DNA of 57,635 bases, taken from assembly GCA_002007405.1 (NCBI GenBank), contig JYIN01000007.1, positions 1-57,635 on the forward strand. The letters run 5' to 3'. This DNA comes from Gammaproteobacteria bacterium Gsub. GTDB taxonomy: Bacteria; Pseudomonadota; Gammaproteobacteria; PS1; Pseudothioglobaceae. Positions 1-57,635 of this stretch are shown here, in pieces (position 1 is the stretch's first letter; every line of letters begins with the position of its first letter). Position numbers and translations under genes: made by a program. The notes below the pieces were generated by a model. The model was not told the origin of the DNA, ran no database searches, and saw nothing but the letters and a program-made list of their open reading frames with translations.

Positions 1-121
1 ACAAACAAGCAAAAAGCATATAATCAAAAACCAGTTTGTGCTTTGTATCAAGGCTTATGCTATAAGGCACATCCTAACTAAGCACTTAAGTGGGACAGCC
101 TAACGGCTGCCCCTTAGTTTT
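1..121 (+). repeat. Direct repeat copy 1 (NYN-gene remnant plus attC)
   Basis: This stretch recurs almost exactly at 1625-1745, and its right part (from 34) recurs at 6521-6611. The left part is a fragment of the NYN-domain gene seen at 6436-6589, and the right part is an attC site. The two long copies flank the Fic cassette. The window starts inside this copy, so its true left end is unknown. Confidence 0.85.
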
Positions 122-131
122 AATGTTAAAT
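72..131 (+). repeat. attC site 1
   Basis: The outer boxes are TCCTAAC (72-78) and GTTAAAT (125-131), the latter a perfect GTTRRRY core. Between them lies an imperfect palindrome with the hairpin CAGCC-TAAC-GGCTG at 96-109. It closes the cassette whose body lies mostly left of the window and opens the Fic cassette. Confidence 0.8.
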
Positions 132-147
132 CGTTAAAGAGTAAGCA

Positions 148-1611
148 ATGCAATATACAAAAATTAAAGAAATTACTAACACAGATAATCTTGCTTCTTC
201 TGAATTAAAGGCGCTTTCAGAATTATGGGGCAGCAAAAAAGAACAATTAAAAGGTTCTGATGAATATAGCTTATTTCTTAAAAAAATGCAAAGAGAGTGG
301 GCGATAGAAACTGGCATTATTGAAAGACTTTATACTTGGGATAGAGGAATAACAAAATCATTGATTGAACATGGTATAGACGCTGCACAAATTAGTCACA
401 AAAGTGGCATAAATAGAAAAGATGCGGATAACATATCTAATATCATTCAAGACCAGCAACAAACTATTGAAGGCTTGTTTGATTTTGTTAAGAACAATAA
501 ACCTTTTTCAGAGCATTTTATCCGCTCCATGCACGAGCAATTTGTTGCCCATCAAGATACGGTAGAAGCGCAAACGCCAGAAGGAAAAATAATTACAGTT
601 CCATTGCTTAAAGGAGAATACAAAAAACATCCAAATAACCCTAAAAAAAGTGATGGTAAGATGCACTTATATTGTCCGCCAGAATTTGTTACCGATGAAA
701 TGGAACAATTAATTGCATTGTATAACAAATATGATAAATCAAATATTGCACCTGAAATATTATCTGCTTGGCTACATCATCGCTTCACACAAATACATCC
801 ATTTCAAGATGGTAATGGCAGAATTGCTAGAAGTATTGCAACATTGGTTTTTTTAAAAGCAGGACTATTTCCATTAGTTATCAGAGAATCTGATAGAGAA
901 ATATATCTTAATGCTTTGGGGAAAGCTGATAATGATGATATTAGTGATTTAGTAAAACTTTTTGCTAAACGACAAAGAGATTGTATTTTGTCTGCATTAA
1001 ATACTCAACAACAAGTAGAAAAATCACACTTTGCAGAGCAAATTTTCGAGAATGGATTAAAGTTATTGCAAGCCAAGTATTCCAAACAAAAAGAGGAAAT
1101 TATTAAAGTATATGATTTTGCTAACAAATTGCAAAACATCTTAACAAAAAAACTAAAGGCGCATGCGCAAAAATTTAATGATGATTTAAAAAATAATAAT
1201 TATAAACACGGGGCCACAGTAACTCAAGCATCAAAAGATGATGAGCATAATTATTATTTCCGTAATGAAATTATAAAAATAGCCAAAAAGCATGATTATT
1301 ATGCTGATACCAAGCATTATAAATCTTGGTCAAGGTTAATTATTAATACAGATAATATATTTGAAATAGTATTTAGTATTCACGGACATGGACATAGTGA
1401 TAATGGCGTAATGGTAGTTTCTGGATTTACATTTGAAAAAAATATTTCAGAGGATGAAATTCCTGGTGCGATTAATACCAAATCAGCACAGCAAGATATT
1501 TTTGTATTTAACTATTTTGAAAAAGAAGAACAAGTTATAGAAAGGTTTGAGGAGTGGTTTGAGGAATCTTTTGTTATTGCATTAGCAGAGTGGCAACAAA
1601 CTATTGCTTAA
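148..1611 (+). CDS. Fic-domain protein (probable AMP transferase)
   Basis: Fic enzymes usually transfer AMP from ATP to a hydroxyl side chain of a target protein. The 487-residue protein carries the full active-site motif HPFQDGNGR starting at His217, inside a helical Fic core of about residues 100-280. An N-terminal TxxxE stretch (T-G-I-I-E, near residue 55) resembles the inhibitory helix motif of self-inhibited Fic proteins, although the usual following Gly/Asn is Arg here. The C-terminal 200 residues are unassigned. It is the only gene between attC 1 and attC 2, so it is a single-gene cassette without an obvious antitoxin. It may act as a stress or defence effector. The target is unknown. 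Confidence 0.85.
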   Translation: MQYTKIKEITNTDNLASSELKALSELWGSKKEQLKGSDEYSLFLKKMQREWAIETGIIERLYTWDRGITKSLIEHGIDAAQISHKSGINRKDADNISNIIQDQQQTIEGLFDFVKNNKPFSEHFIRSMHEQFVAHQDTVEAQTPEGKIITVPLLKGEYKKHPNNPKKSDGKMHLYCPPEFVTDEMEQLIALYNKYDKSNIAPEILSAWLHHRFTQIHPFQDGNGRIARSIATLVFLKAGLFPLVIRESDREIYLNALGKADNDDISDLVKLFAKRQRDCILSALNTQQQVEKSHFAEQIFENGLKLLQAKYSKQKEEIIKVYDFANKLQNILTKKLKAHAQKFNDDLKNNNYKHGATVTQASKDDEHNYYFRNEIIKIAKKHDYYADTKHYKSWSRLIINTDNIFEIVFSIHGHGHSDNGVMVVSGFTFEKNISEDEIPGAINTKSAQQDIFVFNYFEKEEQVIERFEEWFEESFVIALAEWQQTIA

Positions 1612-1624
1612 CAAAAAACCAACA

Positions 1625-1745
1625 ACAAACAAGCAAAAAGCATATAATCAAAAACCAGTTTGTGCTTTGTATCAAGGCTTATGCTATAAGGCACATCCTA
1701 ACTAAGCACTTAAGTGGGACAGCCGTTAGGCTGCCCCTTAGTTTT
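1625..1745 (+). repeat. Direct repeat copy 2 (NYN remnant plus attC)
   Basis: This is a second copy of positions 1-121, identical apart from the attC hairpin. The 14 bases at 1720-1733 are the exact reverse complement of 96-109. The repeat begins a few bases after the Fic stop codon, so the Fic cassette ends in the same NYN-remnant/attC tail as the cassette before it. Confidence 0.85.
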
Positions 1746-1755
1746 GATGATAGCT
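1696..1755 (+). repeat. attC site 2, with inverted hairpin and degenerate core
   Basis: It aligns with attC 1, but the right core reads GATAGCT where GTTRRRY is expected, so it may recombine poorly or not at all. The hairpin is flipped to CAGCC-GTTA-GGCTG. It lies between the Fic and PsiE genes, which may now behave as one fused cassette. Confidence 0.65.
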
Positions 1756-1774
1756 TTTCAATCAAAGGACAAAT

Positions 1775-2239
1775 ATGGACACTGATAAAATAATTGAGCA
1801 TGAACCTGGTCATGATATTCACTTGGAACATGAAGATTCAACTATTCGATTCTTACATAGAATTATAAGACTTGCTGTTAAGGTTCTAGCAATCCTTATG
1901 GTTCTTGTTATTGTTTGGGGAATTGGTGATGTAATCTATGTTCTTTATCAACGCCTAACGCAGCCCCCTTTTATGCTGCTTCAGATAAATGACATTCTAG
2001 CTACCTTTGGTGCATTTTTAGCAGTTCTTATAGCGATAGAAATATTTATAAATATTCGCCTTTATTTGAGTACCAGTGCAATCCCTGTAAGGTTGGTAGT
2101 CGCAACAGCTCTCATGGCTATAGCGCGTAAAGTGATAATTATGGATTTTGATGAAATTACTCCACCATTCATTTATGGGACTGCTGCAATTATATTTTCA
2201 CTTGGAATAACATATTGGTTAATTACTAGAAAAACCTAA
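1775..2239 (+). CDS. PsiE-like inner-membrane protein
   Basis: The 154-residue protein matches the phosphate-starvation-inducible PsiE family: a short polar N-terminus, then four hydrophobic segments (about 30-55, 65-90, 100-118, 130-150). Family-typical stretches include TFGAFLAVLIAIEIF and ATALMAIARKVIIMDF. PsiE has no proven biochemical role. It is a single-gene cassette, and its stop codon lies inside the left core of attC 3, as is common for cassettes. No Pho box was seen upstream, so phosphate control is not shown here. Confidence 0.8.
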   Translation: MDTDKIIEHEPGHDIHLEHEDSTIRFLHRIIRLAVKVLAILMVLVIVWGIGDVIYVLYQRLTQPPFMLLQINDILATFGAFLAVLIAIEIFINIRLYLSTSAIPVRLVVATALMAIARKVIIMDFDEITPPFIYGTAAIIFSLGITYWLITRKT

Positions 2240-2295
2240 CAAGGCATTCAAACGGGACGCAATACAGCATGCGCCGCCGAGCTTTATCGTTAGAT
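2234..2295 (+). repeat. attC site 3
   Basis: Cores are ACCTAAC (2234-2240) and GTTAGAT (2289-2295), both matching the RYYYAAC/GTTRRRY consensus. The interior contains the GC-rich palindrome around GCATGC. Confidence 0.85.
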
Positions 2296-2307
2296 AAAAA
2301 ATAAACT

Positions 2308-3081
2308 ATGAAAAAAAATTTAAGAAAATTAATAAATAAGATTCCTATACGCATAAGATTAAAATTTAGCAAAAGAGGAATGAATTATTTATTTGAGTAT
2401 TTATGGGTTTTTATAAAGACGCGCCTATTTAAAAAGCAAAAAAAACTAATTTTTATACATATTACGAGAACTGGAGGCGAAACCATAGAAACATTATTAA
2501 ATTTGAGCAAAATCCATATATCCGCAAAAGATAGATTAAAATTAATTAAAAACTCAGAAAAATACTTTAAGTTTGCCATAGTCAGAAACCCTTGGGATAG
2601 ACTTGTTTCTTGGTACTTTCATCTACAAAAACACTTATACAAGAATGAATTAATATCTAAAAGTAATAAATTAAATGAAGAAAGCGAGTGCTTTAATTCT
2701 GTAAAAAATGATGTCCTTATGGAGCCGAAAATCTTTAGAGAATTAGCCGAGAAAGTTGATTTTAACTCCTGGGTTAAAGAGATTTTAACAAATGATAAAT
2801 ATCGGGATAAACAAATCTGGGGACCAACAATCACTCAAGCCGATATGCTTACAGATACTAACGGCAAGCTATTAGTGGATTATGTTGGACATTTCGAAAG
2901 ATATGAGGAATCTTTGAGTGAAATATTTAAAATTATTAACAGAGAAGACCTAATCGATAAGATTGAAAAAACTAATTTCAGCTTGCGTTGCAATTATAGA
3001 GATTATTATCAAAGTGAGACTATTAAACTTGTATCTGAGTTTTTTAAAGACGATATTATATTGTTTAACTATAAATTTTAA
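2308..3081 (+). CDS. Sulfotransferase family 2-like protein
   Basis: The 257-residue protein has the two signatures for binding the sulfate donor PAPS. The 5'-phosphosulfate loop is in FIHITRTGGETIE (about residues 50-62), and the 3'-phosphate segment is in FAIVRNPWDRLVSWY (about 88-102). Members sulfate sugars or other small acceptors. The acceptor here cannot be told. It is a lone cassette gene, lower in GC than its neighbours, which fits acquisition from elsewhere. It has no signal peptide, although the N-terminal 40 residues are strongly basic. Confidence 0.78.
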   Translation: MKKNLRKLINKIPIRIRLKFSKRGMNYLFEYLWVFIKTRLFKKQKKLIFIHITRTGGETIETLLNLSKIHISAKDRLKLIKNSEKYFKFAIVRNPWDRLVSWYFHLQKHLYKNELISKSNKLNEESECFNSVKNDVLMEPKIFRELAEKVDFNSWVKEILTNDKYRDKQIWGPTITQADMLTDTNGKLLVDYVGHFERYEESLSEIFKIINREDLIDKIEKTNFSLRCNYRDYYQSETIKLVSEFFKDDIILFNYKF

Positions 3082-3137
3082 ATATTAACCAAAATTGCGA
3101 GTGTTTAATTACAGAATGAATTAAAACTAACATGCTT

Positions 3138-3214
3138 ATCTAACAAATCAATCCAGCCGACCCTTTCCGCCGTCTCTGGTGTCGTAAAATGCCACTGATT
3201 TCAAGCTGTTAGGC
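3138..3214 (+). repeat. attC site 4
   Basis: Cores are ATCTAAC (3138-3144) and GTTAGGC (3208-3214). The left arm shares the AACAAATCAxTCCAGCCGAC pattern with attC 5, 6 and 9, defining one attC subfamily of this array. It is longer than those (77 bp). Confidence 0.85.
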
Positions 3215-3239
3215 TTTAAAATTATGACCCCAATTATTT

Positions 3240-4601
3240 ATGTTTTTATTTGACCTGGCTTTAATTAAAAAATACGACCAATCTGGCCCAAGATACACGT
3301 CTTACCCCACAGCAAATAATTTTTCAAAATTTACACAACAACAATACGAAGCTCAAGTTGCACTAAGCAATAGTAGGCAAGGACCAATCTCATTGTATTG
3401 TCATATCCCATTTTGTGATACGGTATGTTTTTATTGTGGATGTAATAAAGTTGTTACTAAAGACAAAACAAAAGCTCAAACCTATCTGCAGGCCTTATTC
3501 AAAGAAATAGACATGCAAAGCATGCTATTTGATAAAACGCGCCAGGTGGAGCAAATGCATTTTGGTGGGGGAACTCCCACTTTTTTGTCCAATGAGCAAA
3601 TTATCAAGCTGAGTGAAAAATTACAAAGTGCTTTTTGGTTTGCTGATGACGGAGAATATTCCATTGAAATCGACCCACGGGGTGTGGATGGAAACACCAT
3701 TAAAGCCTTAATAAAGGCCAGATTTAATCGCATTAGTCTTGGCATACAAGACTTTAATACTGATGTACAAAAAGCGATTAATCGTATTCAAAGTTTTGAA
3801 CAAACACAGTCCGTTATTCGTATCGCCAGAGAAAATGGCTTTGAATCGGTCAGTATTGACTTAATTTATGGATTGCCGAAACAATCAGTTGAAACATTTA
3901 AAACAACACTCAACCAAGTGGCTGAATTACGACCAGATCGCATCTCTATCTTTAACTATGCACATCTTCCAGAGTTATTCAAACCACAAAGGCGTATCAA
4001 TATTGCGGAATTACCAAGTGCTGATGAAAAGTTGGCTATCTTTAAATATTCAATAGATTTTTTATTAGCACAAGGTTATGTTTATATTGGCATGGACCAT
4101 TTTGCCTTACCACAAGACCCACTTGCCATTGCACAAGAAGAGGGGCATCTTTATAGAAATTTTCAGGGTTATTCCACCCATGCTGATTGCGATATTGTTG
4201 GGCTTGGGCTAAGTTCTATTGCACAAGTAGGTGAGAGCTTTTCACAAAATGAAAAAGATTTAGACAGTTATTACCAAAAGATTAATATTGGTAAGTTGCC
4301 AGTCGTTAAAGGGAAAATAATCAGCAAAGATGACAAAATTAGACATGCGGTTATTATGGATTTGATTTGTCATTTTCAGTTTGATTTTGACAAAATAGAA
4401 CAAAATTTTTCTATTAACTTTAGAGATTATTTTAAGGATACATTTGCATCATTAACAGCAATGCACAATGACGGCTTAATTGAATTAGACAATCATTCAA
4501 TCCAAGTGATGGAAAAAGGTAAATTTTTAATCCGTAATATCTGCATGGTGTTTGATGCTTATTTAGCAACAAGCAAAACCCAATTTTCTAAAACCATATA
4601 A
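3240..4601 (+). CDS. hemN: Oxygen-independent coproporphyrinogen III oxidase
   Basis: This radical-SAM enzyme decarboxylates coproporphyrinogen III to protoporphyrinogen IX in haem synthesis without oxygen. The 453-residue length is that of true HemN. The [4Fe-4S] motif CxxxCxxCxC is present as CHIPFCDTVCFYCGC near residues 54-68. It is followed by the glycine-rich HFGGGTPTF segment and the HemN C-terminal domain from about 360. The sequence YTSYPTAN near the start is typical of HemN rather than the shorter HemW. The gene lies between two good attC sites, so it sits in the position of a cassette, which is unusual for a haem-pathway gene. Confidence 0.92.
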   Translation: MFLFDLALIKKYDQSGPRYTSYPTANNFSKFTQQQYEAQVALSNSRQGPISLYCHIPFCDTVCFYCGCNKVVTKDKTKAQTYLQALFKEIDMQSMLFDKTRQVEQMHFGGGTPTFLSNEQIIKLSEKLQSAFWFADDGEYSIEIDPRGVDGNTIKALIKARFNRISLGIQDFNTDVQKAINRIQSFEQTQSVIRIARENGFESVSIDLIYGLPKQSVETFKTTLNQVAELRPDRISIFNYAHLPELFKPQRRINIAELPSADEKLAIFKYSIDFLLAQGYVYIGMDHFALPQDPLAIAQEEGHLYRNFQGYSTHADCDIVGLGLSSIAQVGESFSQNEKDLDSYYQKINIGKLPVVKGKIISKDDKIRHAVIMDLICHFQFDFDKIEQNFSINFRDYFKDTFASLTAMHNDGLIELDNHSIQVMEKGKFLIRNICMVFDAYLATSKTQFSKTI

Positions 4602-4836
4602 GTATTAAATAAACCGCGTTCATCTTTAATATTTATTGCCCTGATTTTTTGTTGGAAACAATCAAAGCAAATCAAAGGAATCACAAATCAAGGGGGGTCG
4701 AAATCACTTGATTTTTAAATCAATTATTTAAAAGAATTATGGCGACGCACTTGAAAATACAATTATTATTAACAGATGCAAGAAAAAATAATCCTATGAG
4801 TATCGTTTAGTTAATAATGATTTACCAAGATAAAAA
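4602..4836. other. Non-coding 3' part of the hemN cassette
   Basis: No credible gene is visible. An AT-rich inverted repeat (TTGATTT/AAATCAA, 4708-4723) followed by TTATTT could be a weak terminator for hemN. A 23-codon ATG frame starting at 4739 has no family resemblance and is not called. Confidence 0.4.
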
Positions 4837-4891
4837 ATATAACAAATCATTCCAGCCGACCGCTAACGCGTCAGGAGTTTAGGCGTTAGGA
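4837..4891 (+). repeat. attC site 5
   Basis: Cores are ATATAAC (4837-4843) and GTTAGGA (4885-4891). It shares its left arm with attC 4, 6 and 9, and contains the inner palindromic stretch around GCTAACGC. Confidence 0.8.
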
Positions 4892-4910
4892 AAATAATCT
4901 TGCTTTTCTC

Positions 4911-4939
4911 TTGCAATGCGAATGATTATCATTTATAAT
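4911..4939 (+). promoter_or_regulatory. Sigma-70 promoter overlapped by a Fur box
   Basis: A -35 box TTGCAA (4911-4916) and a -10 box TATAAT (4934-4939) are separated by exactly 17 bases. The spacer holds AATGATTATCATT (4921-4933), which matches 12 of the 13 central bases of the 19-bp Fur consensus. Iron-loaded Fur would block this promoter, so the exported protein at 5008 should be induced by iron shortage. The promoter belongs to the cassette itself, just downstream of attC 5. Confidence 0.75.
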
Positions 4940-5007
4940 TATCTCTGTTTGGCATTGCAACTCACCCCAGTGCCTTTCTACTTATAATTGGGTGTTGGAA
5001 ATCACAA

Positions 5008-5412
5008 ATGAAAAATTTAGCACTATTGTTTTTTACTCTCGCTCTTACATCACCTGTCCTAGCGAGTAGCGTATCATCAAAAGAAAAACCGATTCAGCAT
5101 TTCAAAGCAGCAGATGTTACTTCTATGCAAGATGCCACGAAAATTTTTATTGACAAAACATCTGAGATAAAGAGTAAGAAAAAACTTGACGCAACAGAAT
5201 TACATCAAATACATATCATCACTTATTCTCTTGAAAAAAGTGTTGCTTATTTTGTTGAAAACCTGACGAATGAAAGGCGAAAATTAGCAGAAAAGATTGC
5301 TACTGTTGTAGAAAATGTTCATCTCAATTCTGAGAACAACCGTAAAGAAAAAACACAGCAGCATTTAACTGAGTACTTTATATTGGCAGAAGATTTTATC
5401 TCTAAACTTTGA
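5008..5412 (+). CDS. Exported helical protein, DUF6746-like
   Basis: The 134-residue protein starts with a clear signal peptide (MKNLALLFFTLALTSPVLA, cleavage after residue 19). The mature part is polar and helical, including a segment resembling small periplasmic DUF6746-type proteins (ATELHQIHIITYSLEKSV). No catalytic motif is visible and the function is unknown. The Fur-box promoter 70 bases upstream suggests a role under iron limitation. It is a single-gene cassette between attC 5 and attC 6. The family assignment is tentative, while export and iron control are better supported. Confidence 0.65.
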   Translation: MKNLALLFFTLALTSPVLASSVSSKEKPIQHFKAADVTSMQDATKIFIDKTSEIKSKKKLDATELHQIHIITYSLEKSVAYFVENLTNERRKLAEKIATVVENVHLNSENNRKEKTQQHLTEYFILAEDFISKL

Positions 5413-5441
5413 AAATAAGAAGAATAAGAGGACAGAAAAAT

Positions 5442-5498
5442 CCCTAACAAATCATTCCAGCCGACCGCCTGCATGGCAGCTGAATTTAAGCGTTATAT
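5442..5498 (+). repeat. attC site 6
   Basis: Cores are CCCTAAC (5442-5448) and GTTATAT (5492-5498). It has the same left arm as attC 4, 5 and 9. The inner hairpin uses GCCTGCATGGC. Confidence 0.8.
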
Positions 5499-5512
5499 CT
5501 AAGGCAAAAATC

Positions 5513-6148
5513 ATGTATATTTTTAATCGGCGTAAATTTATTAAGATTTCCACAATTGGCAGTTTCCTTGGCTTGTCTTCAACCAACAGTCTAGCTAATA
5601 CGGTTACTCCATCAGAAACAGAAGGTCCGTTTTACCCAATTACACCTCAGAAAGACCTTGACTTTGATTTAACCTCTATAAATGGTATAGACGGAGTAGC
5701 CAAAGGTCGGGTGGTATTTATACATGGTCAAGTAATAGACCAAGATTCAAAACCAGTTGAAGGTGCAACTGTTGATATTTGGCAGGCTAATGCAGCTGGT
5801 CGGTATCGGCATCCATATGATCCAAATCCAGCCCCTCTTGATCCCAGTTTTCAAGGATGGGCTATTGTTCAGAGTGGTAAAAAGGGCATGTTTCAGTTTA
5901 AAACTATCGTACCTGGTTCTTATCCTGTTCATGAGGAATGGGTGCGCCCGCCTCATATACATTTTAAAGTGTCGAAACGAGGCTATTCTGAACTGACTAC
6001 TCAAATGTATTTTCCAGAGAATGAACTGAATAAATTAGACCGGCTTTTGCAAGGAAAATCAAAGTCTGACCAGAGGTTAATGATTGCCAAGAAAATATCA
6101 GATAAACCTTATACTCTTGAATATACAATTACACTAGGCAAGGTATAA
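5513..6148 (+). CDS. Intradiol ring-cleavage dioxygenase-like protein, Tat-type signal
   Basis: The protein resembles the beta-type protocatechuate 3,4-dioxygenase/catechol 1,2-dioxygenase fold, non-haem Fe(III) enzymes that open catechol rings between the hydroxyls. The candidate iron ligands are present: Tyr in GRYRHPYD, a second Tyr in PGSYPVHEEW, and the two His of RPPHIHFKV. The N-terminus RRKFIKISTIGSFLGLSS looks like a twin-arginine signal, so the enzyme is probably periplasmic, as in the exported aromatic dioxygenase subfamily. The length of 211 residues is normal. It is a lone cassette gene whose stop overlaps the left core of attC 7. The substrate is unknown. Confidence 0.82.
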   Translation: MYIFNRRKFIKISTIGSFLGLSSTNSLANTVTPSETEGPFYPITPQKDLDFDLTSINGIDGVAKGRVVFIHGQVIDQDSKPVEGATVDIWQANAAGRYRHPYDPNPAPLDPSFQGWAIVQSGKKGMFQFKTIVPGSYPVHEEWVRPPHIHFKVSKRGYSELTTQMYFPENELNKLDRLLQGKSKSDQRLMIAKKISDKPYTLEYTITLGKV

Positions 6149-6250
6149 CAATCGCATTCACAGAATTCGCTCCATTCGGTCGCTCTTTTGTGATGCAAGG
6201 CGGGCGCTTTCGTTGAGTTTATCTATGAAGTCTAACGACTTCTGTTAAAC
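6143..6250 (+). repeat. attC site 7 (long form)
   Basis: The left core is GTATAAC (6143-6149). The interior pairs GCATTCACA with TGTGATGC and includes a perfect GAAGTC-TAAC-GACTTC hairpin (6227-6242). Two candidate right cores exist: GTTGAGT (6212-6218) and GTTAAAC (6244-6250). The larger span is listed, and the exact end is uncertain. Confidence 0.6.
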
Positions 6251-6303
6251 TTACAACCCAAGTGCCGTTTGACTGCCTTTGTTGTGTTTAATAGAAAAAT
6301 ATT

Positions 6304-6333
6304 TTGAACTCGTATCATACAAGAGTGTATAAT
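6304..6333 (+). promoter_or_regulatory. Sigma-70 promoter inside the NYN cassette
   Basis: TTGAAC (6304-6309) and TATAAT (6328-6333) are separated by 18 bases. The promoter lies just after attC 7 and drives the short structured transcript at about 6340-6409 and, on read-through, the NYN remnant. Confidence 0.65.
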
Positions 6334-6339
6334 CGTCTC

Positions 6340-6409
6340 GCATACACAATCCAGAGCAGTAAGCAAAACCAAATAATATGAGTTTTGCCAAACCTCTGGA
6401 TTTTTTTTT
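6340..6409 (+). ncRNA. Candidate small RNA or attenuator leader ending in an intrinsic terminator
   Basis: About seven bases after the -10 box a transcript of about 70 nt would begin. It folds into two nested stems, CCAGAG (6351-6356) with CTCTGG (6394-6399) and GCAAAAC (6363-6369) with GTTTTGC (6382-6388), followed by nine T residues (6401-6409). This is a textbook intrinsic terminator placed before a ribosome site and the NYN gene. It may be a leader that controls that gene or a stand-alone small RNA. The start point is inferred from the promoter. Confidence 0.5.
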
Positions 6410-6435
6410 AAAGAGCGTTATAGAGGAAACAAAAT

Positions 6436-6589
6436 ATGAGAAATGTAGCGATTTTTAGTTGATGGTGATTTTTATCTAAAACAACATCGTAAATATTTTA
6501 AACAAAATGATGCAGAGCAAGTTTGTGCTTTGTATCAAGGCTATGCTATAAGGCATATCCTAACTAAGCACTTAAGTGGGACAGCCTAA
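6436..6589 (+). pseudogene. Broken NYN-domain (LabA/PIN-like nuclease) gene fragment
   Basis: After a good ribosome site (GAGGA) the ATG opens MRNVAIF, then one extra base near 6455 stops the frame. Correcting it gives VDGDFYLKQHRKYF, the typical start of NYN-domain proteins with the metal-binding aspartates of VDGD. The frame then runs straight into attC 8 and ends at its TAA after about 50 codons, whereas family members usually have well over 150 residues. The gene is both frameshifted and cut off by the attC. The same 3' fragment sits before attC 1 and attC 2. Confidence 0.7.
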
Positions 6590-6611
6590 CGGCTGCCCCT
6601 TAGTTTTAATG
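6521..6611 (+). repeat. Direct repeat copy 3 (NYN fragment plus attC)
   Basis: It matches 34-124 with a one-base deletion (CTATGC for CTTATGC) and a few substitutions. This copy keeps the NYN reading frame, so it is probably closest to the original of the three. Confidence 0.8.
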
Positions 6612-6617
6612 TTATGT
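6558..6617 (+). repeat. attC site 8
   Basis: Cores are TCCTAAC (6558-6564) and GTTATGT (6611-6617). The interior matches attC 1, with the hairpin in the CAGCC-TAAC-GGCTG orientation. Confidence 0.8.
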
Positions 6618-6704
6618 GCAAAAACTTATAATTTATCATAAGCAAAGGAACAGTAAAAGGTAAAATATGCAAACTTAATTTTTGAAAAGGTAAAAAACAT
6701 TATA

Positions 6705-7691
6705 ATGGTCAATAATTCAGTTCAAATGCTAACAGGAAAAGCATTTGAATATTCTATATTAAAAGAATTTAAAGAGAAATTAAATACAATTACTAATGTT
6801 GAAGTTGTACAAAATAATGCCTTAAAAATAGCAAAGAGTTGTTTTAATGAATTTGAAAAACAAGAGCAAGGACGGTATTTACTAACGGCTAGTTTTGCAG
6901 TTAATTTTTTGATGGACATTGAGCCTAGACTTAGTAATGACCTAGGAAAAAAAGATATATTACAGTTAGAAATTCTAAATGATTATCAAGGTCAATTAGG
7001 TGATATTAGAGATGTTTTAACTATCCGTATTTTACAAAAATGGGAAATTGGCATTTCAGCCAAAAATAATCATAAAGCGGTCAAACATTCTAGACTATCA
7101 AATGATATTGACTTTGGGGGAAAGTGGTTAGGCATCCAATGTTCACAAGTTTATTTTGATGAGATTGGTTTAATTTTTACTCCTTTAAAAGAAATAAAAA
7201 TCACGAGCAAATCTACCCAAAAGTGGGATACTTTAAAAAGCAAAGAAGATGAAGTTTATGTACCAATCTTAAATGCTTTTAAAAAGGAATTAAGCAGAAT
7301 TTATCAAACAAATCCTAAACAAATAGCCAGTCAGTTAATTAAATATTTGGTGGGAAACAAAGATTTTTATAAAGTTATAAAAAGTAAAAATACACTTGAA
7401 ATTCAAGCATACAATATATATGGAACGCTAAATATTCCTTTTCAAAATATAGAGCCTAAATTTAAAACACCGCAAATAAACTTACCAGATAAAATTATTG
7501 GCATTGCTCTTAAGGAAAATTCAAAAACAACTTTAATTGTTGAATTTAATAATGATTGGAAATTATCTTTTAGGATACACAATGCCAGTTCAAGAATAGA
7601 GCCATCATTAAAATTTGACATTAATTTATTAAAAACACCTAATAGCTTATTTATTAATAAACTATCTCTACCCAAAGAGAAAATTAAATGA
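6705..7691 (+). CDS. HaeIII-type type II restriction endonuclease
   Basis: The 328-residue protein matches the HaeIII endonuclease family, which cuts GGCC. Recognisable family stretches are [12 protein letters not shown] near the start, [14 protein letters not shown], and the block [22 protein letters not shown] followed by [14 protein letters not shown]. In that block the Asp and Lys residues probably form the nuclease centre. Its last four bases overlap the start of the methyltransferase (ATGA overlap), so the pair is translated together. The two genes form one cassette between attC 8 and attC 9. The specificity is inferred from family membership. Confidence 0.85.
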
Positions 7692-8665
7692 ATATCGTAT
7701 CATTATTTTCAGGTGCTGGTGGTTTAGACAAGGGTTTTGAAGCAAGTGGTTTTAAAACAATATGGGCAAACGAATATGATAAAAATATTTGGGAAACTTA
7801 CGAAAAAAACTTTCCAAGTACTGTATTGGACAAACGCTCCATTAGAGATGTTCCTTCAAATGAAATTCCTGTGTGCGATGGAATTATCGGTGGTCCACCT
7901 TGTCAAAGTTGGAGTGAAGCAGGTGCTTTAAGAGGTATAAAAGATAAAAGAGGTCAGTTATTTTTTGAATTTATTAGAATTTTAAGAGATAAGAAACCTA
8001 AGTTTTTTTTAGCAGAAAATGTCTCTGGTATGTTGGCTGAACGCCACAAAGATGCGTTAAAAAATATTAAGAAATTATTTAGTGATAGCGGCTATAACTT
8101 ATCTTTTTCTCTTTTAAATGCAATTGATTATGGCGTTCCACAAACAAGAAAAAGGATTTTTTTTATAGGTATTAGGAAAGATTTAGAGTTTAATTTTACA
8201 TTTCCTAGCCCGTTAAAAAATAAACGAGTTTTAAATGATGTAATTTCCGATATTCAAGAAAGTGTATTGCCTGCAAAAGACAAACAAAAAACAAATAATG
8301 GCAATTGTCTGATACCTAATCACGAGTATATGATAGGAGATTTTTCAACAATTTTTATGTCTAGAAATAGAGTGAGAAGTTGGGATGAACCATCTTTTAC
8401 TATTCAAGCAGGGGGTAGGCATGCGCCACTACACCCACAAGCACCAAAAATGCAATTTATTCATCAAAATAAAAGGGTTTTTGTTGAAGGAAAAGAGAAA
8501 TTATACAGAAGATTAAGCATTAGAGAATGTGCAAGAATTCAAACTTTTCCAGATGATTATATTTTTCATTATAGTAATTTAGCAGATGGCTATAAAATGG
8601 TGGGTAATGCAGTTCCTTGTAATTTAGCCTATTGTTTAGCAAAAACTATTAAAGAGCAACTATAA
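7688..8665 (+). CDS. HaeIII-type DNA (cytosine-5) methyltransferase
   Basis: This is the protective partner of the upstream endonuclease. The 325 residues contain the SAM-binding motif LFSGAGGLD (6-14), the catalytic motif GGPPCQSW with Cys72, the ENV motif (AENVSGM), the QTRKR motif and the C-terminal GNAVP motif, in the usual C5-methyltransferase order. Similarity to M.HaeIII is evident along the whole length, including the target-recognition part ([19 protein letters not shown]). The expected product is 5-methylcytosine in GGCC. Complete and apparently functional. Confidence 0.93.
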
Positions 8666-8669
8666 AAGC

Positions 8670-8726
8670 ACCTAACAAATCATTCCAGCCGATTGCTAAC
8701 ACCGCCTCTGAGTTTTTATGTTAGGT
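8670..8726 (+). repeat. attC site 9
   Basis: Cores are ACCTAAC (8670-8676) and GTTAGGT (8720-8726), both consensus. Same left arm as attC 4, 5 and 6. Confidence 0.85.
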
Positions 8727-8764
8727 ATAGAGAAAAATCTGTATCAATTATATAAAATGAACTT

Positions 8765-10042
8765 ATGACAAAACATAAAATAATTTTAGGGGATAGTAGA
8801 AATATGCAGGAATTGCCTGATAATTCTATCAGTTTGGCAATAACCTCTCCCCCTTATTGGCAATTAAAGGATTATGGCACAGACAATCAAATTGGTTACA
8901 ACGACAGTTATGAAAAATACATCAACCACCTTAATATTGTTTGGCAAGAGTGTTTTCGAGTTTTAGAGAGCGGCAGTCGTTTATGTGTCAATATTGGCGA
9001 CCAATTTGCCAGAAGTGTATATTACGGGCGATATAAGGTCATGCCTATACGAACCGAAATCATAAAGTTTTGTGAGGCAATCGGTTTTGATTATATGGGA
9101 GCTATTATTTGGCAAAAAAAGACCACTTCAAACACAACTGGAGGGGCTTCTTTGATGGGAAGTTATCCTTTTCCAAAAAACGGTATTATCTCCATTGATT
9201 ATGAATTTATATTGATTTTCAAAAAATTGGGAACACCCAAGAAGCCGTCAAAAGACATAAAAGACGCATCAAAGATGAGCAAAGATGAATGGAAAACATA
9301 CTTTAACGGGCATTGGTATTTTGGTGGAGCAAGACAGGATGGGCATATTGCCATGTTTCCTGAAGAGTTGCCCAAAAGGCTTATTAAAATGTTTTCTTTT
9401 GTTGGTGATACTGTTCTTGACCCATTTTTAGGTAGTGGCACTACAACACTTGCAGCAAATAATTTACACAGGAAATCTATAGGTTATGAAGTCAATTCAG
9501 AACACATTCCGTTTATTGAAAAAAAATTAAACGACCTTTTTCAACCAGATTACGAATTAATTTATCAAAAACATTTAAATGAAAACTATGATGAGAAAAT
9601 TAAAAACTTGCCTTATGTGTTCAAAGATTTTCATTCATTCAATCTAAAAACAGACCCTAAAAAACTTTTATTTGGTTCAAAAATTGACCGACATAGTCCA
9701 GGAAAAAGGCAAGAGTATTTTTCTGTCAAGGAGCTCATTAGTCCAGAGCTATTAAGATTGAATAACAATATGACCATTAGGCTAATAGGGATTAAAGAAA
9801 GAAAAGAAATCAATGGCAAGGCATTGGCGTTTTTAAGGTTAAAAACTCTAAAACAAAAAGTTTTTTTGAAATATGATGCGATAACACATGATGAAAATAA
9901 TTATTTAATGGTGTACTTGTACTTAAAGAATAAGACATTTATCAATGCTCATCTTATTAAGAATGGATTGGCTGATATAGATACAAGTTACGACTATCGT
10001 AGTAAATCAAAATTTATACAGTTAGCACAATCCAATGGCTAA
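8765..10042 (+). CDS. Beta-class DNA amino-methyltransferase with C-terminal nuclease-like domain
   Basis: The first 260 residues are a beta-class N4/N6 methyltransferase. The catalytic motif TSPPYW (27-32) precedes the SAM motif DPFLGSGTT (about 219-227). TSPPYW and the MjaI-like partner suggest N4-cytosine methylation, possibly in CTAG. Residues about 335-420 look like the C-terminal half of a staphylococcal-nuclease (TNase) domain: RLIGI, a GKALAFL helix, then LMVYLYLKNKTFINAHLIKNGLA. The Asp loop and the Glu of an active nuclease are not evident, so this part may only bind DNA. The stop overlaps the start of the endonuclease gene by 9 bases. Confidence 0.85.
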   Translation: MTKHKIILGDSRNMQELPDNSISLAITSPPYWQLKDYGTDNQIGYNDSYEKYINHLNIVWQECFRVLESGSRLCVNIGDQFARSVYYGRYKVMPIRTEIIKFCEAIGFDYMGAIIWQKKTTSNTTGGASLMGSYPFPKNGIISIDYEFILIFKKLGTPKKPSKDIKDASKMSKDEWKTYFNGHWYFGGARQDGHIAMFPEELPKRLIKMFSFVGDTVLDPFLGSGTTTLAANNLHRKSIGYEVNSEHIPFIEKKLNDLFQPDYELIYQKHLNENYDEKIKNLPYVFKDFHSFNLKTDPKKLLFGSKIDRHSPGKRQEYFSVKELISPELLRLNNNMTIRLIGIKERKEINGKALAFLRLKTLKQKVFLKYDAITHDENNYLMVYLYLKNKTFINAHLIKNGLADIDTSYDYRSKSKFIQLAQSNG

Positions 10043-10674
10043 AGAGTGGATACTAAATAGCACGCACAACCAACCGATTTCAATTGAATTTTAAGAGAAA
10101 TGTTGGCGCAACATCTGAAAGTATAAGAAACTGTGAGCCAAAATCATTACAACAATGGCGGGATTATTATTTTTCCAAAGTAAAAAGTGAAGAACACATT
10201 AAAGAACTTGGTAAAAAACTCTATATTAAAATAACGGAAGTCATTCAGGCAGAAGTAGATGAAATTAGCGAACAAGATTGTATAGATTATTTGTTTAACC
10301 TCGTCATAACCCGCACTTATGAAGGCTACCAAACCGAAATAAAAACAGTTTATGGTCAATTAGAGAAAGAGCTAAATTGTGATATTACGGCAGCTCCTGA
10401 TGAATGGGATAGGCTATACAATGTGGATTTTTTTATCCAAGTCAAAAAGAGTTACATCGGAATTCAAATAAAACCCATTAGCCAAGGCATTCAACTGCCA
10501 CAAATATTTAAAGAAAAGGACATACAAAAGGATACTCATAAGCAGTTTGAAAAACAATATGGTGGAAAAGTTTTTTATGTTTTTTCTGCCAAGGATAATG
10601 GCAAGAAAATAATCACTAATGTTGATGTTATCCAAAATATACGCGATGAGATTAATAGGTTAAGTAGCACCTAA
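10034..10674 (+). pseudogene. MjaI-family restriction endonuclease, frameshifted near its start
   Basis: From ATG 10034 the frame reads MAKEWILNSTHNQPISIEF and stops at TAA after 19 codons. Removing one T from the TTTT run at about 10091-10094 joins it to the long frame (KRNVGATSESIRNC onward). The joined protein resembles MjaI, a CTAG endonuclease, with the conserved block APDEWDRLYNVDFFIQV followed by GIQIKP (likely Asp and Gln/Lys of the nuclease centre). If the shift is real, only a product from TTG 10084, lacking the first 17-19 residues, could be made. It partners the upstream methyltransferase in one cassette. Confidence 0.72.
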
Positions 10675-10724
10675 CAAACGCTCCACCTGATTGCTAACGC
10701 GGCAGATGAATTCAAGCGTTGGGC
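10669..10724 (+). repeat. attC site 10
   Basis: Cores are ACCTAAC (10669-10675) and GTTGGGC (10718-10724), both perfect to consensus. The stop codon of the endonuclease lies in the left core. Confidence 0.85.
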
Positions 10725-10766
10725 AACCTAAGAGGCTATAATTAAGTTTTTTTACAAAACTGATAC

Positions 10767-11525
10767 ATGAAAATTAACTATATTTCCACATTTTATATTA
10801 GTGATTTTGACAAAAGGCAAGAAGAACTAGAAACGGTTTTATTAAAAAATATTGCTAATCTGGCTTTTGACACCCTTCATTATTTTGTAGATAACGATAT
10901 GGCGTTGAATAGGCTGACATTTTTGATAAAAGGCAATATAAATGCACAAAAAGTTAAAATAGCCGGTATAAAAAAAGCTAGATACAGCGATTTATTTGGA
11001 TATGCGTGTAACATAATCGGTGAAATATGCGTTATCACTAATAGTGATATTTATTTTCATGCTATGCCGAAAAATATCATTCAACATGTATCAATAAATT
11101 CAAATTATATTTATGCCTTAACGCGCCACAGATATGATTTTTCAAAACCACTCATAGATAATTATGCCGGTAGCCATGACGCATTTATTTTTTTGTCACC
11201 GATTAACAGACAACTTTTATCTAAAATAACACATTTTCAATTCTTTCTAGGTGCTGAAAATATCGTAATATATGAACTAGAGAGGCTGGGATATAAATTG
11301 TATAACCCATGTTTAAATATAATTATCGTGCATATGCACAGAATAAATTGTCGATCTGCTAAGAATAACATAAGAATTAATATTAAGAGAAGTTCTATGG
11401 TGGCACCTTCTGCAATAGGTATTGACGACTATAAATATAAATTTATAAGATATAAACAAAAGATAAATCGCTTCAAAAATTACCTAACTAGCCACTTCAG
11501 CGGACGGCTAACCACCACCGACTAA
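10767..11525 (+). CDS. Glycosyltransferase-like protein (tentative)
   Basis: The 252-residue protein has a central block, FGYACNIIGEICVITNSDIYF, resembling the 'NSDI' nucleotide-sugar and metal site of small GT-A-like glycosyltransferases. A later segment, ALTRHRYDF followed by GSHDAFIF, is also seen in that group. The assignment rests on these motifs only. The last 13 codons (LTSHFSGRLTTTD) are read from attC 11, so the native C-terminus was probably replaced or extended when the cassette formed. AT-rich, single-gene cassette. Confidence 0.5.
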   Translation: MKINYISTFYISDFDKRQEELETVLLKNIANLAFDTLHYFVDNDMALNRLTFLIKGNINAQKVKIAGIKKARYSDLFGYACNIIGEICVITNSDIYFHAMPKNIIQHVSINSNYIYALTRHRYDFSKPLIDNYAGSHDAFIFLSPINRQLLSKITHFQFFLGAENIVIYELERLGYKLYNPCLNIIIVHMHRINCRSAKNNIRINIKRSSMVAPSAIGIDDYKYKFIRYKQKINRFKNYLTSHFSGRLTTTD

Positions 11526-11540
11526 ATTTTAATGTTATGT
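11482..11540 (+). repeat. attC site 11
   Basis: Cores are ACCTAAC (11482-11488) and GTTATGT (11534-11540). It belongs to the same subfamily as attC 1, 2 and 8 (CTAACTA-x-CACTT pattern) but is more diverged. It encodes the end of the upstream gene. Confidence 0.8.
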
Positions 11541-11580
11541 GCTAAGGGTAAGTTTTTAACCTCGTAAAAATTATTTAGGA

Positions 11581-12117
11581 ATGAAGTTTGAGCTATATGA
11601 GTTGGACAGATTGGAAGAAATAAAGAGTCTTTTTACAAGCGTCTTTACTGATTCTGAAGGAAAGGGCGAAGGTCAACTGATTGGTAATCTAGTGCGTGAG
11701 CTTCAAGAAACAACTGATAAAAATGACATATATAGTTTTGTGGTCAAAGAAAGGGATGTCATAGTTGGCTGCATATTTTTTACTCGAATGTCGTTTGATA
11801 GTCCAATAAATTCATTTATCTTATCTCCAGTAGCAATATCAACATTAAACCAAAAACAAGGGTTGGGGCAAGGGTTAATAAACTTTGGTATAAATTATTT
11901 AAAAGAAGAAAATGTGGAGTTACTTCTTACATACGGAGATCCTAATTATTATTTAGGAGTAGGGTTCAAACCTATCACTGAAAAACTAATACCAGCCCCA
12001 TTTAAGCTAACCTATCCAAAAGGGTGGTTAGCACAATCATTAATTGATAGTGAAATTCCCACTATAAAAGGTGGCTCATCTTGCGTGAAGGCACTAAGTA
12101 ATCAAAAGTATTGGTAA
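11581..12117 (+). CDS. GNAT family N-acetyltransferase, YhbS-like
   Basis: The 178-residue protein follows the GNAT pattern. A central beta strand (SFILSPVAIS) is followed by the acetyl-CoA loop in QKQGLGQGLINFGI, a Q-x-x-G-x-G/A signature. The YhbS-type ending GDPNYYLGVGFKPI comes next. Such enzymes acetylate amines of small molecules or proteins, and the substrate here is unknown. GNAT genes are common integron cargo, sometimes as toxins or resistance factors, but no antitoxin partner is present. Single-gene cassette. Confidence 0.85.
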   Translation: MKFELYELDRLEEIKSLFTSVFTDSEGKGEGQLIGNLVRELQETTDKNDIYSFVVKERDVIVGCIFFTRMSFDSPINSFILSPVAISTLNQKQGLGQGLINFGINYLKEENVELLLTYGDPNYYLGVGFKPITEKLIPAPFKLTYPKGWLAQSLIDSEIPTIKGGSSCVKALSNQKYW

Positions 12118-12160
12118 AGTTATCTTATGAATATTGCCTTTATATCATTAAGCTAATGAA

Positions 12161-12223
12161 GCTTAATAAATCATTACTACTCCACCCGACTGCTTGCGCA
12201 TAGAATAAGTGTTGATGTTAGAA
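12161..12223 (+). repeat. attC site 12 (degenerate left core)
   Basis: The right core GTTAGAA (12217-12223) is near consensus. The left core GCTTAAT (12161-12167) is degenerate. The AAATCATTACTACTCCACCCGAC arm resembles the attC 4/5/6/9 subfamily with small insertions. Confidence 0.6.
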
Positions 12224-12251
12224 TGCAATAAGATGCGTATAATGACCACCG

Positions 12252-13073
12252 ATGAAAGATTACGATATTATAAAGGGTGATTGTATTTTAACTACTCAAA
12301 AAATAGAGGAAGAATCAATAGATTTATCCGTTTTCTCTCCGCCTTACGACAATATAAGAGACTACAAAAAAGGCTGGGTTTTTGATTATTCTGCGCTTGG
12401 CAAAAACCTATACAAAATTACTAAAGATGGTGGCGTTTGTGCTGTTGTTATTGGCGATGGCACAAAAAACTTTGCAAAGTCTTTAACGACTTTTAAATTG
12501 GCTGTTAATTGGTGTGAAAATGCCAATTGGCGTTTGTTTGAAACTTGTATTTATCAAAGAGATGGTAACCCTGGCGCCTGGTGGAAAAGTCGCTTTAGAG
12601 TTGACCACGAGTATGTTTTATTATTTTTCAAAGGGGGACGCCCCAAAACTTTTAATAAAGAACCATTGATGATACCTGCAAAACATGCAGGAAAGATGTA
12701 TTCAGGAACAGACAGACTGACGAATGGTAATTTTAAGAAAATAAAACCAAAAACAGTTAACTCAATGAAATGCAGAGGAACTGTTTGGAAGTATGGAACG
12801 AGTAATACGGAGGGTAATCGTATTAAACTAGAGCACCCAGCCACCTATCCTGACAAGTTAGCACAGGATTTAATTTTATGTTTTTCTAAACCTGGCGATG
12901 TTGTGCTTGACCCAATGTGTGGCAGTGGCACAACTTGTGTTATGGCTATTAAGAATAATCGTAAAACCATCGGCATTGACATAAATTCTGATTATTGCGA
13001 TATTACTAAGAATCGTATTAAAAATGAAACAACACAACAGCAAATTATGTTTGAAAAATTAGCAACGATATGA
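12252..13073 (+). CDS. Beta-class DNA amino-methyltransferase of a third R-M system
   Basis: The 273-residue enzyme has the catalytic motif FSPPYDN (SPPY at 29-32) before the SAM motif DPMCGSGTT (about 220-228), the order of beta-class N4-cytosine or N6-adenine methyltransferases. The recognition sequence cannot be read from the protein. The start of the endonuclease-like gene overlaps its stop by four bases (ATGA), so they form one operon and one cassette between attC 12 and attC 13. Confidence 0.88.
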   Translation: MKDYDIIKGDCILTTQKIEEESIDLSVFSPPYDNIRDYKKGWVFDYSALGKNLYKITKDGGVCAVVIGDGTKNFAKSLTTFKLAVNWCENANWRLFETCIYQRDGNPGAWWKSRFRVDHEYVLLFFKGGRPKTFNKEPLMIPAKHAGKMYSGTDRLTNGNFKKIKPKTVNSMKCRGTVWKYGTSNTEGNRIKLEHPATYPDKLAQDLILCFSKPGDVVLDPMCGSGTTCVMAIKNNRKTIGIDINSDYCDITKNRIKNETTQQQIMFEKLATI

Positions 13074-13726
13074 TAGAGGCAATTTATAAAGAAGATAAAA
13101 TTTTACTTGTCAATACTCTCAACAAAGCACCTAAAAAATGGGATGGAAAACAATCTATTCTTGAGTTGAAAGAGAGAAATTATCAATGGCGACAAATGGA
13201 ATGGATGGGTTGGTATTTTGAAGTGTTATGCCAAGATTTATTATCTAAGACAGATTTTAAAATACCTGGCAATAAATATGGCAATATTGAGTTTGATAGT
13301 TTTCGCATGATTAACTGGGATATGAAAACCAGTGCCATAAAATCAGATAATCATAAAGTTATTCTCAATGATAAGATAGCAATTAACGAAAGTATAAAGG
13401 CATTTGGTCATCACGGTATTATTTTGGCATTAGTGGATGTGGAATATAATGACAAAAATCGCAGTTTTCAAAAATGGCACACAAAGTTAAAGGGAGGGTT
13501 ATCAAAATATGAAAAAAATAGGATTACTAGAAATGCAACTTCTCGTTATCGTAAAACATCTGCTGAATTAAAGCAGATACTGCTACTTATAATAAATCAA
13601 GATAATCAGTCATATTTAGATATTCACAGACAAGGTAGAAATTCTGACGGTAGCCTTAGAAATGTAAAATATATGCTTAATATTGAACAGGCACATTATT
13701 TTGAAATAGGTAGAATAGATTTTTAA
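13070..13726 (+). CDS. Probable type II restriction endonuclease
   Basis: The 218-residue protein overlaps a DNA methyltransferase gene, which by context makes it the matching endonuclease. It contains a PD-(D/E)XK-like centre: FDSF with Asp76, then NWDMKTSA with Asp84 and Lys86. Further conserved-looking blocks are RQMEWMGWYFEVLC and KWHTKLKGGLSKYE. I recognise the general type of this protein from other R-M loci but cannot name its specificity. Complete, with no sign of damage. Confidence 0.7.
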   Translation: MIEAIYKEDKILLVNTLNKAPKKWDGKQSILELKERNYQWRQMEWMGWYFEVLCQDLLSKTDFKIPGNKYGNIEFDSFRMINWDMKTSAIKSDNHKVILNDKIAINESIKAFGHHGIILALVDVEYNDKNRSFQKWHTKLKGGLSKYEKNRITRNATSRYRKTSAELKQILLLIINQDNQSYLDIHRQGRNSDGSLRNVKYMLNIEQAHYFEIGRIDF

Positions 13727-13751
13727 AGGCATTCTGACTACCCGCTCCAAT

Positions 13752-13805
13752 GCCTAACAAGTTATTCTAGACAACTACTAATCATTAGAGTCAAGAGCGT
13801 AACCT
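13752..13805 (+). repeat. attC-like site 13a (degenerate)
   Basis: The left core GCCTAAC (13752-13758) is good, while the right core GTAACCT (13799-13805) departs from GTTRRRY. It closes the third R-M cassette. Confidence 0.5.
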
Positions 13806-13827
13806 ATGACCAACTTTGCCATAATTA

Positions 13828-13886
13828 TCCTAACCAATCACTTAAGTGGGGGTTGGTTAGACCAATCCCAAGCCTTGATGTCAAAT
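13828..13886 (+). repeat. attC site 13b
   Basis: The left core is TCCTAAC (13828-13834) and the right core GTCAAAT (13880-13886, one change from consensus). The interior keeps the CACTTAAGTG block of attC 1, 2 and 8. Only 22 bases separate it from 13a, so the element between them carries no gene. Confidence 0.6.
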
Positions 13887-13896
13887 AAACAAAACT

Positions 13897-14326
13897 ATGA
13901 TTGTTGAAATAATTGCTCTATTTTGTTGTGGTACTTTCTTTGGTGCTTCAGTTTATATATCACTAGCACAACACCCAGCAATTATTGAAGCAGGCACTGC
14001 AAGTTGGCATTAATTTTTTTCCACCAATGTATAGGCGTGCTGCTCCAATGCAAATTACTTTGGCAAGTATTGGTTTTTTATCAGGCATGTTTTTATGGTA
14101 TTTGAGCAGCAATATATTATGGCTTATTGGTGGTATTTTTCTTATTTCGGTTATTCCAATCACACTTATAATGATTAAACCCATTAATGATGTATTACTA
14201 GATACAAGCAATAAAATTGGGTTAGAAAAATCTCAACAACTATTAAAATGGGGAGCAAAACATTGGATAAGAACAGTTGTTAGTATGGTAGCATTTTTAC
14301 TTTATTTATATGTAGCCCTCGTTTAA
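13897..14326 (+). pseudogene. DUF1772 (anthrone-oxygenase-like) membrane protein, frameshifted
   Basis: From ATG 13897 the frame reads a hydrophobic segment (IIALFCCGTFFGASVYISL) and then EAGTASWH before TAA at about 14010. Dropping one base there joins it to FFPPMYRRAAPMQ and three more hydrophobic segments. The joined protein of about 142 residues matches small DUF1772 membrane proteins, including the characteristic MYRRAAPMQ stretch after the first helix. The function of these proteins is unclear. It is the last cassette of the array. Confidence 0.7.
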
Positions 14327-14417
14327 CTAACCTCTTTAACAAACCAAAAAACTTATTCAACCATAACAAAAAACAACATCAAAATCACAGTAGCCATTAA
14401 TAACACTCAAAACTATG

Positions 14418-14477
14418 ATACAACATCGAGCCTAGCGGCACGCGCCGTTGGCGTATCCGCTAAAGATTTTGTTGGAT
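14418..14477 (+). repeat. attC site 14, right end of the array
   Basis: Cores are ATACAAC (14418-14424) and GTTGGAT (14471-14477, consensus). The interior is a strong GC-rich hairpin: TAGCGG pairs with CCGCTA and an inner CGCC pairs with GGCG. Beyond it lies the carbonic anhydrase on the opposite strand, so the cassette array ends here. Confidence 0.75.
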
Positions 14478-14478
14478 T

Positions 14479-15060
14479 TTAACTGGCTTTTCCCGCTTCT
14501 GTTGCTTCAGGAACTTCAATCAGATTTCCTGTTTTACAGTCGTAAATATAACCATAAATTGGAATGTCATTGGGAACCATTGAGTTACCTTTTATGTGCT
14601 GAACATCTTCGACCACACTCTTGGTGCTGTCACTGATAGTTAGCCAATCAATGTACTTGCCATCAATTGTACCACCACCAGCATTGCTATCATGCCAACC
14701 AGAGGCATCAATACTAGCCGTCTTGAGGCTACTTGAGAGCAAATCCCCCATTATTTCATTCGTGAATGTTTCCATTCCACAATCTGTATGATGAATGACA
14801 AACCATTCTTTTGTACCTAACAATTTGTATGAAATTACTAATGAACGAATGGCATCATCACTAGCGCGACCACCAGCATTGCGAATAACATGGGCATCGC
14901 CTTCGGCGAGTCCTGCATATTTTGCTGGATCTAAACGGGCATCCATACATGTCAAAATGGCAAACTGCCTACCCGGAGGTGCTGGTAAATCACCTTTGTA
15001 TTCAAAGCCAGCTGCATAATCAGCATTTGCTGATATTACCTCTTCTACTACTTTACTCAT
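14479..15060 (-). CDS. Beta-class carbonic anhydrase
   Basis: The enzyme interconverts CO2 and bicarbonate. Zinc ligands of the beta class are present: Cys38 and Asp40 in TCMDARLDP, and His91 and Cys94 in HHTDCG. The [10 protein letters not shown] segment is typical of the family. The 193 residues have no signal peptide, so it is cytoplasmic. In an autotroph it would supply CO2 for fixation. Its stop codon lies one base from the last attC site, marking the border between the cassette array and the core genome. It is separate from the downstream-lying pst operon. Confidence 0.9.
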
Positions 15061-15254
15061 AAATTATTCCCCTAAAATTAGCCACTTACTTTATATAGGA
15101 TGCCAATGTGGAAAATTTGGAAACCTAACAAAAAAACCCATCCGCCATTATAGCGGTTAGATGAAATGATAGTTGGGAGATTTTAGCAATTCAAGAAATC
15201 AAGTAATTATGTGTATGTATTTTCATCACATATTGCAATATTGCCCTATTGCTA

Positions 15255-15953
15255 TTATGTATCATCCTGTGATGATTTATCATCAATGTGCCGAATATCT
15301 CTGCCATGCACAACATAGACCACATATTCGCAAATATTTTTGGCGTGGTCGCCCACTCTTTCGATTGCCCTAGCGCACCAAGTGACTTTTAAAGTAGATT
15401 CAATATTTTTTGTATCTTCAAGTAAATATGTGGAAAGTAGGCGATTAAGATTTTCAAATTCTGCGTCAAGTTCAGCGTCCATACGGCTAATTTCTAAGGC
15501 TTTTTGGGAATCTAACCTTGCATAGCAGTCAAGCGAATCAGCAAGCATTGCTTTGGCAATTGATACCATGTGTTTTAGACTTTTGTAGAAATTCATACTC
15601 TTAGTATCAGTGGATAATTCGGAGGCAAATCTGGCAATTTTCTCGCTTTCATCTCCAATACGCTCAAGATCTGTGACCACCTTAATTACGGTAAATAGAT
15701 TTCTAAGGTCAATTGCAGCTGGTTGTCTTCTAGCAATGATTTGCGCACATTCTTCATCAATTGCAACCTCCATAGCATTGACTTTATAATCAAGTTTTGC
15801 CACTTTTTGTGCAAGATCAATTTTGCCTTTTAATAATGCTTGAGATGCATCTGAGAATTGTTGATCAACCAACCGTCCCATCGATAAAACTCGGTTGCGC
15901 AAATCTTCCAATTCATCGTTATATTCTTGAGATATATGTTGCCCGATATTCAT
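15255..15953 (-). CDS. phoU: Phosphate signalling regulator PhoU
   Basis: PhoU links the Pst transporter to the PhoR/PhoB regulators and restrains phosphate uptake when phosphate is plentiful. The 232-residue, all-helical protein has the two PhoU repeats with their acidic metal-binding stretches (DLERIGDESEKIA in repeat one, RAIERVGDHAKNI in repeat two). It starts directly at the base after the pstB stop, the last gene of the pst operon, as in most proteobacteria. Confidence 0.95.
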   Translation of the reverse strand: MNIGQHISQEYNDELEDLRNRVLSMGRLVDQQFSDASQALLKGKIDLAQKVAKLDYKVNAMEVAIDEECAQIIARRQPAAIDLRNLFTVIKVVTDLERIGDESEKIARFASELSTDTKSMNFYKSLKHMVSIAKAMLADSLDCYARLDSQKALEISRMDAELDAEFENLNRLLSTYLLEDTKNIESTLKVTWCARAIERVGDHAKNICEYVVYVVHGRDIRHIDDKSSQDDT

Positions 15954-16781
15954 TTATCCAAACCTCCCTGTAATATAATTTTCTGTTAATCCATGTTCTG
16001 GATTAGTAAATACGATATTTGTATCATTAACTTCTACTAACCTACCCAAATGAAAATATGCACATCTATCTGATATTCTAGCCGCTTGCTGCATAGAATG
16101 GGTTACAACTGCAATTGTGTATGAAGATTTTAATTCATACATAAGCTCTTCAATCGTTGCTGTTGCAATTGGATCAAGCGCAGATGTTGGCTCATCCATT
16201 AAAATCACTTCTGGTTTGACTGCAATGGTGCGTGCAATACATAAGCGCTGTTGCTGCCCCCCAGACAAGCCTGTACCCGGTTTGTTAAGACGATCTTTGG
16301 TTTCTTTCCAAAGTCCTGCTTTAGTCAAACTTTCTTCTACAATATCATCCAATTCAGAATTATTGGTCATTAGACCGTGAAGTCTTGGTCCATAAGCAAC
16401 ATTATCATAAATGGATTTAGGAAATGGGTTTGGCTTTTGAAACACCATACCAACCTTTGCTCTTAGCAATACAGGGTCAATATTACTGGTATAAATATCT
16501 TCATTATCTAGATAAATTTTTCCAGTTACAATACAGCCATCAATTGTATCATTCATACGATTGAGACATCTTAACAAGGTTGATTTGCCACAACCAGATG
16601 GACCAATCATAGCCAAGATTTGATTTTTTGCTAAATCAACACTCACATTAAAAATCGCTTGCAAATCTTGATTATAAAACACATCCACAGATTGACAACT
16701 CATTCTTGGTATGCCGTCAACGAGCGGATTACCAACTGTTTTACCTAATTGTTGATTTAATTCAATGTCGTTATTATTCAT
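15954..16781 (-). CDS. pstB: Phosphate ABC transporter ATPase PstB
   Basis: This ATPase powers high-affinity phosphate import. It has the Walker A motif (GPSGCGKST), the signature LSGGQQQR and Walker B ([12 protein letters not shown]). The start is placed at [10 protein letters not shown] because this ATG comes one base after the pstA stop. An upstream in-frame start at 16823 would overlap pstA by 41 bases and adds residues unlike PstB. The product is 275 residues, slightly longer than the E. coli protein at the N-terminus. Confidence 0.95.
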
Positions 16782-16782
16782 A

Positions 16783-18066
16783 TTACCACTTAGTTTCAAA
16801 TTTATTACGCAATAACACCGCAAGCAAATTCATTAAAAATAAAAAGATCAATAACACTATAATCGCTGCTGATGTTAGGGCAATAAATGCCCGTTCAGGG
16901 GAATCAGACCAAATATAGATCTGCACTGGAAGCACGGTCGAAGGATCAAAAAAACCCTGTGGAATATCTGCAACAAAAGCAACCATACCAATCATCAGTA
17001 ATGGTGCGCTTTCTCCAAGTGCTTGCGCCATACCAATGATTGAACCCGTCAGAATACCTGGCATTGCCAAAGGTAGAACATGATGAGTAATCACTTGTAT
17101 TTTAGACGCGCCTAAACCAAGTGCTGCCTCTCTAATCGATGGCGGGACAGATTTAATCGCTGCGCGTGTTGCAATAATAATGGTTGGCAAAGTCATCAAA
17201 GATAAGACCAACCCACCTGCAAGCGGTGCTGAGCGCGGCACCCCAAATAAATTGATATAAACAGCCAGCCCCAAAATACCAAATACAATTGAGGGGACAG
17301 CTGCAAGGTTGTTAATATTTACCTCAATCACATCAATCCACCAGTTATTTTTTGGTGCAAATTCTTCTAAATACACAGCAGCGGCAACTCCAATTGGAAA
17401 GCTAAGCAGCAGTGTAACCAGCATCGTATATAACGACCCTTTAAGCGCACCTAAAATACCTGCTTGTTCTGGCTCTCTTGAATCACCACTGGTTAAGAAA
17501 CTGGCATTGAATTGGCGTTTAATTCTGTCTTTGGATTGTAATTTATCAATCCATGTTATTTGAATATCTTTAATACGGCGGTCAGCTTCAGGTAAATTTC
17601 TATCAATCAACCCTTTGAAAAAAGTGTCAATATCATCGTCAGCCAACACCCAAACTGATTGTGATGTGCCAATTAGCTGGGGGCGTTCAATCACCAAATC
17701 TCTTAAATGATATTGTGCGCCAGAACTTATTAATTTTCTCAATGCTCTTTTTTGCTTCCTACTGCTAACATCTGGAAATAATTGATACAGAGCTTTAGAA
17801 ATCAGATTACGATAAGAAGATTTAAATAATTCATCTTTTGTATAGTTAGGTTTTGGGTCAATATTCAAAACTTTATAGGAAAAATCAATATCAAGCTTGA
17901 TGTAAGTCTGAGTAAAGGCAGGGGTTGATTTCAAAACAATATCAACCAACAAAAACAACAAAAATGCCAAGCTCACAATAATTGAGAAAACTCCATATAT
18001 CTTAAAACGCCGCTCTTTAGCGTAGCGTTTTTTTAGGCTTTTTTGCACAATTTGTGTGTTATTCAT
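16783..18066 (-). CDS. pstA: Phosphate ABC transporter permease PstA, long form
   Basis: PstA forms the membrane channel with PstC. At 427 residues it is well over 100 longer than E. coli PstA. The extra part is an N-terminal membrane anchor followed by a soluble periplasmic stretch of roughly 160 residues (about 45-200, DUF3333-like). The permease core follows, with [19 protein letters not shown] as the loop that contacts PstB. It overlaps the end of pstC by eight bases. Confidence 0.93.
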
Positions 18067-19483
18067 ACTGCTCTCTGTATTTTCTCACCACATGCAATGC
18101 GATAATATTGAGAATTAATGTGGTTATAAACAGCCCCAATCCAAGCGCAAATGCTGCTAAAGTTTTTACACTATCAAATTCTTGGTCCCCCGTTAATAGG
18201 GTAACAATTTGGGTGGTAATTGTTGTTACTGAATTCATCGGATTGGCGGTTAAATTCGCTGCCACACCCGCTGCCATGAGTACAATCATCGTCTCACCAA
18301 TTGCGCGTGAAATGGCGAGTAAAAATCCACCGACAATGCCAGGCAGTGCGGCAGGCACTATGACTTTCCATACTGTTTCAGATTTGGTTGCTCCAAGCGC
18401 AGTTGAGCCATCACGCATAGCATCAGGTACGGCTGAGATGACATCGTCTGAAAGAGATAAAATAAACGGTACAATCATCATTCCCATCACCAATCCTGCA
18501 GCTAGAGAAGATTCGGTTGAGACGGTTAGATTGGCTAAAATCTCAATATCAAGGTTAACCCCAACTTCACGCAGATAATAACCAAAATCTCTGACTAAAG
18601 GACCAATCGTAAGTGCTGCAAAAAAACCATACACTACGGTTGGGACTCCAGCCAAAATTTCTAATATTGGCTTAATAGTTGCGCGCACCCGTGATGTTGC
18701 ATATTCGGATAAAAATATTGCAGCAATCAAACCCAATGGCGCTGCAATCATCATAGCAATGATTGAAATAAATATTGTTCCCCAAAACAGTGGCACTGCA
18801 CCAAATGATCCAGAGCTGCCTGCCTGGTCTTCATAAATGGCAATTTGTGGCGACCAATGTGTGCCAAAAAGAAATTCTGTAATAGGCACTTTTGAGAAGA
18901 ATTCAACAGATTCAAACAGTACGGAAAATAAAATGCCGAGCGTTGTTAGAATTGCAATCAAGGCACAGATTAACAATACATAAACAATCAATCTTTCAAC
19001 GCTGTTTCGTGCCTGCATCGTTGGGTTAATACGCAAATAAGTGTAGGTAAATCCTAGTAGTGCCAACAAAGTAGAGACTAAAATTTTTAGGTTAAAACTA
19101 TGATTGAAATATTTGGAATAAACAGCTGCTGCTTGATGATTGATATTTGCATCACCATTACTATAATAGATGCCGGTCGTAGCTAGTATTTTTATCTCAT
19201 TTAATGCAAGACTTAAATTATCTGTTGAGAGCTGTTGAAGTTGTGTAAATTTTGCAATGGTGAGCATTGAGACAATATTGCTCTCAAAAAGCGACCAAAC
19301 AAGAAACACACCTAAGGCTGGTAGAAATGTCCATAATGCAGTTAAATAACCATAATAATTTGGTAAAGAATGTAGTCTAATGCCACTGGTAGATTCTTGA
19401 CGAGAACGGGCTTTTGCCTGTCCTATAAAAAACACAACAACGGCACTCGTTAATAAAATTATAAAAAAATCCAAATCATTCAT
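18059..19483 (-). CDS. pstC: Phosphate ABC transporter permease PstC, long form
   Basis: The 474-residue protein is also longer than E. coli PstC, with additional membrane segments and a soluble insert in the N-terminal half. The C-terminal 270 residues hold the binding-protein-dependent permease domain, including the coupling loop GATKSETVWKVIVPAALPG. The first gene of the operon, pstS, is 112 bases upstream. Confidence 0.93.
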   Translation of the reverse strand: MNDLDFFIILLTSAVVVFFIGQAKARSRQESTSGIRLHSLPNYYGYLTALWTFLPALGVFLVWSLFESNIVSMLTIAKFTQLQQLSTDNLSLALNEIKILATTGIYYSNGDANINHQAAAVYSKYFNHSFNLKILVSTLLALLGFTYTYLRINPTMQARNSVERLIVYVLLICALIAILTTLGILFSVLFESVEFFSKVPITEFLFGTHWSPQIAIYEDQAGSSGSFGAVPLFWGTIFISIIAMMIAAPLGLIAAIFLSEYATSRVRATIKPILEILAGVPTVVYGFFAALTIGPLVRDFGYYLREVGVNLDIEILANLTVSTESSLAAGLVMGMMIVPFILSLSDDVISAVPDAMRDGSTALGATKSETVWKVIVPAALPGIVGGFLLAISRAIGETMIVLMAAGVAANLTANPMNSVTTITTQIVTLLTGDQEFDSVKTLAAFALGLGLFITTLILNIIALHVVRKYREQYE

Positions 19484-19595
19484 TAGCGTGGATTTAATCT
19501 TGGTTGAAAAAAATCAAATTATAACGGATACACCCGATCTAAAAACGAAAAATCCGCCCCAATCAATAAACAGTTTGAAATATCTAACTTTCGCT

Positions 19596-20648
19596 CTATT
19601 TATATAGATTTAAGTTAGTTGCGTTCCTTGCATCATTTGCAAATTTTTTACGCTTGTCTTTAGATGACGGAATCAAGCCTTTATCAACCAAATAACCCTC
19701 CTCTCCAAAAGTGTTTTCATCTACAAATTCGGCAATAAATTCATCCATACCTTTGACCTTGCCTCGATGAGAATTCTTCACATAAAAATATAGAGGACGC
19801 GATACTGGATATGAGCCGTTTGCAATATTTTCAAATGTAATTGGATTGTCATTAACGCGCGAACCTTTGACTTTATCAGCATTTTGATTTAAGAATGAGA
19901 AGCCGAAAATACCTAAAGTATTTTTATCATTAACAAGTTTTTGAATAATCAAGTTGTCATTTTCTCCCATTTCAATAAAATGACCATCTTCACGCACAGT
20001 GTGGCATAATCTTTTGTATTGTTTTTTGTTTTTTTTCTTCATCGCCTCCATAAAGGGAAAAGTCTTACAACCCCCTTCAATAGCAATCTCCTGTAAGGCG
20101 TCACGCGTGCCCGATGTTGGTGGTGGTCCTAATACTTTAATCTTCACAGCAGGTAAGTTTTTATTGATTTGATTCCAATGGGTAAATGGGTTATTCACTA
20201 AATCTTTTTTGTTTTGACCTCCATCGGTGGTGTTTGCAGGAACTTTAGCAGCTAATGCTAAATACATTTCTTTTAACGACAAATTAAAATTTGGACCAGA
20301 CTTTGAATTTGCAATGGCGATGCCATCAAAACCAACGAGCACTTCTGTAATATTTGTTACCCCATTTTTATGACATTTTTCAAATTCTTTTTCCTTAATA
20401 CGACGAGAAGCATTGGTAATATCTGGTGTATCAATACCATTGCCTTTGCAGAATAATTTTATCCCGCCGCCAGAGCCAGTTGATTCAATCTTCGGGGTGG
20501 GCAAACCTGTTTTTTTACCAAATGTCTCTGCAACGACTGTTGCAAAAGGAAATACGGTTGAAGAACCAACAATTTCAATATGTTCGCGAGCTTGTGAAAT
20601 TGCTGTTATTGTAACCAGTGCCAAAGTGATGATTTTTTTAATTGACAT
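19596..20648 (-). CDS. pstS: Periplasmic phosphate-binding protein PstS
   Basis: PstS captures phosphate and hands it to PstCA. A signal peptide (about residues 1-20, ending SQA) precedes EIVGSSTVFPF and ESTGSGGGI, which bind the phosphate, and a third binding segment TSGTRDA. The 350 residues are of normal length. A good ribosome site (AGGAGG) lies just upstream. It leads pstSCAB-phoU on the - strand. Control by PhoB is likely from the operon's nature, but no convincing Pho box was found in the upstream bases. Confidence 0.95.
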   Translation of the reverse strand: MSIKKIITLALVTITAISQAREHIEIVGSSTVFPFATVVAETFGKKTGLPTPKIESTGSGGGIKLFCKGNGIDTPDITNASRRIKEKEFEKCHKNGVTNITEVLVGFDGIAIANSKSGPNFNLSLKEMYLALAAKVPANTTDGGQNKKDLVNNPFTHWNQINKNLPAVKIKVLGPPPTSGTRDALQEIAIEGGCKTFPFMEAMKKKNKKQYKRLCHTVREDGHFIEMGENDNLIIQKLVNDKNTLGIFGFSFLNQNADKVKGSRVNDNPITFENIANGSYPVSRPLYFYVKNSHRGKVKGMDEFIAEFVDENTFGEEGYLVDKGLIPSSKDKRKKFANDARNATNLNLYK

Positions 20649-20828
20649 TTTGCCTCCTTATTTTTAGTAAATTTATCCCATAGATTGAACGCCATAGGTT
20701 TAAAAAATAGTTCCTGCCAGTCATGTTAGCAAAAACCTCCAATACAATAGGTCATTTTTTCATAATTTAGCCTTAATAATGGGTTGGTTTTAGGGATAAT
20801 GACCATGGTTTTATGGATTATTTTTTTT

Positions 20829-20874
20829 AAGTTTTATCTAAAGCATATCAGTTGGTGTGCTTCAAATAAAACTT
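20829..20874 (+). promoter_or_regulatory. Stem-loop in the pnp leader
   Basis: AAGTTTTAT (20829-20837) and ATAAAACTT (20866-20874) pair perfectly, with an inner AAGCA/TGCTT pairing. The structure ends 46 bases before the pnp start. In E. coli, a comparable leader stem is cut by RNase III so that PNPase can repress its own synthesis. That role here is inference. Confidence 0.5.
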
Positions 20875-20920
20875 AGTTGATTTTATCTGTAAAACTTATT
20901 TTTTATTTACGGAGATTTTT

Positions 20921-23014
20921 ATGCAGATGAATATCAAAACAAAAAGCTTTGCCATGGGCAGGCATACCATCACTTTAGAAACTGGTCGTATTGCCAGACA
21001 AGCGCAAGGTGCAGTATTAGCAAGTATGGATGATACTCAAGTATTAGTTACTGTGGTTGGCTCAAAAGAAATGCGACCGGGGCAGGATTTTTTTCCACTT
21101 TCGGTGGATTATGTGGAAAAAAACTATGCTGCTGGCAAAATTCCCGGTGGATTTTTAAAGCGTGAGGCGCGTCCCAGCGAAAAAGAAACCCTAACCTCTC
21201 GTTTGATTGACCGTCCGATTCGCCCCCTATTCCCTAATGGTTTTATGAATGAAGTCCAGGTTTTAATTACAGTTATCTCTGCTAATCCTGAGATAGACCC
21301 AGATATTATTTCAATGTTGGGAGTTTCAGCAGCACTTTCAATCTCAGGGATTCCATTTAGCGGGCCAATTGGTGGTGCGCGCGTTGGTTATAAAGAGGGT
21401 GAATACATTCTCAACCCCACTTATAGCGAGTTAGCACAATCAGATCTAGATATGGTGGTTGCTGGAACTGATGAGGCGGTGTTGATGGTTGAATCGGAGG
21501 CAAAAGAATTGCCTGAAGAAGTGATGTTAGGTGCGGTGATGTATGCACATGAGCAATTTCAAGTTGTTATTGCCAATATCAAAGAATTTGCCGCTGATGT
21601 CGGTGGAGAAAAATGGGATTGGGAGTTGCCAGCCACTGATGAGACTTTATTAAATGCTATTCAATCACAATTTGGCACGGAAATTAACAATGCTTATCAA
21701 ATTAAAGAAAAGCTTGCTCGTTATGCAAAAATTGATGAAGTGAAAGCTGCTACCGTTAAAGCATTATCCAGCGAGGACGAACCTGATAATGACGCAGGTG
21801 AAGTAGAAAAATATTTATAAAAAGTTGAAAAATCAATCGTTCGTGAGCGCATTCTCAGCAACCAGCCTCGTATTGACGGACGCGATAATAAAACCGTCCG
21901 CGACCTTATGATTGAGACTGGTGTATTGGCTAATACACATGGTTCTGCCTTATTTACCCGTGGCGAAACGCAAGCACTGGTTGTTACCACTTTAGGGTCT
22001 AAACGCGAAGCCCAGTTGATTGACAAATTAGAATTCTTTGAGCGTCAAAACGATTATTTTTTATTGCACTATAATTTCCCTCCATATTGCGTAGGCGAAA
22101 CTGGGCGTGTTGGCACTACCAAGCGCCGTGAAATTGGTCATGGTCGGCTGGCACGACGCGGTATTGCTGCTTGCCTGCCATCTATTGAAGAATTTCCCTA
22201 CACCGTGCGTGTCGTCTCTGAGATTACCGAATCAAATGGCTCTAGTTCGATGGCAAGCGTGTGTGGTTCGTCATTATCACTTATGGATGCAGGCGTGCCA
22301 ATAAAAGCACCAGTAGCAGGGGTTGCCATGGGCTTGGTAAAAGAAGGTGAGCGATTTAGTGTATTAACCGATATTTTAGGTGATGAAGACCATTTGGGTG
22401 ATATGGATTTTAAAGTTGCTGGCACCTCTCGTGGTGTTAATGCCTTGCAAATGGATATTAAAATCCAAGGGATTACTCGTGAAATTATGGATATTGCCCT
22501 CAAACAAGCCAAAGAGGCAAGGCTTCATATTTTAGGGCAAATGAACCAAGTGATTTGCGAGCCAAACACTACCCAAAAAAACGCCCCTAAAACTGCTGTG
22601 ATTAAAATCCAAACTGATAAAATTCGTGATTTAATCGGCAAAGGGGGGGAAACCATTAAAGGCATTATTTCAACTTCTGGCGCTAGTGTTGATGTGGATG
22701 ATGATGGTAGTGTTAATATTTTTGCTAACAGTCAAAAAGCTTTTGATATTGCATCTCAAATGGTTAAAGAAGTGACTGCAGTACCAGAAGTGGATAAGGT
22801 TTATCCGGGCACAGTGGTAAAAATTGTTGAATTTGGTGCCTTTGTCAATATCATGCCTAATCAAGATGGCTTGTTGCATATCTCTGAAATTGCCCATGAG
22901 CGTGTTGCAAAAGTTGGGGATTATCTCAAAGAAGGCGACTCTATTGAGGTTAAGGTTTTAGGCTTAGACAGAGGGCGCATTAAGTTATCACGCAAAGTTT
23001 TATTAGATAAATAA
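20921..23014 (+). pseudogene. pnp: Polynucleotide phosphorylase, interrupted by an in-frame TAA
   Basis: PNPase degrades RNA 3' to 5' using phosphate. The whole 697-codon frame is intact in a single phase, with normal domain order: first RNase PH domain, helical linker, second RNase PH domain (RIDGRD), KH ([11 protein letters not shown]) and S1 domains ending at KVLLDK. The one lesion is TAA at codon 300 (21818-21820) in the linker just before [12 protein letters not shown]. The next usable ATG (21908) would drop the RIDGRD segment. It may be genuine gene splitting, stop read-through, or a sequencing error from a CAA, GAA or AAA codon. Confidence 0.9.
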
Positions 23015-23023
23015 ACTAAAAAA

Positions 23024-23057
23024 ACCTTTGTATGACTATCCATAGTCATGCGAAGGT
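23024..23057 (-). terminator. Intrinsic terminator after msbA (pnp side)
   Basis: A 16-pair stem (23024-23039 with 23042-23057, two of the pairs wobble on one strand) has a two-base loop. On the - strand it is followed by a T-run (the As at 23017-23023), fitting termination of msbA transcripts. Its outer arms (ACCTTTGTAT...AAGGT, then CTC) resemble the dispersed palindrome at 26561 and 35535. Confidence 0.7.
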
Positions 23058-23067
23058 CTCAAACTGC

Positions 23068-24789
23068 TTAATCTTGAAATTGGTGATTGTATAGGCTGGT
23101 GTATTCACCGTTTTTGGCTAACAATTCTTCGTGCTTGCCTTGTTCAACAATCCTACCATGGCGTAGCACCACAATTGTGTTGGCTTTTTTCACAGTACTA
23201 AGCCTGTGGGCGATAATGATAGTGGTTCGGTGTTTTTGCATAGCATCAATTGCTGTTTGTACTTGTAATGAAGTGGTGGAATCTAAGGCTGAGGTGGCCT
23301 CATCTAGAATTAAAATCGGGCTATTTTTGGCAATCGCGCGTGCAATCGCCAATCGTTGGCGCTGACCGCCAGAGAGTTTAACCCCATCTTCGCCAATTTC
23401 GGTATCAAATTGGCTCTCAAGTTGCTTAATAAATTTATCTGCATTGGCAATTTTGGCAGCATTTTCGATTCTATCGTCACGCATTGTCTCAATCTGTCCC
23501 AAAGCAATATTGCCTTTAACCGTATCGTTGAACAAACGCACATTTTGATCAACCAAGGCAATCATACAGCGTAGCGAATCCACTTCAAATTCACTAATAT
23601 CAACACCATCAATAGTAATGACGCCCGCATTAGGTGAATAAAATCTCATTAGTAATTGAATAATAGTGGTTTTGCCACTGCCTGTAGCGCCTACCAGAGC
23701 AATAGTCTCACCTGGTTTAATTTTTAAATTAATATCTTCAAGCACCGCAGCATTATCACTATAGCCGAAGGATACATTTTTAAATTCAATCATGCCTTCT
23801 ACGCCAAGCAGCTGTTTATCTGTGTCATTAGGCTCTTCATTTTCATCAATAAGCGCAAACACACTCTCGCCAGCAGCCATTGCCACTTGAAGTGGTTTGT
23901 TAATATTAACCAAACTTTTAGCAGGCTTGATAAGCATACCCATTGCAGTAAAAAATGATAAAAATTCACCCGCACTCATCATCAATAAAATGGTTGAAAA
24001 ATACACCACACTACTGAGTGATAACCCAATTAAAATATTAACAAAACCTATATTAAAAGCACTCGCCATATCCACTTTAAAGCGTTGCTGGCGAATGTTT
24101 TTTATCAATCTTTTAAATTTATGGGTTTCTTGTGTTTGGGCATGATAAATTTTAACCAAAGAATTACCACTAATGTTTTCATCTAATAAATGCGTCATTT
24201 TGCCCACTGAATTTTGGACTTCTTTAGCGGCTATGCGTATGCGATTAGAAGAGAGTTTGACCGCCATATAGATGAGTGGTAATAATACAACCAAGGTTAG
24301 GCTAAGTTGCCAGTTTTTGTAAAATAGATAGCTGGTTAAGATAATAACGCTGATTGACGATTTGATAAGACTTAGCCAAATGCTTGAGGCTACCGCGGCA
24401 ATTTGTTCAACATCAAAAGTGAATTTGGATAAGGTTTTGCCTGTGGTATTTTGGTCAAAGTAAGATTTTGGCAAGCGCAAAAGTTTAGCAAACATAACCC
24501 CGCGTAAATCCATAATCACTTTGTTAGAAACCCAAGAGCTCGTTGCTGTAGAGGTCATGGCAAAAAGTGAGCTGAGTATAATAATTGCTGACAAAGCCAC
24601 GGCATAAATAAGTGCTGTTTGCCAATTGCGTTGGGTGACGAATAACTCATCAACGATTCTTCCTGTAATTTCTGGAATAGAACTCTCTAATGCTGTTGCC
24701 AATATTATCATCACCGAGGTGAAGATCAGCTTGCCGAGATGGGCTCTTAAGTAGAAAAATAGGCGGAAAAAAAATTGTTTGTATTGCAT
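23068..24789 (-). CDS. msbA: Lipid A export ABC transporter MsbA-like
   Basis: The 573-residue half-transporter has a six-helix membrane domain (about 1-310) and an ATPase domain with Walker A (GATGSGKTT), signature (LSGGQRQR) and Walker B (ILILDEATSALD). In Gram-negative bacteria the closest relatives flip lipid A-core from the inner leaflet. The N-terminal RLFFYLRAHLGKL is MsbA-like. Other type-I exporters look similar, so the substrate is inferred. It stands alone between pnp and pyrG, divergent from pyrG. Confidence 0.85.
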   Translation of the reverse strand: MQYKQFFFRLFFYLRAHLGKLIFTSVMIILATALESSIPEITGRIVDELFVTQRNWQTALIYAVALSAIIILSSLFAMTSTATSSWVSNKVIMDLRGVMFAKLLRLPKSYFDQNTTGKTLSKFTFDVEQIAAVASSIWLSLIKSSISVIILTSYLFYKNWQLSLTLVVLLPLIYMAVKLSSNRIRIAAKEVQNSVGKMTHLLDENISGNSLVKIYHAQTQETHKFKRLIKNIRQQRFKVDMASAFNIGFVNILIGLSLSSVVYFSTILLMMSAGEFLSFFTAMGMLIKPAKSLVNINKPLQVAMAAGESVFALIDENEEPNDTDKQLLGVEGMIEFKNVSFGYSDNAAVLEDINLKIKPGETIALVGATGSGKTTIIQLLMRFYSPNAGVITIDGVDISEFEVDSLRCMIALVDQNVRLFNDTVKGNIALGQIETMRDDRIENAAKIANADKFIKQLESQFDTEIGEDGVKLSGGQRQRLAIARAIAKNSPILILDEATSALDSTTSLQVQTAIDAMQKHRTTIIIAHRLSTVKKANTIVVLRHGRIVEQGKHEELLAKNGEYTSLYNHQFQD

Positions 24790-24843
24790 ACATATTAATT
24801 GGTTTAAACCAGCGCCATATTCTACACGATTAAGGTATCATGA

Positions 24844-26508
<1,665 letters not shown>

Positions 26509-26560
26509 TTGCCTAGATCTATCCCGCCAAAAATAGCAACATCGTTCCAATTTTGTAAAA

Positions 26561-26592
26561 TGAGATTTTTGCATAATTATACAAAGGTCTCA
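26561..26592. repeat. Short palindromic element, IS5-like ends
   Basis: TGAGA-TTTTTG and CAAAGG-TCTCA form an imperfect palindrome centred on TAATTA. The right half, read on the other strand, gives GAGACCTTTGTATAA, which resembles the terminal repeats of IS5-family elements as I remember them. Related copies lie at 23021-23060 and 35535-35573. It is probably a small non-coding mobile remnant. Confidence 0.45.
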
Positions 26593-26699
26593 GTAATAAA
26601 TCATTTTGAGTCATGATAACTTTACGGCTTTTTTAGTGGTTTTTACTGGGGATTACCTTTTCTAAATAACACTTGTTTGTATTTTTTACAATGGTCTCT

Positions 26700-28034
26700 T
26701 TAGCGCAGAGTAACGAATTCTTCGGCACTGGTGGGGTGGATTGCCACAGTATCATCAAATTGCTTTTTGTTGGCCCCCATTTTAATTGCTACCGCAAAGC
26801 CTTGTAACATCTCATCAGCACCATGACCGATAATATGGCAGCCAATGATTTTTTCATCATCACCGCCACAAACCAGTTTTAATGCTGTGGTGGTTTTGTG
26901 CGCTAGCAGTGCATCTGCCATGGGAGTAAATTCGGATTGATAAATTTTAATTTTATTAAATTTTGCTCTTGCCTCAGCCTCACTTAAACCAATAGTGCCA
27001 ATCGGTGGGTGGGAAAAAATCACAGTAGGAATATTATTATAATCCAGGTGGCGATTGGGCATATTGTTGTAGAGCCGATCAGCAAGCCTTCTGCCAGCGG
27101 CAATTGCAACTGGGGTCAATGGCGCTCTACCAGTGGCATCACCCACCGCAAAGATATTCTCAATATTGGTTGTTTGGAATTTATCAGTGGGAATAAAACC
27201 ATGCTGGTCGCATCTAACATTTGCATTTTCCAAGCCTAAGTTTTGTGTCATCGGGTTTCTACCAACTGCCCAAATAATTTCATCAAATCTAGAAAATTCG
27301 CCCTGATTGGTTCTGAGAGTTTTGGTTTTTGTTATTTCGTTAATTTGGCAATTGTAGTGAATCCGAATGCCGTGGGCTGTGTAATCTTTATCTAGGGTTT
27401 TTTGAATCATTGAATCAAACCCTTTAAGTAAAGTGTTACCCCGAGCAAAAATCTCAACTTCGCCACCCAATGCGTTTAATACACCAGCAAGTTCAATACT
27501 GATATAACCACCGCCAATGACCGCTACTTTTTTGGGTAAATCCTCTAGTTCAAAAAAGCCATCTGAGGTTGTTGTGTGTTGTGTGCCTTGAACATTAGGA
27601 ATAGCAGGCGCGCCGCCCGGTGCCAGTACAATATGCTCGGCTTTATAGATTTTTCCATTAACTGCGACTGTATTTTTATCAACCAATTTTCCAAAACCAT
27701 GGATATAATCAATACCTAATTTTTCTAAATAACCGTCATACCAATTGGTGATGCCTTTGATGTAATTATCTCTGGCAGTTTTGAGGCGTCTCCAAGAAAA
27801 GCCTTTTTTCTCAATATCAAAACCAAAGCCTTGTGCAGTTTTAATGGTTGTAGCAGCGTTGGCAGCAAACCACATAATTTTTTTTGGCACACAGCCGACA
27901 TTAACACAAGCACCACCCACAATTTTCGCTTCAATAAGCAGGCATTTTTTACCATATTCGCTTGCGCGTTCAACGGCTGAGAGCCCCCCAGAACCTGCAC
28001 CAATAGCAATCATATCATAGTGTTTTTTCATCAT
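26700..28034 (-). CDS. gor: Glutathione reductase
   Basis: This flavoenzyme reduces glutathione disulfide with NADPH. The FAD motif GAGSGG is at residues 12-17, the redox pair Cys43/Cys48 in GGACVNVGC, the NADPH-binding loop in [12 protein letters not shown], and the C-terminal catalytic HPTSAEE. The CVNVGC motif and the lack of a lipoamide-type HPHPT ending separate it from dihydrolipoyl dehydrogenase. The 444 residues are typical. It stands 29 bases after the DUF3501 gene and may share its transcript. Confidence 0.92.
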
Positions 28035-28063
28035 TTTTTTTGTTGTTAGGATGGCAGTATTTT

Positions 28064-28636
28064 CTAATTAAAATCCGCTGCTATTGTATTTTTTTGCTGC
28101 GCGGATAATTCTGTGCTGCTTTGGTAGTTGTGATGATTGCTGATAATTCGCACCTGAGAGTTGATAAAATCCGCCTTTGTTTGATTATCAAATTCAAAGC
28201 GCATAAAATGCACCGAGGCAGTTTTGTCTTTGGTTTGCCGTTCTAAATCTTCATTACAAATCGCAAATATTTTTTTATTCATACCCACCTGAAAATAGAT
28301 GCTTTTTTCAATGTTTAATAATTGGGATAAGCGTTTTTTGCGCTCTTCCTTGTTACTGATTTCAATCATCATCGTGGCTTTTAAGTTGCTACCTGTTGGT
28401 ATCAGAGGGTTGTAGGTATCTAATTCTGCTTGAATTTCATCTGCTTCAAAAATTTTCTCAATGCGCAACATTTCTTGAATTTGATATTGGATGGTTTGTT
28501 GGTTTTCAAACAATAGGCGAATATCAGCACCTAGCATAACACTTCTATTTTGTCTAATTTTGATAATGGATTTTCTAAAATCATCGCGTTTTTTGGCATA
28601 ATCCTCTAATGATAATAGTTTATTTTTTGTCAGCAT
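28064..28636 (-). CDS. DUF3501 family protein
   Basis: The 190-residue cytoplasmic protein has the typical family start ([29 protein letters not shown]) and a central acidic stretch. No enzyme activity is known. In many proteobacteria it sits next to a GlpC-like Fe-S protein and a rubrerythrin, as here, suggesting a shared role in peroxide or redox stress. The start is set at MLTKNK (28636). An in-frame ATG four codons earlier is possible. Either overlaps the end of the Fe-S gene, showing translational coupling. Confidence 0.85.
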
Positions 28637-29930
28637 CTTTGATTCCATATTTTTGCTTCAACAGTGAAATTGGATGAATGGGTATGACATCACCTTTGCT
28701 AATATGAGCAAGATGTCTGCCTGCCATGACACAATCACTGATAATATAATCTGTTTTGGCAGTGATTTTTTTAACAATGGGCTTGCCTATTTTAACGGCA
28801 AATTCATAACTGCGCTGCTTTACCCCATAGGTGCCGTCATGTCCAGAACAACGCTGTGCTAGAGTTAAATTGGTATTGGGTAACAGACTGAGGATTTTTT
28901 TAGTTTTAGCACCGATATTTTGCACTCTTTGGTGGCAGGCTGGATGATAAAGCACTTCGGTTGCCTCAGTTGCCTTAGTTTTAAATTTAGTATTTAAGAT
29001 ACCTTCGTTGTGCAGAAAATCCAAATATTCAAATGGATCAACAAAGGCTTTAGCAATTCTTTGAATCTCAGCATCATCAGGCAACATCATTGGCAATTCA
29101 TTTTTAAACATCAACACACAAGAAGGAATCGGCGCCATCAGTTTGTAGCCTTGCTGGACGGTGGCTAATAAAGCGGGTTTGTTTTTCTGGGCATAACTAA
29201 TAACACTTTGAATATCGCCAAGCTCCAATTTTGGCATCCCGCAACACTGGGTTTTTGGTAATAATTGCACCGCGACTTTGTTGTGTTGTAGAACTTCAAT
29301 TAAATCTTGCACAATTTCAGGCGCATTATATTCACCGTAACAAGTGGTGAAAATTGCCACCTTATAAGGGCTTTTTGAGGCCTTTTTGATAAAACCTTTA
29401 CTGGCAGTTTTATTAAAATATTTTGGTATTGAGGCGTTGGGGTGGAGTTTTAATAATTTTTTACTAAGAGAATAATTATTGATTTTATTTACCACAGGGG
29501 ATAGTTTTAAACTGCTAATTGCCCGCCCTAATGTTTGTGGCGAGGCTAATAATTTGTTGCTTAAAGTTGCACCATTTTTTTTAAAGTGCCAGGCTTTGGC
29601 ACGCAACATCAAATGCGGAAAATCAATATTCCACTCGTGTGGCGGGATGTAAGGGCATTTAGTGATATAACACAAATCACACAAAAAACACTCATCAACC
29701 ACTTTTTTATAATCATTTCTATCAACGCCGTCAATTTCCATGCTTGTAGATTCATCAATCAAATCAAACAAAGTAGGGAAAGATTGGCACAGACTCACAC
29801 ATCTACGACAACCATGGCAGTGGTTAAACACCCGTTCCATCTCGTCAAATAGGGCGGTTTTATCGTAAAATTTCGGATCTTGCCAATTTAATGGATGGCG
29901 TGTTGGTGCTTCTAAATTGCCCTCTTTCAT
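28620..29930 (-). CDS. GlpC-like (Fe-S)-binding oxidoreductase subunit
   Basis: The 436-residue protein has two [4Fe-4S] clusters of the ferredoxin type near the N-terminus (GCRRCVSLC and CFLCDLCYITKCPYIPPHEW). It also has two cysteine-rich CCG-type domains (QCCGMPKLELG and a CSGHDGTYG variant in the second). It has the architecture of the electron-transfer subunit of anaerobic glycerol-3-phosphate dehydrogenase and heterodisulfide reductase, but no dehydrogenase partner is adjacent. It lies between rubrerythrin and DUF3501, so it may deliver electrons to the rubrerythrin. That is inference. Confidence 0.85.
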   Translation of the reverse strand: MKEGNLEAPTRHPLNWQDPKFYDKTALFDEMERVFNHCHGCRRCVSLCQSFPTLFDLIDESTSMEIDGVDRNDYKKVVDECFLCDLCYITKCPYIPPHEWNIDFPHLMLRAKAWHFKKNGATLSNKLLASPQTLGRAISSLKLSPVVNKINNYSLSKKLLKLHPNASIPKYFNKTASKGFIKKASKSPYKVAIFTTCYGEYNAPEIVQDLIEVLQHNKVAVQLLPKTQCCGMPKLELGDIQSVISYAQKNKPALLATVQQGYKLMAPIPSCVLMFKNELPMMLPDDAEIQRIAKAFVDPFEYLDFLHNEGILNTKFKTKATEATEVLYHPACHQRVQNIGAKTKKILSLLPNTNLTLAQRCSGHDGTYGVKQRSYEFAVKIGKPIVKKITAKTDYIISDCVMAGRHLAHISKGDVIPIHPISLLKQKYGIKDADKK

Positions 29931-29946
29931 GATATTTAATAAAAAA

Positions 29947-29971
29947 TTGGGACTTAGATTTAAAGTCCCAA
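29947..29971 (-). terminator. Intrinsic terminator between rubrerythrin and the Fe-S gene
   Basis: TTGGGACTT (29947-29955) pairs perfectly with AAGTCCCAA (29963-29971) across a 7-base loop. On the - strand a T-run follows, so part of the rubrerythrin transcripts should stop here before the Fe-S gene. A T-run also follows on the + strand, after a short AAAAATG. Confidence 0.75.
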
Positions 29972-29984
29972 AAAATGTTTTTTT

Positions 29985-30398
29985 TTACAAGCTGTCTAAT
30001 GCTTGTTGAAAACGATTAGCGTGCGATCGCTCAGCCTTAGCTAGTGTTTCAAACCAGTCGGCAATCTCGTCAAAGCCTTCTTCGCGTGCATCTTTAGCCA
30101 TGCCCGGATACATATCGGTGTATTCATATGTCTCACCAGCAATGGCAGCTCTTAAATTATCTGCGGTTTCGCCAATAGGTAGCCCCGTTGCTGGGTCGCC
30201 GACCTCTTCTAAATGTTCTAAATGCCCGTGTGCATGTCCTGTTTCGCCTTCAGCGGTTGAGCGAAAAACAGCGGCCGTGTCGTTATATCCTTCAATATCT
30301 GCTTTGCTAGCAAAGTAGAGATAACGACGGTTTGCTTGCGATTCCCCTGCAAAAGCATCTTTTAGATTTTTCTCAGTTTTGCTATTTTTTAGTGACAT
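29985..30398 (-). CDS. Rubrerythrin, short (no rubredoxin domain)
   Basis: The 137-residue protein is a ferritin-like diiron protein. [12 protein letters not shown] and [15 protein letters not shown] provide the first iron ligands, and the second half repeats the pattern ([16 protein letters not shown] and [11 protein letters not shown]). Rubrerythrins reduce hydrogen peroxide. This one lacks the C-terminal rubredoxin domain, so it needs an outside electron donor, possibly the adjacent Fe-S protein. A ribosome site (GGGAG) precedes the ATG. Confidence 0.93.
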
Positions 30399-30500
30399 GA
30401 TTAACTCCCTTTTTAATTGAACGAGTTTTTATTTTAACCTAAATGAACCTGTTAAATAAAGCATGTGCACCCACTCATTACTTTCCCCATTTTTTCTCAT

Positions 30501-30749
30501 TCATTGATTGATATATTCAATCGGTGTATTTACCCAAGTGAATAATGTGCTCTTTTTAGGGTTATACCAAAACAGATAATCACTTATTTCAAAAGCATCA
30601 GTAGTGGCTTGCAAGCCGAGTTTGTCTAAATAAAGCACAGCATTTTTATACTTTTCACTGGTTGATTTATTTATATTATTTAGCCTATGGGCTAAATCTG
30701 CTATTTTAACCAGCGCTTTAATATTTTAATGCTTTGGTTTTGTATTCAT
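30501..30749 (-). pseudogene. Remnant of an unidentified small gene
   Basis: From ATG 30749 the frame reads MNTKPKH, hits TAA at codon 8, then stays open for 74 codons (ADLAHRLNNINKSTSEKY onward, ending PIEYINQ). The downstream part looks like real protein, but I do not recognise it. The stop makes it a likely pseudogene. It occupies most of the 426-base gap after rubrerythrin; the rest of that gap shows nothing. Confidence 0.4.
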
Positions 30750-30824
30750 AGATCTTTTTCTTAAAATGGGAAAAAGCAAATGCCTAGCTTAAAGATTATT
30801 TAGGTTTTTATTGGAGAAAATGTA

Positions 30825-30968
30825 ATGTATTTTTGGGCTTGTACAAGATGCCAATTCTATGTCTTGCCTCTAACCCCTAAGCAAGGCTTGAAGGTTTTAT
30901 GTTGCGATAAAAAGGCATTAAATTTAGGGTTTGAACTAGCCAAGACCCAAGCGAAAATTGTAACCTAA
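30825..30968 (+). CDS. Small cysteine-rich protein (47 residues)
   Basis: A good ribosome site (GGAG, 8 bases upstream) precedes the ATG of MYFWACTRCQFYVL. The CxxC pair at residues 6 and 9 and the adjacent Cys28-Cys29 could bind zinc or iron. No known family is recognised. The gene overlaps the end of glcF tail-to-tail by four bases. It is too short for standard gene finders. The coding assignment rests on the ribosome site and cysteine pattern. Confidence 0.45.
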   Translation: MYFWACTRCQFYVLPLTPKQGLKVLCCDKKALNLGFELAKTQAKIVT

Positions 30969-32086
30969 CTTAACAACTCAATCCAGTGTTTAACTGGAAT
31001 TTTGCTACCTTTTTGTAAGTGCATTAGGCAGCCAATGTTGGCAGTTACGATGAGTTGGGGGTGTTTTTCTTGGAGGTTTTTTAATTTGTTGATTTTTAGT
31101 TGTTTGGCGAGTTTTGGCTGGAAAATTGAATAAGTGCCAGCCGAGCCACAGCACAAATGTGAATCTTGTATGGGTGTTAGAGTGTAGCCCAGTTGCGTTA
31201 AAATTGACTCAACTAAGCCACCGAGTTTTTGCCCGTGTTGCATGGTGCAAGGTGAGTGATAGGCTATCTTGTCATTGATGGTTTTTAATACCGATAAATC
31301 TTTATCAGCTAGAAATTCGGCAATATCTTTGGTTTTCTTGCTCACTTCTTGGGCTTTTTGGTAATATTTATCGTTTTTATCAAATAAAGAGCCGTAATCT
31401 TTCATCATCGCCCCACAGCCACTGGCACTGGAAATAATCGTTTTGCAATCAAATGCCAGCCAAGCATCAATATTAGCCTTGATTTTTACCAGTGCCGCTT
31501 TATTTGCACCTAGATGTTGATCGATTGCCCCACAGCATTGTTTTTGTGATGTTTCTATAGCAGTAAAGCCTAACTTGGTTAAAATATTTTTAATGCTGTG
31601 GTTGATATTAGGTGCTAGTGCTGGTTGCACGCAGCCGCCTAATAATAATATCTTAGGATTTTTTTGGTTTGTTTGGATGTGGTTTTTTTGTGCTTTGGAA
31701 TGCCTAAATACAGGAGCAATTAAATTAAATAATAGCGGCGTGGTTAAAAATTTACGCACCCAATAACGGTATGTTTTTTGCCAAAAAGAGCGTCTAACCT
31801 CAACAAATTCCCTGCCAATATCAACCAACTTTGTATATTCCACGCCTGACGGGCAGGTGGTTTCACATGAAGAGCAGGTCAGGCAGCGGTCTAAATGTTG
31901 GATGCTTTGTGCAGAAAAAGATTTGCCTTCAAGTGCAGATTTAATCAAATAAATACGCCCCCGTGGCGAGTCTAATTCATCCCCCAGTAGCTGATAAGTC
32001 GGGCAAGTTGCCAAACAAAAGCCACAATGCACACATTTACGGATAATTTCATTGGCGCGGTAGTTTTGAATGGCATTGGTTTGCAT
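30965..32086 (-). CDS. glcF: Glycolate oxidase iron-sulfur subunit
   Basis: GlcF carries electrons from the flavin subunits of glycolate oxidase to the quinone pool. Two ferredoxin-type clusters lie near the N-terminus (CVHCGFCLATCP, Cys18-Cys28, and CLTCSSCETTCP). Two CCG domains follow (QCCGAIDQHLG and LCCGSAGTYSIF). The 373 residues are slightly below the E. coli length. It is the last gene of glcD-glcE-glcF on the - strand, and the start shares one base with the end of glcE. Confidence 0.93.
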   Translation of the reverse strand: MQTNAIQNYRANEIIRKCVHCGFCLATCPTYQLLGDELDSPRGRIYLIKSALEGKSFSAQSIQHLDRCLTCSSCETTCPSGVEYTKLVDIGREFVEVRRSFWQKTYRYWVRKFLTTPLLFNLIAPVFRHSKAQKNHIQTNQKNPKILLLGGCVQPALAPNINHSIKNILTKLGFTAIETSQKQCCGAIDQHLGANKAALVKIKANIDAWLAFDCKTIISSASGCGAMMKDYGSLFDKNDKYYQKAQEVSKKTKDIAEFLADKDLSVLKTINDKIAYHSPCTMQHGQKLGGLVESILTQLGYTLTPIQDSHLCCGSAGTYSIFQPKLAKQLKINKLKNLQEKHPQLIVTANIGCLMHLQKGSKIPVKHWIELLS

Positions 32087-32613
32087 TATTGGAATATTCC
32101 TCTGGGGTCAAATACGGCGGCGAGTTTCGCCTCAATTTTTTGGATGCTGGCTGGGGTACTGTGTTTTTTGGGTGCTGATGGCTTGTTAAAATAACCTTTA
32201 GGAATAACTTTGAAACTGATTTGAACAATCATTGCCAGATTCCCCTTTGAACCAACCAACAGTCGTGCTACATCATAACCAGCGACATTTTTCATCACTG
32301 CAGCGCCAAAATTTAGCAACGCACCAGTGCCATCAATTATTTTCACCCCAAGCACACTATCAGATAAATCTTGTCCCCCATTAGCATAAGTCGCGCCGAT
32401 ACTGCTGTGGTTAGATTTAATGAAAAACGGCAAAATTTGCCCATTTTTTGCTAATGCACTTTGAATGTCAAAAATTTTGGTGCCGGCTTTAACGGTGATT
32501 ATCAATTCTTCTGGGTGATATTCAATGATGCCTGCATAATCCAATAAATCACTATTGATATGCAAATGCTCAGAGTCTCGCACCATTTGCTGCAGTTCGG
32601 CAATTCGCCCCAT
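32086..32613 (-). CDS. glcE: Glycolate oxidase FAD-binding subunit, strongly shortened
   Basis: The position between glcD and glcF and the segment LNFGAAVMKNVAGYDVARLLVGS identify GlcE. E. coli GlcE has about 350 residues, while this one has 175. The N-terminus is reduced and the roughly 150-residue part after the FAD domain (after FKVIPKG) is missing. The usual C-terminal end, KLAAVFDPRGIF, follows almost directly. The frame is clean, with a 1-base overlap with glcF and a 2-base gap after glcD, so this looks like a stable internal deletion rather than a fresh break. Confidence 0.85.
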   Translation of the reverse strand: MGRIAELQQMVRDSEHLHINSDLLDYAGIIEYHPEELIITVKAGTKIFDIQSALAKNGQILPFFIKSNHSSIGATYANGGQDLSDSVLGVKIIDGTGALLNFGAAVMKNVAGYDVARLLVGSKGNLAMIVQISFKVIPKGYFNKPSAPKKHSTPASIQKIEAKLAAVFDPRGIFQ

Positions 32614-32615
32614 TG

Positions 32616-34046
32616 TTAAAAACGCTCCAACTCAGGGTGAGGTAATTTGCCACGGTGCACATGCATTGCCCCTAATTCAGCACAACGGTGAAGCTCGGGC
32701 ACGGCTTTACCTGGATTAAGCAACCCTTCGGGGTCAAAAATTTGCTTGATTTTATGAAAAATTGTCAGTTCTTTGGCATTAAATTGATGACACATTGCAT
32801 CTAACTTTTCTATCCCCACACCATGCTCGCCGGTAATTGTACCATTCATATCCACACTCAGCTTTAAAATATCCATCCCAAATGCCTCAGCACGCCTAAG
32901 CTCGCCAGCAATATTGGCATCATATAAAATCAAGGGGTGCAAATTACCATCACCAGCGTGAAAAACATTTGCCACTCTGAGCTGGTATTTTTGTGATAAT
33001 TGAGTAATTTTTTCCAACATATCTGCCAAATATCGTCTCGCAATGGTACCGTCCATACAATAATAATCAGGAGACAGTCGCCCCACTGCTGGAAAAGCAG
33101 ATTTTCTACCACGCCATAAATCTAAGCGTTGCGCCTCATTGTCAGAGACTTTAAGAGTTGTAGCGTTTGATAAAATTTTCAATACTTGGTCCAATTCATT
33201 TTGTACTTGCACCTTGCCACCATCCAATTCACAAAGCAATAAAGCTTGTGCATCAAGCGGATAACCTACGCGTGCAAAATCCTCTGCTGCCTCGATGGCA
33301 AATTTGTCCATCATTTCCAAACCCGCAGGAATAACTCCAATCTTAATAATACTTGCCACTGCCCGAGCACAATCACGCACAGAGTCAAATCCCGCCATCA
33401 CCACGCGTGCCAACTCAGGTTTTGGGAGGAGTTTAACGGTTATTTCAGTAATAATGCCAAGCAAACCCTCAGAGCCATTCATTAGTGCCAGCAAGCCTAA
33501 ACCCTCATTTTGACGACTTAAAATAAGTGTCTCGCCATCTAAAGTAAGCATTTTTAACGCCTCAACATTATGCACCGTTAAGCCATATTTCAAACAATGC
33601 ACACCACCAGAATTTTCAGCCACATTGCCACCAATCGTGCAGGCAATTTGGCTTGACGGGTCTGGTGCATAATACAAACCATGTGTTGCCACCGCCTCGC
33701 TGATAGCAATGTTTCTAACCCCCGGCTCAACTACGGCAAGTCTATTTTCCACATCAACTGATTTGATTTTATTTAATTTTGAAAGCCCCAAAACAATAGA
33801 ATTCTCAACTGGCATTGCACCCCCTGCCAACCCCGTGCCTGCGCCCCGCGTTACCAAAGGAGTGCGGGTGGCTTTGCAGATTTTCAACACTTGTTTGATT
33901 TGCCGCACATTTTGTGGCAATACTACTGCCAGTGGTTTTTGGCGATAAACACTCAATCCATCGCATTCAAAAACCTGCGTATTTTCATCGCCCGTAATCA
34001 CAATACCCGTAGGTAGAGTGCGTAATAATTGTTCAATAACCAACAT
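32616..34046 (-). CDS. glcD: Glycolate oxidase subunit GlcD
   Basis: This flavoprotein oxidises glycolate to glyoxylate. It has the PCMH-type FAD-binding domain (RGAGTGLAGGAMP, then DPSSQIACTIGGNVAENSGG) and the FAD-oxidase C-terminal domain with the metal-binding HAGDGNLHP and GEHGVG segments. The 476 residues are of normal length. First gene of glcDEF, it is divergent from the aminotransferase gene with only 50 bases between the starts, where the promoters of both must lie. Confidence 0.94.
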   Translation of the reverse strand: MLVIEQLLRTLPTGIVITGDENTQVFECDGLSVYRQKPLAVVLPQNVRQIKQVLKICKATRTPLVTRGAGTGLAGGAMPVENSIVLGLSKLNKIKSVDVENRLAVVEPGVRNIAISEAVATHGLYYAPDPSSQIACTIGGNVAENSGGVHCLKYGLTVHNVEALKMLTLDGETLILSRQNEGLGLLALMNGSEGLLGIITEITVKLLPKPELARVVMAGFDSVRDCARAVASIIKIGVIPAGLEMMDKFAIEAAEDFARVGYPLDAQALLLCELDGGKVQVQNELDQVLKILSNATTLKVSDNEAQRLDLWRGRKSAFPAVGRLSPDYYCMDGTIARRYLADMLEKITQLSQKYQLRVANVFHAGDGNLHPLILYDANIAGELRRAEAFGMDILKLSVDMNGTITGEHGVGIEKLDAMCHQFNAKELTIFHKIKQIFDPEGLLNPGKAVPELHRCAELGAMHVHRGKLPHPELERF

Positions 34047-34096
34047 TCAAGTCATTATAATGAGTTCTTTTTCAAAATAACCATATTTAAATAGTT

Positions 34097-35448
<1,352 letters not shown>

Positions 35449-35534
35449 TTATCCTAAAAGGTTTTGGTACTCAAATGCAATATTTTAACTGATTGAAGGC
35501 TATATTTTTGGTAACATATTGATTTTTATTTTTT

Positions 35535-35573
35535 GAGACCTTTATATATTATTCACCGTTATACAAAGACCTC
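35535..35573. repeat. Palindromic element between divergent genes
   Basis: GAGACCTTTATATA (35535-35548) pairs imperfectly with TATACAAAGACCTC (35560-35573), 11 of 14 positions, followed by a T-run. Its arms match the element at 26561. It lies in a region between divergent starts (ferredoxin and PPIase), where no terminator is expected, supporting a mobile-remnant origin. Confidence 0.5.
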
Positions 35574-35591
35574 TTTTTTAAGGGCAAGTTT

Positions 35592-36602
35592 ATGCGAATT
35601 TTCATTTTATTATTAACAATTTTCTTATCATTCCAATCTCAAGCTGAATTAGGAGATGGTTTATACGCCAATATACACACCAACCAAGGTGATATTATTG
35701 TCAAACTTGAATTTGAAAAAACCCCGCTTACGGTCATTAACTTTGCGGGTTTAGCACAAGGCACGAAACACACAAATACAAAAAACAACAAGCCTTTTTA
35801 CGATAATCTTAAATTCCACCGTGTTATCAATGATTTTATGATTCAAGGGGGCGACCCTAAAGGTGATGGCACTGGTGGTCCGGGCTATAAATTTGCAGAT
35901 GAGATTAGCGATTTAAAACACCACAAAGCAGGCATATTATCAATGGCAAATTCAGGTCCGAACACTAATGGTTCGCAGTTTTTTATTACCCACAAAGCTA
36001 CTCCATGGTTAGATGGCAAACATACGGTTTTTGGTCATGTGGTTAAAGGCATGGATGTGGTTAATAAAATTAAAAAAGATGATTTTATACGCAATATAGA
36101 GATTATTCGCATTGGTGAAAAAGCCAAAAAATTTGTAACCGATGAGGCGGCTTTCCAAATTTATCAGCAAAAAAATCTTAACAAACAAGCACTTGAAAAA
36201 ACAGCTAAAAAAGCAAAAAGAAAGGCCAAACTTACTGAGTTTGTCAAAACTAAATATCCAAATGCACAGCTTGATAAACAAGGTTATCATTTTCAAATTG
36301 ATCAGTCAGGCACTGGTGCAAAACCCAAAAAAGGAGATTTGGTTTATACTAGCCTCTCAATTGATTTAGATAATGGCAATAATTTGCAAAAAGAGACTAA
36401 ATTAGCCCCCTTTAATGCTGGGCTTGGCAAAATTATCAAAGTTATAGATGTCTCAGTTTTAGATATGAATATCGGCGAAAAACGCACCATAATTGCTTCT
36501 TATACACAAATTTATGGTGATAATAGATATGTTAATCTACCTGCAGATAGCATTTTTATTTTTAAATTAGAATTACACTCAGCAAGTGCTGATAATAAAT
36601 AA
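35592..36602 (+). CDS. Exported cyclophilin fused to an FKBP-like domain
   Basis: Peptidyl-prolyl isomerases speed protein folding. After a signal peptide ([18 protein letters not shown]), residues 25-178 are a cyclophilin domain with [22 protein letters not shown] and the W of [13 protein letters not shown] lysine-rich linker follows (about 190-220). Residues 225-330 resemble an FKBP domain ([12 protein letters not shown], then [18 protein letters not shown]). Two unrelated isomerase folds in one periplasmic protein of 336 residues is uncommon. The FKBP part is recognised by pattern and is less certain. Confidence 0.85.
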
Positions 36603-36667
36603 AGACTGAGATTTTTACATTAGATGGTCGTCCATAATTAAAGTCCCAAATAAAACCATAGTTTTTT

Positions 36668-37753
36668 ATGTTTTTACTACTGATTGATTTTTTAACCCAG
36701 TTTGATCCCAGATTTTTGGTTTTTAACTACCTCACCCTCAGGGCATTGATGGCAATGTTAATCGCACTGTTGGGCAGTTTGTTATTGGGGCGTTTATTCA
36801 TAACCAAACTCCAACAATATCAAATTGGGCAAATTGTTAGAAACGATGGACCCAAATCACATCTAAAAAAAACTGGAACCCCAACCATGGGCGGTATTAT
36901 TATTTTATTTTCATTTATTGGTAGTAGCCTCATTTGGGGCGATTGGGATAACATTTATCTATGGATTATTATGTTTTCTGCTACTATTTTTGGAGTGATA
37001 GGTTTTGCCGATGATTACCTAAAAATCAAACGAAAATCTGCTCATGGTCTGAGTTCCAAACAAAAATATCTAGCCCAATCTTTGGCAACAATTTTAATCA
37101 GTGTATGGCTTGTCAGCAATGCAAAAAACCCAGTTGACACTCAATTATTGATTCCATTTTTTAAAGACTGGAATATCTCTTTGGGTTTATTGGGCATGGG
37201 TATTTTGTCCTATTTTGTAATTGTTGGTAGCTCCAATGCAGTTAATTTAACCGATGGATTAGATGGCTTAGCTATTATGCCCGTTATTTTAATCTCAGCG
37301 GCATTAGCAATTTTTGCCTACATTAGCGGTCATTACAATTTTTCCGATTATCTGTATATGCCTTTTATACCCGGTAGCGGTGAGGTATTTGTGATTTGTG
37401 CTGCACTTATCGGTAGCGGGTTAGGATTTTTGTGGTTTAATACTTATCCTGCTGAAGTTTTTATGGGCGATGTTGGCTCGCTGTCCTTAGGTGCTACTTT
37501 GGCAGTTATTGCTATTATCGTGCGCCAAGAAATATTATTATTTATTATGGGTGGTGTATTTGTGGCAGAGACTTTATCGGTTATTATTCAAGTAGCTTAT
37601 TATAAATGCACTCAAAAGCGGATTTTTCTGATGGCACCACTGCATCATCATTTTGAAAAAAGGGGCTTGTCAGAGCCTAAAATTATTGTGCGCTTTTGGA
37701 TGATAACCTTAATTTTAGTTCTAATTTCACTGGCCTCAATAAAAATACGATGA
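36668..37753 (+). CDS. mraY: Phospho-N-acetylmuramoyl-pentapeptide transferase
   Basis: MraY makes lipid I, the first membrane step of peptidoglycan synthesis. The 361-residue protein has about ten membrane helices and the active-site motifs [18 protein letters not shown] and [11 protein letters not shown], as well as [10 protein letters not shown]. It stands outside the usual mur/fts cluster and its end overlaps the deaminase gene by four bases (ATGA). Confidence 0.96.
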
Positions 37754-38229
37754 GCCAATTAACAAAATGGGACAGGCGCTACCTTGCCTTAGCAAAAGAA
37801 GTCTCAACTTGGTCAAAAGACCCATCCACCCAAGTTGGTGCCGTTACTGTCGGGCACAAAAAAGAAGTACTTTCACAAGGCTTTAACGGTTTTCCGCGTG
37901 GCATTTTAGACTCGCAAGCGCGTTATAATGAGCGTCAAACTAAATACAAATTTGTCGTTCACGCTGAGATGAATGCCATCTACAATGCCACTTATTCAGG
38001 TGTTTCGCTTGATGGGGCAACGCTCTATGTATATGGATTACCAATTTGCTCAGAATGTGCCAAAGGTATTATTCAGGTAGGGATTAAAAAAGTTGTAATT
38101 GAAAAATGCAAAGAGATCAATAACTGGAATGAGAGCGTTAAAATCTCGGAAGAGATGTTTTCTGAGGCGGGCGTTGAGATGATTATTGAAGACCTTTATC
38201 AACTGAGTCTAAAAACAAAAAACCAATGA
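37750..38229 (+). CDS. Deoxycytidylate deaminase family protein
   Basis: Converts dCMP to dUMP for dTTP synthesis. Zinc motif [10 protein letters not shown] with the catalytic Glu, and [10 protein letters not shown] with the two Cys ligands. The start is set at ATG 37750 ([10 protein letters not shown]), which overlaps the mraY stop. An earlier in-frame start lies inside mraY and is unlikely. 159 residues. It overlaps prfC by four bases, so mraY, the deaminase and prfC form one translationally coupled operon. Confidence 0.9.
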
Positions 38230-39794
38230 GTGAGTTGTTTAAACGCCGTACTTTTGCAATTATCTCTCACCCCGATGCTGGCAAAACTACTGTTACTGAA
38301 AAACTATTACTCTACGCTGGTGCAATTAAAACTGCGGGCAGTATTAAAGCCAGAAAATCCAATATTCATGCAACTAGCGATTGGATGGATATGGAAAAAG
38401 AAAGAGGCATATCCATCACCTCATCAGTGATGCAATTTGAATATAACAAACATATTATCAATTTATTAGACACGCCTGGACATGAGGATTTTTCTGAGGA
38501 TACTTACCGTACCCTTACTGCAGTAGATTCTGCACTGATGGTGATTGATGTGGCTAAAGGGGTGGAGGCGCGTACCATTAAACTAATGGAAGTATGTCGC
38601 TTGCGTAACACCCCGATTTTAACTTTTATTAATAAACTTGACCGTGAAGGCAAAGAGCCTATTGATCTTTTAGACGAAGTGGAATCAGTGCTTGATATTG
38701 AATCCGCCCCCATCACTTGGCCAATTGGTATGGGTGGGGATTTTAAAGGTGTGGTGCATTTATTAGAAAATAGGGTTTATCTATTTGTGGCAGGTAAAAA
38801 TAACAGAATTGGTGAAAATATAATAATTGAAGGCATTGATAACCCTAAATTAGACGAGATTCTCAGTGCTGATAATGCTGCTAAAATGCGTGAAGAGGTG
38901 GAACTCATCACAGAAACTACTGCCGCATTTGATTTAAAAAGGTTTTTATCAGGCGAACAAACCCCAGTTTTTTTTGGTTCTGCAATTAATAATTTTGGGA
39001 TTCAAAATTTGTTAGATAGTTTTATTAAATATGCACCGCCCCCGCAAAATCGCCAATCCAATAGCCGAGAAGTTCGAGCAAACGAGCCGAAACTCACAGG
39101 TTTTGTGTTTAAAATTCAAGCCAATATGGACGCAAAACACCATGACCGTTTGGCTTTTATGCGGATTGTGAGCGGCAAATATAAAAAAGGTATGAAACTT
39201 TTGCAGGTCTCAACTGCCAAGCAGATCAAAATCAATAAGGCGCTGACTTTTATGTCACGCGAACGCAGTCATATTGACAGCGCTTATGCGGGTGATATTA
39301 TTGGCATTCATAATCACGGAGGGATTAGCATTGGTGAGAGTTTTACCGAAGGTGAAAGGCTCACTTTTCAAGGCATTCCTAATTTTTCCCCAGAGCTGTT
39401 TCGTCGCATAGTGCCAACAGACCCACTCAAGACAAAGGCCTTACAAAAGGGCTTAAATCAACTCTCAGAGGAGGGGGCAACCCAAGTATTTTTCCCGATT
39501 ATGAATAATTTTCAAATTCTCGGAGCGGTGGGTATTTTGCAGTTTGATGTGGTTGCCCATCGGCTTAAATATGAATACGGGGTTGATTGTCAATTTGAGA
39601 CGATTGCCATTGCTAGCGCTCGTTGGATAACGGGTAATGACAAAGATATTGAACAACTCAAAGCCAAAACGGCTAATAATATTGCCCTTGATTGTGGAGG
39701 TGTGCTGACCTACTTGGCACCGTCTTTGGTTAATTTACAACTTACAATTGAGCGTTATCCAAACCTTACTTTTAGTGCCACGCGCGAGCATTAA
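38226..39794 (+). CDS. prfC: Peptide chain release factor 3
   Basis: This GTPase removes RF1/RF2 from the ribosome after termination. The P-loop is in SHPDAGKTT, and switch and GTP-specificity motifs are in [14 protein letters not shown] and NKLDREG. The 522 residues match the usual length. Its end overlaps the converging His-rich gene by four bases. Confidence 0.95.
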
Positions 39795-40375
39795 TGCCGC
39801 ATATTGTGCTGCGCATGGGGATGATTACCCGATGCCATCGCCCAGTGATGTTGTTGGTGATGCAGTCCATACGCCATAATACCGATATAACCCAACCCCC
39901 TAATTTTTGCCACTTCTTTAGGGTTATCACTGGTAACCGCTAGCGTAAATATACCGTTATTATTCTCCACTTGCATCTGCCAGTTAGTTTCTGCCCGCAT
40001 TTGCGCTGGGTGTGCTGATAATACTGCTGTGAGTGATTTTTTTGCCCGTTTGGTAGTTGGTGTTACTACTGCTTTAAAGCCTTTATCAATAGGGTGTTGA
40101 GAGACATTGACATTGAGTGTCATATCCTCCATTTCAACTAAATGTTGTCGCAACGCCTCAATATTGATTTTTTCCCAATTGGTATTTGGATTGGCCTCTA
40201 AAGTAGAAATTACTTCTTGGATAGTGGCAAATGGGTCAGTGCCAGCCTCTTTTAATACCACTTTGCCGACTTGAGTGGCATGGTTGGCATGATTCATTAC
40301 TGCAACTGCAACGGTTGAGGCGGCTACTACAGCGAAGGTAGAAGCCAAATATTTTATTTTTCTAATTGATTTCAT
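39791..40375 (-). CDS. Exported protein with histidine-rich C-terminus, unknown function
   Basis: The 194-residue protein has an N-terminal hydrophobic signal ([19 protein letters not shown]). The mature part contains a beta-rich stretch ([18 protein letters not shown]), and the last 25 residues hold eight histidines ([23 protein letters not shown]). The tail could bind nickel, copper or zinc. No family is recognised. A 309-base stretch upstream separates it from the lipoprotein gene. Confidence 0.6.
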
Positions 40376-40684
40376 TATTATGTCTCCAAAATATAAGGTA
40401 AGATTTGTTTATAAAATGTAACCTTATGGTTAAAAAAAAGACCCTACCACTTGACTAAGTAAAAAACTCCAAAAGTCTTTGGACTGCCGTTGTCTCTTTT
40501 GTCTCTTTCAAATGTCATGGTGGGGCGCTTGTGTGATATTCATCCCATAGCCTATCTTTTTGTAAATAATTGATGATACTACACCTGTTAAATGATTTAA
40601 TGGTATTATAGACTTTCTCAAAGTCCTATGTATAATTAAAACGCTATATTGTAATTTTTCACTGAAAGGGCCAAAAATAAAATT
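40376..40684. other. Intergenic region between divergent genes
   Basis: I see no gene. A TATAAT at 40631-40636 could be the -10 of a promoter for the lipoprotein gene, but the matching -35 is poor. Confidence 0.35.
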
Positions 40685-42290
40685 ATGATTAAATCAACTA
40701 ATACAATGCGGTCATTTTTAGTAATGTTTATCTCATTAACTTATCGCCTGTAATAGCGGAGGCGGGAGTGAATCTCTGCCTGCACCGAATATCAGCGCTA
40801 ATCCTACCAGCGTTACTACTTTTGATGGTGTTGCCATTGTCCCAATAATAATTACCTCAACAGGTGGCGAAGTTGTTGGTTATTCTATTTCCCCAATGAT
40901 TGGCAATGGTTTGCAATTCAGCACCCAAACCGGATATATTGAAGGCACTCCAACTGCTACTGCCGATGCACTCATCTACACCATAACTGCGATTAACTCT
41001 GCTGCCACCGATGCCATAACGGTTACTATTACAGTTAATCCGTTTGCACCGAATATCAGCGCTGATTTTGACAGCATTGTTGCTACTCAAGGCGTTGCCA
41101 TCGACCCAATTACAATCACCTCAACAGGTGGCGCAGTGGATAGTTATTCTATTTCCCCAATGATTGGCAATGGTTTGCAATTCAGCACCCAAACCGGATC
41201 TATTGAAGGCACTCCAACTGCTACTGCCGATGCACTCATCTACACCATAACTGCAACTAACCTTACTGCCACTGATACGACAACGGTTACTATTACAGTT
41301 TTACCCACACCAGAACAGCCCACTCTTGTTGCACAAAGTGGGGAGACAAGTGATGTTGAAGTGTCTTGGTCAAATGTGTCTGGCAGTAGTTATTACGAAA
41401 TCTATCGTGGTACCACTGATAATAGGGTTGCAAGTATGCGAATTGCCCAACCGTCAACAAATATACCGTTTATAGATATAGATACTAAATTAAGTGCAGA
41501 TACCACCTATTATTATTGGATTAGAGCTTGTACCAACAATATCTGTTCAAATTATTCGGATGTTGCTAGTGTGGCTACATTAGTTATTCTATCTCGAGGC
41601 ACTGGAATACTCAATGACAGCGGTATTATTGTTACTGGAAATTATCCAACAGGGGCAGGGGCTAGCACAGTTTGCGACGACAGTGGCGTACAAGATTGTA
41701 ATCAAGGCAGGGATGCAGTGGCTATAGCACAAAGACTGAGCAAAATAGGTGGTGGTCATGGCGGCTTTGATTTTACCAAATTAGGTGCTGATGGCACACC
41801 GCTTGCTATTCAAGATGGTACTTGGTCAGAGAGTGGAGATGAGGCGGCTGGCACAAAATGGCCCTGTGTTAAAGACAATGTAACCAATCTTATTTGGGAG
41901 GTAAAAACCAATGGCGGCACTCATGATAAAAATACTGGTTATAGATGGGGTGGCATGGGGGCTGATCCATATGGCACTGAGTTCTATGATGATTGGGATA
42001 CATTAATTAACGCAAGCAATGGCGATACACTATGTGGCTTGAATAATTGGCGGGTGCCAAATCGTGAAGAACTCCTCTCAATTGTTAATTACTCTCGCAG
42101 TAATGCACTTGTTGATACTGATTATTTCCCCAATGTTAATAACACATTAGATGAAGATTTATATTGGTCAACTTCAGCTAGCTCGTCTAACGAAAATGCG
42201 TGGCATATCAGATTTGATACGGGTGGTTTTGTATCCAATAATGGCGAGCGCAGTGATAGTTACAAAGTGCGGCTAGTAAGTGGTGAGTAA
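40685..42290 (+). pseudogene. Ig-repeat/fibronectin/DUF1566 lipoprotein, frameshifted in its signal peptide
   Basis: From ATG 40685 the frame reads a signal-like MRSFLVMFISLT and stops at TAA (about 40751). In the next frame the lipobox L-I-A-C follows directly, then NSGGGSESLPAP, so a one-base shift near 40738 separates the signal from the body. The body has two He_PIG/cadherin-type repeats, a fibronectin-III domain (EVSWSNVSGSSYYEIYRG), and a C-terminal DUF1566 (Lcl-like) domain (TNLIWEVKTNGG, NNWRVPNREELLSIV, RLVSGE). It would be an outer-membrane surface lipoprotein. If the shift is real it cannot be exported. Confidence 0.72.
40782..41309 (+). repeat. Two tandem 264-bp coding repeats
   Basis: Units start at GCACCGAATATCAGCGCT (40782 and 41046), exactly 88 codons apart. 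Over more than 100 bases (about 40880-40990 against 41144-41254) only a couple of differences are seen, indicating a recent duplication or gene conversion. Confidence 0.85.
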
Positions 42291-42357
42291 TTTATTGTTT
42301 TAAAGATGGTTGTAAAAGATGTATATTTATCCAACTGATTATCAACAACAAGGTGCA

Positions 42358-42849
42358 ATGATGTTAGCAATGCTAAAAATAATATTTTTATCTCTTTTAA
42401 TAACAACTCAAGTATTGGCAGTGTGTCAAACTTCAGACCCAATACTTGGTCATATTCCGCAATCAACGCCTGATAGCCGATTTACTGTCAATAATGCTGA
42501 TGGTACAGTCATGGATAAAAGGACAAAACTAATATGGAAGCAAGCAGCAGAAGACTCTGCTGATAATTGGCTAGCAGCATTGACTGCAGCCAATAATTCA
42601 AATTTTGCAGGGCAAACAGATTGGCGATTGCCTAATATAAAAGAGTTGTCTTCTATTGTTGAGTTACAATGTGAGAACCCAAGCATCAATGAAGCAATAT
42701 TTCCAGATACACCTGCGAGCGATTTTTGGTCCAGTTCATTCAGCGGTAGCGGTAATCAGGCATTTTTTATTGATTTCAATACAGGTGCTAGCGATATTGG
42801 TGGTCGCGCCCAACTGAAAAGATTTAGGTTGGTGCGTGATAGTGAATAA
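42358..42849 (+). CDS. Exported DUF1566 (Lcl C-terminal-like) protein
   Basis: After a signal peptide (LKIIFLSLLITTQVLAV) the 163-residue protein consists of one DUF1566 domain: DKRTKLIWKQAAED, QTDWRLPNIKELSSIVE, then FWSSSF and RFRLVRDSE. The domain is a paralogue of the C-terminus of the preceding lipoprotein. Such domains occur in secreted or surface proteins, and the Legionella Lcl version binds host sugars. The start is at one of three nearby ATGs (42358, 42361, 42370). Confidence 0.75.
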   Translation: MMLAMLKIIFLSLLITTQVLAVCQTSDPILGHIPQSTPDSRFTVNNADGTVMDKRTKLIWKQAAEDSADNWLAALTAANNSNFAGQTDWRLPNIKELSSIVELQCENPSINEAIFPDTPASDFWSSSFSGSGNQAFFIDFNTGASDIGGRAQLKRFRLVRDSE

Positions 42850-42911
42850 TACTAAATTTTAGGCTTTTTTGCGTAATTTATACCGCATTTTATACTTGCC
42901 CACTTTTTGTA

Positions 42912-45464
42912 TCATTCCCCTTCGGTGTCAGCAATTTTAGCAACGGACACCAATTCTTCACCTTTGGCAATGTTGATTAAGGTTACCCCTTGAGTGTTGC
43001 GACCGATAATGGAAATGTCTTTTGCTCTGGCACGCACCAAGGTGCCTTTGTTGGAAATTAGCATCATTTCGTCATCATCGGTTACTTGAATAGCACCGAT
43101 GACTTTGCCGTTACGCGTAGAGGTTTTGATTGATATTACCCCTGATCCAGCGCGTGCTTGGACGCGGTATTCATCTAATTTGGTGCGTTTGCCGTAGCCT
43201 TTTTCTGTGGCAGTTAAGACTGGTCTGTCTTGTGCGGTAGTGATGAGTGAAACCACACGATCATCTTTTGCCAATTTAATCCCGCGAACACCGATTGCAC
43301 TGCGTCCTACAGTGCGCACATTACTTTCTCTAAAACGAATGGATTTACCGTTGGCTGAAAATAGCATAATATCATGTTCGCCTGAGGTAATTTCAACGCC
43401 GACTAATTGGTCATTGTCTCTAAGCTCAATGGCAATAATACCACCGCGTCTGGGACGGGAAAAATTGCTAAGCTTGGTTTTTTTGCAAGTGCCACTACTG
43501 GTTGTCATAAACACAAAATGATTTTCATCAAATTCTGCCACTGGCAAAATAGCATTGATGGACTCGTTTTTTTCCAAAGGCAGTAAGTTGATAATCGGCC
43601 TACCGCGTGCGGTGCGCGAAGCCATCGGTAGCTCATAAACCCTAAGCCAATACACCTTACCAGTTGATGAAAAACATAAAATCGTGTCGTGAGAATTGGC
43701 AATAAATAATTGGTCAATAAAATCTTCATCTTTCATTTTGGTTGCCGCCTTACCTTTACCACCACGGCGCTGGGCTTGATAATCAGCAAGTGATTGTGCT
43801 TTAATATAGCCACTATGTGACAGCGTTACCACTCTATCTTCTTGTGCAATGAGGTCTTCTAAAGTAAGGTCAATCTTATCATCCAAAATTTTGGTTAGGC
43901 GTTTATTGGTGAAATTATCACGAATTTCAATCAATTCATCACGAATCACTTGCATTAAACGCTCAGGACTTTGCAAAATATCCAATAAATATTTGATGCG
44001 TTCTAAAAGTTCGTTAAATTCGGCAAAAATTTTGTCTTTTTCCAACCCTGTTAAACGATGCAATTTTAAGTCTAAGATAGCTTGGGCTTGCTGCTGTGAA
44101 AGCTGATAGTCGCCACTATTTTGCAAACCCAACCCAGCTGGCAGGTATTCAGGCTTAAACAGGCTCATATCAACCTCGCCAATGAGATCTTTAATGACTG
44201 CACCTTGCCATATTTTAGCCACTAAGTCAGATTTTGCCTCAGCTGGGCTAGAGGCGGATTTAATCAGTTTGATAATTTCATCAATATTATGTAGTGCTAC
44301 CGACAAGCCTTCTAATAAATGGGCACGGGCACGGGCTTTGTTGAGGTCAAAAATACAGCGGCGGACTACCACATCTCGTCGATGGGCAATAAAGGCATCT
44401 AAAATTTTTCTAAGTGACATTAACTTAGGCATACCTTTATCAATTGCCACCATGTTAATGCCGAATACGGTTTGCATCTCAGTTAATTTATAAAGGTTAT
44501 TGAGCATCACCTCTGGCACTTCACCGCGCCGCAGCTCAATTACCATACGCATTCCGTCTTTGTCAGATTCATCACGCAAGGCGGTGATGCCATCAATTTT
44601 TTTATCTTTCACCAACTCAGCAATTTTGCTAATGAGTTTGGCTTTATTAACTTGATAAGGCAACTCATCTACTACGATACTTTGTTTGTCTTCGCCCTCA
44701 ATATGAGAGACGGCGCGTAAATAAATTCTGCCCTTGCCAGTTTTGTAGGCTTGGCAAATCCCTGCTGAGCCGTTGATAATGGCTGCGGTTGGAAAATCAG
44801 GTCCAGGCATCATCGCTAACAGTTCGTCAAGGGTGGTATTTTCATTATCAATCACCTGTAAGCAAGCATTAATTACCTCGCCAAGGTTATGGGGAGGTAT
44901 ATTTGTTGCCATACCAACTGCAATACCTGATGAGCCATTTACTAATAAATTAGGCACTCGGGTCGGCAAAACACTTGGTTCTGATTCTGAGCCATCATAA
45001 TTATCAATAAAATCAACAGTATTTTTATCCAAATCACGCAACAGTTCGTGCGACAATTTTGTCATCCGTATTTCTGTATATCGCATTGCTGCAGCACTAT
45101 CGCCATCTACTGAGCCAAAATTACCCTGTCCATCAATAAGAATATTACGCATTGAAAACGGCTGTGCCATACGCACAATGGTGTCATACACTGCGGTGTC
45201 ACCATGGGGATGATATTTACCAATAACATCACCCACAATACGAGCAGATTTTTTGTAAGCCCTATTGTAGTGATTAGTTAAAATATCCATTGCGTATAAC
45301 ACCCGTCGATGCACAGGCTTAAGCCCATCACGCACATCTGGCAAAGCACGCCCAACAATAACACTCATCGCGTATTCCAAATAGGAATTACGCATCTCAT
45401 CTTCAATGGTAATTATGGGGAAATTAGGCGGGGGATTTGCTGGATTATCAGTATTTTCAGGCAT
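42912..45464 (-). CDS. gyrA: DNA gyrase subunit A
   Basis: GyrA cuts and rejoins DNA during supercoiling. The catalytic Tyr129 is in AMRYTEIRM. The quinolone pocket reads [12 protein letters not shown], with Thr at the place of E. coli Ser83. The GyrA box QRRGGKG is present, which separates it from ParC, and the C-terminal beta-pinwheel repeats follow. The 850 residues are of usual length. Confidence 0.96.
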
Positions 45465-45760
45465 GAAAAAAGTTTTGATGATTTATAAAGGCTAATAGTG
45501 TCAATTTTACCTAAAATTGGCAACTTAAAAGGCTTTAAATTTAATTTAGGACCTTAATTATTCTAATATAGTTTTGGTTGTTTTTATCTGTTTAAAGTGC
45601 TCAACCTATCAGAGTTTTTTTGACTTTATTGACAGTGATTTATCTAACCACTTTGGCATCAAATAATTTTTTATCATTTATGCTTAATAATAAATTATTT
45701 TTTAGAGAAGACCCCCTGCATAATGAATAATTGCCCAAAAATCTATGCCTATATTCTTTT
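45465..45760. other. Intergenic region upstream of gyrA
   Basis: No gene is seen. A weak copy of the dispersed palindrome may lie at about 45704-45735 (GAGAAGACCCCCTGCATAAT with TAATTGC). Confidence 0.3.
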
Positions 45761-47164
45761 TTATTTATTTTTCCTAGGTGGCAAAAGGTCGGTAATGGTG
45801 CCTTCTGCCATTTCTGTAGCGAAGGCGGTAGTCTCGCTTAGAGTTGGATGGGGGTGGATGGTAAGAGCGATGTCGCGCATATCACAGCCCATTTCAATCG
45901 CAAGGGTAGCCTCAGCGATAAGCTCGCCAGCGTTAGTGCCACAAATTCCCATGCCTAGGATACGCCCTGTTTTGGCGTCAAATAAGGCTTTTGATAGACC
46001 TTCATTGCGACCAATACTCAGACTCCTGCCAGAGGCAGCCCAGGGGAATACGCCTTTTTTATAATCAGTGCCTGCAGTTTTGAGTTGTTTTTCTGTTTTT
46101 CCACTCCAAGCAACCTCTGGATCAGTGTAAGCCACTGAGGGAATAGTCAAGGCATCAAACCCTGATTTATACCCGCAAATCACCTCGGCAGCGACTTTTG
46201 CTTCATGCACCGCTTTGTGTGCCAACATCGGCTGCTGGGTAATATCGCCAATGGCAAAAATGTGGTCAACATTGGTGCGCATTTGTTTATCAACAGGGAT
46301 AAAACCGTGCTCATTCACGATTACGCCCGCTTTGTCAGCATCAATGAGTTTGCCATTGGGTGAGCGACCTATTGAGATTAAAACCTTGTCAAAGGTGTCG
46401 GTTGCTGGCGCGTTTTTACCCTTAAAATCCACTTTAATACCTGTTTTAGTGGCATCCATTTTGCTAACTTTGGTGTTTAAATAAATGTTTTTATATTGTT
46501 TTTTAATGCGTTTGAATAAAGGATTAACTATATCTTTGTCTGCCACCGAGATTAACTGGTCTGCCAATTCTACCACTGTGATTTCACTGCCAAGTGCAGC
46601 ATAGACGGTTGCCATTTCTAAGCCGATAATCCCACCACCAACAATGAGTAGGCGCCTCGGTATGGTTTTTAATTCAAGTGCATCGGTAGAGTCCATCACT
46701 CGTTCGTCGTCAAAAGGAAAGGCAGGGGGTTTGCTAACGCGCGATCCTGCGGCAATAATACAATGCTCAAATTCAACAGTTTCACCACTATCAAGAGCAA
46801 TTTGGTTGGCTGAGATAAATTTTGCGTAGCCGACTACAGTTGAGACTTTTCTAGCTTTTGCCAATGCTTTTATACCAGCGGTAAGCTTATTAACAATATT
46901 TTTTTTGCTACCACGCACACCTTTAATATCAATATTTGGCTCGGCAAAATTCACCCCAAGGTGGACCGCATCTTTTGCTTCGTTAATAATTTGTGCAGTG
47001 TGTAACAAGGCTTTTGAGGGAATACAACCAACATTAAGACACACTCCGCCAAGATTCTCATAGCGTTCAATCAGCACTACCTGTTTGCCTAAATCAGCCG
47101 CACGAAAGGCAGCAGTGTAGCCCCCAGGACCAGAACCAATCACCACAATTTGGGTTTTAATCAT
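45761..47164 (-). CDS. lpdA: Dihydrolipoyl dehydrogenase (E3)
   Basis: E3 reoxidises lipoamide in the pyruvate and 2-oxoglutarate dehydrogenase complexes. FAD motif GSGPGG (10-15), redox Cys42/Cys47 in GGVCLNVGC, NAD loop GGGIIGLEMA, and the active-site ending HPHPTLSE. The 467 residues are normal, without an N-terminal lipoyl domain. Its start overlaps the aceF stop by eight bases. Confidence 0.94.
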   Translation of the reverse strand: MIKTQIVVIGSGPGGYTAAFRAADLGKQVVLIERYENLGGVCLNVGCIPSKALLHTAQIINEAKDAVHLGVNFAEPNIDIKGVRGSKKNIVNKLTAGIKALAKARKVSTVVGYAKFISANQIALDSGETVEFEHCIIAAGSRVSKPPAFPFDDERVMDSTDALELKTIPRRLLIVGGGIIGLEMATVYAALGSEITVVELADQLISVADKDIVNPLFKRIKKQYKNIYLNTKVSKMDATKTGIKVDFKGKNAPATDTFDKVLISIGRSPNGKLIDADKAGVIVNEHGFIPVDKQMRTNVDHIFAIGDITQQPMLAHKAVHEAKVAAEVICGYKSGFDALTIPSVAYTDPEVAWSGKTEKQLKTAGTDYKKGVFPWAASGRSLSIGRNEGLSKALFDAKTGRILGMGICGTNAGELIAEATLAIEMGCDMRDIALTIHPHPTLSETTAFATEMAEGTITDLLPPRKNK

Positions 47165-48377
47165 AGTTTGCCTCGTGTAAGATTTTGTTTAAGTCTGCCA
47201 TAAACCGACCGCCTTGTGCGCCATCAATAACGCGGTGGTCGTAAGACAGTGCCAACGGCAGCATAGGTGTTGGATGGAATTTTTTCCCGTTCCAGACAGG
47301 CTTAGTTTCAGCACGCGAGACTCCCAGAATTGCCACTTCTGGGGCATTGACAATCGGGACGAATTGGGTGCCACCAATACCGCCAAGGCTGGAAATGGTA
47401 AAGCTTCCACCCTGCATATCGGCTGATTTGAGCTTGCCTTGTCTGGCATTTTCGGAAGTGGTGGATAATTCTATGGCGAGCTCAGTTAGGGATTTTTCCC
47501 CGACATTACAAATGACCGGTACAACCAAGCCATTTGGCGTATCCACAGCGATACCAAGATTAAAATATTTTTTAAAGATTAAATTCTCACCCAACTTGTC
47601 CAACGAGGCGTTAAAACGGGGGTGTTTTTCTAAGGCTTTGACCACTGCTTTCATAATAAATACCAGCGGTGTTAATTTAATGCCTTTGGCTTTTTGTGTT
47701 TGTCGGTGTGCTTGCATTTTTTCGATATTGACCTCATCAAATTGAGTAACATGTGGGACATTAAGCCAGCAAGCGGTTAAATGTTTGCCAGAGCGTTTAT
47801 TAATTCTGGACAATGGTTGGATTTTAGTTTCGCCAAATTTAGCAAAATCAACAATAGGTATTCTGGGGATAGCACTGCCCATGCTATCAGAGGTGATAAT
47901 TTTTTTAACATAGCTTTTTAAGTCAGCCTCTAACACTCTGTCTTTTTTTCCAGTGCCAGCCACTTTGGATAAATCTACGCCTAACTCTCTAGCCAGTTTG
48001 CGAATTGAGGGTGAGGCGTGAGAATTACTTTCATGGAGATTGGTTGTGGCATTTTCAAGCGAGGGTTTTTTAGTGGCAGTTTCAGGGGGTGTTTTTGTAG
48101 ATTGTGTTTGAGTTTGAGAGGTTTTAACAGTTTCGTCTTTGGCTGTGGTTTTTAACTCAAGAATTAAATCACCCAAACTGATTTTGTCACCTAAATTGAC
48201 ATTGATGCTACTTACTGTGCCAGCAATCGGAGTGGGAATTTCCATTGAGGCTTTATCACTTTCAAGGGTGATAATGCTATCTTCTTTGTTAATTTCATCA
48301 CCAACATTAACCAAAATTTCAATCACTTCAACTTCATCAAAATCGCCGATGTCGGGTAATTGGATATTTTTAATCAT
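47157..48377 (-). CDS. aceF: Pyruvate dehydrogenase E2 (dihydrolipoamide acetyltransferase), single lipoyl domain
   Basis: The 406-residue E2 has one lipoyl domain (1-78) with lipoyl Lys42 in ESDKASM, and a proline/threonine-rich linker. The E3-binding domain is about 117-155 (SPSIRKLARELGVDL). The catalytic core ends in SYDHRVIDG, with the active His. E. coli AceF has three lipoyl domains. It could be the E2 of another 2-oxoacid complex, but the core looks like gammaproteobacterial AceF. No E1 gene (aceE) lies upstream, where a divergent ABC transporter begins instead. Confidence 0.88.
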   Translation of the reverse strand: MIKNIQLPDIGDFDEVEVIEILVNVGDEINKEDSIITLESDKASMEIPTPIAGTVSSINVNLGDKISLGDLILELKTTAKDETVKTSQTQTQSTKTPPETATKKPSLENATTNLHESNSHASPSIRKLARELGVDLSKVAGTGKKDRVLEADLKSYVKKIITSDSMGSAIPRIPIVDFAKFGETKIQPLSRINKRSGKHLTACWLNVPHVTQFDEVNIEKMQAHRQTQKAKGIKLTPLVFIMKAVVKALEKHPRFNASLDKLGENLIFKKYFNLGIAVDTPNGLVVPVICNVGEKSLTELAIELSTTSENARQGKLKSADMQGGSFTISSLGGIGGTQFVPIVNAPEVAILGVSRAETKPVWNGKKFHPTPMLPLALSYDHRVIDGAQGGRFMADLNKILHEANYD

Positions 48378-48452
48378 GTTTATGGGAATCCGTAATTCAA
48401 AAAAAACATTATTATCGCAAAAATACTACTATAAATGTAAAATGTTGCGCTT

Positions 48453-49373
48453 ATGATCGCACTAAAAATATCGCAATTAGGGAAAATTTATAACAATAAA
48501 TTGCAAGCCCTAAAAGACATTGATTTGACTGTTAAACAGGGAGATTTTTTTGCACTTTTAGGTAGTAATGGTGCGGGAAAAACCACAGCGATTGGTATTA
48601 TTTGTGGTCTATTGAATAAAACCAGCGGCAAGGTTTGGGTATTGGGGCTTGATCAAGAATCTCGACCTAATGCAGTTAAGAAACTAATCGGCTTGATGCC
48701 ACAAGAGTTTAATTTTAATCCATTTGAGCCGATTGAAGAAATATTGATTAACCAGGCGGGTTATTACGGTATTTTGCGCTCAGATGCCAAGAAGCAGGCA
48801 AAGGTGTTGTTAGAAAAAATGCAATTATGGGATAAACGCATGGATATAGCAAAATCTTTATCAGGCGGTATGAAGCGTCGTCTAATGCTCGCTAGAGCAC
48901 TCATTCATCGGCCGAAAATATTGATATTAGATGAGCCAACTGCTGGTGTTGATGTGGAAATTCGCCATTCTATGTGGTCGTATTTGCAGGAATTAAATCG
49001 TGACGGCATGACTATTATTTTAACCACGCATTATTTAGAAGAGGCGGAGTCGCTGTGTCGCAATATTGCTATTTTAAATAAAGGAAAAGTAGTTGAACAT
49101 ACCAGTATGAAAAAACTATTAGGTAAAGTCTCACAACAAACTTTGATTTTAGAAAGCACTAAAAAACTACCAGAATCAATGCCTGATGTTGATTTTCCTA
49201 TTCGGGTGTTAGATAAATATTCATTTGAAATAACACTCAAATCAACATTGAGTATTGGGGACGCGCTTAATGTTTTATCACAATATAATATCAATATTAG
49301 CCATGTCCGTAGTGCCCAGAATCGCTTAGAGACTTTATTTTTGTGTTTGAGCGCTAACAATAATACAACATGA
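48453..49373 (+). CDS. ABC-2 type exporter ATPase, YadG-like
   Basis: The 306-residue ATPase has Walker A (GSNGAGKTTAI), signature LSGGMKRRL and Walker B (ILILDEPTAGVD), with a C-terminal extension typical of ABC-2 exporters. It pairs with the permease that begins six bases after its stop. YadG/YadH-like pairs have no firmly known substrate. Confidence 0.9.
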   Translation: MIALKISQLGKIYNNKLQALKDIDLTVKQGDFFALLGSNGAGKTTAIGIICGLLNKTSGKVWVLGLDQESRPNAVKKLIGLMPQEFNFNPFEPIEEILINQAGYYGILRSDAKKQAKVLLEKMQLWDKRMDIAKSLSGGMKRRLMLARALIHRPKILILDEPTAGVDVEIRHSMWSYLQELNRDGMTIILTTHYLEEAESLCRNIAILNKGKVVEHTSMKKLLGKVSQQTLILESTKKLPESMPDVDFPIRVLDKYSFEITLKSTLSIGDALNVLSQYNINISHVRSAQNRLETLFLCLSANNNTT

Positions 49374-49379
49374 TGGGTT

Positions 49380-50138
49380 ATGTGGATTGCTTATAAAACC
49401 ATTGTTATTAAAGAAATATTACGATTCTCGCGTATTTGGGTGCAAACCATTTTTCCGCCGATTATCACCACTTCACTCTATTTATTGATTTTCGGCGGGC
49501 TAATAGGCGAGCGTATTGGAACAATGCAGGGGGTGGATTATTTGTATTTTATTATTCCCGGTATTATTTTGATGACGGTGATTCAAAATTCTTACGCCAA
49601 TACAGTCGCCTCGTTTTTTTTGGCAAAATTTAATCACAGTATTGAAGAATTGTTAGTTGCTCCAGTGCCATATTGGGTGATTTTGTTGGGTTATGTATCT
49701 GGCGGCGTGGCGCGTGGTTTTGTAGTGGGTATGGGAGTAATGCTTGCGATTTTATTTTTTGTTGAATTTAAGATAGATAATATTTTTATTGCTACCATAA
49801 CTTTTTTATTAACTGCCATATTATTTTCCTTAGCAGGGTTTATTAACGCCGTATTTGCCAAATCGTTTGACGATATATCCATTGTCCCCACTTTCATTTT
49901 GATGCCGATGATCTATCTTGGTGGAATGTTCTACAGCATTGACATTCTTCCTCAATTTTGGCAAACCGTCTCTAAATTTAACCCAATCTATTATATGGTA
50001 GATGCGTTCAGATTGGGCTTTCTCGGCACCAGCAACACCGATTTTCCCACCTCAATATCAGTATTGCTAACCATGATTATCATCTTAGTGAGCATTGCTT
50101 TTTACCTACTCAAAAAAGGGGTTAATATCAAAACTTAA
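49380..50138 (+). CDS. ABC-2 type exporter permease, YadH-like
   Basis: The 252-residue protein has six membrane segments. It carries the ABC-2 signature region (TFILMPMIYLGGMFYSIDILPQFW followed by FNPIYYMVDAFRLGFLG). It forms the exporter with the preceding ATPase. The substrate is unknown. Confidence 0.9.
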   Translation: MWIAYKTIVIKEILRFSRIWVQTIFPPIITTSLYLLIFGGLIGERIGTMQGVDYLYFIIPGIILMTVIQNSYANTVASFFLAKFNHSIEELLVAPVPYWVILLGYVSGGVARGFVVGMGVMLAILFFVEFKIDNIFIATITFLLTAILFSLAGFINAVFAKSFDDISIVPTFILMPMIYLGGMFYSIDILPQFWQTVSKFNPIYYMVDAFRLGFLGTSNTDFPTSISVLLTMIIILVSIAFYLLKKGVNIKT

Positions 50139-50349
50139 ACCCAGCCCCTTGTTTGGTTTGTTCCAGCTTTATTTATCAGATTATTTTTTATTCAGAATTA
50201 TTTTATTTTGGTATGTTGCTACTACATAATTCTTAAAAACAACTTGTTTTTTATGTGCCCTAACTAGCCAAGATTTTTTACTAATATGCTATCTAAAGTA
50301 TTGCTTGTGCTGGTTGTTTCTGTGACAATTTATAATGATGCAAGGGTTT

Positions 50350-50931
50350 CTAAGAGTTAATTTTATCCTCAGATCCTGATAACATCCTTTGGATATTACT
50401 TTTGTGGGTGTAAAAAACCCATAGGCAGATAGTGCTAATAATGTAGGTGGCGGCTGTATTTTGGGTGCTTAGGTAAAAATAGATGGGGGTGAGTAGAGTA
50501 GCAATGAGGGCTGCAAGTGAGGATACTTTTAGTACTTTGGCGATTAGTAGCCAAGTGAGTCCAAAACCTAAACCTGATAGATAATCAAGTGCTAACAATC
50601 CGCCTAGGAAAGTTGCCACTCCTTTGCCACCTTTAAAACCAAAAAAAATTGGATAGACATGACCTAAAAATGCACCGAGGGCAACAAATGCGGCATTAAA
50701 TAGGCTAAATTCTAAATATTGTGCAACTAAAACGGGGGCTGCCCCTTTTAACCCATCAAAAAGCAAAACAATGGCGGCTGGTTTTTTGCCAGCAATGCGC
50801 AGGACATTGGTGGCTCCTGGATTTTTTGAGCCCAAGGTTCTCGGGTTAGGTAATTTGAATAATTTACAAATAATGATAGCGCTTGAGATTGAGCCGATTA
50901 AATAGGCGAAAATAAGGATTACGCTTAGCAT
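50350..50931 (-). CDS. plsY: Glycerol-3-phosphate acyltransferase PlsY
   Basis: PlsY makes lysophosphatidic acid from acyl-phosphate in the inner membrane. The 193 residues contain the three PlsY motifs: GSKNPGATNVLR, the glycine-rich GFKGGKGVATFLGG, and the preceding GHVYPIFFGF. It is divergent from folB (38 bases between starts). The 211-base gap on its other side holds nothing recognisable. Confidence 0.93.
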   Translation of the reverse strand: MLSVILIFAYLIGSISSAIIICKLFKLPNPRTLGSKNPGATNVLRIAGKKPAAIVLLFDGLKGAAPVLVAQYLEFSLFNAAFVALGAFLGHVYPIFFGFKGGKGVATFLGGLLALDYLSGLGFGLTWLLIAKVLKVSSLAALIATLLTPIYFYLSTQNTAATYIISTICLWVFYTHKSNIQRMLSGSEDKINS

Positions 50932-50969
50932 ATAATTTTGGATTTTGAAAACAAAGCATTAATTTAAGC

Positions 50970-51323
50970 ATGGATATTGTCTTTATACAAGGTTTAAAAA
51001 TTGATACTGTGATTGGTATTTTTGACTGGGAGCGCAAAATTCGTCAAGATGTTGTGCTTGATATTGAAATGTCGGCTGATATTAAAGCCGCTAGTGAGAG
51101 TGACCACATTGAACAAACCCTAGATTACAAAGCGGTATCAAAACGCTTGATTGATTTTGTGCGTGGCAGTGAATTTCAATTAGTGGAAACTTTGGCACAA
51201 AAAATTACAGATATTATTTTGGATGAATTTGGGGTAGAAAAAGTCAAACTCACCCTTAATAAAGGCGAGGCAGTAACGGGCGCGCATGGTGTGGGCGTGA
51301 TTATTGAGCGCTGTCGTGGCTAA
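50970..51323 (+). CDS. folB: Dihydroneopterin aldolase
   Basis: This folate-pathway enzyme splits dihydroneopterin. The 117-residue protein has the family start (IFIQGLKIDTVIGIFDWERK) and the conserved Lys and Glu of the active site near EKVKLTLNKGEAV. It overlaps folK by eight bases, the following step of the same pathway. Confidence 0.92.
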   Translation: MDIVFIQGLKIDTVIGIFDWERKIRQDVVLDIEMSADIKAASESDHIEQTLDYKAVSKRLIDFVRGSEFQLVETLAQKITDIILDEFGVEKVKLTLNKGEAVTGAHGVGVIIERCRG

Positions 51324-51804
51324 GATTCATATCAATATTGGCTCTAACCAAAATCGCAGAGAAAATATTGCCATAGCACTAGATGCACTGAGGTTGAATT
51401 TTTTTGATGTAACCTACTCTGATGTATTTGAAAGTGCGGCTTATGGTTTTGAAGGTGCGGATTTTTATAATTTGGGGGTGAATGCCAGCACTGATTTGAG
51501 TATTAAAAATGTGTTAAAAATTTTGCATAATATTGAAAATAGACAAGGTAGAGACAGAAGTTGTAATAAATTTTCTTCGCGCCCAATTGACCTGGATTTG
51601 ATTTTATATGATAGAGTGATTGACAAAACCCAAAACTTACCCAGAGATGATATTTTAAAATACAATTTTGTTTTAGCGCCACTCGCACAGCTTGATCCAC
51701 AAGGAATCCATCCAGTGGAGGGTAAAACTTATTATGAATTATATGTAACCATGAAGGCATTAAAATCGTATAATATTGAGATTTTATTAAGGACAAAATC
51801 ATGA
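51316..51804 (+). CDS. folK: HPPK: hydroxymethyldihydropterin pyrophosphokinase
   Basis: Transfers pyrophosphate from ATP to the pterin, the step after FolB. IHINIGSNQNRREN at the start and SRPIDLDLILYD with the metal-binding Asp pair are the HPPK signatures. The start is probably GTG 51316 (VAKIHINIGS). TTG 51304 is in frame but further into folB. 162 residues. Confidence 0.9.
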   Translation: MAKIHINIGSNQNRRENIAIALDALRLNFFDVTYSDVFESAAYGFEGADFYNLGVNASTDLSIKNVLKILHNIENRQGRDRSCNKFSSRPIDLDLILYDRVIDKTQNLPRDDILKYNFVLAPLAQLDPQGIHPVEGKTYYELYVTMKALKSYNIEILLRTKS

Positions 51805-52421
51805 AAAAAATTGTTCATTTCAGTGTTGTTTTTTTTACTATTTTTTATACCAATTTTGTGGTTGCCAATTTTGTTGCAAATGAGGACTATATTGTATTAG
51901 ACAAGCCTGTTAAGACAATTACAGGGGCTAAAATTGAGGTACGGGAATTGTTTTGGTATTACTGCCCACATTGCTTTAATATTGAGCCATTGGTGCAAGG
52001 TTGGCTCAAAAAACTACCTGCAACGGCTGAGTTTGTGCGCCAGCCTGCGGTATTTTCCAAGCGTTGGGAAACAGGTGCGTTTTTTTATTATGTATTGGAA
52101 GAGTTAGGCGAATTAGACAGGCTACACAGCATTTTATTCAATGCGATTCATTTGCACAAAACACCACTCAGGGGTCAGAAAAATTTTGTTAATTGGTTGG
52201 TTAAAAATGGTGTGGACAGAGCCAAAGCCAACGCTGTTTTTGAGTCATTTTCAGTGCGGGTTAAAGTCAATCAATCTAAATTAAACACCCTTAAATATCA
52301 GGCAAATGGGGTACCTACTTTTGTGGTTAATGGCAAATATTGGGTAGATATTAAGCATGCAGGTGGCGAAGTACGGTTATTTAAAATCATCAACCACCTA
52401 ATTCAAAAAGAATCAAAATAA
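51801..52421 (+). CDS. dsbA: Thiol:disulfide interchange protein DsbA
   Basis: Introduces disulfide bonds in periplasmic proteins. A signal peptide (about 1-22) is followed by the redox motif Cys55-Pro-His-Cys58 in WYYCPHCFN, and the cis-Pro loop is in GVPTFVVNGKYW. The 206 residues are normal. It overlaps folK by four bases. Confidence 0.92.
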   Translation: MKKIVHFSVVFFTIFYTNFVVANFVANEDYIVLDKPVKTITGAKIEVRELFWYYCPHCFNIEPLVQGWLKKLPATAEFVRQPAVFSKRWETGAFFYYVLEELGELDRLHSILFNAIHLHKTPLRGQKNFVNWLVKNGVDRAKANAVFESFSVRVKVNQSKLNTLKYQANGVPTFVVNGKYWVDIKHAGGEVRLFKIINHLIQKESK

Positions 52422-52436
52422 CCGCTCAAAATTTAG

Positions 52437-53198
52437 ATGGCAGATAGGGTTTTGGTTTTATCTGGTCTTGACCCTTGCGGTGGTGCGGGTATTGCCGCTG
52501 ATATTGAAACTCTCAACCAATTTGCAGTTACTGCACTGCCGATTGTTACCACACTCACGGCTCAAAATACAAGGTCAGTTCAAGCCACACAAGCCATTGA
52601 TGCACAATTTATTGCCAAGCAAATACGCCATTTGCAAGTAGATATTGACTTTTCAGTGGTTAAAATTGGTCTGTTGTCATCAGGGGCACAAATAAAAACT
52701 TTTGCTAATTTACTTAAAGACAAAATAATTGTGCTTGACCCCATCATTAGAGCCAGTAGCAATTCAGATAAAGGCGATTTTTTAAATTCCGAATTACTTT
52801 TGATTTTAAAGCGTGAATTATTGCCAATCACAACAATCATCACCCCAAATTTAGCGGAATTACAAGCCCTCTCAGGCGAAAAAAACGAGCATTTGGCACT
52901 TACCAGCTTACCCTGTGAGTGGGTTTTACTTACTACCACAGACAGCTCGGATAAAAAAATACAGCATCGTCTATATCGCTATTCACAATTAGTCCAGCGT
53001 TTTAATTATCAAAAACTTGCTGGCAATTATCATGGTTCAGGCTGTACACTTTCAAGTGCCATTAGTGCGTTATTGGCTTTAGGCGTGGATATGCAAAGCA
53101 CTTGCAAGCGCGCGCTAGACTACACTTACCAAACTTTGTTAAACGCTAAAGAGATAGGTAAAATGCAGCTTCACCCTAGCCGAGAAAAACCATTATGA
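52437..53198 (+). CDS. thiD: Hydroxymethylpyrimidine (phosphate) kinase
   Basis: Thiamine-pathway kinase of the ribokinase fold. GLDPCGGAGIAADIETL near the start, TPNLAELQALSG in the middle and the nucleotide/anion hole YHGSGCTLSSAISALLALG. 253 residues. Its stop overlaps the hisC start by four bases. Confidence 0.9.
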   Translation: MADRVLVLSGLDPCGGAGIAADIETLNQFAVTALPIVTTLTAQNTRSVQATQAIDAQFIAKQIRHLQVDIDFSVVKIGLLSSGAQIKTFANLLKDKIIVLDPIIRASSNSDKGDFLNSELLLILKRELLPITTIITPNLAELQALSGEKNEHLALTSLPCEWVLLTTTDSSDKKIQHRLYRYSQLVQRFNYQKLAGNYHGSGCTLSSAISALLALGVDMQSTCKRALDYTYQTLLNAKEIGKMQLHPSREKPL

Positions 53199-54256
53199 GT
53201 TTTATTGACAGTTGGCTAAGAGCCGACATTAAGGAAATTGACGCTTATCATGTGCCGCAATCTGATAATTTACTTAAATTAGATGCGATGGAATCCCCCT
53301 TTCCTTTATCTGACAAACTAATTAGCCGATATTTAGAACATTTAGCTACTGTTCAATTCAACCGTTATCCTGAATCTAGGGCTATCAATCTGCAGCAAAC
53401 TTTGCGTGAGTTAATGGGCATTCCTGCCGAACTCGGCATATTGTTAGGCAATGGTTCTGATGAGTTAATTCAGCTTTTAACTTTGGCTTGTGGGGCAGAT
53501 GCAACAATTTTAAGTTTTGAGCCAAGTTTTGTGATGTATGAGCGGGTTGCAAAATTCACCCGCCTTAATTATCAAGCCGTGGCACTCACTGATGATTTTG
53601 AGATTGATTTGGCGAAAACGCTGATAATGATTGACAAACACCAACCCAAACTGATTTTTATCGCTTATCCAAACAATCCAACTGGGAATGCCTTTAATCG
53701 TCTTACAATTGAGAAAATAATCGCTGCAACCAATGCGCTGGTGGTATTAGATGAGGCGTATTATGCGTATGCAGATGATAGTTTTTTGGCAGATGTTACA
53801 CAGTATACAAATTTGGTTTTATTGCGAACCGTTTCTAAAATCGGCTTTGCGGGGCTGCGATTGGGTTTATTGATTGGTAGCCAAGATACAATTGCCGAGT
53901 TAAACAAATTAAGATTGCCTTATAATATGAATACCCTGACTCAATGTAGTGCTGATTTTTTGTTACGCGAAAAATCCCAAATTAACAAAAATATAAAGCG
54001 TATTATCCATGAACGCGGTGTTTTATCCGCTAAATTGCAAGCCATTTACGGTTTAAAAGTTTATCCATCACAAGCAAATTTTATTTTATTCAAAGCACCA
54101 GATGCCGAGCGTTTATTTGCTTATTTACAAGCGTGTGGCATATTGATTAAAAACTTCAATAACATCCCAAAATTAACCCACTATTTGCGCGTAACCATCG
54201 GAGATTCCGAGCAAAACCAGCAATTTATTCAAACCGTCAAAAACTTCTATGATTGA
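53195..54256 (+). CDS. hisC: Histidinol-phosphate aminotransferase
   Basis: PLP enzyme of histidine synthesis. NPTGN (Asn contact), DEAYYAYA and the PLP lysine in RTVSKIGFAGLRLG are typical of HisC. The 353 residues are complete. It lies outside a his operon, overlapping nif3 by eight bases. Confidence 0.9.
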   Translation: MSFIDSWLRADIKEIDAYHVPQSDNLLKLDAMESPFPLSDKLISRYLEHLATVQFNRYPESRAINLQQTLRELMGIPAELGILLGNGSDELIQLLTLACGADATILSFEPSFVMYERVAKFTRLNYQAVALTDDFEIDLAKTLIMIDKHQPKLIFIAYPNNPTGNAFNRLTIEKIIAATNALVVLDEAYYAYADDSFLADVTQYTNLVLLRTVSKIGFAGLRLGLLIGSQDTIAELNKLRLPYNMNTLTQCSADFLLREKSQINKNIKRIIHERGVLSAKLQAIYGLKVYPSQANFILFKAPDAERLFAYLQACGILIKNFNNIPKLTHYLRVTIGDSEQNQQFIQTVKNFYD

Positions 54257-54989
54257 TTATAAAACCTTGTGGCAATATTGTGATGATTATCTAAATGTGG
54301 ATAAATTTGATGATTATTGCCCAAATGGCTTGCAGATTGAGGGCAAGTTTGAGATTAGGAAAATCGTTGCTGGGGTGAGTGTGAATTTTCCCTTGATTGA
54401 AAAAGCCATTGATGAAAAAGCCGATGCTGTGTTTGTTCATCATGGATTTTTTTGGAAAAATGAAGATGAGAAAATTACTGGGATTAAAAAAAATCGCATC
54501 AAGGCACTATTAGACCACAATATCAATCTTTTTGCCTATCACCTGCCACTTGATGCCCACTCGCTGGTTGGCAATAATATTGAGTTGGCAAAGCGTCTCA
54601 AAATTCAAAATCCTACCCCTATTGGAGATACTTTGGTTTGGCAAGGAGAGGTTGATTTATCCTTGTCAGCGTTTGCACTAAGCGTTGAAAAATCTCTAAA
54701 TCGTCCGCCACTGGTATTTGGCAATAACAACAAACTGATTAAAAAAGTCGCTTGGTGTACAGGTGGGGCACAAACTTATATTGAGCATGCTATAAAAATC
54801 GGTGCCGACTGTTTTCTTAGTGGTGAAGTCTCAGAACAAATCCCAGCCATTGCCAAAGAGAATAATATTGCTTTTATCTCTGCTGGACATCACGCAACCG
54901 AGCGTTATGGTGTACAGGCCTTGTGTCAGCATCTAAGTGAGAAATTTGCATTAGAGTATCAATTTGTTGAGATTGACAACATTGTCTAG
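54249..54989 (+). CDS. Nif3-like dinuclear metal protein (YbgI family)
   Basis: The 246-residue protein has the metal-binding His residues of the Nif3/YbgI family: VHHGFFWKN, AYHLPLDAH and SAGHHATERYG. The function of the family is uncertain (possible GTP cyclohydrolase-like or repair role). It ends the coupled run folB-folK-dsbA-thiD-hisC-nif3. Confidence 0.9.
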   Translation: MIDYKTLWQYCDDYLNVDKFDDYCPNGLQIEGKFEIRKIVAGVSVNFPLIEKAIDEKADAVFVHHGFFWKNEDEKITGIKKNRIKALLDHNINLFAYHLPLDAHSLVGNNIELAKRLKIQNPTPIGDTLVWQGEVDLSLSAFALSVEKSLNRPPLVFGNNNKLIKKVAWCTGGAQTYIEHAIKIGADCFLSGEVSEQIPAIAKENNIAFISAGHHATERYGVQALCQHLSEKFALEYQFVEIDNIV

Positions 54990-55037
54990 ATGATAGATAC
55001 AAAGTTAGAAAACTATTGCTATCAAAATATTCTTAAC

Positions 55038-55076
55038 GAGCCCCTTGCATAGTTATGAATGATTACTATGGTTAAA
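55038..55076. repeat. IS5-like end sequence (possible remnant)
   Basis: GAGCCCCTTGCATAGTTATG at about 55038-55057 resembles one end of the dispersed palindrome and of IS5-type terminal repeats, with a partial inverted match downstream (ACTATGG). No transposase is near. Confidence 0.3.
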
Positions 55077-55084
55077 AAATTAGC

Positions 55085-55621
55085 CTAATTTGGATAATCC
55101 AAGTGTTCTATCATATCAATCTCAATTGTGTTGATGGCGTTTGTTTCTTGTCTGAGTTGTTCGGCAATGGTGAATAAATCATGGCTACCCACTGCATAAA
55201 ATACGGTATTTATTAACTCAAATTTATCACTGATTTCTAAGCCATAAGTTTGAGCGATGGTTTGTGCTTGACTCATATCTTTAAATGTTACAACTAGTTT
55301 TCCAGTGAGCACCGCAATATCGTTTGTGCGTTGGTTGCGTACAATCTGAAAGCTATTTTCTGAGGGCAAGGTCATCGTTTGACTGGTAGTCAATGAGGGA
55401 TTAACAAAAAACTTATAAGGACCTTTTTTTCCAATCAGCTTAATTTCATCATCAGGGCTATTATCGTTATTATTTTTTTGTGCATAACCATTTTGGATCA
55501 ATTGGTAGGTAGTGTTTCTGATTTTAAAAGTAGTGGTATTTTGTGCTCCAAAACTTGACTCAGCTTGGGTAAATTCCCAAGTGTTTAGGATAAATAGTAG
55601 TAATAAAATTTGGATTTTCAT
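55085..55621 (-). CDS. Putative external chaperone/propeptide of the adjacent protease
   Basis: The 178-residue protein has a signal peptide (MKIQILLLLFILNTWEFTQA). Its C-terminal half (KLVVTFKDMSQAQTIAQTYGLE, then NAINTIEIDMIEHL) has the beta-alpha-beta pattern of subtilisin propeptides such as I9 or fervidolysin. It follows the protease gene by eight bases on the same strand. In Aeromonas sobria a separate ORF2 chaperone folds the kexin-like ASP protease, and this pair looks alike. The role is inferred from context and pattern. Confidence 0.6.
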   Translation of the reverse strand: MKIQILLLLFILNTWEFTQAESSFGAQNTTTFKIRNTTYQLIQNGYAQKNNNDNSPDDEIKLIGKKGPYKFFVNPSLTTSQTMTLPSENSFQIVRNQRTNDIAVLTGKLVVTFKDMSQAQTIAQTYGLEISDKFELINTVFYAVGSHDLFTIAEQLRQETNAINTIEIDMIEHLDYPN

Positions 55622-55629
55622 CTTGCCCC

Positions 55630-57635
55630 CTAATGTCCAAAAAATCTAATTGACCAATTATTTAATGTACCCTCATCTCGATCAAATATATCTACTATTT
55701 TAACAGTCCAAGCACCATTTGAGCTTTCCCCATAAAAAGCATTAGACAATAGCACCATATCTAAGTCATTGCCTCCTCCAAAAATGCTGGCAGCGGTAAA
55801 TAACACACTTTTTGTGCCACTTGGAGATGTTATCTCAATATTTAAGTCTATAACATCAGAATGTGTTATATCAACTTTTATTTGTACTGCTTCAATGGTT
55901 ATATTGTCAGTATGTGTAATGGTGTGGGTAGTGCCCGTTGCGCTGTCATCTGGGATGTTTAATCTAATATCACCACTATCAATCCAATTGCTGGTGGTAA
56001 ATGTTCCCAAACTACCAGTAACATAATTTCTTGCAGCATTCACCGCATTTGCCGCATTTATCCTGCCAAAGCCATAATGATTATGGAATGTGTATCCAGC
56101 ATCATTGGTTAGCCATGCAGGGTCAATAATATAACCATTGAGGATGACTGGAGAAAAATCAGCATCCACTTGGTCTGAGGTAGTGGCAAGGATGTGCTTT
56201 ACATCACGCCAAGTAAGACTGGGATTGGCTTGCAATATCAATGCAATAGTGCCACTCAGAATAGGAGCCGCACTGGAAGTGCCATTAAATATAGAAGTGT
56301 AATTACATGATTGATTTTCAGCATGTGGATTATTACCATTTTCAAAGCTATTCGCAGGATTATTGCCAGAGCGAACATACCCCAGGAGACAGCCTGATTG
56401 GTCTGTGGTTATCATTGCTGGATTATGCCTGCCGTCTTCTCCACCAGGCGATGATACCCATAAACTAGAACCCGGGGTTGAATAACTTGCCCTCACACCT
56501 CGTGCATCTAATGCACCCACTACAGTATTATAAGGTAATGTATTATATGGATCCATATTGGCATTTTGGCAGCTAACTGGTATCATCGGGGCAATCAAAC
56601 AAATTAAATCTAACACCTCGCTAAATCCATTGCCAGAAGATTTGACATAAATAGCACCTTTTCCCCCTCTAAGATTAGTAACACCCGATAGATAAGCTGC
56701 CTCTCTTACTGGATTGACCAATCCATCATCTATCATATTGGAAGAAAAACTTTGGTTAAAAATATCAACATCACTTGAATAATTCGCTCCACCTAAAGCG
56801 TTAGTGTAATTTTGAATGGATTGAAATCGTAAAACATTAAAGCCTTTTAATGACATCATTGGCGCAACGCCGCGACTGCCTATATTATTCCAACCCGTAG
56901 CAGCTGCTAAACCCGCAACACTAGTGCCATGATCTCCTTCTATGATTAAATTAGTTGGGTTGCTGTCTCCGTCTATAAAATCGTAGGAGCCATCTACCAC
57001 CACATTGGCCACTAAATCTTCATGGGCAATTTCTAAACCGCTGTCCAATATTGCCAAAATGATACCTTTGCCATTAATACCGCTACTAATGACTGGATTA
57101 AGATTAATATCCTCACCAGCTATGCCACTATCAGTGGCAAAATTTCTCTGCCCAGTGTTATTTAGATGCCAAGCGTGTTGATATAATGGGTCTGTATTAA
57201 GGTTAATCCTAATATCTGCAGTAGCGGTCTTAGCCCCATCACTGACCGAGAATGTAAATAAATCAAAATCAGTGTTATTTACACCTGAATGAGTTGTATA
57301 AGTGTAAGATCCGGTGTTTATATCAGTAATACTTGCCACACCTAATACGCTCTGGCGTGAGATACTATAAGTCAAACTCCCTCCTTCTGCATCGCTTGCA
57401 ATAAGGCGCCCAGTAAACACTGTTTGTTGCTGTGGTAGTAAATTAATTGTAATACTTGCAGTATTTGCTATTGGTGCTAAGTTTAAGGCGATAACACGCA
57501 CAGTTCTAATAACAGGGGTGGCAACATTACCAGTGGTGTCAGTGGCAGTGTAGGTTAGGGTATAAACCCCAACTGCGCCAGTATCTACCCTACCTGATAC
57601 ATTTGCAGTAAAAGTGCCATCAGCACTGTCGCTCA
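55630..57635 (-). CDS. Subtilisin/kexin-like S8 protease with P-domain (5' end outside the window)
   Basis: The frame is open to the window edge, so the N-terminus is missing. Upstream of GTG 57501 it still reads adhesin-like repeat sequence (YTLTYTATDTTGN). Then come a cadherin-like domain, the S8 domain and the P-domain. Counting from 57501, the triad is Asp153 (ILDSGLE), His191 (GDHGTSVAG) and Ser409 (NGTSSAAP). The proprotein-convertase P-domain (about 505-622) ends in NNWSIRFFGH. The repeats in front of the protease suggest a large secreted or surface-attached enzyme. Confidence 0.85.
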   Translation of the reverse strand, partial: SDSADGTFTANVSGRVDTGAVGVYTLTYTATDTTGNVATPVIRTVRVIALNLAPIANTASITINLLPQQQTVFTGRLIASDAEGGSLTYSISRQSVLGVASITDINTGSYTYTTHSGVNNTDFDLFTFSVSDGAKTATADIRINLNTDPLYQHAWHLNNTGQRNFATDSGIAGEDINLNPVISSGINGKGIILAILDSGLEIAHEDLVANVVVDGSYDFIDGDSNPTNLIIEGDHGTSVAGLAAATGWNNIGSRGVAPMMSLKGFNVLRFQSIQNYTNALGGANYSSDVDIFNQSFSSNMIDDGLVNPVREAAYLSGVTNLRGGKGAIYVKSSGNGFSEVLDLICLIAPMIPVSCQNANMDPYNTLPYNTVVGALDARGVRASYSTPGSSLWVSSPGGEDGRHNPAMITTDQSGCLLGYVRSGNNPANSFENGNNPHAENQSCNYTSIFNGTSSAAPILSGTIALILQANPSLTWRDVKHILATTSDQVDADFSPVILNGYIIDPAWLTNDAGYTFHNHYGFGRINAANAVNAARNYVTGSLGTFTTSNWIDSGDIRLNIPDDSATGTTHTITHTDNITIEAVQIKVDITHSDVIDLNIEITSPSGTKSVLFTAASIFGGGNDLDMVLLSNAFYGESSNGAWTVKIVDIFDRDEGTLNNWSIRFFGH

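Follow-up and report, generated by a model that had tools for sequence, protein, structure and literature searches.

We found that a 607-bp unit in an attC array of Gammaproteobacteria bacterium Gsub is very probably an integron-type gene cassette carrying its own predicted Fur-repressed sigma-70 promoter, with the gene apparently mobilised along with both the promoter and the leader of its transcript. The unit lies in a 57,635-nucleotide stretch of one contig (hereafter, the window) and codes for a small exported protein of the DUF6746 family. Its features, given by window coordinates, are the following:

4839-4890, + strand: attC 5, the attC-like element preceding the cassette, with one of the four occurrences of YAACAAATCATTCCAGCCGAC (chance mean 0.01)
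4886-5492, + strand: gene cassette unit of 607 bp between two bounding attC-like elements, comprising the promoter, the leader, the DUF6746 gene and the greater part of the next attC
4911-4916, + strand: -35 hexamer TTGCAA, matching the consensus at 4/6 positions, with TTGTAA at the same place in the nearest relative, L011
4915-4933, + strand: predicted Fur operator AATGCGAATGATTATCATT, a 19-bp imperfect inverted repeat, identified by the motif of distant DUF6746 promoters and by the E. coli Fur matrix
4934-4939, + strand: -10 hexamer TATAAT, matching the consensus at 6/6 positions; L011 has TAGAAT here
4951-4994, + strand: stretch of the mRNA leader that could fold into an H-type pseudoknot, judged from 12 aligned leaders
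5008-5412, + strand: 134-aa exported protein, DUF6746 (PF20531; Pfam E 1.4e-15, 57.8 bits against a gathering cut-off of 27)
5444-5498, + strand: attC-like element closing the cassette, a copy of the attC core

The initial annotation had proposed a promoter with an ideal spacing of 17 bases and a near-perfect Fur core, placed between attC 5 and an exported protein. The spacing was borne out, as the promoter reads TTGCAA-17-TATAAT at 4911-4939 with TGCGAATGATTATCATT as the 17-nt spacer, and so was the placement, between the attC-like element at about 4839-4890 and the ATG at 5008; the mRNA would start near 4946. The operator, with the half-sites AATGCG...ATCATT, fills the spacer and touches both the -35 and the -10 hexamers. 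The 13-bp core AATGATTATCATT (4921-4933) forms the right part of this 19-bp repeat and does lie entirely within the spacer, so that the Fur site is longer than first described. The -35 hexamer agrees with its consensus at only 4/6 positions and the operator with the 19-bp Fur consensus GATAATGATWATCATTATC at 14/19. Searching with this consensus and allowing up to 3 mismatches gave no match at 4915-4933, and the ten known E. coli sites themselves agree with it at 13-17 positions.

We then scored the site with a Fur weight matrix made from ten known E. coli K-12 Fur promoters. At 15.5 bits it falls within the range of the ten known sites (12.6-21.3 bits) and is the best Fur-like site by this matrix across the entire window. 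Scores of at least 13.5 bits are expected by chance 0.007 times per kb, which by our own arithmetic amounts to about 0.0008 in the 117 nt from the attC to the ATG. This resembles the Fur-repressed enterobacterial promoters (fepA/fes, fhuF, fecI, exbB) in having an inverted repeat in the promoter and in the range of matrix scores; those, however, belong to chromosomal iron-uptake operons rather than to a cassette.

The strongest line of evidence comes from the relatives of the encoded protein. DUF6746 genes elsewhere in the Gammaproteobacteria belong to the same family, are likewise stand-alone genes and are preceded by a Fur box in about two thirds of the cases; the protein from the window represents a divergent branch, being only 16-25% identical to these classic members. 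With the E. coli Fur matrix, the upstream regions of 24 DUF6746 genes scored a mean of 9.8 bits, compared to 4.1 for 274 neighbouring genes (Mann-Whitney U p 1.1e-8; as the tested DUF6746 genes are related to each other, this and the following p-values overstate independence and are indicative only). The difference held when the comparison was made with 116 genes whose upstream DNA is intergenic (p 2.4e-6), and the score gain was above that of all 1000 symmetric column-permuted Fur matrices. Further, unsupervised motif discovery on the DUF6746 promoters, in which no Fur matrix was used, recovered AATGCgAATnATTATCATT with a log-likelihood of 147, compared to 64-77 for eight control sets.

The initial annotation had suggested a search for the same promoter with homologues of the 134-residue protein, and the motif was indeed recovered both in distant DUF6746 promoters and in a hold-out set. 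The motif was retrained in two ways, once on a set that excluded the window and once on just 14 classic members (at most 25% identity). Without the window, its best match there is 4915-4933, at 24.6 bits, with the next best at 14.5; trained on the 14 classic members, it finds the same site at 24.2 bits, with the next best in the window at 15.7. The motif from the distant promoters (at most 25% identity) reads AATGCGAATGATTaTCATT, and the cassette matches it at 19/19 positions. In the hold-out set, 12 of 18 previously unused DUF6746 promoters contained a match of at least 15 bits, as against 2 of 211 flank windows (p 6.6e-10). When the motif was applied to E. coli DNA, 9 of the 12 top sites fell inside ten Fur promoters constituting 4% of the scanned DNA (p 5e-11), which identifies it as a Fur operator. 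No box is seen at roughly a quarter to a third of the DUF6746 genes (e.g., L052, L055, L061, L086 and L087). Two close relatives, L107 and L111 (56-61% identical to the window protein), have neither the leader nor an obvious Fur box. No conserved iron-related neighbours of DUF6746 genes were found, with any one Pfam family common to at most 2 of 45 neighbours. DUF6746 is most likely a widespread, hitherto unrecognised Fur-regulon family, captured here as a cassette along with its promoter.

The whole unit is shared with the nearest relative, L011, from another gammaproteobacterial assembly (69% protein identity). DNA similarity extends over window positions 4878-5400: it begins at the cassette recombination point, takes in the promoter and continues as far as the gene does. 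The two have TTGYAAT-RCGAAT-ATT-TCATTTA-AATT in common, with the -35 hexamer, the box and the -10 hexamer in register. A further relative, L074, has the same promoter layout, and in both the operator is conserved at the same position relative to the -10 hexamer. No attC was seen by eye around L011, and none around L062, which was accordingly rejected as a second DUF6746 cassette. The similarity of the whole unit in L011 fits the capture of gene and promoter as a single cassette, and most likely the gene and its predicted iron control moved together.

These comparisons also bear on whether the Fur-like box might be a chance AT-rich palindrome in an otherwise ordinary constitutive cassette promoter. 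The window is AT-rich (37.6% GC), promoter hexamers by themselves are not above chance in it (77 in 20 kb, where shuffling predicts 85.8), and the exact 13-mer, which occurs once in the 1.37-Mb genome, would by our estimate be expected about 0.2-0.3 times per genome. Nevertheless, a motif trained on other genomes predicts the 19-bp site exactly; this, the constant place of the site relative to the -10 hexamer in L011 and L074, and the result of the hold-out test make such an accident very unlikely.

The host appears equipped to read the operator. Its genome codes for one Fur-family protein of 135 aa, a Fur equivalog by NCBIfam (195.8 bits against a cut-off of 146), whose nearest match in the PDB is an E. 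coli-type Fur. The matrix was run over chosen stretches of the host genome, and the strongest box in these (17.2 bits) lies upstream of an operon with the genes for the ATP-binding and periplasmic iron-binding proteins of a ferric-iron ABC transporter. A 13.1-bit box precedes an LbtU-like porin gene, the product of which scores below its family cut-off, and a 15.7-bit site on contig 2 falls inside a coding region and is probably due to chance. Given a single true Fur and boxes before host iron-uptake genes, the host Fur very likely reads such sites. One might still suppose a genuine operator that answers to a different metal regulator, from the Fur family or unrelated to it (Zur, Mur or PerR type), given that operators of the Fur family look alike and that the host fur gene adjoins a znuB-like zinc permease gene. 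We consider this very unlikely: the sole Fur-family protein found is the Fur equivalog, which reaches only 49.9 against the Zur cut-off of 167, and the DUF6746 motif re-finds the E. coli Fur promoters. The comparative test, the host Fur and the boxes at host iron-uptake genes together support the earlier proposal of a Fur-controlled promoter inside the cassette.

We next consider the cassette itself. GTTAGG occupies 4885-4890, with the recombination point between 4885 and 4886; because attC-like elements flank the unit, the cassette extends over about 4886-5492, and the promoter therefore lies inside it. The four attC core copies stand at the ends of successive genes, which are co-directional here, and the DUF6746 gene lies between attC-like elements in the same direction, as in integron cassettes. 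No integron integrase was found in the host genome above the IntI cut-off, the only candidates being tyrosine recombinases scoring far below it. The array runs into the contig end, where an assembly gap may lie, and does not constitute a complete integron. The locus is best described as an attC array with no visible integrase, perhaps owing to the contig end.

Predicted bottom-strand folding of three of the four attC-like elements, attC 5 among them, was no better than that of shuffled sequences, suggesting that attC 5 may be degenerate. Together with the lack of an identified integrase, this makes present-day mobility doubtful. It is thus quite possible, though short of probable, that the Fur-regulated gene is a relic between decayed attC sites in an inert array, a reading compatible with Fur control and also favoured by the site reading GTTAGGA rather than GTTRRRY. 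Against such decay stand the four core copies, each ending one of successive genes, and the common direction of all genes in this part of the array.

Several other features of the array were observed. Repeats of 128 nt of the attC type occur at 1-128, 1625-1752 and 6487-6614, the second and third being 95% and 70% identical to the first. As the contig starts inside such a repeat, an assembly break is likely. Just before the DUF6746 cassette, at 3240-4601, stands an entire hemN, coding for an oxygen-independent coproporphyrinogen III oxidase (609.6 bits); as a housekeeping-type gene, it is unusual in such a location within an array. Judging from translations, restriction-modification-like genes are found among the cassettes at 6705-10674 and 12252-13726, namely three DNA methyltransferase-like ORFs, one of them of the cytosine type. 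The cassette following that of DUF6746 (5513-6148) codes for an intradiol dioxygenase (PF00775), in which NRRKFIKIS resembles a twin-arginine signal. As no terminator was found between the two, read-through and co-expression of the dioxygenase under low iron is possible.

Between the promoter and the gene lies a potentially structured leader. In the candidate pseudoknot, stem 1 would pair GGCATT (4951-4956) with AGTGCC (4969-4974), and stem 2 the loop CACCC (4963-4967) with GGGTG (4990-4994), just 5' of the ribosome-binding site. This leader is conserved in L011 (300-377), L074 (6744-6817) and most of one genus (L102-L106 and L108-L110). Across the 12 aligned leaders, 99.2% of cells are paired, 3 pairs are changed on both sides and only 1 of 500 shuffles scored as high, figures that are suggestive only because the structure was read from the same sequences, eight of which are close relatives. 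Sliding the pseudoknot partners abolishes the pairing signal.

A model of stem 1 alone recovered a further copy of the leader in an unrelated genome (L121:653-725, E 7e-8), where it directly follows a classical attC, precedes a different ORF that is exported and apparently interrupted, and is without a Fur box. By eye, L121 (G217:C53:1-2225) is a classical attC array with a glyoxalase-like cassette, and the ORF of its leader cassette has a stop immediately after the signal peptide. The leaders of L121, L102-L106 and L108-L110 start with a GTTAGGC-like word, the usual attC end; the genes of L102-L106 and L108-L110 look chromosomal, and the word may mark an old cassette boundary there. An attC as the origin of the leader structure itself was rejected, as no RYYYAAC...GTTRRRY pair is present in it. 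Searches with the leader gave only chance-level matches and no credible one in Rfam, no match or short chance matches in plasmids, none in viral contigs (with one 23-mer query), and, among 383 genomes from the phylum, nothing beyond the window itself and a single weak match. We tentatively suggest, while regarding it as rather unlikely, that two control layers travel here: a Fur-operated promoter and a structured leader. The latter would be a module of its own, an undescribed RNA element that sets how cassette-borne exported proteins are translated, with a metal or metabolite as a possible signal.

DUF6746 was present in 15 of 369 sampled Gammaproteobacteria but was absent from the other 35 genomes sampled within the family of the host, which points to horizontal acquisition. 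Relatives of the window protein were found neither in plasmids nor in viral contigs, and a literature search returned no paper on DUF6746. By inspection, the protein has the signal peptide MKNLALLFFTLALTSPVLA-S. An AlphaFold2 model built from two sequences, those of the window protein and L011, has a mean pLDDT of 78.8, rising to about 90 over residues 41-134, and predicts four helices (residues 40-55, 62-85, 88-109 and 113-132). Nine residues (A43, H69, Y73, A98, E102, H105, S108, E109 and Y123) are invariant across 24 members, and H31 and E76 are almost invariant. By their spacing, H69-Y73-E76 and E102-H105-E109 would each lie on one face of two helices. We would guess from these conserved residues that DUF6746 is a metal- or haem-binding four-helix bundle and, because the gene family is normally preceded by a Fur box, that the protein has a role in the response to iron starvation.

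Cassettes are usually viewed as promoterless, with their expression dependent on position. The view taken in the initial annotation, that the integron promoter is needed to express most cassettes, is fair in general, but many have their own promoter, including cmlA1, qac, qnrVC1 and toxin-antitoxin cassettes (PMC8876359), and neither an integrase nor Pc is visible in this genome. The present case resembles these in having a Pc-independent promoter inside the cassette, a long 5' untranslated region and the sense direction; it differs in that a putative Fur site overlaps the promoter, whereas none described there is under Fur (PMC8876359). In qnrB, with its LexA-regulated promoter in complex class 1 integrons, a mobile gene likewise retains the operator of a host regulator; however, control there is by LexA/SOS rather than Fur/iron, and the gene is linked to ISCR1 rather than being an ordinary attC cassette (PMC8876359). 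We found no Fur-controlled integron cassettes in the searchable open literature. While cassettes with their own promoter are known, what appears to be new here is one putatively under the iron repressor and drawn from a family-wide, unrecognised member of the Fur regulon.

Mechanistically, iron-loaded Fur would bind the operator between and across the -35 and -10 hexamers and block RNA polymerase; when iron is scarce, Fur would leave and a leadered mRNA for the small exported protein would be made, with the leader perhaps tuning its translation. Such derepression would be independent of the position of the cassette in the array. The Fur box, being normal upstream of DUF6746 genes across the Gammaproteobacteria, would not have been acquired in the array, and the gene would have been captured horizontally, in cassette form, with promoter and leader in place. 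A cassette that brings along a binding site for a widespread repressor would be sensibly regulated at once in a new host, and DUF6746, a family of unknown function, gains a testable role in the iron-starvation response.
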